51,207 nt of DNA from an uncultured Muribaculaceae bacterium (GTDB taxonomy: Bacteria; Bacteroidota; Bacteroidia; Bacteroidales; Muribaculaceae), in assembly GCA_947179295.1 (NCBI GenBank), contig CAMXAZ010000011.1:1-51207 (forward strand), given 5' to 3'. Under the pieces are notes generated by a model, which saw nothing but the letters and a program-made list of their open reading frames with translations, was not told the DNA's origin and did no database searches. The position numbers and the translations under genes are program-made. Numbering within the stretch: position 1 is the stretch's first letter; every line of letters starts with the position of its first letter. Positions 1 through 51,207 of the stretch are shown piece by piece.

Positions 1-102
1 AAATCACTCAGAGATATGCGACCCCAGCGTTAACAAATATTGGGGAACGGGGTCTAACAAATTGAGAGGATGCCTGATAAACAAGCATCCTCTCGAATTG
101 TT
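1..102. terminator. Left edge with a strong hairpin terminator
   Basis: No gene is visible in the first 102 bases. Positions 64-73 and 85-94 form a perfect 10-bp stem (GAGAGGATGC / GCATCCTCTC) with an 11-nt loop. On the plus strand it is followed by a T-rich stretch (GAATTGTTTTATTT). It lies just after the stop codon of the minus-strand DUF4861 gene, so it could end that transcript or one entering from the left of the window, or both. Confidence 0.6.
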
Positions 103-1266
103 TTATTTGATTGTTATTTTTACCGGATTTCGTTTCTCTTTTTCCCACCGGTGCAGGTAGTCGAACCATTCGGCGGCAGAGTGGGGTGAGGCGCTGTCGC
201 GTTCGGCTCCGGAGATGAAGCTGTAGCGTATGCGGCCCTTGGCGTCGGATTTCAGAAGCGTCAGATAATTTACGTCATCTTCCTTGACAGATCGCAGGTA
301 GCTTGCCGGGACAAAGATACCGAGTCCGATTGTGTCGGTGATGTCGGGCATTCCTTTGTCAGGCAGATTTGTGCCCCAGCTTCCGGCAAGACCGGCCTGG
401 GTGACGAAGCCCTGGTTGTCAGTGGCGAGTTTCTGCACTCCTGTGCAATAGGTGTATGACTTGGGTGCGCCTGTGATGGTGATGTCTACATCGATGTCGC
501 GGTGACGGGCATAGATAGTGTAGCGCTGACGCATTTCAAGAGGAGTGCCGTTGTAGACCCATCCGCGGTCAGAAACCTCGACTATTGAGCGGACCGGCCC
601 GGAGGCAATCACTCGCTGCATACGGGTGGTGACGGTGTCGATCGTGACCGGATTGCCGTTCTGCCATCCGCGGAACGAGCCGAGCGCCACTGAGGTTCCG
701 GCCCAGAGCACGTCGCGGCCGTAGCCTTGTTCGAGTTGTTTGCGGGTAGTGTAGAATCCGGTGCTGTCAAGTTCGAGCCGCGGGGTGTTTTTGGCGTAGA
801 GGTCTACGCTCTGGCGGTTGTCCATGTAGATGCGAATGGCATTATAGAGCCCTTCAAGCACAACTCCGTGGCCGTAGATGCTGTTGTACATCTGGCGGTT
901 GTCAACATCGCCGGGGAAGGCGATGGCCTGTATCTCAGGATGCTTCTTGTTTTTGTCGTTGAGCTTGAGATAGGCGTTTGTTTGGGGTGTGAATGATGTT
1001 TTCGGGCGGGCCGACGAGAGGTCGACGGTCAGGGTCTTTGTCTGGTTGGCTTTCAGGTCGACGAGGAATACGAGTTCATCGGGACGGCCGTCGTCATTGA
1101 GGTCGTCGAGCTGCCAGGGTGTGTCAGGCTGGCCTTTGATGACCGCCGAGTTGATTTCTTTACCGTTTTGGGATATAGGAACAACAACCGGCACCGCCTG
1201 GCGGGGTGTCGGTTGTGGATTCGTTACGGTAACAGTAATTGAAAGCAGAAGTGAAAACGCGAGCAT
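103..1266 (-). CDS. DUF4861 family secreted protein
   Basis: This 387-residue protein looks like a DUF4861 family member, a family of Bacteroidota proteins often found among polysaccharide-degrading genes; no reaction is established to my knowledge. The N-terminus is a short hydrophobic signal peptide (MLAFSLLLSITVTV), so the product is probably exported. The rest is beta-rich and hydrophilic, with a DLNDDGRPDEL stretch near residue 54 resembling a calcium-binding Asp loop. It starts 30 bp behind the rpoD stop on the same strand with no visible promoter between them, so it is probably transcribed by read-through from rpoD. The family call rests on overall resemblance, not on a decisive motif. 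Confidence 0.7.
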   Translation of the reverse strand: MLAFSLLLSITVTVTNPQPTPRQAVPVVVPISQNGKEINSAVIKGQPDTPWQLDDLNDDGRPDELVFLVDLKANQTKTLTVDLSSARPKTSFTPQTNAYLKLNDKNKKHPEIQAIAFPGDVDNRQMYNSIYGHGVVLEGLYNAIRIYMDNRQSVDLYAKNTPRLELDSTGFYTTRKQLEQGYGRDVLWAGTSVALGSFRGWQNGNPVTIDTVTTRMQRVIASGPVRSIVEVSDRGWVYNGTPLEMRQRYTIYARHRDIDVDITITGAPKSYTYCTGVQKLATDNQGFVTQAGLAGSWGTNLPDKGMPDITDTIGLGIFVPASYLRSVKEDDVNYLTLLKSDAKGRIRYSFISGAERDSASPHSAAEWFDYLHRWEKEKRNPVKITIK

Positions 1267-1296
1267 AAATAGAGTCGGTTTTGAGGTTGATGCTGA

Positions 1297-2157
1297 TTAC
1301 TGGCCGAGATATGCTTTGAGCAGGTGGCTTTTCTGTCCTTTGAGCCGGCGGATTGCCTTTTCTTTAATCTGGCGCACGCGTTCGCGGGTCAGGTCGAATT
1401 TGGCTCCGATTTCTTCAAGGGTCATTTCCTGGCATCCTATGCCGAAGAACATTTTGAGGATTTCGCGTTCACGGTCGTGGAGCTGCTTGAGGGCGCGCTC
1501 AACTTCTTTTGACAGAGACTCCTGGGTGAGTGTTGCATCGGCCATAGGGGAGTCATCGTTTGTGAGCACGTCAAGAAGGCTGTTGTCCTCGCCTTCGACG
1601 AAGGGAGCGTCGACAGAAATATGGCGGCCTGAAACTTTGAGGGTATCGGCGATTTTGTCGACAGGCACGTCGAGCTTTTCAGCAAGTTCTTCAGGCGACG
1701 GACGGCGTTCGTTTTCCTGCTCGAATTTCGAGAGAGCTTTGCTGATTTTGTTGAGCGAACCTACCTGGTTGAGCGGCAGGCGCACTATGCGGCTCTGTTC
1801 GGCAAGAGCCTGGAGGATGGACTGACGAATCCACCACACGGCGTAGGAGATGAACTTGAAGCCTCGTGTCTCGTCAAATTTCTGTGCCGCTTTAATCAAG
1901 CCGAGATTGCCTTCGTTGATAAGGTCGGGGAGGCTGAGCCCCTGGTTCTGATACTGTTTTGCCACAGATACAACGAAGCGGAGGTTGGCACGGACGAGCT
2001 TGTCGAGAGCTCTCTGGTCTCCTTGGTGAATGCGCTGGGCAAGCTCTACTTCCTCTTCGACGGAGATGAGCTCTTCGCGGCCGATTTCCTGAAGGAATTT
2101 ATCGAGCGACGCGCTTTCACGATTGGTTATAGATTTGGTGATTTTTAATTGTCTCAT
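1297..2157 (-). CDS. rpoD: Primary RNA polymerase sigma factor RpoD
   Basis: This is the housekeeping sigma factor that directs core RNA polymerase to most promoters. The 286-residue length, without region 1.1, is typical of the Bacteroidota primary sigma factor. Region 1.2 is near residues 15-45. Region 2 carries [15 protein letters not shown] and the melting segment [15 protein letters not shown] near residues 85-115. Region 3 follows, and region 4 ends in the helix-turn-helix [20 protein letters not shown] near residues 240-265. The start ATG lies about 20 nt downstream of the predicted transcription start of a near-consensus promoter (2183-2214). The DUF4861 gene follows 30 bp downstream. 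Confidence 0.97.
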
Positions 2158-2182
2158 GTCTACTTATAGCAGATAATTCGTG

Positions 2183-2214
2183 CAAAGGTAGTAATTTTTC
2201 GGCTTATATCAAAA
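2183..2214 (-). promoter_or_regulatory. rpoD promoter (Bacteroidota type)
   Basis: On the minus strand TTTTG (2214-2210) is followed after 19 bp by TACCTTTG (2190-2183), matching the Bacteroidota -33/-7 consensus (TTTG, about 19-20 bp, TAnnTTTG). Transcription would start near 2175 and give a leader of about 20 nt before the rpoD ATG. Confidence 0.75.
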
Positions 2215-2307
2215 TTTGAGAGTCTTAAAAGAGGTGAGATCAAGGTCTGAAAGTCGAAAAGTTGCTGTTTGGATGCGCGCGATGGTGGAAAAATGAAAAA
2301 AAAATTG

Positions 2308-2315
2308 TAACTTTG
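2308..2315 (+). promoter_or_regulatory. -7 box of the GT5-like/DUF4270 operon
   Basis: TAACTTTG at 2308-2315, directly after an A-rich tract, is a perfect TAnnTTTG box pointing at the gene starting at 2406. No clear TTTG box sits 19-20 bp upstream. The implied leader is about 85 nt. Confidence 0.6.
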
Positions 2316-2405
2316 CAATCCAATCACATAACAAAGAGCCTGGGCCAAGAGTTCAGCTGTAAAAAATATGGACCTTGGCCGGTTCGCTAAGACTATCTAT
2401 CCTAA

Positions 2406-3230
2406 ATGGCGCCCAAAAAAGTTCTATTCGTCTCGCAAGAAGTATCGCCTTATCTGCCGGACACATCAATGTCAGTCCTTGGTCGTGACATCCCGCAGGG
2501 TATTCATGGCAAAGAATTCGAAGTGAGGAGCTTCACCCCGAAATATGGCTGCATCAACGAACGCCGCAACCAGCTCCACGAAGTGATTCGTCTCTCCGGC
2601 ATGAATCTTATCATAGATGATTCAGACCACCCGCTGATAATTAAGGTGGCGACCTTGCTGCCCTCGCGTATGCAGGTCTATTTTATTGACAATGACGATT
2701 ATTTTCAGCCATTGCCTGAAAAGGGGCTCGAAACCGATCTTCTGCCCGCCGACAATGACGAACGCATCATGTTCTTCACAATGGGTGTCGCCGAGACCGT
2801 CAAAAAACTCCGTTGGCAGCCGGCTGTGATCCACTGTAGCGGCTGGGTTTCGGCTCTGACTCCACTGTATCTGCGCAGACGTTATTCGGATGACCCGATT
2901 TTCCGTGATTCAAAGATCGTATATGCCCTGCAGCCTGAAAAGTTTGAAGGAACTCTTGATCCGCGTTTCGCAGAGAAACTGCGCATGAGTGATTTCAGCG
3001 AAGAAGATATAGCCGCTCTCAGCACCGACCCCGTGGATTTCGCAACCCTTAACCGTCTGGCAATCGACTATGCCGACGCCGTAATCCAGGTAACAGGCGA
3101 TGTCGATCCTGCGCTGGTGGAATATGCCAAGGCTTCCGGTAAGCCGTTCCTTGCTTATGAAGGAGAGGAAGACCGCGTAGACCGTTACACAGAATTTTAT
3201 CGCTCGCTTTTAGGCGAGGAAGATGATTAA
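2406..3230 (+). CDS. Glycogen/starch synthase N-domain-like protein (GT5 half)
   Basis: The 274-residue protein resembles the N-terminal Rossmann half of GT5 glycogen/starch synthases (opening KKVLFVSQEVSPY, then FEVRSFTPKYG and AVIHCSGWVSALTPLYL). Full synthases are about 480 residues. The C-terminal half is absent, and the ADP-glucose motif KTGGL expected near residue 16 is replaced by LPDTSMSVLGRD. A normal synthase activity is therefore doubtful from sequence alone. Such short versions are common in Bacteroidota genomes and are usually labelled glycogen synthase. The DUF4270 lipoprotein gene starts 12 bp downstream, so the two are surely co-transcribed. Start ATG chosen because MAPKK leads directly into the first beta strand. 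Confidence 0.8.
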   Translation: MAPKKVLFVSQEVSPYLPDTSMSVLGRDIPQGIHGKEFEVRSFTPKYGCINERRNQLHEVIRLSGMNLIIDDSDHPLIIKVATLLPSRMQVYFIDNDDYFQPLPEKGLETDLLPADNDERIMFFTMGVAETVKKLRWQPAVIHCSGWVSALTPLYLRRRYSDDPIFRDSKIVYALQPEKFEGTLDPRFAEKLRMSDFSEEDIAALSTDPVDFATLNRLAIDYADAVIQVTGDVDPALVEYAKASGKPFLAYEGEEDRVDRYTEFYRSLLGEEDD

Positions 3231-3242
3231 TCTCCGATCAGA

Positions 3243-4664
3243 ATGAAAAAATTAGCTCTGCTTTCAGCAGGCGTAATAGCCACACTATCCGTCATTTCAT
3301 GTGACGAAAGCACCTCTACAGCCGGCGGGAGCCTGGTTGAGGATGAGGTTGAGATCGTCATAGACTCAAACTTTACCGTCAGCGGACGCCCGGTCAGCAA
3401 TGATCTGGTTCAGTCACGCACTGTGCTTCAGCTTCTCGGAAATCTGGATGCCAAAGGATATGGCAACCTCCGCAGCGATATTGTCTGCCAGTATATGCCG
3501 TCGGCTTATGTCGATACATTTTATGTCAAGCCCGACTATATTGATTCTGTCAAACTCGTCCTTTCTATGTATAAGGACGGATTTGCCGGAGACTCTGTGG
3601 TGCCTATGGGGCTTACGGTCTATGAACTCAACAAGCAGCTGCCATCGCCGATCTACAGTGATTTCACCCCTGACGGATATTACAATCCCTCGGCGCCTAT
3701 CGGTTCAACATCGTACTCGGCGCTCATTGACGGCGCTGAGGATATAGGAACTGACAGCGAGGGCAGTATAATAAAGGATATAAAGGTGACTCTCCCGACT
3801 GAATTCGGTGTCCGTCTCTACAACCAGTTCAAAAATTCTGAGGCCACATTTGCCACTCCGCAGGCGTTTGCAAAATGGTTTCCGGGATTATACATTGCCA
3901 ATTCATTCGGTTCAGGACGTGTGACAAGAATCGTCAACAATATGATCAACGTCTACTATCGTTCGGTGATGCCGATTCCTGACACCGATCCGCAGCGTGA
4001 CACGGTGTTCAACCTCGTCGGATCATATATGGCTGTCACTCCTGAGGTAATCACCAATAATAATATAGTATATAAAATGTCGGAAGAACTTAAGCAGCGC
4101 GCCCAGTCAGGCGAAACTATGCTTATAGCTCCGACCGGCTATGACGTTGAGTTCAACTTCCCGGCACGCGAAATACTCCGCCGCTATCAGGAAAACAGCG
4201 GATCGCTTGCAGTGGTCAACTCGCTTTCGCTCTCGATTCCGGCCCAGGAGATCGAGAATGACTACGGTCTGACCCCTCCGCCCTATGTGCTGCTTGTCAA
4301 GAAGAAGGACAAAGACAAATTCTTTGCCGGAACTCAGATCAATGACAACCTCTCGTCGTTCTATGCTTCATACAACTCTACCACCAAGAGCTATACATTC
4401 TCGTCAATGCGCGATTATATTCTTGATATAATCAAAAAGGGCGAAGCTACGGAAGAGGATGAGGAGTTCGTTATCTGCCCGGCGCTGGTATCGTTCTATG
4501 TGAATTCCAATTCAAACTACTACAGCTATTACTACGGCTACAACACCACATCCACTCAGGTAAGCTCCATAACACCCTATGTGACTGAGCCTGTAATGGC
4601 CACGCTTGATTTCTCAAATGCCAAGATCAAGTTCAGCTACAGCAAGCAGACCCTTGGTAATTAA
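3243..4664 (+). CDS. DUF4270 family lipoprotein
   Basis: A 473-residue predicted lipoprotein. The signal peptide MKKLALLSAGVIATLSVISC ends in a lipobox with Cys at residue 20, so it should be anchored in the outer membrane. The remainder resembles DUF4270, a Bacteroidota family of unknown function. A Tyr/Ser/Asn-rich stretch (about residues 420-435, SNSNYYSYYYGYNTTST) lies near the C-terminus. It follows the GT5-like gene by 12 bp and ends just before a strong hairpin. The pairing of these two genes is frequent in Bacteroidales, but what they do together is not known to me. Confidence 0.85.
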   Translation: MKKLALLSAGVIATLSVISCDESTSTAGGSLVEDEVEIVIDSNFTVSGRPVSNDLVQSRTVLQLLGNLDAKGYGNLRSDIVCQYMPSAYVDTFYVKPDYIDSVKLVLSMYKDGFAGDSVVPMGLTVYELNKQLPSPIYSDFTPDGYYNPSAPIGSTSYSALIDGAEDIGTDSEGSIIKDIKVTLPTEFGVRLYNQFKNSEATFATPQAFAKWFPGLYIANSFGSGRVTRIVNNMINVYYRSVMPIPDTDPQRDTVFNLVGSYMAVTPEVITNNNIVYKMSEELKQRAQSGETMLIAPTGYDVEFNFPAREILRRYQENSGSLAVVNSLSLSIPAQEIENDYGLTPPPYVLLVKKKDKDKFFAGTQINDNLSSFYASYNSTTKSYTFSSMRDYILDIIKKGEATEEDEEFVICPALVSFYVNSNSNYYSYYYGYNTTSTQVSSITPYVTEPVMATLDFSNAKIKFSYSKQTLGN

Positions 4665-4676
4665 AAAATAAATTAG

Positions 4677-4727
4677 TAACTTTGCGTCGCAATAGCCCTC
4701 ACGGGGCCGGCGCAAAGTTATTTTTTG
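4677..4727 (+). terminator. Terminator hairpin overlapping a TAACTTTG box
   Basis: TAACTTTGCG (4677-4686) and CGCAAAGTTA (4711-4720) form a perfect 10-bp stem, with a smaller inner hairpin (GCCC TCAC GGGGC), followed by TTTTTTG. This is a good intrinsic terminator for the DUF4270 operon. The left arm is also a perfect -7 box (TAACTTTG) with TTG at 4654-4656, 20 bp upstream, so it may also be the promoter of the tRNA downstream. Confidence 0.65.
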
Positions 4728-4776
4728 TGGTCTCGGAATAAGGCAGACACCGGATGGCCCGGACCGCAGTCAGCAA

Positions 4777-4849
4777 GCCGCAATAGCTCAGTTGGTAGAG
4801 CATTTCATTCGTAACGAAAAGGTCGTGGGTTCGAGTCCCACTCGCGGCT
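4777..4849 (+). tRNA. tRNA-Thr (anticodon CGT)
   Basis: A 73-nt cloverleaf: D arm GCTC/GAGC, anticodon loop TTCGTAA with anticodon CGT (reads ACG), variable loop AGGTC, and T arm GTGGG-TTCGAGT-CCCAC. The acceptor stem GCCGCAA pairs with TCGCGGC except for an A6-C67 mismatch; an A31-C39 mismatch closes the anticodon loop. The discriminator is T and no CCA is encoded. A hairpin and T-run follow. Confidence 0.95.
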
Positions 4850-4853
4850 CAAA

Positions 4854-4886
4854 GGGAGTGACAGAAATGTCGCTCCTTGCGTTTTT
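4854..4886 (+). terminator. Terminator of the tRNA-Thr transcript
   Basis: GGAGTGACA (4855-4863), loop GAAA, TGTCGCTCC (4868-4876) pair with one T-G wobble. TTGCG and a five-T run (4882-4886) follow. This is a compact intrinsic terminator right after the tRNA. Confidence 0.7.
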
Positions 4887-4951
4887 AGGAGACCATGCTG
4901 AAAGCGTGGTGACAACATGCGCATAGATGATTATCCGCGCAGATGCAATAA

Positions 4952-4979
4952 CTTACCTAAGGTGGTGGCCCTTACCTAA
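4952..4979 (+). promoter_or_regulatory. Direct-repeat putative operator upstream of HxlR gene
   Basis: CTTACCTAA occurs at 4952-4960 and again at 4971-4979, a 19-bp period, about 45 bp before the HxlR start. The first copy runs into ACCTAAGGT, a small palindrome. HxlR-type regulators are known to bind repeated sites near their own promoters, so autoregulation is a reasonable inference. The core promoter is unclear: TTTG at 4983-4986 and a T-tract ending TTTG at 5010 are too close (about 16 bp). Confidence 0.4.
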
Positions 4980-5021
4980 AAGTTTGTATCGCTGACTATC
5001 AGTTTTTTTGCAATCCCGGTT

Positions 5022-5375
5022 ATGGCTAAAAAACTTGACTACGAATATTGCAAGGCGGCTCCGATGCTTGAATGGCTCGGCAACAAGTGGGCGCTGGTGG
5101 TTCTCGTGAAGATTTCAGAGAACGGACCGGTGCGCTTCAATGAGCTGTACCGCAACATTCCGTCAGTATCGGAGAAGGTACTGTCGCAAGTGCTTCGTCA
5201 GCTGACCGCCGATGGAATAATTCGCCGCGAACTCTTTCCGGATGTTCCTCCCCGGACGGAATATTCGGTGACGGAGTTCGGTAAAACTCTTTTGCCTCAC
5301 GTCGAGGCTCTGCTCAACTGGGGACGCGAGAATTTTGAACGGATAATGGAAAACCGTAAAAATGCAAACAGATAA
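5022..5375 (+). CDS. HxlR family winged-helix regulator
   Basis: A 117-residue HxlR/MarR-like DNA-binding protein. The typical opening is seen: YEYCKAAPMLEWLGNKWALVVL (one Cys near the N-terminus, at residue 10), followed by the winged helix with RFNELYRNIPSVSEKVLSQVLRQL as recognition region, and the wing PPRTEYSVTEFG. Members often sense redox or reactive aldehydes through the N-terminal Cys, which is inference here. The VOC remnant starts 2 bp after the stop and TfoX_N follows, forming a small operon. Tandem 9-bp repeats upstream may be its own operator. Confidence 0.93.
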   Translation: MAKKLDYEYCKAAPMLEWLGNKWALVVLVKISENGPVRFNELYRNIPSVSEKVLSQVLRQLTADGIIRRELFPDVPPRTEYSVTEFGKTLLPHVEALLNWGRENFERIMENRKNANR

Positions 5376-5377
5376 CT

Positions 5378-5557
5378 ATGGCAGCTGAATTTAATTTCAA
5401 TACCGTCGGGCTGTTTACTACTGATAATGCCCGTATGGTGGCATTCTATCGTGACATTATGGGGCTTGAGGCCGATTGGAATGGTGTAGAGCCTGATGTA
5501 AGGATGTCCGACCCTGAAGGAAATATGATTGAAATACACTCTTTCACCAAAGACTAA
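5378..5557 (+). pseudogene. Internally deleted VOC (glyoxalase-fold) gene
   Basis: An open frame of 59 codons, ATG 5378 to TAA 5555-5557. It reads FNTVGLFTTDNARMVAFYRDIMGLEADW, the first beta-alpha-beta unit of a vicinal-oxygen-chelate domain, then jumps to RMSDPEGNMIEIHSF, the last strand of the same fold with its metal-ligand-type Glu. Full single-domain VOC proteins are about 115-130 residues, so roughly half, the middle, is missing. The frame is intact, suggesting an in-frame internal deletion rather than frameshift decay. It starts 2 bp after the HxlR stop and was presumably the regulator's target. It is unlikely to be enzymatically active alone. Confidence 0.75.
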
Positions 5558-5562
5558 ATCCA

Positions 5563-5877
5563 ATGGCTTGTACCTCTGAATTTATTGAATCCATCTGCGA
5601 TATGCTTACTCCATTAGGCGTAGTGCGCAGTCGCAAGATGATGGGCGATTACGTCATCTATGTCAATGAAAAATGCGTGATCACTGCCTGCGACAATATC
5701 GCTTACGTCAAGAAATTGCCTTGTATTGCCGATATGATGACAGATGCCGAATGCGGCTGTCCTTATCAGGGCGCAAAGGAAGCCTATATTCTTGACTTCG
5801 CTGACATCCGCAAGGCTCTTAAGGTGATTGAAACTCTATGGAATGATCTCCCGTTTCCGAAATCAAAGAAAAAGTAA
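5563..5877 (+). CDS. TfoX/Sxy N-terminal domain protein
   Basis: A 104-residue protein consisting of a TfoX_N domain only: FIESICDMLTPLGVVRSRKMMGDYVIYVNEKCVI at the start and a C-terminal helix before a basic tail (PFPKSKKK). Stand-alone TfoX_N proteins are widespread and of unclear role; the competence link of the gammaproteobacterial TfoX should not be assumed. It starts 5 bp after the VOC remnant and is the last gene of the HxlR operon. A perfect 12-bp hairpin follows. Confidence 0.88.
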   Translation: MACTSEFIESICDMLTPLGVVRSRKMMGDYVIYVNEKCVITACDNIAYVKKLPCIADMMTDAECGCPYQGAKEAYILDFADIRKALKVIETLWNDLPFPKSKKK

Positions 5878-5901
5878 CAATAGAGAGCACCCACAGAAAA
5901 G

Positions 5902-5936
5902 ACAGATCCCGAAGCCGTGGCGGTTTCGGGATCTGT
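5902..5936. terminator. Bidirectional hairpin between tfoX-like gene and fabI
   Basis: ACAGATCCCGAA (5902-5913) and TTCGGGATCTGT (5925-5936) form a perfect 12-bp stem with an 11-nt loop between two convergent genes. There is no long T-run on either side, so it may work as a terminator of either transcript or as a 3' end stabiliser. Confidence 0.6.
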
Positions 5937-5969
5937 ACTTATATAGTCTGGATCAGTCTGGCTGAGGGT

Positions 5970-6827
5970 TTAGCCGTACTGGATTGTTCCGTCTTCGTTG
6001 CGGTACTGGTCGAAGCCTTTTTCATACTGGTCCATTGCGCGGAGGCTCATACCCATGCTTGAGAAACCGCCGTCATGGAAGAGGTTCTGCATGGTGACCT
6101 TGCGGGTGAGGTCGCTGAACATGACGATGCAATAGTCGGCACATTCATCAGCGGTGGCATTGCCGAGGGGCGACATGCGGTTTGCGAAGTCCATGAGCGA
6201 AGACATGCCTTTCACGCCGCTGCCTGCAGTGGTCTGCGTGGGCGACTGAGAGATGGTGTTGATACGCACTGACTTTTCGCGGCCATAGATGTAGCCGAAG
6301 CTGCGGGCTATTGATTCGAGAAGCGCTTTGGCATCGGCCATGTCGTTGTAGCCGAACATTGTGCGCTGGGCTGCGATGTAGCTGAGAGCCACGATGCTGC
6401 CGTGGTCAGCGATCGCATCGAGTCTTTTTGCGGCCTGAATCATTTTGTGGAATGATATGGCTGATATGTCAAGCGTCTTGTTGAGCAGATCGTAGTCGAT
6501 GTCATCATAAAGACGTTTCTTGCGAACGTTGGGCGACATGCCGATGGAATGGAGAACGAAGTCGATCTTACCTCCGAGGATTTCCATTGATTTCTGGAAT
6601 ACCATTTCGAGGTCTTCCACATTGGTGGCATCGGCCGGGATCACTTCAGCATTGAGCTTTTCGCCGAGTTTGCTGACATCACCCATGCGGACTGCGACCG
6701 GGGTGTTTGACAGAGTGATTGTAGCGCCTTCTTCTACAGCTTTCTCAGCTACTTTCCAGGCAATACTCATGTCATTGAGCGCGCCGAAGATAATGCCGCG
6801 CTTTCCTTTCAAAAGATTATAAGCCAT
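5970..6827 (-). CDS. fabI: Enoyl-[acyl-carrier-protein] reductase FabI
   Basis: NADH-dependent enoyl-ACP reductase of the short-chain dehydrogenase fold, which carries out the last reduction of each fatty-acid elongation cycle in the cytoplasm. At 285 residues it is slightly longer than the E. coli enzyme. The nucleotide-binding loop (GIIFGALNDMSIAW, residues 11-24) has the FabI-specific SIA segment. The active site shows Y150, Y160 and K167 in the Tyr-x6-Lys spacing (YNDMADAK). The gene stands alone; a -7 box TAACTTTG lies on the minus strand at 6869-6876. Confidence 0.97.
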   Translation of the reverse strand: MAYNLLKGKRGIIFGALNDMSIAWKVAEKAVEEGATITLSNTPVAVRMGDVSKLGEKLNAEVIPADATNVEDLEMVFQKSMEILGGKIDFVLHSIGMSPNVRKKRLYDDIDYDLLNKTLDISAISFHKMIQAAKRLDAIADHGSIVALSYIAAQRTMFGYNDMADAKALLESIARSFGYIYGREKSVRINTISQSPTQTTAGSGVKGMSSLMDFANRMSPLGNATADECADYCIVMFSDLTRKVTMQNLFHDGGFSSMGMSLRAMDQYEKGFDQYRNEDGTIQYG

Positions 6828-6868
6828 TTGGTCTATTAAATTAATTCGTTTCTTTTATTTCGCGGGTG

Positions 6869-6876
6869 CAAAGTTA
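6869..6876 (-). promoter_or_regulatory. fabI promoter -7 box
   Basis: The minus strand reads TAACTTTG at 6876-6869, a perfect Bacteroidota -7 box about 40 bp upstream of the fabI ATG. The -33 position has only TTTCA instead of TTTG. Confidence 0.6.
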
Positions 6877-6927
6877 CGCAGAATTGGGCGGGATTTGAAA
6901 TATTTTTGCGAAAATCGCTCCCCGGAG

Positions 6928-6959
6928 GTTGCAACAACCGTAATATTGACTTAATTTTG
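6928..6959 (+). promoter_or_regulatory. Promoter of the TrmH-family methyltransferase gene
   Basis: GTTG (6928-6931) is followed after 20 bp by TAATTTTG (6952-6959). The -33 box is part of a small inverted repeat, GGTTG-CAA-CAACC (6927-6939 by count). Transcription should start near 6966, giving a leader of about 50 nt. Confidence 0.65.
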
Positions 6960-7017
6960 TGATAATTTGGAGTAAAGTTTTCTGACGCTCACATCCCTCC
7001 ACTAACGATTGAGAATT

Positions 7018-7821
7018 ATGCCGATAATAGAGATTTCATCATTGACCCATCCCGGAGCAGAGATTTTCAGCTCATTGACCGAAGCCCAGTTGCGCAACAA
7101 ACTTGAGCCTGACAAGGGTGTCTTTATAGCGGAGAGCCCTAAAGTGATACGTGTGGCTCTTGAAGCCGGATATGAGCCTGTGGCTTTGCTGTGTGAGCGG
7201 AAACATATAGAAGGTGACGCGGCTGACATCGTGGCGCGTTGCGGAGACACAGTCCCGGTATATACAGGCGACCGTGATCTGCTTGGATCTCTGACCGGCT
7301 ATACGCTGACACGCGGGGTGCTCTGTGCCATGCGCCGTCCGCAGGCTCCGGCTGTCGGTGCGGTGCTGAAAGATGCCCGCAGGGTGGTGGTGATCGACGG
7401 AGTGGTCGATACCACGAACATCGGCGCGATATTCCGCTCGGCTGCCGCTCTTGGCATTGATGCCGTGTTGCTTACACCGTCATCATGCGACCCGTTCAAC
7501 CGCAGAGCGGTCAGAGTATCGATGGGGTCGGTTTTTCTTGTGCCGTGGACGTGGCTTGACGGGCCGATCGGCTCATTGCGCGAATCCGGGTTCAAGACAG
7601 TGGCGATGGCTCTTACTGACAAGTCTGTTCCGCTTGACGATCCGGTGCTGAAAGAGGAGCCTCGGCTCGCTATAGTTATGGGTACCGAGGGCGACGGTCT
7701 GGCCTCCGAGACTATCGCCGATGCGGATTATACAGTCTGCATTCCGATGGCCCACGGGGTCGATTCGCTCAATGTGGCCGCCGCCGCGGCTGTGGCTTTC
7801 TGGGAGCTTAGAGCCCGATAG
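7018..7821 (+). CDS. TrmH/SpoU family RNA 2'-O-methyltransferase
   Basis: A SPOUT methyltransferase that would methylate a ribose 2'-OH of tRNA or rRNA using S-adenosylmethionine. The 267 residues comprise an N-terminal substrate-binding part (LRNKLEPDKGVFIAESPKVI, about residues 25-45) and a knotted catalytic domain. The three SpoU motifs are clear: NIGAIFR (134-140, with the conserved Arg), GTEGDGL (222-228) and SLNVAAAAAVAFWE (250-263). I chose the ATG at 7018 over an in-frame TTG at 7009. The exact target nucleotide cannot be told from sequence. Confidence 0.92.
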   Translation: MPIIEISSLTHPGAEIFSSLTEAQLRNKLEPDKGVFIAESPKVIRVALEAGYEPVALLCERKHIEGDAADIVARCGDTVPVYTGDRDLLGSLTGYTLTRGVLCAMRRPQAPAVGAVLKDARRVVVIDGVVDTTNIGAIFRSAAALGIDAVLLTPSSCDPFNRRAVRVSMGSVFLVPWTWLDGPIGSLRESGFKTVAMALTDKSVPLDDPVLKEEPRLAIVMGTEGDGLASETIADADYTVCIPMAHGVDSLNVAAAAAVAFWELRAR

Positions 7822-7839
7822 GGATTCTGCATAAAGTAT

Positions 7840-7889
7840 CGGTCCTGCCGGTCTGAATTTTTGCTTTCAGACCGGCAGGACCGTTTATA
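7840..7889 (+). terminator. Very strong hairpin after the TrmH-family gene
   Basis: An uninterrupted 18-bp stem (7840-7857 with 7866-7883, CGGTCCTGCC...GGCAGGACCG) with an 8-nt loop, followed by TTTATATATT. A second, weaker hairpin (7894-7901 with 7910-7917, AAGGTGGC / GCCGCCTT) lies on the rhaD side and may end the opposing rha transcript. Confidence 0.75.
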
Positions 7890-7950
7890 TATTAAGGTGG
7901 CTTTCTGAGGCCGCCTTTAGGCTGATTATGCCTTGGTAGCCTGCGCCTGA

Positions 7951-8760
7951 TTATTTGGGCAGGTTGAAAGCTACTGTCATCTCTTTCATCTGCTCGTCAG
8001 ACATGCCGTCAGGTTCGAAGCCCATGTTCTTGGCGCAGATGTAGATCTGGGCAGATTTGTTGAGCACGTCAACCTGGTCGAAGGCCATCATGATGTCTTC
8101 CTCTACGGCGAAGACTCCGTGCTTTTCCCAGAGAGTCACGTCATAGTCGGCGAGTTCCTTGATGGTTGATTCAGCGAGGATGTTCGAGCCAGGGAGCTGA
8201 TAGGGGATGATGCCGAGACCGCGCGGACAGAAAGCCTTGGTTTCGGGGATCATGCTCCAGAGCAGGCGGGTTGCCACGTCTTTTTCGAGATACTTCTTGC
8301 AGTGTGACATTGCCACGAGCTCGATCGGATGAGTGTGGAGTGATGCTTTATACTTCGAGCCTTTGCCGATGAGATAGTTGTGGACGGCAAGATGCGAAGG
8401 CAGTTCGGAGGTGGGTTTCACCGGTTCGTCAGCGATGATCTCGTAGTGGGCGCAGTCATCGGTGATGCGGATCACAGATCCGTTGGCCATAGGCTTGCGG
8501 GCGAGATCACGCATACGCTTGTTGGTGCCTTTGCAGAAGAAATAGCATCCCTTGAGGTTGGGAAGAGTCATACCGATAGGAGTGGCGGGAGCGATGGCCG
8601 GCATGGCGCGGATCGCGTCGTCGACATATTCGGTTACGTTGACTGTGATGTTGCCTCCGTTGCGTTCGGCCCATCCCTTTTCCCAGAGATAGCCGGCTAC
8701 TTCAGCTACTTTTTCAACCTCGGCTGTGAGCGCGGGGCGGTTTTCTAATATTGATGACAT
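7951..8760 (-). CDS. rhaD: L-rhamnulose-1-phosphate aldolase RhaD
   Basis: Class II zinc aldolase that splits L-rhamnulose 1-phosphate into dihydroxyacetone phosphate and L-lactaldehyde, the last step of the pathway encoded here. The 269 residues match the usual length (about 274). Metal and catalytic residues are visible: E119 (SELPSH), H142 and H144 (SLHTHPIE), and H214 (WEKHGV). The frame extends upstream to 8874, but that would overlap the end of rhaT; the ATG at 8760 (MSSILENRP) gives the family's normal N-terminus and a 23-bp gap after rhaT. It is the last gene of the rha operon. Confidence 0.95.
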   Translation of the reverse strand: MSSILENRPALTAEVEKVAEVAGYLWEKGWAERNGGNITVNVTEYVDDAIRAMPAIAPATPIGMTLPNLKGCYFFCKGTNKRMRDLARKPMANGSVIRITDDCAHYEIIADEPVKPTSELPSHLAVHNYLIGKGSKYKASLHTHPIELVAMSHCKKYLEKDVATRLLWSMIPETKAFCPRGLGIIPYQLPGSNILAESTIKELADYDVTLWEKHGVFAVEEDIMMAFDQVDVLNKSAQIYICAKNMGFEPDGMSDEQMKEMTVAFNLPK

Positions 8761-8783
8761 AAGTATGTGATAAATATTGATGG

Positions 8784-9815
8784 TCAGATCAGTTGCGGAA
8801 GGAAGCACGAAACGATGAGCACTGCAATGCCTATGACAAGCACTGTGATCGTTTTTGACGAGCAGCCTTTCCATTCTTTAAGTATTATGCCCCACACGTT
8901 GGAGAAGACCACGTTGAGCGCCATGAGGATGCAGAACGAGAGGGTCATCAGCGTCGGGGAGTCGGTCAGGAATCCTTTGCCGAGAGCGAGTCCGAAGAAC
9001 TGGCTGTACCAGAGAGCGCCGGCAAGGAGGCAGAAGAACAGGTTGTTGCCGAGGACGGCTCCGTTGGCATAGTCGCCCCAGGTCCGGTTCTTGTGGTTCT
9101 GATAGAAACAGTAGACAGCGTTGGTGACGAATCCGCCCAAAGTCACAAGCAGAGTGGCCGGAAGAGTCTTGTAGATATCAGGTGTGAGTGAACCGAAATT
9201 GATTCCGCTGCCGAATTCAAGGCCTACGTTGAAGCAGCCGCTCATGAAACCGGCAAGCAGGGCGATGGTGATTCCTTTGGGGAAATTGAAGTCCTTGACG
9301 GCGGCTTTCTTCTCTTCTTCGCTGAGCGACGAGGCTTTCATTGATCCGGCAATGCCGATGATGGCGATGCCGATGAGAGTAACTACCACTCCGAGGATCA
9401 CAGCCATTGTCAGCTGAGAAAGCGGATCGTTTTCAGGGAAGAAGATGTTGAGCAGCACGGGGCCCATTATGGTGCCTAAGCCGGCGCATGTGCCGAGGGC
9501 TATCGACTGGCCGAGCGCCACTCCGAGATAGCGCATGGAGAGTCCGAAGGTGAGACCTCCGACACCCCAGAGAGCTCCGAAGAGAATGGTCATCCAGATG
9601 TTGAATGATTGGTCGGCTGTAAAAAGCTCTGTCAGCGAATGGCCGGCAGGAACGGCGAGGAGTGCGCCGAGAAACGGCAGAATGAGCCACGCGAAAACGC
9701 CCTGCACAATCCAGTAGCTTTCCCAGCTCCATGACTTGATCTTGTTGATGGGTACATAGCAGCTGGACTGGCAGAAAGCGCCGATAGCGATTATAAGGAG
9801 TCCTATCAGTATCAT
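8784..9815 (-). CDS. rhaT: L-rhamnose-proton symporter RhaT
   Basis: Inner-membrane permease of the drug/metabolite transporter superfamily that imports L-rhamnose with H+. The 343 residues with about ten hydrophobic segments equal the E. coli protein in length. Recognisable RhaT stretches include CYVPINKIKSWSWESYWIVQG (residues about 19-39) and GLSMRYLGVALGQSIALG. Its ATG overlaps the rhaA stop by 4 bp (ATGA), so translation is coupled. The rhaD gene follows. Confidence 0.96.
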   Translation of the reverse strand: MILIGLLIIAIGAFCQSSCYVPINKIKSWSWESYWIVQGVFAWLILPFLGALLAVPAGHSLTELFTADQSFNIWMTILFGALWGVGGLTFGLSMRYLGVALGQSIALGTCAGLGTIMGPVLLNIFFPENDPLSQLTMAVILGVVVTLIGIAIIGIAGSMKASSLSEEEKKAAVKDFNFPKGITIALLAGFMSGCFNVGLEFGSGINFGSLTPDIYKTLPATLLVTLGGFVTNAVYCFYQNHKNRTWGDYANGAVLGNNLFFCLLAGALWYSQFFGLALGKGFLTDSPTLMTLSFCILMALNVVFSNVWGIILKEWKGCSSKTITVLVIGIAVLIVSCFLPQLI

Positions 9816-11065
9816 CGTTTGCTGGTGACGTCACGTTCATACTGCTCCACTTCGGCGATGTAGCTTTCGCCGACAGGCACATTGTTCTTGAGGCAGAACA
9901 TGTCATAAACGGCATTCCAGGGAAGGTTCTTGCACTCTTCGAGGAGGGCGAGGCGCTGGAATTTCTTGTCTTCGAGTTCGTATTTGCGCAGAGTTTCGGT
10001 GGGTTCGAGCAGCGCGCGGAGCATGCACTTTTGAGCAGCGCGGCTACCGATCACGTAAGCGCCGATGCGGTTGAGGGTGCCGTCGAAGTAATCGAGACCG
10101 TAGTGCACACGGTTGAGGGCGCCAGCGCGGACAATTTCGCTGAAGAGGTCCATTGTCGGGTCGTCCATGATGGTGACATGGTCAGAGTCCCAGCGGATGG
10201 GGCGGCTCACGTGGAGCATCAGTTCAGGCACGAAGAGCAGCATGGCTGACACCTTGTCGGCTACACTTTCGGTGGGGTGGAAGTGGCCTGTGTCAAGGGT
10301 GATCATCATGTTGTTCTTGGCGGCGTATGATGTGTAGAAGTCGTTTGAGCCTACGGTGTAGCTTTCAAGACCGATGCCGAACACCTTTGACTCCACGCAG
10401 TCTTTCATCCAGTCATATTTGTGTTCGAAGATCTGGTCGAGAGAGTCTTTGAGGAGCTCGCGGTAGAGATAGCGGTTGACAGTGATGTCTTTTGATCCGT
10501 CGTGAACCCAGGTGTTCATGATACAGGGGTCCTGCTGAGCTTCACCGATGGCCTGAGAGATGGCACGGCAGCGCTTTGAGTGTTCGATCCAGAAATCACG
10601 GATGCCCTTGTCGGGGTTCGAGAGGCTGAGGTCGCCGCTTTTCGGGTGAGAGAATGAGGTTGAATTGAAGTCGAGTTTGATGTCATTGGCTTTTCCCCAG
10701 TCGATCCAGCTCTGGAAGTGTTCAACAGAGCACTGGTCGCGGTCAACGAATTTGCCGCCGAAATCGCCGTAGATTTCATGGAGGTTGAGACGGTGTTTGC
10801 CGGGGATGAGGCTCATGGCATAGAGGACGTCGGCGCGGAGTTCGTCGATATTGCGTGCTTTGCCGGGATAGTTGCCGTTAACCTGGATACCACCGGTCAG
10901 CGAGCCGCCCTGGTTTTCAAAGCCGGCTACGTCATCAGCCTGCCAGCAGTGCATGCTGAGATGGAAGTCCTGCATCTGCTGCAGCACCTTGTCAGTGTCG
11001 ATACCAAGTTTGGCGTAACGCTCTTTGGCTATTTCATAAGCTTGTTTTACAGTTCCTTCGTTCAT
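9812..11065 (-). CDS. rhaA: L-rhamnose isomerase
   Basis: Metal-dependent isomerase converting L-rhamnose to L-rhamnulose, the first catabolic step. The 417 residues match the family (E. coli 419). Diagnostic stretches include LSMHCWQADDVAGFE near residue 35, NLHEIYGDFGG near 99, HPKSGDLSLSNPDKGIRDFW, and SYTVGSNDFY with the metal-ligand region LDTGHFHPTE. It lies 46 bp downstream of rhaB and overlaps rhaT by 4 bp. The symbol rhaI is also used in Bacteroides. Confidence 0.97.
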   Translation of the reverse strand: MNEGTVKQAYEIAKERYAKLGIDTDKVLQQMQDFHLSMHCWQADDVAGFENQGGSLTGGIQVNGNYPGKARNIDELRADVLYAMSLIPGKHRLNLHEIYGDFGGKFVDRDQCSVEHFQSWIDWGKANDIKLDFNSTSFSHPKSGDLSLSNPDKGIRDFWIEHSKRCRAISQAIGEAQQDPCIMNTWVHDGSKDITVNRYLYRELLKDSLDQIFEHKYDWMKDCVESKVFGIGLESYTVGSNDFYTSYAAKNNMMITLDTGHFHPTESVADKVSAMLLFVPELMLHVSRPIRWDSDHVTIMDDPTMDLFSEIVRAGALNRVHYGLDYFDGTLNRIGAYVIGSRAAQKCMLRALLEPTETLRKYELEDKKFQRLALLEECKNLPWNAVYDMFCLKNNVPVGESYIAEVEQYERDVTSKR

Positions 11066-11111
11066 GATAAGATAGATTTATATTTGTTTAGGTAAAATTT
11101 GATTAGTCCGT

Positions 11112-12545
11112 TTATTGAGGGAGATAAGTTTTTGTTTCGGTCGAATTTATCGCCACCTTGCGCATTTCGGTGAGGTCGCTGACACGGCTGTCGGCGCGAA
11201 GCTGCACGAGGACATTGCCGAGGGCGGTAGATTCGGTCGGACCGGCCACCACGGGCATTTGGAGTTCGTTGGCGGTGAGCTGCATCAGATGGGCGTTGAG
11301 CGATCCGCCGCCTATCACGTGCAGGGTGTTGATTTCTTTGGGGGAGAGTTCGCGCAGCCAGCCAAGCACTTCTTTGTAGCGGAGAGCCAGACTGCGGAAT
11401 ATCAGACGGACGTAGTCAGCCACTGTGGCGGGCACTTTCTGTCCGGTGCGCTCGCAGTAGTCGCAGATGGCCTGGGTCATCGAGGCCGGATTGGCGAATG
11501 ACGGATCGTCGGGGTTGATAGTGCTGTCGATGTCAGATTCAGTGTAGAGCGCACACAGGTCGGCTACGCTGGCCGGTGCGTCTTTCAGCTCGGTGCGGGC
11601 ACGTTCGAAGATCCACATTCCGCAGATGTTCTTCAGATAGCGGATAGTGCCGTCAAGGCCGCCTTCATTGGTGAAATTGTAGGCAAAGCCTTTTTCGTTG
11701 ATGATAGGCTGAGGTGTCTCGATGCCGAGAAGCGACCATGTGCCGCAGCTCAGATATGCGAAATTCGCGTCTTTGGCAGGCACGCCGATCACGGCCGAGG
11801 CTGTGTCGTGGCCGGCTACAGCAATGACGGGCACCTCGCCCAGTCCGGTCAGCTGCTGAACGGCGGGAGTGAGTGTGCCGATGCGGTGACCGGGATTCAC
11901 GAGCTTGCCGAAGCGGTCCTCGCTCAGTCCTATGCGGGCAAGAAGTTCGTCATCAAGCCGGCCGGTTGTCGGGTTGAGTATCTGAGAGGTCGATGCTACG
12001 GTATATTCTGTCACGGCCTCGCCTGTCAGCATGTAGGCCAGTGCATCGGGGATGAACAGAATCTTGTCTGAGTTGTGGAGTGCGTTGCCCTGTTCTTTGC
12101 CTATGGTGTATAGCTGAAACAGAGTGTTGAAATCCATGAACTGGATTCCGGTCTTGCCATATACTGTCTCTTTTGACATGTCTTCGCAGAACTTGTCGAC
12201 AGCTCCGGTGGTGTGTGGGTCGCGGTAGCAGTAGGGGAGTCCGGCAAGTGTGCCGTCGGCGTGGAAATAGGCCACATCGCAACCCCAGGTGTCTATGCCT
12301 ATAGACTGTGCTTTAGCTCCAATGGCATTGAGCTTGTCAGCTGCGGCTTTCAGGCCGGTAAGAATTTCGTGGTAAAGTCCGGGCAGATTCCAGAACAGGT
12401 GGCCTGCGATGGGGAGCATCGGGTGTTTGAACCGGTGAAGTTCTTCAGTTGAGATTTTTTCTCCGTCAAACGATGCAAGGATAAGGCGACCGCTGGTCGC
12501 GCCGAGATCCACCGCTATATAATAGGTGGTAGATTCAGTTTTCAT
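11112..12545 (-). CDS. rhaB: Rhamnulokinase RhaB
   Basis: FGGY-family sugar kinase that phosphorylates L-rhamnulose at C1 with ATP. The 477 residues are close to the 489 of E. coli RhaB. The N-terminal phosphate-binding loop is IAVDLGATSGRL (residues 10-21). The substrate region has GIDTWGCDVAYF and the DPHT segment, and the C-terminal ATP domain has HVIGGGSLNAHLMQLTAN. It is the first gene of the rha operon. Upstream (12571-12578) the minus strand reads TACCTTAG, one base off the -7 consensus, with no -33 box, which fits an activator-dependent promoter; no RhaR-type regulator is in the window. Confidence 0.96.
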   Translation of the reverse strand: MKTESTTYYIAVDLGATSGRLILASFDGEKISTEELHRFKHPMLPIAGHLFWNLPGLYHEILTGLKAAADKLNAIGAKAQSIGIDTWGCDVAYFHADGTLAGLPYCYRDPHTTGAVDKFCEDMSKETVYGKTGIQFMDFNTLFQLYTIGKEQGNALHNSDKILFIPDALAYMLTGEAVTEYTVASTSQILNPTTGRLDDELLARIGLSEDRFGKLVNPGHRIGTLTPAVQQLTGLGEVPVIAVAGHDTASAVIGVPAKDANFAYLSCGTWSLLGIETPQPIINEKGFAYNFTNEGGLDGTIRYLKNICGMWIFERARTELKDAPASVADLCALYTESDIDSTINPDDPSFANPASMTQAICDYCERTGQKVPATVADYVRLIFRSLALRYKEVLGWLRELSPKEINTLHVIGGGSLNAHLMQLTANELQMPVVAGPTESTALGNVLVQLRADSRVSDLTEMRKVAINSTETKTYLPQ

Positions 12546-12647
12546 GATAATCGACGTTGTTTGTTAAATTCTAAGGTAGTGTGTGATTTGTCGTGGCGTG
12601 AGGGAGAAGGTGAGAGGAGAGAGGGAGTGTGTTTTCATGCGTGGAGA

Positions 12648-13967
12648 TTATTTCTCACGCATGAAAACATTGATCGGTGTGCCGTGGAAGTCCCATGTCT
12701 CTCTGATCTTGTTCTCCAGATAGCGGCGGTAGGGTTCCTTGACCCACTGCGGCAGGTTGCAGAAGAAGATAAATGTGGGTATGGGAGAGCCTTTCAGCAT
12801 GGTCACATATTTGATCTTGATGAACTTTCCTTTATTGGCGGGAGGCGGATATGCCGAAATGGCTTCGAGCATCACGGTGTTGAGCTGCGATGTGGGGACA
12901 ATGCGCTTGCGGTTTTCGCATACGTGAAGGGCTGTCTCAAGCACTTTGTAGATGCGCTGCTTGGTGAGAGCCGATGCGAATATGATCGGGAAATCGACAA
13001 AGGGTGCGAAGCGCTCGCGGATGGCGTCTTCGTAATGCTTGATCGCTTCCTTCGATTTGTCTTCTACGAGGTCCCATTTGTTGACCACAACCACAAGGCC
13101 CTTCTTGTTTCGCTGGATGAGCGAGAAGATGGAGACGTCCTGCGACTCGATGCCGCGTGTGGCGTCAATCATCAGGATGCAGACATCCGAAGCCTCGATG
13201 GCGCGGATCGAGCGGATCACCGAATAATATTCGATGTCTTCTGTGACTTTGGTCTTTTTGCGGATACCGGCTGTGTCGACGAGATAGAAATCGAAGCCGA
13301 ATTTATTGTAGCGCGTATAGATCGAGTCGCGTGTGGTGCCGGCGATGTCGGTCACGATGTGGCGGTCTTCGTCAATAAACGCATTGATGATTGACGATTT
13401 TCCGGCATTCGGACGGCCTACGATTGCAATCTTGGGTATGTCATCGAGTTTGGATTCCTCATCGTCATCTTTTTCAGGCATTTTGAGAACCACTTCGTCA
13501 AGAAGATCGCCGGTGCCGTAGCCGCTGACAGCAGAAACTCCCATTGGGTCTCCGAGACCGAGACTGTAGAATTCGGCGATATTGTAGAGCGAGTCACCTG
13601 CGTCAACCTTGTTGGCCACGAGAATTACGGGCTTGGTTGAGCGGCGGAGAATTTCGGCTACCTGGTCGTCAAGATCGGTCACGCCGTTCATGGCGTCGAC
13701 CACAAACAGAATTTCGTCGGCCTGCTCGATGGCGAGGTGGACCTGCTTATTGATTTCGTTTTCGAAAATGTCTTCGCTGTTGACCACCCAGCCGCCGGTG
13801 TCGACAATCGAGAATTCTTTCCCGTTCCAGTCAACTTTGCCGTACTGGCGGTCGCGGGTAGTTCCGGCCTCGTCGTTGGTGATAGCGGTGCGTGACTGGG
13901 TAAGTCTGTTGAAAAGTGTGGATTTGCCCACATTAGGGCGTCCCACTATGGCGATCATTTGTCCCAT
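12648..13967 (-). CDS. der: Ribosome biogenesis GTPase Der (EngA)
   Basis: Essential double GTPase needed for maturation of the 50S subunit. The 439 residues show two G domains: the first with GRPNVGKST (residues 9-17) and DTGG, the second with GRPNAGKSS (near 183) and DTAGIRKK, followed by the KH-like C-terminal domain. The C-terminus (PINVFMREK) is the normal family end. The promoter upstream (14036-14067) contains one arm of a 13-bp inverted repeat. It is separated from rhaB by 102 bp on the same strand. Confidence 0.97.
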
Positions 13968-14035
13968 TTGGATGATTATATAGATGGTTCCGGTTGTTTA
14001 GTTCCGGATTGTTAAAAACAAGCCGAACGTCAGTG

Positions 14036-14067
14036 CAAATTTAATGAATAATTTCCTATCCCACAAC
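14036..14067 (-). promoter_or_regulatory. der promoter
   Basis: On the minus strand GTTG (14067-14064) is followed after 20 bp by TAAATTTG (14043-14036). The start would be near 14029, giving a leader of about 60 nt. The spacer contains the left arm of the inverted repeat at 14047-14113. Confidence 0.65.
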
Positions 14068-14113
14068 TTTCGCCCGTGTTAGAATAGGCTTAATTGCAGA
14101 ATAGGAAATTATT
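14047..14113. repeat. 13-bp inverted repeat at the der promoter
   Basis: AATAATTTCCTAT (14047-14059) and ATAGGAAATTATT (14101-14113) are exact reverse complements, separated by 41 bp. The left arm lies in the spacer of the der promoter and the -33 box is in the loop. The sequence GAATAGG also occurs twice near the right arm (from 14092 and 14099). This 313-bp intergenic stretch (13968-14280) has no gene. Confidence 0.7.
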
Positions 14114-14220
14114 AAGTTAAATATTGTAAAATCAAGCAGAATTTATGTTAATTTGCTTGACAAGGCTCGTTTCATAACTTATATTTGCGAATAAGTTTTT
14201 CATGGTATTAGATTTAAGGT

Positions 14221-14258
14221 AAAAAAGTTATTCGTCGTGACGACGAGTAATTTTTTTT
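14221..14258 (-). terminator. mdh terminator
   Basis: TTATTCGTCG (14228-14237), loop TGA, CGACGAGTAA (14241-14250) form a 10-bp stem with one wobble, flanked by A6 on the left and T8 on the right. On the minus strand it is followed by CTTTTTT and so ends the mdh transcript. It would work in both directions. Confidence 0.8.
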
Positions 14259-14280
14259 GTCGTCATGTCAGAAGTAACTA

Positions 14281-15294
14281 TCAGCAGGTCTTCTGATCCA
14301 TATAAGGATTCAGACGGTGCCAGTCGGCAATAGGAGGCATGACGCCCATTTCGATCACTTCGTCGCGCAGCTTGCAAAGATGCTCATAGCTCTTTTCAAG
14401 TTCTTTTTCTTCTTCGGGAGTTCCGTTGAAGGGCTTGCATTCCACGCCGTTTTTGCTGATGGTGGTTTCCATAGCCATCATGATGTGTTTGAAGCGGTCG
14501 TTGTTGACATAGGCTCCGGCCGGCCAGCGGAAAGGCTGTCCGCCCATTGCTGCGGCTATCATCTCGATCGACAGATAGGACGGGCTCTGGAATGAAGAAC
14601 GGCCACGAAGGTCGATGATGTTTTTACCGCCCTGGATAACGCGCTGCTTGATGTTGATCCATTCTTCGAGAGGCAGACTCGGTGTTCCGATGATGTCTAC
14701 AAGCGGTTTGCCGTCAACGGTTGTGGTCGAGGCAAATACTGCCATCTGTTCTCCGTGACCGCCGTAGGTACGGCTGTTGACAATTTCATCAGCTGGAATC
14801 TTGAGATATTTCGACAGTTCGCTGCGCAGACGGGTGCTGTCAAGAGCGGCAAGAGTGGTCACGCGTGAAGGCTCAACGCCGGAATAGAGAAGAGTTACAA
14901 GACCGGTGATGTCGGCAGGATTGAAGATGACAACGATATGTTTTACATCCGGACAATATTGTCTGACATCTTTACCGAACTGCTCTGCGATCTGTGCGTT
15001 TCCTTTGAGAAGATCTTCACGGGTCATGCCGGCTTTGCGGGCTGCACCGCCTGACGATACTATATAGGCTGCTCCGGTGAGAGCTTCCTTGATGTCAGAA
15101 GTGTATGTCAGGTTCAATCCTTCGAATCCGCAGTGATAGAGTTCCTCGGCAACGCCTTCAAGAGCCGGTGCGAAAGGATCGTAGAGACAGATGTTAGGAG
15201 TCAGACGCATCATGATTGCGGTCTGGGCCATGTTTGATCCGATCATGCCGGCAGCTCCGACAATGGTCAGTTTCTCAGTAGTCAAAAAATCCAT
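14281..15294 (-). CDS. mdh: Malate dehydrogenase
   Basis: NAD-dependent enzyme of the lactate/malate dehydrogenase superfamily interconverting malate and oxaloacetate; in Bacteroidales it works in the fumarate-reducing branch towards succinate. The 337 residues show the Rossmann loop IVGAAGMIGSNMA (11-23), the substrate-binding arginines in AARKAGMTR (R86, R92) and DSTRLRSEL (R155), and the catalytic His in YGGHGEQM (H180). The acidic C-terminal extension (PEEEKELEKSYEHL) is usual for the Bacteroidota form. It stands alone with a strong terminator behind it. Confidence 0.92.
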   Translation of the reverse strand: MDFLTTEKLTIVGAAGMIGSNMAQTAIMMRLTPNICLYDPFAPALEGVAEELYHCGFEGLNLTYTSDIKEALTGAAYIVSSGGAARKAGMTREDLLKGNAQIAEQFGKDVRQYCPDVKHIVVIFNPADITGLVTLLYSGVEPSRVTTLAALDSTRLRSELSKYLKIPADEIVNSRTYGGHGEQMAVFASTTTVDGKPLVDIIGTPSLPLEEWINIKQRVIQGGKNIIDLRGRSSFQSPSYLSIEMIAAAMGGQPFRWPAGAYVNNDRFKHIMMAMETTISKNGVECKPFNGTPEEEKELEKSYEHLCKLRDEVIEMGVMPPIADWHRLNPYMDQKTC

Positions 15295-15408
15295 GATTTA
15301 TGAGTTTTATTGGTTTGAGGTTTATGTATTGTCAGTAATAATAACATTGTCGGTCCGGTAAATGTTGCTGTTTATACCTTAAAAGAAGACTATTTGGGAA
15401 ATAATCAG

Positions 15409-15416
15409 TATTTTTG
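15409..15416 (+). promoter_or_regulatory. -7 box of the ECF sigma locus
   Basis: TATTTTTG at 15409-15416 matches TAnnTTTG and lies about 40 bp upstream of the sigma-factor ATG. No -33 TTG box sits at the right distance. Confidence 0.45.
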
Positions 15417-15454
15417 CACTCTGTTTTGGGAAAAGAACACATCAGGCACTGACA

Positions 15455-15955
15455 ATGACGACCAAAGAATTTGAAATATCATTCAAGAAGCTGTATCTGC
15501 CGCTGGGCATGTATGCGCTTCGTCTTGTCGATGATGCCGATGTGGCTGAAGATCTGGAGCAGGATGCTTTCATGAAGGCGTGGCAGTACATGGAGAGCGG
15601 CGGGAAAATCGAAAATTTCACATCGTTCATGTATAGGACTCTTCATAATGTCTGCCTGTCATATCTGCGTGACAGGCGGGAGATGCTTGGTGTGGAGTCT
15701 ATTCCGGATGTAGGAGAAGAAGAGATCGACACATCGTTCAGAGATGCCCGCATATGGAAAGCGATTGATGATCTGCCTGAAAAATGCCGTGAGATATTTC
15801 TTATGAGCAAACGTGACGGTCTGACAAATGATGAAATAGCGGAAGAACTCGGCATATCAGTCAAGACCGTAAAAAATCAGATGACAAAGGCTTTTGCCAG
15901 ACTTCGAGAGGCCTTGGCAGATGGACATAAGCCATTTTTCTTGCCGTTTTTCTGA
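15455..15955 (+). CDS. ECF RNA polymerase sigma-70 factor
   Basis: A 166-residue extracytoplasmic-function sigma factor of the Bacteroidota FecI-like type. Region 2 is near residues 10-75 (LVDDADVAEDLEQDAFMKAW), region 4 near 105-155 (LPEKCREIFLMSKRDGLTNDEIAEELGISVKTVKNQM). It probably activates the TonB receptor locus immediately downstream when released by the membrane-bound anti-sigma protein encoded at 16066. There is 110 bp between the two genes with no clear second promoter. Confidence 0.94.
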   Translation: MTTKEFEISFKKLYLPLGMYALRLVDDADVAEDLEQDAFMKAWQYMESGGKIENFTSFMYRTLHNVCLSYLRDRREMLGVESIPDVGEEEIDTSFRDARIWKAIDDLPEKCREIFLMSKRDGLTNDEIAEELGISVKTVKNQMTKAFARLREALADGHKPFFLPFF

Positions 15956-16065
15956 TTTATTGAAGATTTTTCGGTTTTAGCGTAGGACCTTTTTGATGTT
16001 GATGCGTCTATAGAGTAAAAATCAAAGGTTGTTATTACGACCTCTTAGTCATCACATCACGTTTT

Positions 16066-16509
16066 ATGGAAAATAGAAACATTGATTTCATAGTCCGGCG
16101 ATACCGGAAAGGACGGTTCTCGCCAGAATCAGGGTGGCATAGGTTTGGTGTTGTTCCGGTTTCGGCATGGCGCAGGTTCAGAGTGGCCGCCGCTGTGGCT
16201 GCGACTGTGGTGCTGTCTGCGGCAGCTGCTTATATATATAAGGAGTATCATGTGGCCGAACCGACGCGGCAATCCACGCCGGTTTCCGCCGTCAGTCCGT
16301 TGACTGAGGTTAAGGTCATCGACTTCGAGAATGCTCCGTTAGCTGAGGTGGTGAGGAAAATAGAGACTGTCTATGATGTGAAGGTCATGAATCTGCCTGA
16401 CAATAGCAGTGATTATGAGCTTTCACTGCATTATGAGGGCACTCCGACAGATCTTATCGCCGTGATAAATGACATTTTGGGTACTCAAATGACCGTGGCT
16501 GAAAAATGA
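16066..16509 (+). CDS. Short FecR/DUF4974-like anti-sigma factor
   Basis: A 147-residue single-pass membrane protein in the position of a FecR-type anti-sigma factor. Residues 1-37 are basic and cytoplasmic, one membrane segment spans about 38-58 (RVAAAVAATVVLSAAAAYIY), and residues 80-145 form an STN/DUF4974-like fold (VIDFENAPLAEVVRKIETVYDVKV). Ordinary FecR proteins are about 300 residues and carry a central FecR domain, which is absent. It overlaps the receptor gene by 4 bp (ATGA). The short cytoplasmic part probably binds the sigma factor and the periplasmic part the receptor's STN domain; this is inferred from position and length. Confidence 0.75.
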   Translation: MENRNIDFIVRRYRKGRFSPESGWHRFGVVPVSAWRRFRVAAAVAATVVLSAAAAYIYKEYHVAEPTRQSTPVSAVSPLTEVKVIDFENAPLAEVVRKIETVYDVKVMNLPDNSSDYELSLHYEGTPTDLIAVINDILGTQMTVAEK

Positions 16510-18926
16510 GAAGATTGTTACTGATACCGGTGATGCTGTGTATGCATGTCATCGGCATGGCGCAGAATGTCACCGTTAAAGCCGTGGACCAGCCGGCGGC
16601 TGTAGTCTTCAGAAGTATTGTCGGGCAGACCGGAAAGAATTTCGTGTACTCTTCTGAATTGCTAAAGGATATGCGTGTTTCTGTCAATGTAAAAGACAAG
16701 CCACTTAAGCAGGTGCTCAGAATCATGTTCAAAGATTCTGATATTGAATGGAAGATTAAAGGTAAGAATATTATTCTCAAACGCAAGATGGCTCCGGTAA
16801 GGTCGCGGAACCGGCAGATCGGAATGCCAGGATCTTCCTCAGTTGTCCCTGATGCTGCTCCTGCAACGGAGATGCTTGATGAGGTCGTGGTGGTGTCGAG
16901 ACTTGAGGCTCCGGCTGTGGCGACATCTGAAATCGGGGCGAAGAAACTGACCGCGCATGACATTGTCAATACTCCGGTTCTCTTCGGCGAAAGCGACGTG
17001 ATCAAGGCTCTGCATATGCAGCCTGGAATCTCCGAAGGGCAGGAAGGCCTTTCCGGTATGCATGTGCACGGGGGCGAATCGGATGAAAATCTGTATATGC
17101 TTGACAATGTGCCGCTGTATCAGGTGAACCATTTCGCCGGACTGTTTTCAGCATTCAATCCGGAAGCAATCAGGTATATAGACTTTTTCAAATCGTCTAT
17201 CCCGGCAAAATATGACGGGCGTCTGTCATCATATCTCGATGTGCGTACCGTCAATGGCTCGCATGACGGCCATCACGGTTCTTTCAGACTTGGCCTGACC
17301 TCAGGAGCTTTCAATCTCAGCGGTCCGATAAGTCGTAAGACAAGCTATTCGGTGGCTGTGCGTCGGCCGTGGTTCGATGTTCTGTCCATCCCGTTGCTGG
17401 CATTGGCCAATTCATCAGATGAACAGGAGAAGATCAGGTTTCGCTATGCCTTTATGGATCTTAATGCAAAAGTGACTTATAGATTCTCAAGCAAGGCGAT
17501 GACATTCGCATCAGTGTATTTCGGAAATGATATGCTGAAAACCGGTTCGACATATGAGTCTGAGTCATCATCGTCATACAGATGGGATGATAAAGACAAA
17601 TCTGATTTCAGCTGGGGCAATTTTGTGGCGCAGGCCGGACTCGACTATAGATTCAACCCTTCACTGACAGGCGAGTTCACGGCTGCCTATACCCGATATT
17701 TTTCAAATATGAAATCCGATGTGCGCGTAAAAGAGTACAATTCCGGAAATGTCAGCGAAACACACTCGCGGACCGGAACCGACAACAACATAGGTGACTG
17801 GATCATCAAGGCAGACTTCGACTGGCGGTCCGACGCCGGCCATCGGGTGCGCTTCGGAGGAAACCATATTCTGCATTCATTCCTTCCAGCAAGGACTTAC
17901 CGCAGGCATACGGTAGGGATGACACAGACAATAAGCCGGGATTCCACATGTGCATACACCGCTAATGAAACCAACCTGTATGTCGAGGATGACTGGAACA
18001 TAAACGAAAAGTTCCGGATGAATGCCGGGCTGCATCTGTCAATGTTCGGCATCGACGGCAAGAGTGATTTTGGATTCGGGCCGAGACTCTCGGTCAGTTA
18101 TCGACCGGATGAAGACTGGGCCCTGAAAGCAGCATATGCGCGCACTAACCAGTATGTGCATCAGCTATCCGAGACTTATCTGTCGCTGCCTACAGACCAG
18201 TGGGTGCCTGTGACAAGAGGATTCAAGCCACAGAACGCCGACAAGGTTTCGCTCGGCGCTTACTGGCAGTCGTCCGACAGGGTTTTTGCCGCATCAGCCG
18301 AAGGCTATTACAAGATAATGCGCAATCTTGTGGACTATCGTGATGAATACTATCTGCAACCGCCGGTCGAGATGTGGAATGCCCGCTTGTGTTCCGGGAA
18401 GGGGACTGCCAGGGGCGTTGATCTTAAATTCGAGAAGGTCTACGGAAAACTTACCGGACATGTGGCTTATTCACTTGCCTGGGCTGACCGCACTTTCCCC
18501 GACAAGAACAACGGACTGACATTCCCGGCTCGTTTTGACAACGGCCACACCGTGAACATTCTGCTCAACTGGAATGTCAGTGCGAAAGTCTGCATAAATG
18601 CCGCATGGACCGGGCATTCAGGGAATCGCTTCACACTGTTACCCCAGGTCTGGGAAGCCCCTGATTTCGGGAATAACTATTCAGGTGACGAGTCTCCGCT
18701 GAAGGCGCCTGTCAACAACTGGCAGCTGCCGTTCTATCATCGTCTGGATCTTTCGTTCACAGTGCGCAACTCCCGCGGCTACTGGAACTTCGGACTGTAT
18801 AATGCATACTGCCATATGAACACGGTGGCTATACGCAGGGCTTATGACAATGGCGGCCATCCGGTGTTCCAGAAAGTAAAATTACTACCTGTCATACCTT
18901 CAATTTCATATACATGGCAATTTTAA
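16506..18926 (+). CDS. TonB-dependent receptor with N-terminal STN signalling domain
   Basis: An 806-residue outer-membrane receptor. Signal peptide 1-19 (ends GMAQ). STN domain about 21-95 (QPAAVVFRSIVGQTGKNFVYSS). A TonB-box-like stretch EMLDEVVVVSRL is at 122-133. The plug follows (about 134-250, with GGESDENLYMLDNVPLY), then a 22-strand barrel ending in the aromatic terminus ISYTWQF. There is no carboxypeptidase-like regulatory domain. With the ECF sigma factor and the short anti-sigma protein upstream it forms a substrate-sensing circuit. It overlaps the DUF4249 gene by 13 bp. The substrate is unknown. Confidence 0.92.
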   Translation: MRRLLLIPVMLCMHVIGMAQNVTVKAVDQPAAVVFRSIVGQTGKNFVYSSELLKDMRVSVNVKDKPLKQVLRIMFKDSDIEWKIKGKNIILKRKMAPVRSRNRQIGMPGSSSVVPDAAPATEMLDEVVVVSRLEAPAVATSEIGAKKLTAHDIVNTPVLFGESDVIKALHMQPGISEGQEGLSGMHVHGGESDENLYMLDNVPLYQVNHFAGLFSAFNPEAIRYIDFFKSSIPAKYDGRLSSYLDVRTVNGSHDGHHGSFRLGLTSGAFNLSGPISRKTSYSVAVRRPWFDVLSIPLLALANSSDEQEKIRFRYAFMDLNAKVTYRFSSKAMTFASVYFGNDMLKTGSTYESESSSSYRWDDKDKSDFSWGNFVAQAGLDYRFNPSLTGEFTAAYTRYFSNMKSDVRVKEYNSGNVSETHSRTGTDNNIGDWIIKADFDWRSDAGHRVRFGGNHILHSFLPARTYRRHTVGMTQTISRDSTCAYTANETNLYVEDDWNINEKFRMNAGLHLSMFGIDGKSDFGFGPRLSVSYRPDEDWALKAAYARTNQYVHQLSETYLSLPTDQWVPVTRGFKPQNADKVSLGAYWQSSDRVFAASAEGYYKIMRNLVDYRDEYYLQPPVEMWNARLCSGKGTARGVDLKFEKVYGKLTGHVAYSLAWADRTFPDKNNGLTFPARFDNGHTVNILLNWNVSAKVCINAAWTGHSGNRFTLLPQVWEAPDFGNNYSGDESPLKAPVNNWQLPFYHRLDLSFTVRNSRGYWNFGLYNAYCHMNTVAIRRAYDNGGHPVFQKVKLLPVIPSISYTWQF

Positions 18927-19942
18927 AACAGATCATATCACCGCTTGCGGCAATTCTTCTGACCGGCTGTTATGAGAATTTCAATCCGGAGTTTGACACC
19001 ACGCCGGTGCTTTGTCTGAATTCCCTGATCAAGGCCGGAGAGCCTATAACGGTGGAAGTGTCTCATTCGTGGGTGTTCAATGATGAAAAGTCTGAGAATA
19101 ACCATGAGGTTACTGACGCTGTAGTCACAGTTTATGCAAACGGCAGTATTGTGGGTGAGGATTATATTCCGAAAGAAGGTGATGAGCTACGGATCATTGC
19201 CGAAAGTTCGGTCTATGGAACTGCAACTGCAGAGGTTTCGGTGCCTTATGCCACTCCGATAGGAGCCGTAAAATTCCGGCCGACAGTGACCGGCATCTGG
19301 AGGGGTGATGAGGATTTCTTTCATTATGCGATGCTTGCCGACATAACTTTCAATCTCAATGTCGAGATGGATGTCTGTGATCCCGCCGGCACTGACAACT
19401 ATTATCAGTTCGGCTATTCCGAATATCGCAGCCCGTCTGGGGAATGTCCGGATGACGGAGAGTTGGATGCTTCCACTCCGTATGTTTCCTTATTATCGCT
19501 TGGCAAGTTTGAATATGATTCCGAACCGATATTCAAGGAGCATGTCGGAGTGTTCGAGACCGTCATGGGGAACAGCGAGGATATGAATTTTGTGTTTTTC
19601 ACTGACCGTCAGTTTCCCGGCCGCACCTATACGCTTCATCTGAATTTTACAGACAATGTTTTCAGAGTCAAATCTCAGGAATATGACGAGTCGCTTTTTG
19701 ATTGTGAAATGTATCTGGAACTCGTGTCTGTCTCAAAGAGCTATTACAACTGGGCTGTCTACAAATGGAACGTGGATGAAGGTGTGATAGGTGACCTCTC
19801 CGACATCGGTCTGGCAGAGCCGAAATGGGGTTACAGCAATGTCTCGACCGGAGCGGGTGTCGTTGCGGCTCAGTCATCATCTGTGGTTTCAATCAGCCTG
19901 AGAGACTTTCTGAAATCTGCGTTTGATAATAGAGATAAATGA
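18914..19942 (+). CDS. DUF4249 family lipoprotein
   Basis: A 342-residue predicted outer-membrane lipoprotein: signal MAILKQIISPLAAILLTGC with the lipobox Cys at residue 19. The mature protein resembles DUF4249, a family that accompanies STN-type TonB receptors in Bacteroidota and is assumed to act as a surface partner of the receptor. The start overlaps the end of the receptor gene by 13 bp, so they are translationally linked. Function beyond this pairing is unknown. Confidence 0.85.
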   Translation: MAILKQIISPLAAILLTGCYENFNPEFDTTPVLCLNSLIKAGEPITVEVSHSWVFNDEKSENNHEVTDAVVTVYANGSIVGEDYIPKEGDELRIIAESSVYGTATAEVSVPYATPIGAVKFRPTVTGIWRGDEDFFHYAMLADITFNLNVEMDVCDPAGTDNYYQFGYSEYRSPSGECPDDGELDASTPYVSLLSLGKFEYDSEPIFKEHVGVFETVMGNSEDMNFVFFTDRQFPGRTYTLHLNFTDNVFRVKSQEYDESLFDCEMYLELVSVSKSYYNWAVYKWNVDEGVIGDLSDIGLAEPKWGYSNVSTGAGVVAAQSSSVVSISLRDFLKSAFDNRDK

Positions 19943-19997
19943 AAACTGCTCAATCTGAAATTCTGATTTTTAAACACGACTTTTAAAGGTGATCATT

Positions 19998-20585
19998 ATG
20001 AAAAGACTATATGTATTGTTGATTCTGGCAGTCTGCGTGATCGGCGCATCTTCGCAGACGTTGAAATGTGATGACGGCAATATGCACTGGGAAGCTAATT
20101 TCACAGCCGGTCTTAATACCGATGGATATCAGTTTGACCTTGGTATTGCTTACTTCCCGCTTCAATATCTTGGCATCAAGACCCAGCTGGGATCAGCAGG
20201 AGAGATTGTGCCTGTGGAATATTGGGGCGATGATGATTACGATTCGCGCCACGATTATGCCACCCGTTTTAAATCCACATCCTCGCTGGTGGTCCGTACT
20301 CCGAAGCTGATCGATTGGAAAAGTCAGGGCGGCGGATTTTATCTTTTCGCCGAGCCGGGTATAATACTGTCACCTGGAGCCTCTGGCAGTCATCGGGCAG
20401 AATGGGCTTCCTGGGATCTGAAGACCGGTATAAATCTCCAGGTTGACCGCTTCATCGTCTACATAGGCTATGGCATTTCCGGCTACAGTCTGTATTCCGG
20501 TTGCGGACACGATTACAGATCTCCGTCAGATCATGGCAAGTTCATGACTCACTCAGGATTTATCGGCGGAGCCTACAAATTTTGA
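19998..20585 (+). CDS. Small predicted outer-membrane protein
   Basis: 195 residues with a signal peptide (MKRLYVLLILAVCVIGASSQ) and alternating beta strands such as FDLGIAYFPLQYLGIKTQLG and FIVYIGYGISGYSLYSG, ending in an aromatic residue (FIGGAYKF). This suggests a small beta barrel of about eight strands. I recognise no specific family. I chose the ATG at 19998 over the in-frame GTG at 19989. It is 55 bp after DUF4249 and is probably the last gene of the signalling locus. Confidence 0.75.
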   Translation: MKRLYVLLILAVCVIGASSQTLKCDDGNMHWEANFTAGLNTDGYQFDLGIAYFPLQYLGIKTQLGSAGEIVPVEYWGDDDYDSRHDYATRFKSTSSLVVRTPKLIDWKSQGGGFYLFAEPGIILSPGASGSHRAEWASWDLKTGINLQVDRFIVYIGYGISGYSLYSGCGHDYRSPSDHGKFMTHSGFIGGAYKF

Positions 20586-20618
20586 AGGGCCGGTTACTGA
20601 ACCTGACCAAATTCTGCG

Positions 20619-20626
20619 TATCTTTG
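20619..20626 (+). promoter_or_regulatory. -7 box of the MFS transporter gene
   Basis: TATCTTTG (20619-20626) is a perfect -7 box, 50 bp before the ATG at 20677. No good -33 box is seen. Confidence 0.5.
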
Positions 20627-20676
20627 CACTGTTTTTCAATAGGGCCCCCAGAGATTGAGGGCGATCAAGGTGATTT

Positions 20677-21912
20677 ATGAAAGATACGAATCTAAATTCA
20701 CATACAAAAGCAGTCCAGGGCACCCCTGCCGCAGCAAAGGAAAAACTCTGGAACAGTAATTACTGCAAAGCGATGGTAGGCAATTTCATGATGTTTTTCT
20801 CATTTTATCTGCTGACACCGCTGCTACCCATCTATCTGGATGCGGAATTCAAGGCCGACAAGGACCTCATAGGCCTTGTATTGTCCGGTTATGTCGTCGC
20901 TGCACTTCTCGTGAGACCTTTCAGCGGTTTTATTGTCGACAGTTTCAACCGCAAGAAGGTGTTGATGCTCTGCTTCTTTGCATTTTTCATATGTTTTACG
21001 GGATATATCGGAGCCGGAACCATTCTGATGTTTGCCGTGGTGCGTACTCTTCACGGTTTGCCCTTCGGCGCGACCACGGTAGCCAACAGTACGGTTGCCA
21101 TTGACGTGCTCCCCTCCTCACGGCGTAACGAAGGAGTGGGGTTCTATGGACTGAGCAACAACCTTGCAATGGCCATCGCGCCCTCGGCCGGAATCTATAT
21201 CTACTCTCTCAGCGGGAATTTCCGGCTGCTCTTCTGGATCTCTCTGGTTGTCGCTTTTGTGGGATTCTATTTTGTGAGCACCATCAGGCTGCCTCACCGA
21301 CCGCCGGTAGAAGGGAAACCGAAACTGAGCATGGACCACTTTTTCCTGAGCCGTGCATGGCTGATGGCTATAAACATCCTGCTTTTCGGTCTTTGCTGGG
21401 GCATCATGAGCAACTATGTGGCAATCTATGGCAAGGAAGAGCTTGGCATCACCGATGGCACAGGCCTGTTCTTCGCACTTCTCTCAGGCGGACTTTTTGT
21501 CTCACGCCTTTACGGAGTCAAGTCTCTCCGTGAGGGACATCTGACCGAAAATGCCCTTCAGGGAGCCGCCATAAGTTCTGTGGGCTTCACTCTGTTCGCT
21601 CTCGCTCCGGGGGTGTGGGCCTACTATCTGTCGGCTGTGCTGATCGGACTTGGCAACGGCCGTATGTTCCCGGCTTTTCTGAACATGTTTATCTGTGTGG
21701 CCCGTCATGACCAGAGAGGAACAGCCAATTCTTCAATCCTGACCTCCTGGGACTGTGGCATGGGCCTCGGCATCCTCCTTGGTGGCTTCTTTGTGGAATA
21801 TGCCGGCTATTCGGCTGCTTTCTGGGTTACTTCCGTCTCTCAGATCGCAGGCACTCTGCTGCTGCTTTTCTTCACCCGTTCGTTTTTCACCAGACGTCGC
21901 CTGCATACCTGA
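20677..21912 (+). CDS. Major facilitator superfamily transporter
   Basis: A 411-residue inner-membrane transporter with about 12 hydrophobic segments after a hydrophilic N-terminus of about 30 residues. The loop between segments 2 and 3 carries the MFS motif in the form RPFSGFIVDSFNRKKVL (near residues 88-104). It resembles drug/sugar exporters of the arabinose-efflux type; the substrate cannot be told. It has its own promoter and stands alone. Confidence 0.88.
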   Translation: MKDTNLNSHTKAVQGTPAAAKEKLWNSNYCKAMVGNFMMFFSFYLLTPLLPIYLDAEFKADKDLIGLVLSGYVVAALLVRPFSGFIVDSFNRKKVLMLCFFAFFICFTGYIGAGTILMFAVVRTLHGLPFGATTVANSTVAIDVLPSSRRNEGVGFYGLSNNLAMAIAPSAGIYIYSLSGNFRLLFWISLVVAFVGFYFVSTIRLPHRPPVEGKPKLSMDHFFLSRAWLMAINILLFGLCWGIMSNYVAIYGKEELGITDGTGLFFALLSGGLFVSRLYGVKSLREGHLTENALQGAAISSVGFTLFALAPGVWAYYLSAVLIGLGNGRMFPAFLNMFICVARHDQRGTANSSILTSWDCGMGLGILLGGFFVEYAGYSAAFWVTSVSQIAGTLLLLFFTRSFFTRRRLHT

Positions 21913-22000
21913 GCGGTATGAAAAAATCGGGAAATATGGCCTTTAGGTCTGCTGATCAGAACTTTTTAGTTAAAATCTTTTTATCATATAAGAGAGTGGT

Positions 22001-22020
22001 GCAAAATTGAGTAATTTTGC
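22001..22020 (+). promoter_or_regulatory. Palindromic promoter element of the MATE gene
   Basis: GCAAAATT-GAGT-AATTTTGC is a perfect 8-bp inverted repeat (22001-22008, 22013-22020). Its right half holds the -7 box TAATTTTG (22012-22019), 43 bp before the MATE ATG. The palindrome on the -7 box suggests a repressor site or coincidence; no regulator gene adjoins. Confidence 0.5.
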
Positions 22021-22062
22021 ACTCCCGTTTCAATAATACACTTATCTAAGGTTATACAGGAT

Positions 22063-23448
22063 ATGGCAGTGACTGCAAGCACATCAACAGAGGATCTCGG
22101 CAAAAGTTCAGTCGGGAAATTATTGGCTCAGTATTCAATCCCGGCCATTATTGCGAGCGTCGCCACTTCGTTATATAACATAATAGACAGTATTTTCATC
22201 GGTCGCGGTGTAGGGCCTATGGCCATTGCCGGCCTGGCCATCACATTTCCGCTGATGAATCTCGTTGCGGCATTCTGTATGCTCATCGCCGCCGGCGGTG
22301 CCACCATCAGTTCTATTTTCCTCGGACAGAAGAACTACAGTCGGGCTACGGATGTGGTCAACAATGTCTTTTCGCTCTGTCTGATCCATTCGATCGTGTT
22401 CGGTGGGCTCACACTGATCTTTCTTGATCCGATCCTGCTGTTTTTCGGAGCGACGGAAGACACCATTGACTATGCGCGTGAATTCATGCAGGTAATTCTG
22501 CTGGGCACTCCTTTGGGTTTCGTGTTCATCGGTCTCAACAACCTCATGCGCGCCACCGGTTATCCGCGCAAGGCCATGATCTCCGCCCTGATATCGGTGA
22601 TTGTCAATCTTATATGCGCGCCGATTTTCATATTTGTATTGGACTGGGGCATCAGAGGAGCGGCGTGTGCCACTGTGGTAGGCCAGTTTTCGGCATTCGT
22701 ATGGGTGCTGTCACATTTCCTCTCGCGCAAAAGTTCGATTCACTTCAAGCGGCATAACAAGTGGCTTACGTGGTCTATCATAAAGCGTATCTATGCCATC
22801 GGCCTTTCGCCGTTTCTGATGAACGTCTGTGCATGCGTGGTCGTGATCTTTATCAACAGGGCGCTGCTTGACTATGGCGGTGCCGACGGCAATCTCGCGG
22901 TAGGAGCCTATGGAATTCTCAACCGCACCACAATGTTTTTTGTGATGATCGTGTTCGGAGTCACCCAGGGCATGCAGCCTATTCTCGGATATAATATAGG
23001 TGCCAACAATTTTGACAGAGTCAAGCGAGTGCTTCGGCTCGGCATATGGATCGGAGTCGCAATCACGGTTGTCGGCTGGATTGTCAGTGAAGGTTTCCCG
23101 GATGTGGTTTCCGCCTTGTTCACCACTGATGAGACACTTGTCAGCATAGCCCGTGACGGCTTCAGAATCTACTTCATCTGCTATCCGGTGGTCGGATGTC
23201 AGATAGTCATTCAGAACTTCTTCCAGAGTGTAGGCAAGCCGCAGATGTCGATCTTCCTCTCTCTGACCCGCCAGCTTCTGTTCCTGATCCCGTTCCTGAT
23301 CATTTTCCCGCGTCTGTGGGGAGTGCCGGGAGTCTGGGCTTCGATGGCAGGATCTGATATTATAGCTTTTGTTGTCGCCGTGGTCACCCTTTGGTGGTGG
23401 ATGGGACACACAATGAAAAAAATGGAACTCAATGCAAGAAACTCTTGA
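22063..23448 (+). CDS. MATE family efflux transporter
   Basis: A 461-residue inner-membrane cation antiporter of the multidrug-and-toxin-extrusion family, 12 membrane segments in two homologous halves. Typical stretches are SIPAIIASVATSLYNIIDSIFIGRGVG (about 25-51) and GVTQGMQPILGYNIGA (about 306-321), which closely fit the DinF/NorM-like group. Its end overlaps the FAD-protein gene by 17 bp, so the two are co-expressed. Substrate unknown. Confidence 0.94.
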   Translation: MAVTASTSTEDLGKSSVGKLLAQYSIPAIIASVATSLYNIIDSIFIGRGVGPMAIAGLAITFPLMNLVAAFCMLIAAGGATISSIFLGQKNYSRATDVVNNVFSLCLIHSIVFGGLTLIFLDPILLFFGATEDTIDYAREFMQVILLGTPLGFVFIGLNNLMRATGYPRKAMISALISVIVNLICAPIFIFVLDWGIRGAACATVVGQFSAFVWVLSHFLSRKSSIHFKRHNKWLTWSIIKRIYAIGLSPFLMNVCACVVVIFINRALLDYGGADGNLAVGAYGILNRTTMFFVMIVFGVTQGMQPILGYNIGANNFDRVKRVLRLGIWIGVAITVVGWIVSEGFPDVVSALFTTDETLVSIARDGFRIYFICYPVVGCQIVIQNFFQSVGKPQMSIFLSLTRQLLFLIPFLIIFPRLWGVPGVWASMAGSDIIAFVVAVVTLWWWMGHTMKKMELNARNS

Positions 23449-25009
23449 TCTCCGTGTAACGCCGCGTGTGGCAGCCGAACCTCATCTGCTCAGCCTGGAG
23501 GTGGCGCGTCTGGCAGGCGTCAGTAAAGAATCTGTCCGTCATGTACTCGTGACCCGCCGCTCCATTGATGCGCGTCAGCGTCAGGTGATGGTCAACCTTT
23601 CGGTCAGAGCCTATATAGATGAAGAACCCTCGTCTCTGTCGCTTGTCCGTGCGGTGGATTACCGCCCGGTGGCTTCCGACGCTCCGCAGGCTATAGTGGT
23701 TGGTGCCGGTCCGGCAGGACTGTTTGCAGCCTTGCGGCTGATAGAGGAGGGTGTGCGCCCGATTGTGCTCGAACGCGGCAAGGATGTGGACTCGCGCAGA
23801 CCCGATATGGCCGATATAGCCCGCAAGGGAGTGGTTGACCCTGATTCAAACTATTGCTTTGGAGAAGGCGGCGCCGGGGCATTTTCTGACGGAAAACTCT
23901 ACACCCGGTCCAAAAAGCGCGGTCCGGTAGACAAGATTCTGAATATTTTTGCCCAGCATGGCGCTTCGGAAAACATTCTGGTGGACGCCCACCCGCATAT
24001 CGGCACCGACAAGCTCCCCGGAGTCATAAAGGCCATGCGCGAGACCATCTGTCGCTGCGGTGGAGAAGTCAGGTTTTCAACCCGTGTGACAGAATTGATA
24101 ATAGAGAATGATGAGGTCAGAGGCGTGGTCACAGCCGGCGGTGAAAAATATTTCGGCCCTGTGATTCTTGCAACCGGCCATTCTGCCCGTGATGTATATC
24201 GCTTCCTGCTGTCGGCCGGAGTGGCGATGGAACCGAAGGGACTCGCCGTCGGGGTGCGTCTCGAACACCCGCAGCATCTGATCGACTGTCTGCGCTATCA
24301 TTCCAAAGACGGCCGCGGGCGCTATCTGCCGGCCGCCGAGTACACGATGCTGACAAGGGTCGATGATCGTGGAGTCTACTCGTTCTGCATGTGTCCGGGA
24401 GGCGTTGTTATCCCGTCGGCCAGCGGCCCTGAGCAGCTTGCCGTCAACGGCATGTCGGGATCGGCTCGTTCTTCACGGTGGGCCAATGCGGCGATGGTGG
24501 TTGAAGTATTGCCGGAAGATATTCCGACCGTAGGCACTGATGACGATCCTGAAGGCATTTTGAAAATGCTGCGCTTCCAGGAGAGCATTGAGAAGGCCTT
24601 CTGGCAGGAAGCCGGACAGACTCAGAACGCTCCCGCACAGCGGATGGTCGATTTTGTCAACGGGCGCCCGTCTTCTTCATTGCCACAGGTTTCATATGCT
24701 CCCGGCGCGCATCCGGCGCGCATCGACAAACTTTTGCCAAAGGGAATAGCCCGCCGTCTGCAGCTCGGATTCAAGGATTTTGACCGTAAGAACCGCGGAT
24801 TCCTTACTAATGACGCAGTTCTGATAGGTGCCGAGACCCGCACCTCGTCACCTTTGCGCATACCGCGTGACAATGAGTCGCTGCGCCATATCACCCTGAA
24901 AGGTCTGTATCCCTGTGGCGAGGGTGCCGGTTATGCCGGCGGGATTGTGTCGGCTGCAATTGACGGTGACCGTTCAGCCGCTGCCGTAGCCGCTGATCTG
25001 AATGCCTGA
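23432..25009 (+). CDS. FAD-dependent oxidoreductase (COG2509 type)
   Basis: A 525-residue flavoprotein. Residues 1-75 form a small N-terminal domain with an alpha-L-like helix (LEVARLAGVSKESVRHVLVTRRSID). The dinucleotide loop VVGAGPAGLFAA lies at 89-100, followed by GEGGAGAFSDGKL and, near the C-terminus, GLYPCGEGAGYAGGIVSAAIDG, the signature of this uncharacterised FAD-dehydrogenase family. The reaction is not known. It overlaps the MATE gene by 17 bp in a different frame. Start ATG 23432 places the N-terminal domain in full. Confidence 0.9.
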   Translation: MQETLDLRVTPRVAAEPHLLSLEVARLAGVSKESVRHVLVTRRSIDARQRQVMVNLSVRAYIDEEPSSLSLVRAVDYRPVASDAPQAIVVGAGPAGLFAALRLIEEGVRPIVLERGKDVDSRRPDMADIARKGVVDPDSNYCFGEGGAGAFSDGKLYTRSKKRGPVDKILNIFAQHGASENILVDAHPHIGTDKLPGVIKAMRETICRCGGEVRFSTRVTELIIENDEVRGVVTAGGEKYFGPVILATGHSARDVYRFLLSAGVAMEPKGLAVGVRLEHPQHLIDCLRYHSKDGRGRYLPAAEYTMLTRVDDRGVYSFCMCPGGVVIPSASGPEQLAVNGMSGSARSSRWANAAMVVEVLPEDIPTVGTDDDPEGILKMLRFQESIEKAFWQEAGQTQNAPAQRMVDFVNGRPSSSLPQVSYAPGAHPARIDKLLPKGIARRLQLGFKDFDRKNRGFLTNDAVLIGAETRTSSPLRIPRDNESLRHITLKGLYPCGEGAGYAGGIVSAAIDGDRSAAAVAADLNA

Positions 25010-25091
25010 TAATGGTTATTGGGTATCTGAGGCCTGTAATGAGATCTGAAATTACCAAAAAATAGGTATTTCCCGGCTGTGAAGACCGGCG

Positions 25092-25099
25092 TAATTTTG
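25092..25099 (+). promoter_or_regulatory. -7 box of the TonB/ABC operon
   Basis: TAATTTTG at 25092-25099, 38 bp before the GTG start at 25138. It is followed by an ACACT/AGTGT inverted repeat (from 25101). The -33 position is poor (TATTT), so the promoter may need an activator. Confidence 0.5.
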
Positions 25100-25137
25100 C
25101 ACACTGAAAAAAGAGTGTAAAACAAACCGGTCAACAA

Positions 25138-26133
25138 GTGATCTTCAAATCAAAATATCAGTCAGCCCTGTTCATATTTGTGATGGCTGTATCGACAATG
25201 GTCGGTGCGGCCTGTCATGTATCGGCAGCAGTCAGGCTGGTTGTGAACGTAAAGGATGCGTCTACACTCGAACCGTTGGAATTTGCGGCGGTGACATTCC
25301 GCCAGCCTGCGGTGGCCGGAGTTTCCGGCGGCCATACGGATGCGGAAGGCTCAATAACGCTTACGGCCCAGCCCGGACAGGCTGTGATAGAGCTGAATCT
25401 TGTAGGCTATAAAGCGCAGCGCCGCAATCTTTCGCTTAAAGAACGTGAGAGTCTGACACTGAATTTCAGGCTTGAACCGACCAACTCCCTGAATGAAGTT
25501 GTTGTCACCGCCCGCGAGGGCTATAATGCCACATCCGCATCGCTTATTGACACTACGGCTATGAGGCATCTTCAGCCGTCGAGTTTCACGGATCTCATGA
25601 GTCTGCTTCCGGGCGGAGTGACCAAAGATCCTGAAATGGGGTCGGTCAACCGTATTGATCTGCGTTCGGCTTCGGGCATGACTCAGAATGACGATTATGC
25701 CACAGCGGCACTCGGCACGGCTTTCGTGGTCGACGGTGTGAGACTTAACACTGATGCCGACATGCAGACCACCCCGGATGCCAACCGAACTGCAAGGATC
25801 TCTACCGGAAAAGGTGTTGACATGCGCTCGCTTTCTACAGATGATATAGAGAGTGTGGAGATTGTGCGTGGAATTCCGTCAGTGGAATACGGCGAGCTGA
25901 CCTCCGGACTTGTAAATATAAAGCGCAAAAGCGGAGCCGGACGTCTTGAAGCCCGTTTTAAAGCCGACACTCAGAGCCAGCTTTTCTATGTCGGCAAAGG
26001 TTTTGATCTCAGTGGCGATGACACATGGATCATAAACGCCGGAGTAGACTATCTCGATTCGAAGATTGATCCGCGCAACAATCGTGAGAATTTCAAGCGT
26101 GTGACCGGTTCGCTGCGCAGCACGAAGCTATGA
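25138..26133 (+). pseudogene. TonB-dependent receptor, 5' part (split by tandem duplication)
   Basis: 331 residues from a GTG start: signal peptide 1-30, carboxypeptidase-regulatory-like domain about 33-112, TonB-box-like LNEVVVTARE (118-127), plug, and the beginning of the barrel. The frame runs through the first copy of a 569-bp direct repeat, enters the second copy in the wrong frame and stops at once (STKL, TGA 26131-26133). Removing one repeat copy joins this frame to the downstream ORF and gives 928 residues, a normal receptor length. This fragment alone cannot form a barrel. It could be a genuine frameshift mutation, a reversible switch, or an assembly error. Confidence 0.88.
25558..26126 (+). 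repeat. 569-bp perfect tandem duplication, copy 1
   Basis: Positions 25558-26126 are identical base for base to 26127-26695, lying directly head to tail. The junction shares only the dinucleotide GC with the sequence after copy 2. 569 is not a multiple of three, so the duplication breaks the receptor frame. No differences were found on line-by-line reading, so the event is recent, is being homogenised, or is artefactual. Confidence 0.97.
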
Positions 26134-26695
26134 GGCATCTTCAGCCGTCGAGTTTCACGGATCTCATGAGTCTGCTTCCGGGCGGAGTGACCAAAGATCC
26201 TGAAATGGGGTCGGTCAACCGTATTGATCTGCGTTCGGCTTCGGGCATGACTCAGAATGACGATTATGCCACAGCGGCACTCGGCACGGCTTTCGTGGTC
26301 GACGGTGTGAGACTTAACACTGATGCCGACATGCAGACCACCCCGGATGCCAACCGAACTGCAAGGATCTCTACCGGAAAAGGTGTTGACATGCGCTCGC
26401 TTTCTACAGATGATATAGAGAGTGTGGAGATTGTGCGTGGAATTCCGTCAGTGGAATACGGCGAGCTGACCTCCGGACTTGTAAATATAAAGCGCAAAAG
26501 CGGAGCCGGACGTCTTGAAGCCCGTTTTAAAGCCGACACTCAGAGCCAGCTTTTCTATGTCGGCAAAGGTTTTGATCTCAGTGGCGATGACACATGGATC
26601 ATAAACGCCGGAGTAGACTATCTCGATTCGAAGATTGATCCGCGCAACAATCGTGAGAATTTCAAGCGTGTGACCGGTTCGCTGCGCAGCACGAA
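26127..26695 (+). repeat. 569-bp perfect tandem duplication, copy 2
   Basis: Second identical copy, directly following copy 1 and continuing into the rest of the receptor gene (the next bases are GCGCTGG). The joint creates CTATGA, where the stop of the upstream frame and the ATG of the downstream frame overlap. Confidence 0.97.
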
Positions 26696-28493
26696 GCGCT
26701 GGACCGGCCCGGTGGCCCGGATCACCTGGAATTCCAATTTCAGCTACAGCGGCATGTTTGAGAAAGATGACAACGATCCGGATCTTGCCGTCAACAATAC
26801 AATAGACTTCTATCAGAACAGCAAACACACCATGCGCTGGGACAACACTCTGCGCTATGTACCGTCAGTTGCTTCCGTGCTTCAGGAATTAAATATGGTT
26901 TCCGGACTGAGCTACGGACATGAGCAGCTTGAGCAGCAGAAGCACGTGGCTTCGTCACGAGTGATGCCGATGCCTGTTTCGCTGGTTGAAGGTGACAATT
27001 ACATCGGCTATCTCCCCATGCTCTATCTTGCCGACTACCGTGTGGAGGGCCGTCCGTTTACCGCCTCGCTCAAAGGCAGTGGCCGCTTGCGTTTCGGTGG
27101 AAGCTTTCTGTCATCGGCTCTGAAGTTCGGAGTTGAGTGGAACATGAACAAAAACTATGGCCGTGGAGCCGTCTATGATATTTCGCGCCCGCTGACAGCA
27201 GGCAACAACACCCGTCCGCGTGCCTTCCGTGATGTTCCGGCCATGCACCAGCTCTCGGCCTATCTCGAAAGCGAGACCCGCTTCTATGCCTGTAAGCACA
27301 CACTTTTACTGACTGCCGGCCTGCGCGAGACTCAGCTTCTGTATCTCGACAGCAGATATGAACTGAGCGGCAAGCCTTATTTTGACCCTCGCTTCAACCT
27401 TGTCTGGAGTCTGCCGCCGGCCTATGTAAGAAACAATCCGCTCGGATTCGAACTCGCAGCCGGAGCCGGATGGCATACAAAGATGCCGGTAGCAGCATAT
27501 CTTTATCCTGAGAAACTCTATTCTGATTTCGAGCAGCTCAACTACTACCACAATGTGGAGGACTATCGGGTGATGAATGTGAGGACCTATATAGAGGACA
27601 TGACCAACTACCGTCTGCGTGCCGCCCGTAACTTCAAGTGGGAAGTCCGCGCCGACATCAGTTATCGCGGCAACAGACTTTCAGTGACATATTTCCGCGA
27701 GAATATGACAGACGGTTTCCGCAGCTCCGGATTTGTACATACCTATACATATAACCGCTACGATGCTTCCGGCTTCGATCCATATGCTGCCGGACGCGCT
27801 CCGCTGATCGAGGATCTGCCTTATCAGTCCGAGACCTACCTTGCAGTGAGAAGCAAGACAACCAACGGCAGCCGCACATTGAAAGAAGGAGTGGAATACA
27901 CACTGCAGTCGCGCCGTCTGCCCGTCATCAACACACGTCTGACAATTTCCGGCGCATTCTTCAGCACCACCAACAGTAACAGTCAGTCGCTGTGGTACAA
28001 GCCAAGCATCATAGCCAACGGCCGCGAGCTGCAGTATGTGGGGCTTTATGACGACCTTGACGGCAACAACTACCGCAGCGTCAACACCAATGTGCTTTTT
28101 GACACCGATCTCCCCCGGCTCGGACTGAATTTTTCGATAGGAGTGCAGAACCTCTGGCTGACCTCGCGTAAGACTTTGCGACGCGATGGAATTCCGGTGC
28201 AGTACATGGACGTGAACGGAGACATCCATCCTTATACCGACGAATGTCTGTCTGATCCATATCTGAAACAGCTGGTGCGCAATTTCACCGAAAGTTCATT
28301 TGTCAGACAGAATGTGCCGACAGAGACAAGCGTCAATTTCAAAGCCACAAAGACATTCTGGCAGAAGCGGGTAGGGCTGGCGGTCTACGTCAACCGTCTG
28401 GCGTACATAGCTCCTGACTATGAACGCTACGGAATCACTATCCGCCGCTACTCCACACCCTATTTCGGAATGGAACTCAACCTCAAAATATAG
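26130..28493 (+). pseudogene. TonB-dependent receptor, 3' part (plug and barrel)
   Basis: 787 residues from the ATG at 26130: plug domain (LMSLLPGGVTKDPEM, GTAFVVDGVRLN, VEIVRGIPSVEYGELTSGLVNI) and a complete 22-strand barrel ending in FGMELNLKI. Signal peptide and regulatory domain are missing because they are encoded in the upstream fragment, so if translated alone it would stay in the cytoplasm. Its ATG overlaps the upstream stop (ATGA), which permits translational coupling. With one repeat copy removed it is in frame with the 5' part. It heads the operon with DUF4876, DUF6850 and ABC genes. Confidence 0.88.
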
Positions 28494-28527
28494 AAATCAA
28501 TCAAAATCATCAAAATAACCAATTATC

Positions 28528-29772
28528 ATGACTTCAAACAAAATTCAGATCAAGAATCTGTTTCTGAGTGTGGCTCTGTGCTCCGCAATGGGACTGAGTG
28601 TGGCTTCATGTTCAGATGATGACAACACAGTGGTGACTTATCCGGTTGTCATTGCTCCTACTTATCCCGCAGAACTTCCGTCATCCTACACGGTAGAATC
28701 CGGAACTATAACTTACAAGGAACTGAACAGCGGCCGCACATATACATTTGAGCTTCCTCTGACCGACTCAGATGTGATTCCTGCCGGAACCTATGACATC
28801 GACGGACAGATGGAGGTAAGTTTCGTCAATGACGAGGGCACCAGCGTGACACGCACACTTCGTGCCGTGGCATCTCAGCAGGTCATCAGCTCTACAGCCC
28901 AGTCGGCAAGTCTCAAATGGTTCTTCTATAATCCTTCCAATACACTCGTTTTTGGTGAAATCTATTTTGCCGGCTCGCTTAACGCGGCAGGAACCAATGG
29001 CCTTTATGATACATATTTCACTATCTATAACAATACCGACGAGGTGCAGTATGCCGACGGCCTTGCTATTGTTGAGAGCAAGTTGCTGAACACTGATGCC
29101 AATGTGATCATCACCCCGGCCAATCAGCGTGAAGCCAATTTCACTGTGCAGACTGTTTACGTGATTCCGGGCAGCGGTCAGGATGTAGCCATCGCCCCCG
29201 GCGAGTCAATCAAGATCGTCGATCAGGCCATTGACTGGACAGCCCAGGTGCCAGGAGCTCTCAATCACACCGATGCTGATTTCGAATGGTATGATGAATC
29301 GACTTCCGCTTCGGTGAAGGATACCGACAATCCCGATGTCCCCAACCTTGACAAATGGTATTCCTACTCGCCGACAATCTGGATCGCAAGCAACCAGTGC
29401 AACCGTTCCTATGCACTTGTCCGTTTCCCCGAAGGCATGACAGCCGAACAGTATCTCGCCGAGTATGACGGAACTTATAAATATATCAGCAGTGTGACAC
29501 AGAAGGAAATGACCGGAACAAAATGCTATCTGGTCAAATATGACTGGATCATCGACGGTGTCAACCTCTGTCCGGTTGAAAGCTGGATACAGGGTGCTCT
29601 GAGCACATCTGTTGACGCAAGCTATGCCGCTATCTCAGAAGCTAAGACAGACAAGAACCGTTTCGGCAAGAAGTTTGTCCGCAAAGTGGCCGGAGTATCA
29701 GCAGCCGGCAATACCGTGCTGATGGACACCAACGATTCTGCCAAGGATTTTGAAATCGTTTCTGCGAAATAA
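28528..29772 (+). CDS. DUF4876 family lipoprotein
   Basis: 414 residues; signal peptide with lipobox VASC (Cys near residue 28) followed by acidic SDDDN, which favours surface export in Bacteroidota. The body matches DUF4876 as I know it: an N-terminal beta domain (SGRTYTFELPLTDSDVIPAGTYDI) and a middle with SLKWFFYNPSNTLVFGEIYFAGSLN, probably a jelly-roll-like surface domain. It follows the receptor by 34 bp and is presumably the receptor's surface partner. The ligand is unknown. Confidence 0.87.
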   Translation: MTSNKIQIKNLFLSVALCSAMGLSVASCSDDDNTVVTYPVVIAPTYPAELPSSYTVESGTITYKELNSGRTYTFELPLTDSDVIPAGTYDIDGQMEVSFVNDEGTSVTRTLRAVASQQVISSTAQSASLKWFFYNPSNTLVFGEIYFAGSLNAAGTNGLYDTYFTIYNNTDEVQYADGLAIVESKLLNTDANVIITPANQREANFTVQTVYVIPGSGQDVAIAPGESIKIVDQAIDWTAQVPGALNHTDADFEWYDESTSASVKDTDNPDVPNLDKWYSYSPTIWIASNQCNRSYALVRFPEGMTAEQYLAEYDGTYKYISSVTQKEMTGTKCYLVKYDWIIDGVNLCPVESWIQGALSTSVDASYAAISEAKTDKNRFGKKFVRKVAGVSAAGNTVLMDTNDSAKDFEIVSAK

Positions 29773-29797
29773 CCTCTAACTAAGTAAAGATAGATTG

Positions 29798-31336
29798 ATG
29801 TCGGAAGTCTCTGGATTTCAACACCGTCTGACTCTAATAGCTGTAGCCATGATCCCATTTTTCGGGGTCATGGCGCAGCCTTTGTCTCTGACTGAGCTTC
29901 AACGGCTCTCTCAGCCGGTAAATGCCGCATTGATGCAGAGATATGAGAGCAATCCGGCTACAATGCTGTTTCGTGACAGCGTTTCGCTTTCGTCATTTGC
30001 CGTAAGCGGAGAGTATGACCGTCAGGACAAGCCGGTGATGGAGCAACTTGGCGATGGGTCCGATCTGTTCGGAGTCTCGGCCGGATCATATACCCGTCTG
30101 GGTGCAGAAAGTGTGGTCTGGGGCAATGCTTCGTTTTTGACCGGAACCTATCGTTCGGTCAGATGGACTGACTGTATAGACTATAGCAGAGTGGCTCCTT
30201 ATGTGCTGGGCGATGAAGCCGGCGGCGACCTGAGCACCCGCAGCTATAGATTTTCCGGAGGATATGCCCGCGGTTTTTCCCGCTGGACGGTCGGCGTTCA
30301 CGCTGCGTACAGAGCTGAGATCGCCTACCGTAACCGAGATCCGAGAGTCAAGACCGTTGTCTCTGACCTTGACATCGCTCTGGGTGGCGGCTACACGGTG
30401 AATGATCACAGTGTCATCGGGCTGAATGCCGGAGTGAATATCTATAACCAGAGCTGTGATCTCGATTTCTATAATCCGCTGAATGAAATAAACACCTATA
30501 CCCTGACCGGTATGGGCACTTATTACCGGCGTTTTATGGGCAATGCCAACAAGAACAGCGGTTATTCATCGTTCGGCTATAGCCTTGGGCTCCAGTGGCT
30601 GCCTGTTTCCGGCCAAGGCCTTGCAGCGACACTTGGCTATACCGGTTACCGGATGGAGCAGCAGTTGCGCAACTATAATAATCTGACCCTCGGCTACACC
30701 GACAATGATATTCTTGATCTTGGCATCTCATACCGGCATCAGTTCGGCGGAGGGATCATGATTCAGCCCACAATTGACGGCAATCAGTTTCGGCGCAAGG
30801 GCACTGAAAATATATTCGGATCTTCAGCCGGATCAAGCTATGACCGCATAGGCAGCAGTTCGCCGTATAGATTCGAAAGGTCCCGCTTCGGTCTTTCCGT
30901 ACCTGTGCGGTTTGAGAAAGGTCGCACAAGCATAACGCTCACCCCTGACATAGCCTATGAGTCAGAGAAGGAGAGCTATGCCGATCCGTTGCGCCGTCTG
31001 GGAGCAAGCCATGTCATATCCGGGCTTGATGCTGACTTTTCAGCCGTTTCAGGCAAAAGCTGGCTCTGGAATCTTTCAGCCGGGGTCTCCTATGCCAAAG
31101 CTGATCCGATGGAAGAAATTCTGACAGATCTTGAACAGGACACTCCGCTTGGACAATGTGTGCTGTCAAACTATTCGATGCTGAAAGCCGACCGCAGCGC
31201 ATTCAATGTCTCGGCCGGGGTCTCGCGGCCTGTGATGAATTTCATTGTCACTCTCCGGGTGGCATACCGGATGACAGACTATAAGGGTGAAGGACTCCGT
31301 CACGGTGCCGCTGTCACACTCGCAGCTGAATTCTGA
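29798..31336 (+). CDS. DUF6850 family outer-membrane beta-barrel protein
   Basis: 512 residues. Signal peptide about 1-28 (ends FFGVMAQ), then a beta-rich protein with many amphipathic strands (GYSSFGYSLGLQWLPVSGQG) and a terminal aromatic strand ending AAEF, typical of an outer-membrane barrel. The family DUF6850 regularly stands beside DUF4876. The ATG at 29798 was preferred to a TTG one codon earlier. It lies 25 bp after DUF4876. Role unknown; probably works with the receptor on the same ligand. Confidence 0.82.
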   Translation: MSEVSGFQHRLTLIAVAMIPFFGVMAQPLSLTELQRLSQPVNAALMQRYESNPATMLFRDSVSLSSFAVSGEYDRQDKPVMEQLGDGSDLFGVSAGSYTRLGAESVVWGNASFLTGTYRSVRWTDCIDYSRVAPYVLGDEAGGDLSTRSYRFSGGYARGFSRWTVGVHAAYRAEIAYRNRDPRVKTVVSDLDIALGGGYTVNDHSVIGLNAGVNIYNQSCDLDFYNPLNEINTYTLTGMGTYYRRFMGNANKNSGYSSFGYSLGLQWLPVSGQGLAATLGYTGYRMEQQLRNYNNLTLGYTDNDILDLGISYRHQFGGGIMIQPTIDGNQFRRKGTENIFGSSAGSSYDRIGSSSPYRFERSRFGLSVPVRFEKGRTSITLTPDIAYESEKESYADPLRRLGASHVISGLDADFSAVSGKSWLWNLSAGVSYAKADPMEEILTDLEQDTPLGQCVLSNYSMLKADRSAFNVSAGVSRPVMNFIVTLRVAYRMTDYKGEGLRHGAAVTLAAEF

Positions 31337-31370
31337 CATATGGAAAATGTAATTTTAAAAAAACTTGATA

Positions 31371-32273
31371 ATGAACCACGATTCTGAATCGGTGATATCT
31401 GTAAAAAATCTGACCCAGCGATATGGCACAGGGCGGATCATATACAGTGACCTGAGCTTCGAAGTGCCTAAAGGCCGCATACTCGGCCTGCTGGGTAAAA
31501 ACGGCACAGGAAAGACCACCACTATAAATATACTTATGGGCTACCTGCGTCCGCAGAAAGGCGAGTGCAGGATATTCGGCGAAAAAATCACAGAAATGTC
31601 ACCTGCCACGCGTTCACGGATAGCATTGCTGATCGAAGGCCATGTGCAGTATGCGTTCATGACAATCGAGCAGATAGAGCGTTTCTATTCTCGGTTCTAT
31701 CCGAAATGGAACAGGGATGCCTATTATGAACTCATGAACAAGCTTCATGTGTCGCCAGGCCAGAAGATCTCATCCATGTCATGCGGACAGCGCTCGCAGG
31801 TGGCACTCGGTCTGATACTCGCACAGAATGCCGACCTGCTTGTGCTTGACGACTTTTCTCTTGGCCTTGATCCAGGCTACCGCAGACTGTTTATAGACTA
31901 TCTGCGTGAATTTGCCAAGGCTGAGGAGAAGACCGTGTTCATGACATCTCATATCATCCAGGATCTTGAACGCCTGATTGACGACTGCATCATTCTTGAC
32001 TACGGAAAGATCCTCACCCAGATGCCGGTCGACGAGCTTCTGCGTGACTTCTCCCGCTACACTCTTCAGACAGACGTGCCTGTTGAAAAATTCTCGGCTG
32101 ACAGTCTGTTTGTCAATCCGGGCAAGATCAAGGATGAACTCGAATTCTATACATTCAAACCGATTGATGAAGTCAGAGCGGCCCTTGGCTCTATCGGAGT
32201 AGACTCCGGAAGCCTTGCCCGTCAGGAAATGTCGCTTGAAGACGCCTTCATCGGACTCACCGGAAAATATTGA
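31371..32273 (+). CDS. ABC transporter ATP-binding protein
   Basis: A 300-residue ATPase of an ABC-2-like transporter. Walker A GKNGTGKT (42-49), signature MSCGQ (136-140, in place of LSGGQ), Walker B LLVLDD (156-161), H-loop H194. The usual catalytic Glu after Walker B is an Asp (D161), and the signature Gly is replaced by Cys; hydrolysis may be slow or unusual. Start ATG at 31371 rather than the TTG at 31365. It is followed after 9 bp by its permease gene. Confidence 0.92.
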   Translation: MNHDSESVISVKNLTQRYGTGRIIYSDLSFEVPKGRILGLLGKNGTGKTTTINILMGYLRPQKGECRIFGEKITEMSPATRSRIALLIEGHVQYAFMTIEQIERFYSRFYPKWNRDAYYELMNKLHVSPGQKISSMSCGQRSQVALGLILAQNADLLVLDDFSLGLDPGYRRLFIDYLREFAKAEEKTVFMTSHIIQDLERLIDDCIILDYGKILTQMPVDELLRDFSRYTLQTDVPVEKFSADSLFVNPGKIKDELEFYTFKPIDEVRAALGSIGVDSGSLARQEMSLEDAFIGLTGKY

Positions 32274-32282
32274 TACTGAAAA

Positions 32283-32954
32283 ATGGAAAGAGCTCTGATA
32301 TTCAAAGAATGGGTGAAGACCCGGATGGTCTTCTTCATATCTCTTGGGCTGGCCGTATGTATTGGCCTCTACACTGTGGCTATGATGAACAGGCTGATCG
32401 AACTTAAAGGAGTGGAGCATCTGTGGCTCATAATGCTGCTCAAAGACAATACGTTCATCGACATGATCAAATATGTGCCTCTGCTTGTCGGACTGGCCGT
32501 TGGAGTAGCGCAGATGGCTCCGGAGATGGCGCAGAAACGCCTGAAACTTACTCTGCACCTGCCTTACCCTCAGCGCAGGCTTGTTGGGCTGATGCTTCTG
32601 ACCGGTCTGGCGGAATTACTGGTAATATATCTTGTGCAGGCGCTGATCATCATGATCTATGATTTCAGAATACTCCCGTCAGAACTGGTAGGACGTGTGA
32701 TGCTGACCACTCTGCCCTGGTATTTTGCCGGCTTCACAGCTTATCTGTTTGTGACGGCTATCTGCCTCGAAGGCACCTGGAAGCGCCGCATAGTTCTCTC
32801 TCTTCTGGCCATCGCGGTGCTGATGATGTATTTTCTTCAGCCTGCACCAGAGGCCTACAACGGAATGCTCATTCTCATAATCATAACAGTTGTTCTTCTG
32901 ACCGTTCTCTCTTTCGGCTCGATCATCAGGTTTAAGGAGGGCCGTCAGGATTAA
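32283..32954 (+). CDS. ABC transporter permease
   Basis: 223 residues with about six hydrophobic segments (about 17-37, 62-80, 99-125, 138-160, 168-185, 192-212), the pattern of an ABC-2-type membrane subunit. The N-terminal FKEWVKTR is typical of such permeases. It sits directly between its ATPase and the DUF4857 gene. I see no substrate-binding protein, so export or an inner-membrane role is as likely as import. Confidence 0.85.
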   Translation: MERALIFKEWVKTRMVFFISLGLAVCIGLYTVAMMNRLIELKGVEHLWLIMLLKDNTFIDMIKYVPLLVGLAVGVAQMAPEMAQKRLKLTLHLPYPQRRLVGLMLLTGLAELLVIYLVQALIIMIYDFRILPSELVGRVMLTTLPWYFAGFTAYLFVTAICLEGTWKRRIVLSLLAIAVLMMYFLQPAPEAYNGMLILIIITVVLLTVLSFGSIIRFKEGRQD

Positions 32955-32969
32955 CCGACACTGAAAATC

Positions 32970-34217
32970 ATGAAAAAAGCATATACAATATTACTCGTGA
33001 CGCTAAGCGTCATTGTTCTCTCGTGGTTTCTTCCCTGGCTCTATTCACTCTTGTTTCCGGTAGGGGCCTCAGATCCGTTTATAGCATACTCACCGATAAG
33101 CGACCGGATGATCGTGTCGGAAAGAACCGGCGAGAAGGAGTCGGTGATCTATCCGCTTGATGCCGATGGCGTGCGTGAAGAAGGTGTGGTCTATACAAAA
33201 GAGCAGCGTGATTCGCTTCTGCCCCAGCTCTATTTCACTCAGCTTGTGGCCCGCGAGCAGATGCCTGATTCGATCAACGGCGTTGAGATTACCATTCCGC
33301 TGCTGAAACATAACTCCTGGGTCTTTACATCGTCGCCGCGCGACATCAACAAGCGTTTTGCCGATGTCTATCTTATAATGGAATCCATGCCGGCGCGCAT
33401 TGATCTTGAAGATCCTACTGAAGTGTTCCGGTTCCGTGACGGGAAGGTGGAATTCATCGAGATGGAGACCAATCAGGTCAATCAGACAAGAAGCAAAAGA
33501 TTTACGGAGATTTTCAATGACCGCGGATTTACCTTGCCTCTTCAGAGTTTTTCGGCTAACATTACCAGCCGCAAAGCTTATGACGAAGGCTATCTGATGG
33601 TCGATGGCAACGGCGATATATTCCATATGAAGATGCAGGCCGGCAGACCTTACATGTCGAAAGTGCGCAAACCTGACTCGATCAGAGCCGCCCATGTGTT
33701 CATAATGGAAAATGTTGACAAGGGTGCTATCGGACTTATGTCAGATGAAAACCATAATTTCTATATCATAGAGCGTGAGGGCTATCGTCTGTGTAAGTTG
33801 CCTGTCGGAAAGGTCGATCCTGAGAAAGACCGTGTTTCCGTTGTCAAGAACCTTTTCAATATTATAGTAAGAGTTTCGAACCAGGACGGAACCCGCTGGA
33901 GCGCGCTTGATGCCGATGACTATTCTCTGCTGGCAAGCTATGCCAAGACAAGCGAGAAAAGTACGGTGGCAAAAATCGGATCATATATTTTCCCTTATAC
34001 TCTGTCATTCACATCGACGTCTGATTGCTATGCCACACCACGCATTGAATCGTTCTCCTGGGCGGCATTTGTTCTGAATGCCGTGCTTGCGCTTGTGATT
34101 TTCATAGTTTACCGCAGACGGCGCACGGATGCCATCTGCCATCCGGTGCCGGCATCGCTTGTCACTCTCGCATTCGGAATTTTTGCATTCATTCCGTTCA
34201 TCATTATCAGAAATTGA
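32970..34217 (+). CDS. DUF4857 family membrane protein
   Basis: 415 residues: an N-terminal membrane segment (about 6-30), a large periplasmic domain (about 31-365) and two C-terminal membrane segments (about 370-388 and 397-413). It resembles DUF4857, a Bacteroidota family encoded with ABC-2-type transporters. The periplasmic part could receive or deliver the substrate of the ABC pair or contact the outer-membrane proteins upstream. It starts 15 bp after the permease. Confidence 0.82.
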   Translation: MKKAYTILLVTLSVIVLSWFLPWLYSLLFPVGASDPFIAYSPISDRMIVSERTGEKESVIYPLDADGVREEGVVYTKEQRDSLLPQLYFTQLVAREQMPDSINGVEITIPLLKHNSWVFTSSPRDINKRFADVYLIMESMPARIDLEDPTEVFRFRDGKVEFIEMETNQVNQTRSKRFTEIFNDRGFTLPLQSFSANITSRKAYDEGYLMVDGNGDIFHMKMQAGRPYMSKVRKPDSIRAAHVFIMENVDKGAIGLMSDENHNFYIIEREGYRLCKLPVGKVDPEKDRVSVVKNLFNIIVRVSNQDGTRWSALDADDYSLLASYAKTSEKSTVAKIGSYIFPYTLSFTSTSDCYATPRIESFSWAAFVLNAVLALVIFIVYRRRRTDAICHPVPASLVTLAFGIFAFIPFIIIRN

Positions 34218-34256
34218 AAAATATCAATCATTAATCAAAAATAAAAAGCAGAAAAA

Positions 34257-34871
34257 ATGAAGAAAACATCAATCTTTACGCTTCTGGCATTCTTATGCCT
34301 TGCAATGGTCTCTTGCGGAGGCGTTTCAAATTCCGCTTCATCCGAGGATGCAGCCGGTGCAATCAGTGTGGATCAGCTTCTTGCCGATGCTGAAAACCTT
34401 GTAGGTGACACAATCGAGATTGAAGGCGTGTGCTCTCATCTTTGCCGTCACGGAGGCCGTAAGGCATTCGTGGTAGGATCGGCTGACAGTGTGCTTATCC
34501 GTTGCGAGGCCTTTCCTCTCATGGGCGAACCGTTCCCGAAGTCTACAATCCATCAGCCCATCCGTGTCAAGGGCGTGGTTTGTGAGGAGCGCATCGACGA
34601 AGCTGCCATTCAGAATATGATCCGTCAGTATGAAGAATCTCAGAAAGCTGCTGCTGAAAAGGCTGCTGAAGCAGGCGAAGAGGCTCCGGCTGAGGTTGAA
34701 AGCGGTTGCGCTACCGAGCGTGCGGCCCAGGGTCAGAAAAATCTGACTGCCTTCGATGACCGTATCGCTGACTATCGGGCCAAAATCGCAGCCCGTCAGG
34801 AAAAGGAAGGCAAGCCTTATCTGTCATTCTATTGCCTCCAGGCAATTTCTTATGAAATTCTTCCGGAATAA
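34257..34871 (+). CDS. Lipoprotein with OB-like domain and Cys/His motif
   Basis: 204 residues, signal MKKTSIFTLLAFLCLAMVSC with the lipobox Cys at 20. The region around residues 38-125 (VDQLLADAENLVGDTIEIEGVCSHLCRHGG, then IRVKGVV) resembles the OB-like fold of small periplasmic proteins. CSHLCRHGGRKAF, followed by a third Cys in LIRCEA, looks like a metal- or heme-binding site. An Ala/Glu-rich helical insert (about 123-150) ends in SGCATER with one more Cys. It is the last gene of the operon, just before a terminator. No function is assigned; metal binding is inference from the motif. Confidence 0.75.
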   Translation: MKKTSIFTLLAFLCLAMVSCGGVSNSASSEDAAGAISVDQLLADAENLVGDTIEIEGVCSHLCRHGGRKAFVVGSADSVLIRCEAFPLMGEPFPKSTIHQPIRVKGVVCEERIDEAAIQNMIRQYEESQKAAAEKAAEAGEEAPAEVESGCATERAAQGQKNLTAFDDRIADYRAKIAARQEKEGKPYLSFYCLQAISYEILPE

Positions 34872-34874
34872 GAA

Positions 34875-34949
34875 CCGGTTTTGAAACCGGATTGTCCGTC
34901 CGGACAAAATCAACTCCCTGTTGCAGAATCCTGTGGCAGGGAGTTTTTG
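34875..34949 (+). terminator. Triple hairpin ending the TonB/ABC operon
   Basis: Three hairpins in a row follow the last gene: CCGGTTT/AAACCGG, TTGTCC/GGACAA, and AACTCCCTG (34912-34920) with CAGGGAGTT (34937-34945) followed by TTTTG. The third is a good intrinsic terminator. Confidence 0.75.
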
Positions 34950-35024
34950 TCTGTATGAGTTGACTGAACATAGTCGGTCTGCATGACGTTTTAAGTAAGA
35001 AGACCCTTCAGCCGGCCTTTGGAT

Positions 35025-36095
35025 ATGGAAATGAAAACGAGGGAGACAGTCGGATACAATGGAGCCCGATGCGGGCGCCGGATTGCCGGACATGGAGCGG
35101 TACACGTACTGCTTATATGTCTTGCCTCTGTTTTTATGTGTTCATGCCATCAGAAAGAACTTGTCTACCCGGCATCGACAATGCTGAAAGTCACCGTCAG
35201 TTTTGATTGGAAATATGCTCCGGAGGCCGATCCGGAAGGCATGTCAGTGGTGTTTTTCCCGATAGGAGGAGAGGGTAGGATCTGGCGTTACGAACTGTCA
35301 GGGCGTGACGGCGGAACAGTCAGTTTGCCTGCCGGACGCTATAGGATGCTTGCGTTCAATAACGACACGAGATACATATCTTATGACGGAATCTCGCATT
35401 TTGACACATATAACGCCTATACTTTCAAGACGGCCGTTTCGTGGCCGCAGTCTGTGATTGAGACCTATCCGGAGCTGAACGATTACACTGCCTATCACAG
35501 CCCGGATGCTCTCTACTGCGGAACTGCCGAGGATGTGTCCGTCTCACTGTGCTCAGTGTCATACAGGCCATGCGATCCCGGCGCAGACCCGTCAGGCGTG
35601 CAGATCAAAGAGTGCGGGAAGCATATCATAAGATGCTATCCCTCGCCGCGCACTTCGAAATATACCTGCGTCTTCCGCAATGTGGCCAATGCCACCGGCA
35701 TGAAGCGCGGCTATTGCCTGCTTTCGGGACTGGCGCCGTCTGATCTTATTGCGGAAGATATCCTGTCAGACTCAGAGGGAGCCTATGCCTTTCTTGCAGG
35801 CCGGAAAGAAAGTGAGATCTCAGGCAATGTCATGGCCTTCGGGGCCTCGGCCTCGCCGGAAGCCTGTCAGTATCTCTATCTGGTTGCCGTAATGTCTGAC
35901 GGCAAGGTTGCAGCTTTCCGCTACGATGTTTCGGATCAGATACTGAACTCCCCTGATAAGAGAAATGTTATGATTATAATTGATGGTGTCGAGTTGCCTG
36001 AAGTGAAACCGATAGTTCCGGATGATCCGTCGACGGATTTCGAAGTTGCGGTTGACGATTGGGAAATGATCATCATCAATCATGTGGTAGGTTAG
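35025..36095 (+). CDS. DUF5119 family fimbria-associated lipoprotein
   Basis: 356 residues. A long basic N-terminus (about 27 residues) precedes a hydrophobic stretch ending in CSC, a lipobox. The body (PASTMLKVTVSFDWKYAPEADPEGMSVVFFP, then LPAGRYRMLAFNNDT) resembles DUF5119, a family coded next to fimbrillins in Bacteroidales. The C-terminus (DDWEMIIINHVVG) matches the short terminal strand typical of fimbrial subunits. Start: ATG at 35025; an ATG at 35031 and a TTG at 35019 are also in frame. Confidence 0.8.
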   Translation: MEMKTRETVGYNGARCGRRIAGHGAVHVLLICLASVFMCSCHQKELVYPASTMLKVTVSFDWKYAPEADPEGMSVVFFPIGGEGRIWRYELSGRDGGTVSLPAGRYRMLAFNNDTRYISYDGISHFDTYNAYTFKTAVSWPQSVIETYPELNDYTAYHSPDALYCGTAEDVSVSLCSVSYRPCDPGADPSGVQIKECGKHIIRCYPSPRTSKYTCVFRNVANATGMKRGYCLLSGLAPSDLIAEDILSDSEGAYAFLAGRKESEISGNVMAFGASASPEACQYLYLVAVMSDGKVAAFRYDVSDQILNSPDKRNVMIIIDGVELPEVKPIVPDDPSTDFEVAVDDWEMIIINHVVG

Positions 36096-36138
36096 AATCA
36101 CGGATTAATTACAACACAACTAAATAAAGTCCTGTAGT

Positions 36139-37230
36139 ATGAGACATTCTAAAATTCTTATGTTAGCTTCAGTCGGGCTTACATTCTGTCTGGCGTCATG
36201 CTCGTCAGAGAAAGATGATCCGGTTGCTACTGCGGCGGATAATGTGATCCGTTTCACAGCAGCAAGCCCGCAGTCACAGCAGAGGGCGGCTGCAGACATC
36301 ACGACAAGCAATCTTAACCAGTTTTTCGTTTATGGCTATCTGGCTTCAAACGGGTCTCTGTATATGTCGGATGTCGAGGTCAACAAAACCGGTACAAATC
36401 TGTGGGAGTATTCTCCTGTCAAATACTGGCCGACAGGCGATGCCATAAATTTCTATGCCTATGCCCCGGCCAAGATGTTGCCACCCGGCCTCACTCCGCT
36501 TGATCCGATACCTTTCACCAATGCCGGAATGACAGACTTCATTTATGCCGTGGCTCCAAACAAGAGTCAGCCGACCTCCGGAAGCGACGCCCAGGTGAAA
36601 TTCAATTTCCGCCATGCCCTTGCAAAGGTTACCGTGATGTTAAGTTCCGAAGAGACAAAACTGAAAGTCAATGTCAATAATGTGACAATCGTCGGCGCCA
36701 ATCAGAATGGTAATTTCAAGTTCCCGACTGCCTCGACAGCCGGAAATCCTGAAACGGCCGATCAGGCTTCGATAGGTACATGGAGCGATCTGTCAGGCAA
36801 AGGGATTGCTGTACTCCATATGGCTCAGAGACAGGATGAGATCCTGACGCTGACCTCAGAACCTATTGATGCTGATACAGACGGGTCTGGTGCCAAGTTT
36901 TTTATTCCTCAGGAACTGCCCTACAAGCAGGGTGGTGACTTTGCCAACGAAGTATATCTCGTGCTGACCTGCGCCATGTATGACAGTGAGACAGGCGCTA
37001 AGGTATGGCCTAACGCCAACACTCCCGCCATAAATCTTCCTAATGGCGGTCTGTCAGGTGAGGGCTATATCTATCTTACCCTGCAAGGGTCTTCATTCAC
37101 GGCATGGAAGGGTGGTTATCATTACGTCTACAACGTAGTGATCAACGGACATCAGGATATGTCGCAGATAGAGTTCGGCGATCCGACAGTTGACAGTTAC
37201 GTGACTGTAACAACTGAGCTTCAGCCATAA
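36139..37230 (+). CDS. Fimbrillin family protein (Mfa1/FimA-like superfamily)
   Basis: 363 residues. Lipoprotein signal with the lipobox ASCSSEKDD (Cys near 21). N-terminal domain with ADNVIRFTAAS and LNQFFVYGYL, the central KYWPTGDAINFYAYAP and the FNFRHALAKVTV strand, all characteristic of fimbrillins of the Mfa1/BF2992 type. The C-terminal WKGGYHYVYNVVINGH is the usual motif before the last strands. It should be a surface fimbrial subunit matured by a gingipain-like protease or its relative. The gene is 43 bp after DUF5119. Confidence 0.9.
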   Translation: MRHSKILMLASVGLTFCLASCSSEKDDPVATAADNVIRFTAASPQSQQRAAADITTSNLNQFFVYGYLASNGSLYMSDVEVNKTGTNLWEYSPVKYWPTGDAINFYAYAPAKMLPPGLTPLDPIPFTNAGMTDFIYAVAPNKSQPTSGSDAQVKFNFRHALAKVTVMLSSEETKLKVNVNNVTIVGANQNGNFKFPTASTAGNPETADQASIGTWSDLSGKGIAVLHMAQRQDEILTLTSEPIDADTDGSGAKFFIPQELPYKQGGDFANEVYLVLTCAMYDSETGAKVWPNANTPAINLPNGGLSGEGYIYLTLQGSSFTAWKGGYHYVYNVVINGHQDMSQIEFGDPTVDSYVTVTTELQP

Positions 37231-37271
37231 GAGGGTATTTTACGTTTCAATTAAAGATTTTCCGACAAGTT

Positions 37272-37313
37272 CTGCAGCACGCTTGCGGTCTTACGGGCTC
37301 AGGCGCGTTGCAG
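37272..37313 (+). terminator. Hairpin between fimbrillin and DUF3575 genes
   Basis: CTGCAGCACGC (37272-37282) pairs with GCGCGTTGCAG (37303-37313) with one wobble and one mismatch; GACTGATTTTTG follows. It may attenuate transcription from the fimbrillin into the DUF3575 gene or be a terminator. Confidence 0.45.
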
Positions 37314-37377
37314 GACTGATTTTTGATCACATATGCTGCAAGGACGACCGTGATATCGGTCAGACCCTGTAAATGAA

Positions 37378-38613
37378 ATGAAACAACTGTATGTCATATT
37401 ATGCGTTTTGTTGTTGGCGGGAAAACTGTCAGCCAGGGTTGTGTCTGACAGTGTCACGGTATTTTTTCCCGTCTCGCGGACCGAACTGAGGGCATCATAT
37501 ATGGACAATGAAGAGCGTCTGACGCAATTTGTCAGTCAGATTGATTCCATATTGCGGATGAAACCTGAGCCGACTGTGCGGTCTATTGACATATTCGGAG
37601 CGGCTTCGCCGGAAGGAAGCTATGATTTCAACCGCACCCTTTCCGAAGGTCGGGCAAAGTCTATAATGGATTATCTCGACGGCCGACTCGCGCTTCCTGA
37701 CAGCGCGGTGACCATCAGCTATGCTGTACGTAACTGGGATGCTCTGCGCAGGGCTGTGCTTGCTGACAGTCTTGTGCCTGACCGTGAGGATGTGATACGC
37801 CTGTTAGACTCATCTATTGTCGAATATCCGTCTCCCATGTCTGTGGCGCAGAGTGACAGGCTATTGCAATCACTCCGCAATCTTGACGGGGGCAGACCTT
37901 ATCGTTTCATGATAAGAAATATATTTCCTGCACTCCGCGAGGCAACACTTGTAGTTACGTTTTCTCAGCGGATGCCAAAGCCGCTTTTGGCCAGGCGCGT
38001 TATGCCACGTCTGACGGATGCCATTGCAGATACTCTGCCGGAACATATTGTTCTGGCGCTTCCTGAACCACCCGCCGGTAAGGACATCATATGGGCTTTA
38101 CGGACCAATCTGCTCTTTGATGCCTTGGCGGCGCCAGCCATAGGAGCCGAACTGTATCTCGGCCGCAATTTCAGTGTACAGGCCCAATGGATATATGCCT
38201 GGTGGTCACATCGCAGCCGCAATTTCTACTGGAGAATATATGGCGGAGACATAGGTGTCAGATGGTGGTTCGGAAAGAAAGCCCGGCAGCGTCCGCTTTC
38301 AGGTCATCACATTGGCATCTACGGTCAGGCTATGATATGGGACTTTGAACTCGGCGGACGCGGATACATGGGCGGCGCACCTCCGGGGGCCGCTATCTGG
38401 AACAGGGCCAACTTAGGGGTGGGGGTGGAGTATGGCTATTCGCTTCCGTTGGCCGAGAGATGGAATCTGGATTTCTGCATCGGAATCGGATATGTGGGAG
38501 GCGCATATCGGGAATACATTCCAATGTGCGGATCTTATGTGTGGCAATCGACCAAAAATCTGAATTACATAGGTCCCTCAAAAGCCGAGATCTCATTGGT
38601 CTACCGCTTCTGA
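37378..38613 (+). CDS. DUF3575 protein with OmpA-like N-terminal domain
   Basis: 411 residues with a signal peptide (about 1-19). Residues 20-195 include an OmpA/peptidoglycan-binding-like segment (SIDIFGAASPEGSYDFNRTLSEGRAKSIMDYL), and residues 225-411 form a DUF3575 outer-membrane barrel (ALRTNLLFDALAAPAIGAELYLGRNFSVQAQW, ending LVYRF). Such proteins are a usual member of Bacteroidales fimbrial loci, probably anchoring or assembling the fimbria. Normally this gene is first; here it follows the fimbrillin. Confidence 0.87.
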   Translation: MKQLYVILCVLLLAGKLSARVVSDSVTVFFPVSRTELRASYMDNEERLTQFVSQIDSILRMKPEPTVRSIDIFGAASPEGSYDFNRTLSEGRAKSIMDYLDGRLALPDSAVTISYAVRNWDALRRAVLADSLVPDREDVIRLLDSSIVEYPSPMSVAQSDRLLQSLRNLDGGRPYRFMIRNIFPALREATLVVTFSQRMPKPLLARRVMPRLTDAIADTLPEHIVLALPEPPAGKDIIWALRTNLLFDALAAPAIGAELYLGRNFSVQAQWIYAWWSHRSRNFYWRIYGGDIGVRWWFGKKARQRPLSGHHIGIYGQAMIWDFELGGRGYMGGAPPGAAIWNRANLGVGVEYGYSLPLAERWNLDFCIGIGYVGGAYREYIPMCGSYVWQSTKNLNYIGPSKAEISLVYRF

Positions 38614-38636
38614 CCATCTCAGGCCTCCGTTGCTGT

Positions 38637-38755
38637 CTTGCACCTGACAGGAATAATTCTTATATTTGCATATTCCGATAATGGGACGTATCGGTATTGG
38701 GGGATGGGATAAAAAAGCGACACGGCTACTGTGATGGCTGCCGTGTCGCTTTGCG
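38637..38755 (+). ncRNA. Candidate small RNA between convergent genes
   Basis: Between two convergent genes the plus strand has CTTG (38637-38640), 20 bp, then TATATTTG (38661-38668), a complete Bacteroidota promoter with no protein gene behind it. A transcript from about 38675 would begin with the hairpin CCGATA (38675-38680) / TATCGG (38689-38694) and end in the long hairpin at 38716-38750 followed by TTT. That is an RNA of roughly 80 nt. The T-run on this strand is short, so a 3' end here is uncertain. Confidence 0.4.
38711..38752 (-). terminator. Terminator of the calcium ATPase gene
   Basis: AGCGACACGGC (38716-38726) and GCCGTGTCGCT (38740-38750) form a perfect 11-bp stem. On the minus strand it is followed by TTTTTT (plus A6 at 38711-38716), a strong intrinsic terminator for the ATPase transcript. 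It also stands at the end of the plus-strand small-RNA candidate. Confidence 0.75.
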
Positions 38756-38815
38756 GTTGGAGTGGCTATTTCATATATCTCAGGAGAGATATTTGATTCA
38801 ATGAGGGTGTCGGTT

Positions 38816-41476
38816 TCAATGGGATTGCTTATTGAAAAGGCGGATGATTTCGCCAATCCAGAGCACGAGTGATGTGCCGGCGATGATGATGATCCAGTCA
38901 ATGAATCGAAGCGGTTCGACGTTGAAAAATTCTCCGCCGATGCTTACAATCAGGATCTGGCCGAACAGGATGGAGAGGGCAATCAGGCTGAAGCCTCCGC
39001 AGCCTTTGAAGTGGAATGCCGAGCGTCCGGTTTCAAAGGCGCGGGCGTTGAACATGTTCCAGAACTGGAGGAATACGAAGATTGTGAAGAAGAGCGAGAG
39101 TTCGTAGTCGCTTAGGCCGGTATTGCCTCCCATCGGAACAGAGCCTATTTCGGTAAGGCATGTGATGTCGGTGTGCTCGAAATAGTATAGTATGGCGAGG
39201 AGCACCAGGAAGAATATGCCGCCTACGCAGATGATGGACCTTTTCATCGCACTGTTGATGATGAATGCCTCGCGCGGGCGGGGTTTGTCTTTCATCACGG
39301 ATGCGGAGGGTGGGAGAGAAGCAAGCGCCATCGCCGCGAATGTGTCCATGATGAGGTTGACCCACAGCATCTGTGTGACGGTCAGTGGCGACTGCATACC
39401 CATGAATGAACCGAAGAGAACTATGAAGCAGGCCACTACGTTGACGGTCATTTGGAAGAGGATGAAGCGCTGGATGTTCTGATAGAGTGATCGGCCCCAC
39501 ATGACAGCCCGTCCGATTGATGAAAATGAGTTGTCAATGATGGTTATGTCTGAGGCTTCTTTGGCTACTGATGTGCCGTCACCCATCGAGAGTCCGACGT
39601 GGGCTGTCTTGAGTGCCGGAGCGTCGTTTGTGCCGTCGCCGGTGACTGCTACTACCTCATTGTTGGCCTGGAGGGCTTCTACGAGACGCTTTTTGTCCAT
39701 CGGGCGGGCGCGGGCTATGATTTTCAGATCGCCGACACGCTCTTTCAGCTGGGCGTCGGAGAGTTCGGCGAATTCAGGGCCGGTGATAATGTTGCGGTCG
39801 CTGTCAGTTAGGTCGTTCCACAGTCCGATCTGGCGTCCGATTTCTTTGGCTGTGCCTGGAGTGTCGCCGGTGACTATCTTCACTTTTATGCCGGCCTCAA
39901 TGACCTCTTTAACCGCGTCTGGAACATCGGTGCGGACCGGGTCGGAGATGGCCACAATGCCGAGGAAGGTAAGGCCGGAGGCCGCTACTTTGCCGTCGGC
40001 CATAGTCTTGTCGCCATCGTTGATTTCCTGATATGCAAAACCGAGTGTGCGCATGGCCTGGTTCTGATATTCGAGAAGTCTGGCATTGATCTCATCTTCG
40101 GTGACTCCGGCGGTGTCTTTGCACATGCCGAATATAATTTCAGGAGCGCCTTTGACGTAGAGTATGGTTTTCCCGGTTGATGATCGGACCACGGTGGCCA
40201 TGTATTTGCGTTCGGTAGTGAACGGTAGTTCCTCTACCGTGGGTGCCTTGTCTTTCAGGTCGAGGTAGCTGACTCCTCTCTCTCTGAGCCAGAGCAGAAG
40301 CGCTCCCTCGGTGGGGTTGCCGAGCACCTGGATGCGGTCGCCCGACATGTCAAGCTGGGCTGTTGAGTTGACGGCTATTCCTTCGTAGAGAATCTCGTCA
40401 GACGGTTCTCCGAAGAAATCGGCTTTGTAGACCTGCATCTGGTTTCGGGTGAGCGTTCCGGTCTTGTCGGTGCAGATGACGGTCGTGGCTCCCATTGTCT
40501 CGCATGCATGCATTTTGCGCACGAGATTGTTGGTTTTGAGCATACGGCGCATGGAGTAGGCCAGTGAGAGTGTCACTGCCATCGGCAGACCTTCAGGCAC
40601 TGCCACTACGATCAGGGTGACGGCAACCATGAGGGTCTGCAGGAAGAATGCGAGAAACGACACCCAGTCGAAGTCGGGCACATTTATAAAAAACATGGCG
40701 ATACGTCCGGCGATGATGGCTGACGCAAAAGCATAGGAAACTCTCGTGATGAGTTTGCCGAGCCGGTCAAGCTGCTCGTTGAGGGGGGTCTTGACACTAT
40801 CGTCGATCTGCGCCGCTTCGAATACCTTGCCGTTTTCGGTATGGTCGCCGACGGCGAACACACGCATCACTCCGTGGCCTTCCATTATTTTTGTGCCGCG
40901 CATGGCATGGTTGCCGGGAAATGTGGCATCTTTGTCAAATCGGGCCGGATCGGTGGTCTTGTGGCATATCGGTTCTCCGGTCAGAGTCGATTCATCGATG
41001 TTGAGCGAGACAGCTTCAAGCAGTTCGCCGTCGGCCGGGACTTCTTCGCCGGTGTTGAGAATGACGATGTCGCCCACAACGACATCCTGCCTTGTGACCT
41101 GCGTCACGCAGCCGTTGCGGATCACCTGCACCGGCTCGTCATCGTTGATCTGGTTGAGCAGGGCGAATTCCTTGTCGGCTTTCTGCTCGAAGAAAAATGC
41201 GAGGCCGGTAGCAAGCAGTATGGCTATGAAGATGCCGCAGGGTTCGAAAAATATGCCGGAGCCCTCACCGAGGCCCCAGAATTCGTAGCATGAGATACAG
41301 ATTGACAACACTCCCGCAATCAAGAGGATGATAATCAGCGGGTCTCTGAACTTCTCAAGAAATCTTTTCCACAAAGATTTTTTGGCAGGAGGAGTCAGAA
41401 TGTTGACACCATTATTTAGCCGGCTGGCCGAAACTTCGGCATCGGTCAGCCCAGTGTAATGATGTGATTGAGACAT
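38816..41476 (-). CDS. Calcium-translocating P-type ATPase, PMCA type
   Basis: 886-residue inner-membrane P2-type ATPase that would expel Ca2+ using ATP. The actuator loop has TGE (166-168), M4 has VVAVPEGLP (291-298) with the ion-binding Glu, the phosphorylation site is DKTGT (337-341), the hinge is TGDGTNDAP, and the C-terminal M5-M10 segments follow (NVVACFIVLFGS, MLWVNLIMDTFAAMALA). The length and the NLIMDT motif fit the PMCA branch of bacterial calcium pumps. A transport direction cannot be confirmed from sequence. It is 82 bp downstream of the SPFH-like gene. Confidence 0.93.
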   Translation of the reverse strand: MSQSHHYTGLTDAEVSASRLNNGVNILTPPAKKSLWKRFLEKFRDPLIIILLIAGVLSICISCYEFWGLGEGSGIFFEPCGIFIAILLATGLAFFFEQKADKEFALLNQINDDEPVQVIRNGCVTQVTRQDVVVGDIVILNTGEEVPADGELLEAVSLNIDESTLTGEPICHKTTDPARFDKDATFPGNHAMRGTKIMEGHGVMRVFAVGDHTENGKVFEAAQIDDSVKTPLNEQLDRLGKLITRVSYAFASAIIAGRIAMFFINVPDFDWVSFLAFFLQTLMVAVTLIVVAVPEGLPMAVTLSLAYSMRRMLKTNNLVRKMHACETMGATTVICTDKTGTLTRNQMQVYKADFFGEPSDEILYEGIAVNSTAQLDMSGDRIQVLGNPTEGALLLWLRERGVSYLDLKDKAPTVEELPFTTERKYMATVVRSSTGKTILYVKGAPEIIFGMCKDTAGVTEDEINARLLEYQNQAMRTLGFAYQEINDGDKTMADGKVAASGLTFLGIVAISDPVRTDVPDAVKEVIEAGIKVKIVTGDTPGTAKEIGRQIGLWNDLTDSDRNIITGPEFAELSDAQLKERVGDLKIIARARPMDKKRLVEALQANNEVVAVTGDGTNDAPALKTAHVGLSMGDGTSVAKEASDITIIDNSFSSIGRAVMWGRSLYQNIQRFILFQMTVNVVACFIVLFGSFMGMQSPLTVTQMLWVNLIMDTFAAMALASLPPSASVMKDKPRPREAFIINSAMKRSIICVGGIFFLVLLAILYYFEHTDITCLTEIGSVPMGGNTGLSDYELSLFFTIFVFLQFWNMFNARAFETGRSAFHFKGCGGFSLIALSILFGQILIVSIGGEFFNVEPLRFIDWIIIIAGTSLVLWIGEIIRLFNKQSH

Positions 41477-41558
41477 ATGTAGTATGATTTATTAGATGGC
41501 TTCCCGGCATAGAGACTATTGTAGAAAATCATCATTCGGCAACCACGGAAAGAATGCG

Positions 41559-41984
41559 TTATTCTTTTGGCGCCATCAGAGCGCGGGTAGATTCCAGGAT
41601 AGGAAGATTAGTTTCGGTCGGGATATAGATGACAGTCTTGTTGCTGAGGTCTGACTGCTGGCGTACCCACAGATATTGGATATAGGTTGAGGTAATGCTT
41701 CCGTTTTCGATGCGTATGGCCTCGGCCGCACCTTTGGCGCGTTCGATCTCAGCCTGTGCGTTGAGCTTTTCAGCTTCAAGATTCGCTTTGGCCTCCTCGA
41801 TTTTGATTTTACGGTTCTGTTCGGCCTTGGCAAACTCAGCTTTGCCCTCCATCTCCTGTGACCAGACGTTGTACCAGGGGCGGATGAATGCCATTGCTAC
41901 AATAATCAGTATTATGCCTGCCACACTCCAGATGACTCCTTTCAGGATTCCGGGCGTAAGGTTGATGTTGTTATTGTTATACAT
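41559..41984 (-). CDS. Short SPFH/prohibitin-like membrane protein
   Basis: 141 residues: one membrane segment (about 14-37, GVIWSVAGIILIIVAMAFIRPWY), then a coiled coil (about 45-90, AEQNRKIKIEEAKANLEAEKLNAQ) and a C-terminal part (STYIQYLWVRQQ...VIYIPTETNLPIL) like the end of prohibitin/HflC proteins. The SPFH core domain itself is absent, so it is half the usual length. It may scaffold a membrane complex. Promoter GTTG-20 bp-TACTTTTG lies upstream; the calcium ATPase follows. Confidence 0.7.
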   Translation of the reverse strand: MYNNNNINLTPGILKGVIWSVAGIILIIVAMAFIRPWYNVWSQEMEGKAEFAKAEQNRKIKIEEAKANLEAEKLNAQAEIERAKGAAEAIRIENGSITSTYIQYLWVRQQSDLSNKTVIYIPTETNLPILESTRALMAPKE

Positions 41985-42018
41985 GTCAACGTGTGATTAA
42001 AAATATGTTTTGTGTTCA

Positions 42019-42050
42019 CAAAAGTAGATATAAAATCGCTAAAAATCAAC
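42019..42050 (-). promoter_or_regulatory. Promoter of the SPFH-like/ATPase genes
   Basis: On the minus strand GTTG (42050-42047) is followed after 20 bp by TACTTTTG (42026-42019). Start near 42012, leader about 28 nt before the ATG at 41984. Confidence 0.7.
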
Positions 42051-42089
42051 AGGGCTGCGTGAAAAGGCCTAAACTCACTCTGACTTGCA

Positions 42090-45059
42090 TCAGTAGCGGT
42101 TTCTGCTGAATGGGCAGAGGTCAAACAAAAGCCGTTCAATCTGTTCCGGTGAAATTTTGCCCTCAAGCATCTGTAGCAATTCCTCTTGGCGCGGTTGTCC
42201 CATAGTGAGACGATAAAGAGACAGGACTTTGATCAGCCTGCCATAGCGCGATTCGTCTTCACTCATTGGATACATCGGTACAATGCGTTCGATCTTTTCT
42301 GCTTTGATGTCTTTGAAATGGTTGTCGTTCAACGGCAGATACCAGAATGGGACCATCTCGGAATTATTCCCCTTAAGCTCAGTGGAAGCCTTGCAAAACA
42401 TTTCCTTCCACCGGAATATGTCAGAATAAAGTCTGGCAATGTTTCTTCTGACGGATAGACATTTATAACGATTGATACGTCCTTCGCGTTGTTCCATGTC
42501 CTGTGGATTGGACGGCAGGTTCCAGTGAACTATTTTCCGGCAGTACCAGTGGAAATCAAGGCCTTCCTGCCCTACGGACGTAGAGGCTAAGACAAAGGGG
42601 CGGAACGGACTGTTGAAGGCTGAGCGCACGTTTGTCGCGTGGTTGACATCTTTTTCTGTCTGCTTGCCACTTCCGAAATCAACAGCAAAGTGTTTGCGCA
42701 TAGAGTACTTCTCGTCTGTGCCGAATGTCTGTATTGTATTTACCGGCTGTGGATATGCGGGAGCAAATGACTCCTTCATCCTCGCAACAATGGTTTCTGG
42801 TGATTTATTCTCGCCAATCATATGCACGAACTCGTCAAGCACGGCCTGGAGATTTCCCTGGATACAATAGTCAACCACATTCCGGAAGTAGTTGCTATGG
42901 GCTCTGCAATTGCTTCGGACTGCGGCAATGCCCTGGCGGTTGTTAAAGATGCCCGTCAGTTCTTTGGCTACTTCTTCAGCATGTTGCCTCGCATTTATAT
43001 CGCCCATTCGTTTGAATGTGCGGTAAAGACACATTGCCGGAGCTCCGATTGCCATCGAAGCCAATATCTCATCAGCATCTTTGGGTATGTTTCTGACTTC
43101 CTCGTCAGTATTGTCAAGAGCGATCAGAAGTTGATAGATATCTAAAGAACTTACACGGCTTACGGTTTTGCCGTCAAATTCATTCAGCTTGCTCCTGATT
43201 TTCTTTTTGATCTGCAGTCTGATATCACTTAGAGGTTTTCCAAAACTCTCTTCCGGATCATACATATCTGCCAGAAAAGTTGAAACAGTATGCATGATAG
43301 TCAATGCTTTGGTTTTTGTGCTATCCTTAAGAATCTGGAAATCTTCTTTGTGGTAGGTCTCGTTGGTTCTGCGTAGCAGACGTCTTTCAGCCTCGTATGA
43401 TATCAGGCATGCAAGCATCTTCGGGACCATACCCCAGGAAGAAAATATCAGATATTTTGAAAAGGAGTCATTTCGTGTAAACACATTCGGTTGCTGTGTG
43501 TAGTAAGGATGAGAGGGCGGAATCCATAATAATGACTCTGCACCCGTCGACTTTTTACCTTTGCCGAATATGGTATCCATAATGAAACCGAGCCTTGCAT
43601 TCCGATAGTCTTCAAGGGAGTAGTCTTCAACCTTGTTCCGGTCAAGCAACAGACAATCTTTCCTGATGCCTTTGCCTGCTCCGGCTTTCCAGGCTTCTGC
43701 TATCGTATCTTTCAGTTTGTAGTTGTCCATAAACGAAAGCTGGAATGCCGATGACTTTGTATAATCCACAGGGGCGGAATACACTTTCTTGCCAAATTTC
43801 CGGCAGTTGTCTATCAGATGCTGCATCTGAATGAATGATGTGATGTCGCCAACTGACAGGTAATCATCAACAGGAGGTAAAATTTCATGAATAATGCCCT
43901 CGTTTGATCGTTCGGTTCTTCCCATGACGTTATAAAGCATATTCTCCGCAGAGAGATGCTTCTGCTCGATTGTCTCATCTGTTTCTTTTTCAAGATGCTT
44001 CAAAGCATAAGAGTAATCTCTCCATATGGCCTTGAAATCAATTTTACTGACATCGTTGATGTGCAGGAAATCCATCAGACGATGGAAATCCTTATATTGT
44101 TCGTCATTATTGGAGTCATTGAGTTCTTCGAGCGTTGTGTATGGCTTGTATGGGGTTGCGGATAATAGCAGAATATAAGTATCCTTGTTGGCAAAGAACT
44201 TTCGGGCAATCATGTTTTCCTCTGTTTCAGTAGACCTGTCAGTGTCAATCAGAGAACTGAACTTCTGGAATTCATCCATGATAACAAGGTCAGGTTTCAG
44301 AATCTCAAGACTGATCTCGGCAAAGATCTTTCGAAGCTTAATAGTGAAATAATAGATGTCATTCTGCCATTGAGCATCTTGTCTGGAACCACACAGACTG
44401 ACCAGACGTTGCATGAATGTCTCATCTGCTGAATACATCCGTGAGAGTTTCGAAGTCATTGCCGCGACTATTGTATCTCGGTATTCTGTCAGTTCGGGTT
44501 TGCGCACTTCATTATAATAATGCACGCTCAGCCATTCCCAAGACTTTGGTGCAAAACCGACCAACATGTCAGACAGTCCTTTCAGCTTTTCCTGCGGCTT
44601 GAATACCGGAAGGAGTGATAAGCAGGCAAATATCAGGGCTCTCTCGCCGGCACTGCCGGTACCCCACGTCATCTGGAAAGATGTTGCCGGTGTGAGTGAT
44701 AAAACCAGAGTGTCTTTGCCGGATGCTTTCAGTTCGACTTTTTTGCGGTAGTAGACAAAGTGTTGCATGGAAAGGCGGCTCTGAGATAAATCCACCTTTT
44801 CGCCATCGTCAGAGAGGGTGTCGATGTTCTGCTGGGCAATCTGGAGATTGCAGCAGACATATACAACGCAGTACATGCCATCGTCATCCAGAACCTCTTC
44901 TGACAGTTCGTCTTTGACTCGGCGCACTACTTCAGATGCGACAGTGGTTTTTCCAAGGCCGGCTTCATCTGCTACAAGCACACGTTTCTGACCTTTCTTA
45001 TAGGTCTCAAGTACATGTTCGGCTGTTGCGGCTTGAAAATCCAATGGTTTATTTTTCAT
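42090..45059 (-). CDS. SNF2-like helicase of a three-gene defence cassette
   Basis: 989-residue superfamily-2 helicase/translocase. Motif I is DEAGLGKTT (31-39), motif II MDEFQ (261-265), motif III LLLSATPYK (297-305). Motifs V-VI are FVLASTSVGQEGLDFHWYC and NPQDMEQREGRINR near residue 870, close to RapA/SNF2-type enzymes. A long insert of about 500 residues between the two RecA-like parts is unlike ordinary RapA. It is the last gene of the DUF6361-PLD-helicase operon, 12 bp after the PLD gene. It probably unwinds or translocates on nucleic acid for the PLD nuclease; this is inferred. Confidence 0.88.
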   Translation of the reverse strand: MKNKPLDFQAATAEHVLETYKKGQKRVLVADEAGLGKTTVASEVVRRVKDELSEEVLDDDGMYCVVYVCCNLQIAQQNIDTLSDDGEKVDLSQSRLSMQHFVYYRKKVELKASGKDTLVLSLTPATSFQMTWGTGSAGERALIFACLSLLPVFKPQEKLKGLSDMLVGFAPKSWEWLSVHYYNEVRKPELTEYRDTIVAAMTSKLSRMYSADETFMQRLVSLCGSRQDAQWQNDIYYFTIKLRKIFAEISLEILKPDLVIMDEFQKFSSLIDTDRSTETEENMIARKFFANKDTYILLLSATPYKPYTTLEELNDSNNDEQYKDFHRLMDFLHINDVSKIDFKAIWRDYSYALKHLEKETDETIEQKHLSAENMLYNVMGRTERSNEGIIHEILPPVDDYLSVGDITSFIQMQHLIDNCRKFGKKVYSAPVDYTKSSAFQLSFMDNYKLKDTIAEAWKAGAGKGIRKDCLLLDRNKVEDYSLEDYRNARLGFIMDTIFGKGKKSTGAESLLWIPPSHPYYTQQPNVFTRNDSFSKYLIFSSWGMVPKMLACLISYEAERRLLRRTNETYHKEDFQILKDSTKTKALTIMHTVSTFLADMYDPEESFGKPLSDIRLQIKKKIRSKLNEFDGKTVSRVSSLDIYQLLIALDNTDEEVRNIPKDADEILASMAIGAPAMCLYRTFKRMGDINARQHAEEVAKELTGIFNNRQGIAAVRSNCRAHSNYFRNVVDYCIQGNLQAVLDEFVHMIGENKSPETIVARMKESFAPAYPQPVNTIQTFGTDEKYSMRKHFAVDFGSGKQTEKDVNHATNVRSAFNSPFRPFVLASTSVGQEGLDFHWYCRKIVHWNLPSNPQDMEQREGRINRYKCLSVRRNIARLYSDIFRWKEMFCKASTELKGNNSEMVPFWYLPLNDNHFKDIKAEKIERIVPMYPMSEDESRYGRLIKVLSLYRLTMGQPRQEELLQMLEGKISPEQIERLLFDLCPFSRNRY

Positions 45060-45071
45060 TGTGAAATGTCT

Positions 45072-46820
45072 TTAGTCGGTTGCGGAGACGAAAAGTTTAT
45101 ACATTTTCATGAAGGCCGGTGGGACTACGTCGTCGCTGAGTTTGCTTATCAATCGACCGATCTCCTGAATTTGTTTCGGATTGGTTGCGGCAATCTTCAG
45201 CATTTTCTCATATAGATTGGGGAAAGACAGACTCTCTTCAGGCTTGATTCCATTGCCGGTATGTTCTGTGTGTAAAATTTCGGTTGAAATGTATTGCAAA
45301 GGAGTATCGGTCAGCATTATTTCCAGCAGTCGGAAAAAGTCTTTCGGAGATTTGATGATGCCTTTATATATTTCCTGATCTCTGTCAGACGGCATGCCTG
45401 TGGTTTCTATCTTGACTACAGCGTTATGGTGTGTGCCATCAGGTGTGGTTGCCGAGAAGATGAAAAACTCTGATAATTCATCAGCTTTCAGGTCTTCAAA
45501 TGTCACTCTGCCGGTCCATCGTTGCAAAAGCTCTTTCTTTTGAAGGGGAGCAATAAAAACATCATTCGCCAATCTCATGCTATTTGATGCCACTATTATG
45601 GAAAAGCGTCCGTTGCGGTGACGGGTGATCCGTGCTTTCAAGTCTTCCGCACACATCAATTCCTTCATTGCCGATTCTGCCGCATCCCACTTGATGGCTG
45701 ATGACGCATTTTCTGATGGTTCGTGCAGTGGCGTGAACTTGCTGTCGCTGTTGCCATTCTCATAGAAATTACTCAGAAACTGAGCAGACCGGGTATTGCC
45801 GTATCTATATTTGAGCCTGAGGAGGAATTCTCCATTGCGTTCAAAGGCCGATGTCGTGGCATTGGCAGAACCGAGATACAGATACTGCTCGTTTCGGCCG
45901 TTCCATACGTGATACATCTTTGCATGCAGGTCAATTCCTCTGCATGCAAGATCATCGAGTGTCACGTAGATACCTCCTTTATTTTTGAATTTATCAAAAA
46001 TACTTTTGTCGACATACTCCTTCCGGGTGATCAGCGTCCGGTTGCATCTGTTGTCCGGGTTGAGTCTTGAAATCATTGTTTTGTCGATAAAGGGAGAAAC
46101 AATGATGCTCTCGGTCCCTACAAGATAGTCTTCAGCTTGAGGTAATCCAAAATCGTAGTTGAATAAGTAGGGATAGAAGTCGTAATCTTCAAACGGGGAT
46201 TCGACATTGAATTTTTCGACACGAGCCAGATCGGCAGCCAGTTTTAAAACAGACTTTTTCTGATCGTTACCGATATTTGATTCTTTGACAACAGATTTGA
46301 TGAAATCAATCAGCGGCTTATGCTTTTTGTTATTGACAGATGTCGGTCCGACCTTACCCGTAAGGCAGGCTATACAGTCAATTGTATCTGTAAATGACAG
46401 ATTGCGGCTGGTTACTATCAGTTTAAGGAGTGCGTCTTCCCTGTCGTCGTTGCTGATTTCCCGGATTAACCAAAGCTTAGGATGAAAGTTGGCTTTGTGG
46501 TTCTGCCGGTCAAAAACTTCAAAGATATTACGTTCCATCAACGAATACACCTTGCGTATAGTCGGTGGGACGGCTATTCCTCCTTTGTTGCAGAAGACGA
46601 CAACCTTCTCGCTGCTCTTTGCGATGGCATCTAACAGCAGGTGGTGAGACTCGATGACATTATTGTCCATTTCACCCAACATGCCAAATGCCAGATGGGC
46701 GGTAAGCATGGCCTCAAAACTCAAGCAATAGGTCATTCCAAGTGCAAAGTCGGTAGAATAACCAGGTGTAGGTGAGAGAAGATCGCCATACAGATGTTCT
46801 TTCAGTAATTTATCTGCCAT
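45072..46820 (-). CDS. Phospholipase D-like nuclease-type protein
   Basis: 582 residues with two PLD half-sites. The first is HPK (H113, K115) followed by TSRNLS (137-142); the second is HAK (H299, K301) with GSANATTSAFERNGE (317-331). In this arrangement the family acts as a phosphodiesterase, often a nuclease. The C-terminal 230 residues have no recognised domain. The start overlaps the end of the DUF6361 gene by 11 bp and the helicase follows after 12 bp, so the three are one operon. Nuclease activity is expected from both HxK motifs but is not proven. Confidence 0.85.
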   Translation of the reverse strand: MADKLLKEHLYGDLLSPTPGYSTDFALGMTYCLSFEAMLTAHLAFGMLGEMDNNVIESHHLLLDAIAKSSEKVVVFCNKGGIAVPPTIRKVYSLMERNIFEVFDRQNHKANFHPKLWLIREISNDDREDALLKLIVTSRNLSFTDTIDCIACLTGKVGPTSVNNKKHKPLIDFIKSVVKESNIGNDQKKSVLKLAADLARVEKFNVESPFEDYDFYPYLFNYDFGLPQAEDYLVGTESIIVSPFIDKTMISRLNPDNRCNRTLITRKEYVDKSIFDKFKNKGGIYVTLDDLACRGIDLHAKMYHVWNGRNEQYLYLGSANATTSAFERNGEFLLRLKYRYGNTRSAQFLSNFYENGNSDSKFTPLHEPSENASSAIKWDAAESAMKELMCAEDLKARITRHRNGRFSIIVASNSMRLANDVFIAPLQKKELLQRWTGRVTFEDLKADELSEFFIFSATTPDGTHHNAVVKIETTGMPSDRDQEIYKGIIKSPKDFFRLLEIMLTDTPLQYISTEILHTEHTGNGIKPEESLSFPNLYEKMLKIAATNPKQIQEIGRLISKLSDDVVPPAFMKMYKLFVSATD

Positions 46821-48045
46821 AGTCTTGCTTGGGGTTTCTGATTTCGTTTACCATTGTCCGCACTGTTTCCCAGCGGAATGTGTTAGGGCTTGGATTTCCG
46901 CGCCGTTGATCCCTATAGGCGTTATTGCCAATTTTACTGCGTTCTCTCTTGACGGACTGTTCACGGGTCTTGACAAGCCGGTCAACTTGCGCAAGATCGC
47001 CTGCCCTAATTGCTTCGTAACATTGCTCACAGAATTTAGTGAACATTACGTCAATGGAACGGATATAGTCAAACAGGGCTTCGTACGCTTTCCGATTAGA
47101 TATATCTTCTTTATATTTCTCTAATAATTCGAGATATTTCTTATTGCAATATTGTGCATCATCTGACTTGTCAAAACTATGATAGTAGCTATAGTTGAAT
47201 CTCCAGTCTGCAAGATGGATGAGTTTGGAGAAGAGCACAGATTTTTTGTAAATGTCAAGCACTTCCGGAGCCAGGCCGGCCAATATTCCCTCTATATCGA
47301 AATAATTGATGTCATCAGGAATCTCGAATTCGCTGTCAATGAGATAGGCGAGCATAGAGCCTTGGCAACTTGCATGTATTCTATCTTTGAGAAAGGAAGC
47401 TTCCTTCTCTGACAACGAAAGCTCCATTGTCTTCCCGTTAAAGAAATCATAAGTCTCGCCACAGGTCATGATTAACTGTTTTTCGCCGGGCAAGTCTCCG
47501 GCATCATCTGTCGGGTCATCGCTCTTCAGAATGCGATTGCTATGAGGATTTTCAAAGTGCTTTTTATTAAGTTCAAGAATCAATCGTTCTACTCCGGTAT
47601 CAGGAATAATGCCATATCGGGCTAATCCGCTGCCGTAGATGTAGGCGGGATCATACTTGACATATTTGGTGTGGTCATTCAAAGCTTCTTTTAAGGTATT
47701 TATTCCAGTTATACCTTTTTCTAATGTGTTGACTTGACCATTGTACCATTTTGCCAATTGCCTCGTTATCTGTATTTCAGCTTCTTTGATGAAAGTGCGG
47801 ACCTCGGCAAGGTTTTGAAACTTACGGCTTTTGAATGCGGTATGGTAATATAATGAAGGCAACACGACAAAATACTTGGCATGATGCTGAAGGGTAGAGG
47901 TGCCGGGAAATAAGGTGTTGGAGAAGTGATCACGTACTCTGCCAATACCTAACTCCTCGATAGCTTCTGATTCCTGCAGCAACTGCATCATCTTGGCTAC
48001 ACGCTTCTTTTCTTCTGTGTTGAAGTTTACAAATCCTATTTGCAT
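46810..48045 (-). CDS. DUF6361 family protein, first gene of the cassette
   Basis: 411 residues. The N-terminal signature ELGIGRVRDHFSN (31-43), LFPGTSTLQHHAKYFVVLPSLYY (45-67) is that of DUF6361, a family of unknown activity found with PLD-like proteins and helicases. The C-terminal part has charged, helical stretches and a basic tail (REQSVKRERSKIGNNAYRDQRR). Gene overlap with the PLD gene is 11 bp. No promoter of TAnnTTTG type is visible in the 51 bp upstream, so it may be read from the PH-domain gene's promoter. Confidence 0.82.
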   Translation of the reverse strand: MQIGFVNFNTEEKKRVAKMMQLLQESEAIEELGIGRVRDHFSNTLFPGTSTLQHHAKYFVVLPSLYYHTAFKSRKFQNLAEVRTFIKEAEIQITRQLAKWYNGQVNTLEKGITGINTLKEALNDHTKYVKYDPAYIYGSGLARYGIIPDTGVERLILELNKKHFENPHSNRILKSDDPTDDAGDLPGEKQLIMTCGETYDFFNGKTMELSLSEKEASFLKDRIHASCQGSMLAYLIDSEFEIPDDINYFDIEGILAGLAPEVLDIYKKSVLFSKLIHLADWRFNYSYYHSFDKSDDAQYCNKKYLELLEKYKEDISNRKAYEALFDYIRSIDVMFTKFCEQCYEAIRAGDLAQVDRLVKTREQSVKRERSKIGNNAYRDQRRGNPSPNTFRWETVRTMVNEIRNPKQDYGR

Positions 48046-48096
48046 ATTATAGATGGAGTATTAGACATAAAATCGGCTACGATCAAATCATTGCGC

Positions 48097-48534
48097 TTAA
48101 TGCCAGATCTGTGGGTTTATGTCAAGTAACTGCCGGATAAATTCCTCCTGACGGACCGGAGAGATGATGAGCGGAATATAGCTTTTGAGAATCTTGCGGT
48201 CGGTAAACGTGATTGCCAGACGGTGAGACAACGATGTGGCCGGAGCCGAGAGCACACTCTTTGTCGGTTTAATTTCCTTAATCTTGTCAATAGGGTAGGC
48301 GGTAGGGATAAAGAGCGAGTACACCACCAGTTTGTTGCCGTCAATCCGGTAATAGGTGCCGATAAGTCCAAGTAATATGAATGCTAATATCGCCAGACCG
48401 ACTGTGATAGTGATAAGCAATAAGCTATGGTCGATGAAACAAGGTATCAGACAACACGCCACCGCAAATCCAATGATGAGCCACGTCGACCCATCCCACA
48501 TCGAGTTATATCTTGTTCCTCCGAATTTCTCCAT
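48097..48534 (-). CDS. PH-domain membrane protein
   Basis: 145 residues: two membrane segments (about 18-35 and 38-62, WLIIGFAVACCLIPCFI and ITITVGLAILAFILLGLIG) and a C-terminal PH-like domain (about 63-140: YYRIDGNKLVVYSLFIPTAYPIDKIKEIKPT). It is common as a stand-alone small bacterial PH protein. I chose the ATG at 48534 over the TTG at 48540. It is 51 bp upstream of the DUF6361 gene on the same strand and could share its transcript, which would link it to the cassette; it could equally be an unrelated neighbour. Confidence 0.82.
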   Translation of the reverse strand: MEKFGGTRYNSMWDGSTWLIIGFAVACCLIPCFIDHSLLLITITVGLAILAFILLGLIGTYYRIDGNKLVVYSLFIPTAYPIDKIKEIKPTKSVLSAPATSLSHRLAITFTDRKILKSYIPLIISPVRQEEFIRQLLDINPQIWH

Positions 48535-48572
48535 AACCAATAATAGTCTGCCGTATAATTACGTCGTTTACA

Positions 48573-48604
48573 CAAAATTACGATAATTTATTTATTTTGC
48601 CAAA
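48573..48604 (-). promoter_or_regulatory. Promoter of the PH-domain gene and perhaps the cassette
   Basis: On the minus strand TTTG (48604-48601) is followed after 20 bp by TAATTTTG (48580-48573). Start near 48566, leader about 32 nt before the ATG at 48534. It may serve the three downstream cassette genes too. Confidence 0.7.
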
Positions 48605-48655
48605 TGCGTGAGTGGATTCTGAAATTCATTTGCTCTTGTTATGCTCGTGGAGTGG

Positions 48656-49510
48656 TCAGAATGGTAAAATCATTTCAAATTGCCGGTTCATCATCGGTAT
48701 ATTTCTATCGTTCAAAAAACGATGAAGCGAGATGCCATCGGCAGGAATATTCAGAACTTTTATAAAGTCTGTTTCCATCATCGATACTGCTTTTCGCAAC
48801 AACAGGGAGGCTATGCCTTTGCGGCGAAATTTACGGTCAACTACTATCCGTGTCAGATCGCCGGTGGTACGGTCGATCACGCTGTATCCGACAAGTCTGT
48901 CGGAATGGATAGCTCCGATAAACGTCAGTCCAGACTTGGCTCTTTCGATTGACTCGATGCTATTTTGCCATGAGGGTGTAAAATCGCTGAATGGCTCTGC
49001 TTCTCTCACAGCATCTACATCAATCGTTTCAATCCGGAACGCTGTAGACGGCATGATTGCATCAGGAATCCTGATTTCGGCAATTTTCTGCCTGAAACAG
49101 TCAAACTCTCGAACCGTTTCAAATCCCATTTTGCGATATACATTAATCGCTTTATGGTTGTTTTGCAGCACTTCAAGCAGATATTGCCTTATGCCGGCCT
49201 CTTTCAGAAATGGCAGTGAATGAAGGAAGATTTTTCCGGCAATGCCTTGACCTCGAAAATTTTTAACAGTACCGGTCCCGATATCGTAGGCGGTTGAAAT
49301 CCCGTTATGCTTACCGATTCCGTTTAATGTGAACGCCACAATTTCATCATCTGTAAATGCTGCGAAAGAGAGCCGGGGTTCATATCCACGTCTTATCAGC
49401 ATTGACCGCACTTCTTCCTTGTTAAAACTGATCTCATAATCCGAGAAAGCATTCTCGAATCCCCGAAATAGCGTATCAAAATCAGTATGTTCTAAACTCT
49501 TTATTTGCAT
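48656..49510 (-). CDS. Tandem GNAT N-acetyltransferase
   Basis: 284 residues with two acetyltransferase domains. The first holds the acetyl-CoA loop RGQGIAGK (86-93) and the second RRKGIASL (229-236). The C-terminus (HRFLNDRNIPMMNRQFEMILPF) is the ordinary end of the fold. The substrate cannot be told. The ATG at 49510 (MQIKSLEH) was preferred to a TTG at 49528. The second GNAT gene lies 18 bp upstream on the same strand, so they form a pair. Confidence 0.85.
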   Translation of the reverse strand: MQIKSLEHTDFDTLFRGFENAFSDYEISFNKEEVRSMLIRRGYEPRLSFAAFTDDEIVAFTLNGIGKHNGISTAYDIGTGTVKNFRGQGIAGKIFLHSLPFLKEAGIRQYLLEVLQNNHKAINVYRKMGFETVREFDCFRQKIAEIRIPDAIMPSTAFRIETIDVDAVREAEPFSDFTPSWQNSIESIERAKSGLTFIGAIHSDRLVGYSVIDRTTGDLTRIVVDRKFRRKGIASLLLRKAVSMMETDFIKVLNIPADGISLHRFLNDRNIPMMNRQFEMILPF

Positions 49511-49528
49511 GAGCCTGGAGATTTTCAA

Positions 49529-49993
49529 TCAAAGTTTTATCTGATAGATTCTTGTGCATTCACCCCAGGGATGATGGCAATCACCGATGTAGGAAAAGCC
49601 AAACTTTTCGTAATAACCGATGTGGTCGGTGCATAGGTTCAGCGTATTGAATCCCATTCGCTCCGAGTCTTCTTTGGCTTTTTCAAGCAGAAGCTTCCCG
49701 AAGTTATTTCCTCTGTGAGATTCCTCCACATAGAGAGCCGCGAGCCAAGGGTATAAATCCATTCGTGAATTGAAATCGTTAGTGATTAAACCTGCACAAC
49801 CTATTATTTCCCCGCCATTAAGCAAAAGGTACCATTGAGGCAATGGATTGTCGGCAACAATACAATTGCGCAAACAATCATTGTAAACTTCCATTGAATC
49901 GGGTGTAGCCCATTTGTCTTGAAAATAGCGGATGGCCCGTTCAAGATATTCAGGTTGCGTCCTGATTGAAATAATGTTTAAAGAATATTCCAT
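49529..49993 (-). CDS. GNAT N-acetyltransferase
   Basis: 154 residues, a single GNAT domain with the acetyl-CoA loop RGNNFGK (94-100) and the strand [14 protein letters not shown] before it; the end [23 protein letters not shown] is characteristic of a group close to aminoglycoside/amino-acid acetyltransferases. The substrate is unknown. A TAAATTTG box at 50006-49999 (minus) would place the transcript start at or just before the ATG, so a leaderless mRNA is possible. Confidence 0.85.
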
Positions 49994-50055
49994 ACGGCAA
50001 ATTTAACGATTTTATATGGAATCTCAGTGCGATTATGTAGCCGTATGTTTTCAAA

Positions 50056-50140
50056 TTATTTGCTCGGCAAGGCTTGACCGGGCAAATGGCATATCAGTGA
50101 TGAAAGCGGTGAAGCATCACGCACCACCGCCTTCATTTTG
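50056..50140. other. Intergenic hairpins between GNAT and DJ-1 genes
   Basis: TTTGCTCGG (50059-50067) pairs with CCGGGCAAA (50078-50086), and TGAAAGCGGTG (50101-50111) pairs with CACCGCCTTCA (50125-50135), each with one imperfect pair. They lie downstream of the DJ-1 stop on the minus strand and may end that transcript. No gene is seen in this 162-bp gap. Confidence 0.45.
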
Positions 50141-50155
50141 CCAAAAAATTTCTTT

Positions 50156-50773
50156 TCAGTGGCAACGTGTCAAGGCTATCACCATGCCTTCACGGAGTGC
50201 CTTCTCCGTATCGGCCCCCTTTGCCTTGCGGACAATGGCAAGTGCGAATTCGAGCGTTGTGCCGGGGCCCTTTGATGTTATCAGGCGGTCTCCGATCACC
50301 ACTGGCTCTTCGGAGTATATGCCGCCATTATTTTCAAAGTCTTCTTTGAGAAAAGGATAACCGGTGGCTTTTACTCCGTAGATGATACCGAGCGGGCCAA
50401 GAACAAGAGCCGGAGCGGCGCAGATAGCGGCGATGTTGCCTCCTTTTTCCCAGTGGGATTTCACTATTTCTTTTAGACTCTCGTCAAGGTTTACCGCAGC
50501 CTCAGATTTGTCAGCACCGGGGAATACGAGCCAATCGATATATTCGGGTGACAAGTCGGAAATACTCATGTCTGCAACGACAAGGTTACCTGTGGCACCT
50601 TTTACAAGGCGGTTATCTGTCATGGAGACGGTGAATACTTCCATCCCGGCACGTCGCATGACATCGACGGGTGCCAGAGCCTCGATTTCATCGAAGCCTG
50701 TTCCAAGCATCACGAACACTGCCTTGCCTGAAGGTTGAGCCGATGCTGGAATGCTGATACTGATTTCAGTCAT
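50156..50773 (-). CDS. DJ-1/PfpI family protein
   Basis: 205 residues of the DJ-1/ThiJ fold. The nucleophile-elbow Cys is C118 in AAICAAPAL, and the conserved Glu is E29 in GFDEIEA. The family includes glyoxalase III / protein or nucleotide deglycase activities and redox chaperones, so the precise job is open. The first 15 residues (ISISIPASAQPS) are an extra tail before the first strand. The gene is divergent from an HxlR regulator and shares its control region. Regulation by that HxlR is likely. Confidence 0.9.
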   Translation of the reverse strand: MTEISISIPASAQPSGKAVFVMLGTGFDEIEALAPVDVMRRAGMEVFTVSMTDNRLVKGATGNLVVADMSISDLSPEYIDWLVFPGADKSEAAVNLDESLKEIVKSHWEKGGNIAAICAAPALVLGPLGIIYGVKATGYPFLKEDFENNGGIYSEEPVVIGDRLITSKGPGTTLEFALAIVRKAKGADTEKALREGMVIALTRCH

Positions 50774-50775
50774 AA

Positions 50776-50868
50776 TTTGTGGGTTTATTATGTTTGTGTT
50801 AACTTTGCAAAGGATAACTGCTACCCTTTGGATAGCGCAAAGTTATATATCAAAATATTGCCATGCAA
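50776..50868. promoter_or_regulatory. Overlapping face-to-face promoters of DJ-1 and HxlR genes
   Basis: Plus strand: TTTG (50776-50779), 20 bp, TAACTTTG (50800-50807), reading towards HxlR. Minus strand: TTG (50868-50866), 20 bp, TAACTTTG (50845-50838), reading towards DJ-1. The two -7 boxes face each other, so the transcripts overlap by about 20 nt. Between them CAAAGG (50808-50813) and CCTTTG (50825-50830) form a further inverted repeat, a plausible operator for the HxlR protein. Confidence 0.7.
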
Positions 50869-50926
50869 GAGGTTACTTCCAAAGTAGCCACTTACTTCAA
50901 ACTCACTTTTAGTCAGTATCAGACAG

Positions 50927-51207
50927 ATGAAGACCGAAAAAATTTCAGAAAAATATTCATGTGTCGCCACATGCCCCATGAGGAACGTGATAGCACACTT
51001 CGCCAACAAGTGGTCGATGCTCCTGCTTGTCATACTTGACGAGTTCGGCGTAATGCGTTTCAACGAATTGTCAAGGGCAATCCCCGATATATCTCCGAAG
51101 GTATTGTCAGGACATCTGAAAACACTTGAATCAGTCGGATTGGTAAAGCGCTTTCTATATGCCGAGGTGCCTCCTCGCACAGAATACGAGTTGACCGATT
51201 TGGGCAG
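50927..51207 (+). CDS. HxlR family regulator (3' end beyond the window)
   Basis: Reads open from ATG 50927 to the window end (93 full codons). The start is MKTEKISEKYSCVATCPMRNVI; two Cys near the N-terminus (residues 12 and 16) fit redox- or aldehyde-sensing members of the family. NKWSMLLLVILDEFGVMRFNELSRAIPDISPKVLSGHLKTL is the winged-helix core, and PPRTEYELTDLG the wing. Divergent from the DJ-1 gene. The first 16 residues differ from the other HxlR gene at 5022, so the two are not recent copies. Confidence 0.9.
   Translation, partial: MKTEKISEKYSCVATCPMRNVIAHFANKWSMLLLVILDEFGVMRFNELSRAIPDISPKVLSGHLKTLESVGLVKRFLYAEVPPRTEYELTDLG

Follow-up and report, generated by a model that had tools for sequence, protein, structure and literature searches.

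A predicted three-gene Azaca operon, probably acquired horizontally, behind a PH-domain gene in an uncultured Muribaculaceae bacterium

Do the four closely spaced genes described here form one anti-phage system, and does the first of them, coding for a PH-domain protein, belong to it? The whole stretch of DNA that was analysed (51,207 nucleotides, below called the window) makes up contig 11 in an assembly of 116 contigs that totals 2.85 Mb and is 95% complete. PH, zacA, zacB and zacC are four intact genes, all on the minus strand, at window positions 42090-48534. Features of the locus are the following:

48573..48604, minus strand: Bacteroidota-type promoter before the PH gene, TTTG-N20-TAATTTTG (consensus match, conserved in Duncaniella muris)
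48097..48534, minus strand: PH gene, ATG at 48534, 145 aa, predicted bPH_4 PH-domain protein (Pfam bPH_4, hydropathy)
48046..48096, minus strand: PH-zacA gap, 51 nt, without good promoter (promoter scan)
46810..48045, minus strand: zacA, 411 aa, DUF6361 protein (PADLOC ZacA profile, Pfam DUF6361)
45072..46820, minus strand: zacB, 582 aa, predicted nuclease of the PLD superfamily, a single chain carrying two HKD half-sites (PADLOC ZacB profile)
42090..45059, minus strand: zacC, 989 aa, predicted SNF2-like SF2 helicase/translocase (PADLOC ZacC profile, conserved motifs)

The first-pass annotation, made from the sequence alone, had given the spacing of these genes as 51 bp between PH and zacA, an 11-bp overlap of zacA and zacB and a 12-bp gap between zacB and zacC, in agreement with the ORF coordinates. 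It had also read the cassette as defence-type, suggested a likeness to Azaca (ZacABC) and proposed a PADLOC search, in which the ZacA, ZacB and ZacC profiles were all matched. ZacA scores 250 bits (E 1.3e-74, residues 2-404 of 411), ZacB 412 bits (9e-124, residues 1-581, nearly the whole profile) and ZacC 870 bits (1.2e-261, residues 3-985 on profile positions 11-1018 of 1019), the next-best family for ZacC reaching 59 bits. Since the matches to all three profiles are near full length, the suggested likeness was right; together with conservation of the triad across phyla, they also support the defence-type reading. The three genes are adjacent, ordered and on one strand, and in number, order and domain families they are those of Azaca, from which nothing essential seen here differs apart from a lineage-specific PH gene and promoter upstream. 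As judged from sequence, zacA-zacB-zacC is a complete three-gene Azaca anti-phage operon, of a known kind and ordinary in its parts.

Azaca was reportedly described by Millman et al. 2022. Our literature search (titles and starts of abstracts, with few subscription papers covered) found no paper on how Azaca works, and among the listed defence papers containing the word "Azaca" it found none naming it in title or abstract. In published texts, Azaca is placed among systems with unknown mechanism (PMC12926258, a review) and in a Pseudomonas island hotspot (PMC12629846), ZacC is counted as a defence helicase (PMC12278908), and the main text of a rumen survey (PMC11834463) does not name Azaca.

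One genome per species (84,980 species) was scanned with a ZacC alignment, which gave 319 relatives; the best 80 were kept. In 71 of these best 80 loci zacA, zacB and zacC occur once each, in this order and on one strand. Seven are truncated where their contig stops and so miss zacA, alone or together with zacB, and two (L099, L116) have zacB in two frames; L101, with shortened zacB and zacC, is counted among the 71. These split and shortened genes may reflect decay or assembly errors. Alignments were built from the window and near-full-length proteins (zacA from 71 of 73 loci, zacB from 70 of 77, zacC from 77 of 80). In a FastTree tree, the window and D. muris fall in a well-supported branch of nine rows, which besides Muribaculaceae and Prevotella contains a single further Bacteroidales row (the window and one more of the nine carry no phylum label), and Bacillota rows stand at more than one place. 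Within 395 genomes of the phylum DUF6361 was matched three times, counting the match in the window, and always next to a zacB.

Pfam DUF6361 covers residues 4-99 of ZacA (3.6e-16, 59.6 bits with a cut-off of 25). The alignment reveals that E31, G33, R38, P47, G48, K57, Y58, G114, Y137, F338, E362, K371 and R391 are identical in all 72 rows, and that the N-terminal core (ELG, R38-D39, FPG, AKYF) is invariant or nearly so. A profile search of PDB sequences found no credible solved relative of ZacA (best E 0.053). A match to XRCC1_N (E 0.09) was rejected as noise.

ZacB had been described as PLD-like with two intact HxK sites, and both sites, H113/K115 and H299/K301, turn out to be invariant: H113, K115, N140, D148, F244, H299, K301, G317, S318, N320 and E331 are identical in 71 of 71 rows. 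Pfam PLDc_2 stays below its cut-off (23.1 vs 27 bits). Among solved chains, weak profile matches were obtained with NucT (7e-4), 2c1l (0.013) and 4rct (0.022); 2c1l, labelled restriction endonuclease, we take to be BfiI, and 4rct is labelled R.NgoVII. PLD nucleases generally cut without metal, by means of their HKD pair.

In ZacC, motif I (K37), DEFQ (262-265), SATP (300-303) and QREGRINR (from 857) are all present; G34, D262-Q265, S300-P303, Q857, R858 and R861 are identical throughout the 78 rows, and K37 in all but one of them. The claim of a large helicase with complete motifs thus stands, and its single insert of roughly 500 residues does not. SATP and TSVGQEGLDF are indeed 523 residues apart, and FSKYLIFSSW, presumably a motif-IV-like stretch, lies between them at 533; the region is therefore better regarded as two inserts, one of about 230 residues and one of about 280. 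Because it contains columns invariant across the family, the region is no peculiarity of the window. Pfam ResIII and Helicase_C are above cut-off and DEAD is below it. A search of solved chains with the ZacC profile found RapA (E 6e-6, over a 43-residue stretch), and the NCBIfam models DrmD and DpdE score about one tenth of their cut-offs.

The last similarity raises the question of DISARM, which likewise combines a PLD protein (DrmC) with an SNF2-like helicase (DrmD); the operon might restrict phage in a DISARM-like manner, with host DNA marked by methylation. In NCBIfam, ZacC is weakly similar to DrmD (54.5 bits) and ZacB resembles DrmC (12.2 bits, E 0.096); in PADLOC, 55 residues of ZacC align with a DrmA model (36 bits). 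The NCBIfam scores, however, are far under the cut-offs of 610 bits (DrmD) and 133 bits (DrmC). The triad is without methyltransferase, no methyltransferase model was matched by the 40 other window proteins (PADLOC, E 1e-10), and the PADLOC hits of the window include neither a full-length DrmA nor a DrmB. We consider DISARM-like restriction very improbable. Mokosh has a helicase, as has the zac operon, but none of the three zac proteins matches an Mko model in PADLOC up to E 0.1. A PLD-like domain is listed for both Mokosh and Azaca, with tested function given as N/A, in a table of PMC10952713.

The favoured reading is that the operon works through a translocase and a nuclease, and we regard this as very likely. 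The sequence shows to which families the three proteins belong, that their catalytic motifs are intact, that selection on them is purifying and that the operon is patchily distributed; the mechanism is our inference. ZacC would spend ATP to translocate along double-stranded phage DNA, in the manner of SNF2/RapA/DrmD-type ATPases. ZacB, in which two half-sites of one chain would form one active centre, may then act as a PLD nuclease, probably metal-independent, that cuts the DNA engaged by ZacC. ZacA might recognise the target or bridge ZacB and ZacC.

Helicase and nuclease are also joined, with the same logic, in Hachiman (HamAB; PMC12278908), and this suggests another way in which the same parts could be used. 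ZacC would survey DNA integrity as a sensor and free ZacB to act on all cell DNA, with abortive infection as the outcome instead of selective restriction. The sequence evidence does not separate this from direct restriction, either way, but none of the three proteins matches a HamA, HamB or other Ham model in PADLOC up to E 0.1. We regard such a sensor-effector system as conceivable, if somewhat doubtful.

Comparison with the genus-mate D. muris DSM 103720, which has the same PH-zacABC order, allowed selection to be estimated. The dN/dS values (NG86) are 0.21 for zacA, 0.12 for zacB, 0.09 for zacC and 0.14 for PH, as well as 0.06 for a downstream 141-aa gene, 0.07 for a P-type ATPase and 0.19 for DJ-1. 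All seven genes compared are under purifying selection. These values also bear on the idea that zacABC is inert cargo in decay, for which the split zacB of L099 and L116 and the shortened genes of L101 might speak. In the window, however, all frames are intact, zac dN/dS lies at 0.09-0.21 and the catalytic residues are kept, so that we find decay extremely improbable.

The greater AT-richness of the cassette, noticed by eye in the first-pass annotation, is real: zac genes have 42.3-45.1% GC, and among other window genes longer than 500 bp only GNAT1 is as low (43.3%), the next lowest having 46.9%. GC content of the D. muris zac genes is 41.9-44.2%. A ZacB match occurs in only 2 of 27 genomes of the genus and 6 of 247 of the family, drafts included. 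ZacC matches (E <=1e-20) were found on 49 of 72,556 plasmids, 27 non-mobilizable, 20 conjugative and 2 mobilizable as predicted by PLSDB typing. On the one of the 49 that was examined in detail, from Haliscomenobacter, the triad (annotated as DUF6361 family protein, phospholipase D family protein and helicase-related protein) sits inside a type I R-M operon, between HsdM-HsdS and HsdR. Taken together, this is an intact Azaca operon, probably acquired horizontally, in what is presumably a Duncaniella species.

Of 50,697 phage records, a single one, L195 (MT835621.1), has the full zacABC; it is a human-faecal scaffold that bears a phage label but is unverified and without annotation. ZacA, ZacB and PH are without PHROGs family up to E 0.01. 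Viral contigs gave 108 pattern matches and, by tblastn, no relative; since only two short patterns were used, this negative is weak. Genome-wide, seven matches to the tyrosine-integrase family, the only one sought, were obtained, none of them on the window's contig. No clean empty site was found. Nor is a defence island evident in the window: among its 42 further ORFs that reach 80 aa, 40 were scanned with PADLOC, which gave one protein each for the MzaA, mad3, LeoBC and LeoA models, and we take the four matches as generic homology.

Further, we examined the surroundings of zac genes in the 80 loci. Recurring neighbours include WYL regulators, type I R-M, ADP-ribosylglycohydrolase, HIRAN, an integrase and a recombinase, each in at most nine loci; these are raw counts, with one member per cluster checked. 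A HIRAN-domain gene (Pfam-checked) adjoins zacC in L031 (5964-6866), and by clustering it lies one gene past zacC, after a member of a WYL-type-regulator cluster, in L083, L088 and L131. In L076 (3371-4912, MnmE domain checked), L078 and L101, zacABC is found near mnmE/trmE, the 3' end of which is a known island integration site. Two adjacent GNAT-family genes occupy 48656-49993 of the window, between a DJ-1/PfpI gene and PH. D. muris has no GNAT ORF at that site; two pieces 90-94% identical to GNAT1 remain, so the GNAT genes look lost there rather than gained in the window. GNAT orthologues are found elsewhere in L070 (both) and L071 (GNAT1).

There remains the PH gene. Its product matches Pfam bPH_4 above cut-off (4.3e-14) and has an N-terminal hydrophobic stretch by hydropathy. 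A four-gene, membrane-linked version of the system had been suggested; in such a system PH would tether ZacABC to the inner membrane, where it would meet incoming phage DNA. The promoter evidence is consistent with it. TTTG-N20-TAATTTTG, at 48604-48573, matches perfectly what we take to be the Bacteroidota promoter consensus, and the 51 kb hold just two more strict matches when both strands are counted; when the 166 nt upstream were shuffled 500 times, a perfect match never arose, and one with at most one mismatch arose in 3%. It is kept in D. muris with spacing one base shorter. The "near-consensus promoter" assigned to PH therefore exists as a perfect match of Bacteroidota type and not as a sigma-70 promoter; a sigma-70 scan, with 16 sites vs 15.5 expected, is uninformative. 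That no other good promoter precedes the cassette was correctly observed: the best candidate in the 51-nt gap has 3 mismatches of 10. This gap is conserved in D. muris, differing by one substitution and a 2-nt deletion, and a search of the PH-zacA stretch there gave no match with fewer than three mismatches. The PH stop is changed in D. muris, where PH reads three codons further.

With a perfect promoter before PH and no good one in the conserved gap, local co-transcription of PH and zacABC is likely, and in the window zacABC probably rides on the PH promoter, as far as promoter prediction goes. Among 28 loci from Bacteroidota or near kin, four have a promoter match with at most one mismatch within 250 nt before zacA (1.7 expected from shuffles); the window is absent from these four because its promoter lies before PH.

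Sharing of a promoter in Duncaniella is thus the part of the proposed PH-zac link that survives; a role of PH as fourth component does not. By blastp (E <1) with one PH sequence, which could miss a very distant PH protein, PH adjoins zac in one of the 80 fetched loci, that of D. muris, and in the window. At least 500 bp before zacA are visible in 64 of 71 intact loci. The zac loci that come next in closeness, L073-L076, show no PH within contig reach (only 485 bp before zacA in L073). Neighbourhoods of DUF6361 homologues, put forward as the check, show no conserved PH beyond D. muris. Conversely, relatives of PH were detected in 117 of the 247 genomes of the family, and 22 of the 24 genomes with a close PH relative (>=55% identity over >=120 residues, shorter pieces uncounted; window and D. 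muris are among the 24) are without ZacB match. PH as general Azaca component was rejected for its presence beside zac in D. muris alone of 80 loci. The order shared with D. muris and the purifying selection on PH (dN/dS 0.14) would agree with a four-gene system, but since PH is rarely beside zac and mostly occurs without it, the four-gene version is unsupported as a property of the system, and we judge membrane-anchored Azaca improbable. Of the relatives examined, a single sister species has PH next to zac; the gene therefore probably plays a local part only, as passenger of the three-gene operon or as donor of its promoter.

We also looked at the company PH keeps elsewhere. Genes near its relatives code for Fic and HTH proteins, HipA, Schlafen and DEAD/UvrD helicase, and also for housekeeping urocanase and PEPCK. 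Close PH relatives stand in an arrangement Fic - PH - HTH - Fic that is repeated in Muribaculaceae (L036, L038, L042, L155), while L044 has just the PH - HTH - Fic part; the domains of the Fic and HTH genes were confirmed for L036 and partly for L038, the other loci being assigned by clustering. For 33 PH-relative loci, with identities down to 39%, 111 proteins (>=100 aa, within two genes) were compared with 111 control genes from 20 regions of 13 same-family genomes. Beside PH, 10 of 111 match SoFic and 10 of 111 a PDC-S04 model, while the control, hand-placed at round coordinates and not random, gave at most 2 of 111 per model. In total models matched, counted as matches rather than as distinct proteins, control exceeds PH neighbours (142 vs 79), many control matches being to overlapping methyltransferase models. 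Our literature search found no paper tying a PH domain to antiphage function. One could imagine that in Duncaniella Azaca captured a membrane PH protein along with its promoter, and that PH positions the nuclease-translocase at the point of phage DNA entry; we give this little credence, slightly less than membrane anchoring as such.

For the family, the alignments of ZacB (71 rows, two invariant half-sites) and ZacA (72 rows, N-terminal core) provide candidate residues for tests of mechanism. Duncaniella is a genus of the mouse gut, and its copy would let Azaca be tested in a mouse-gut genus.
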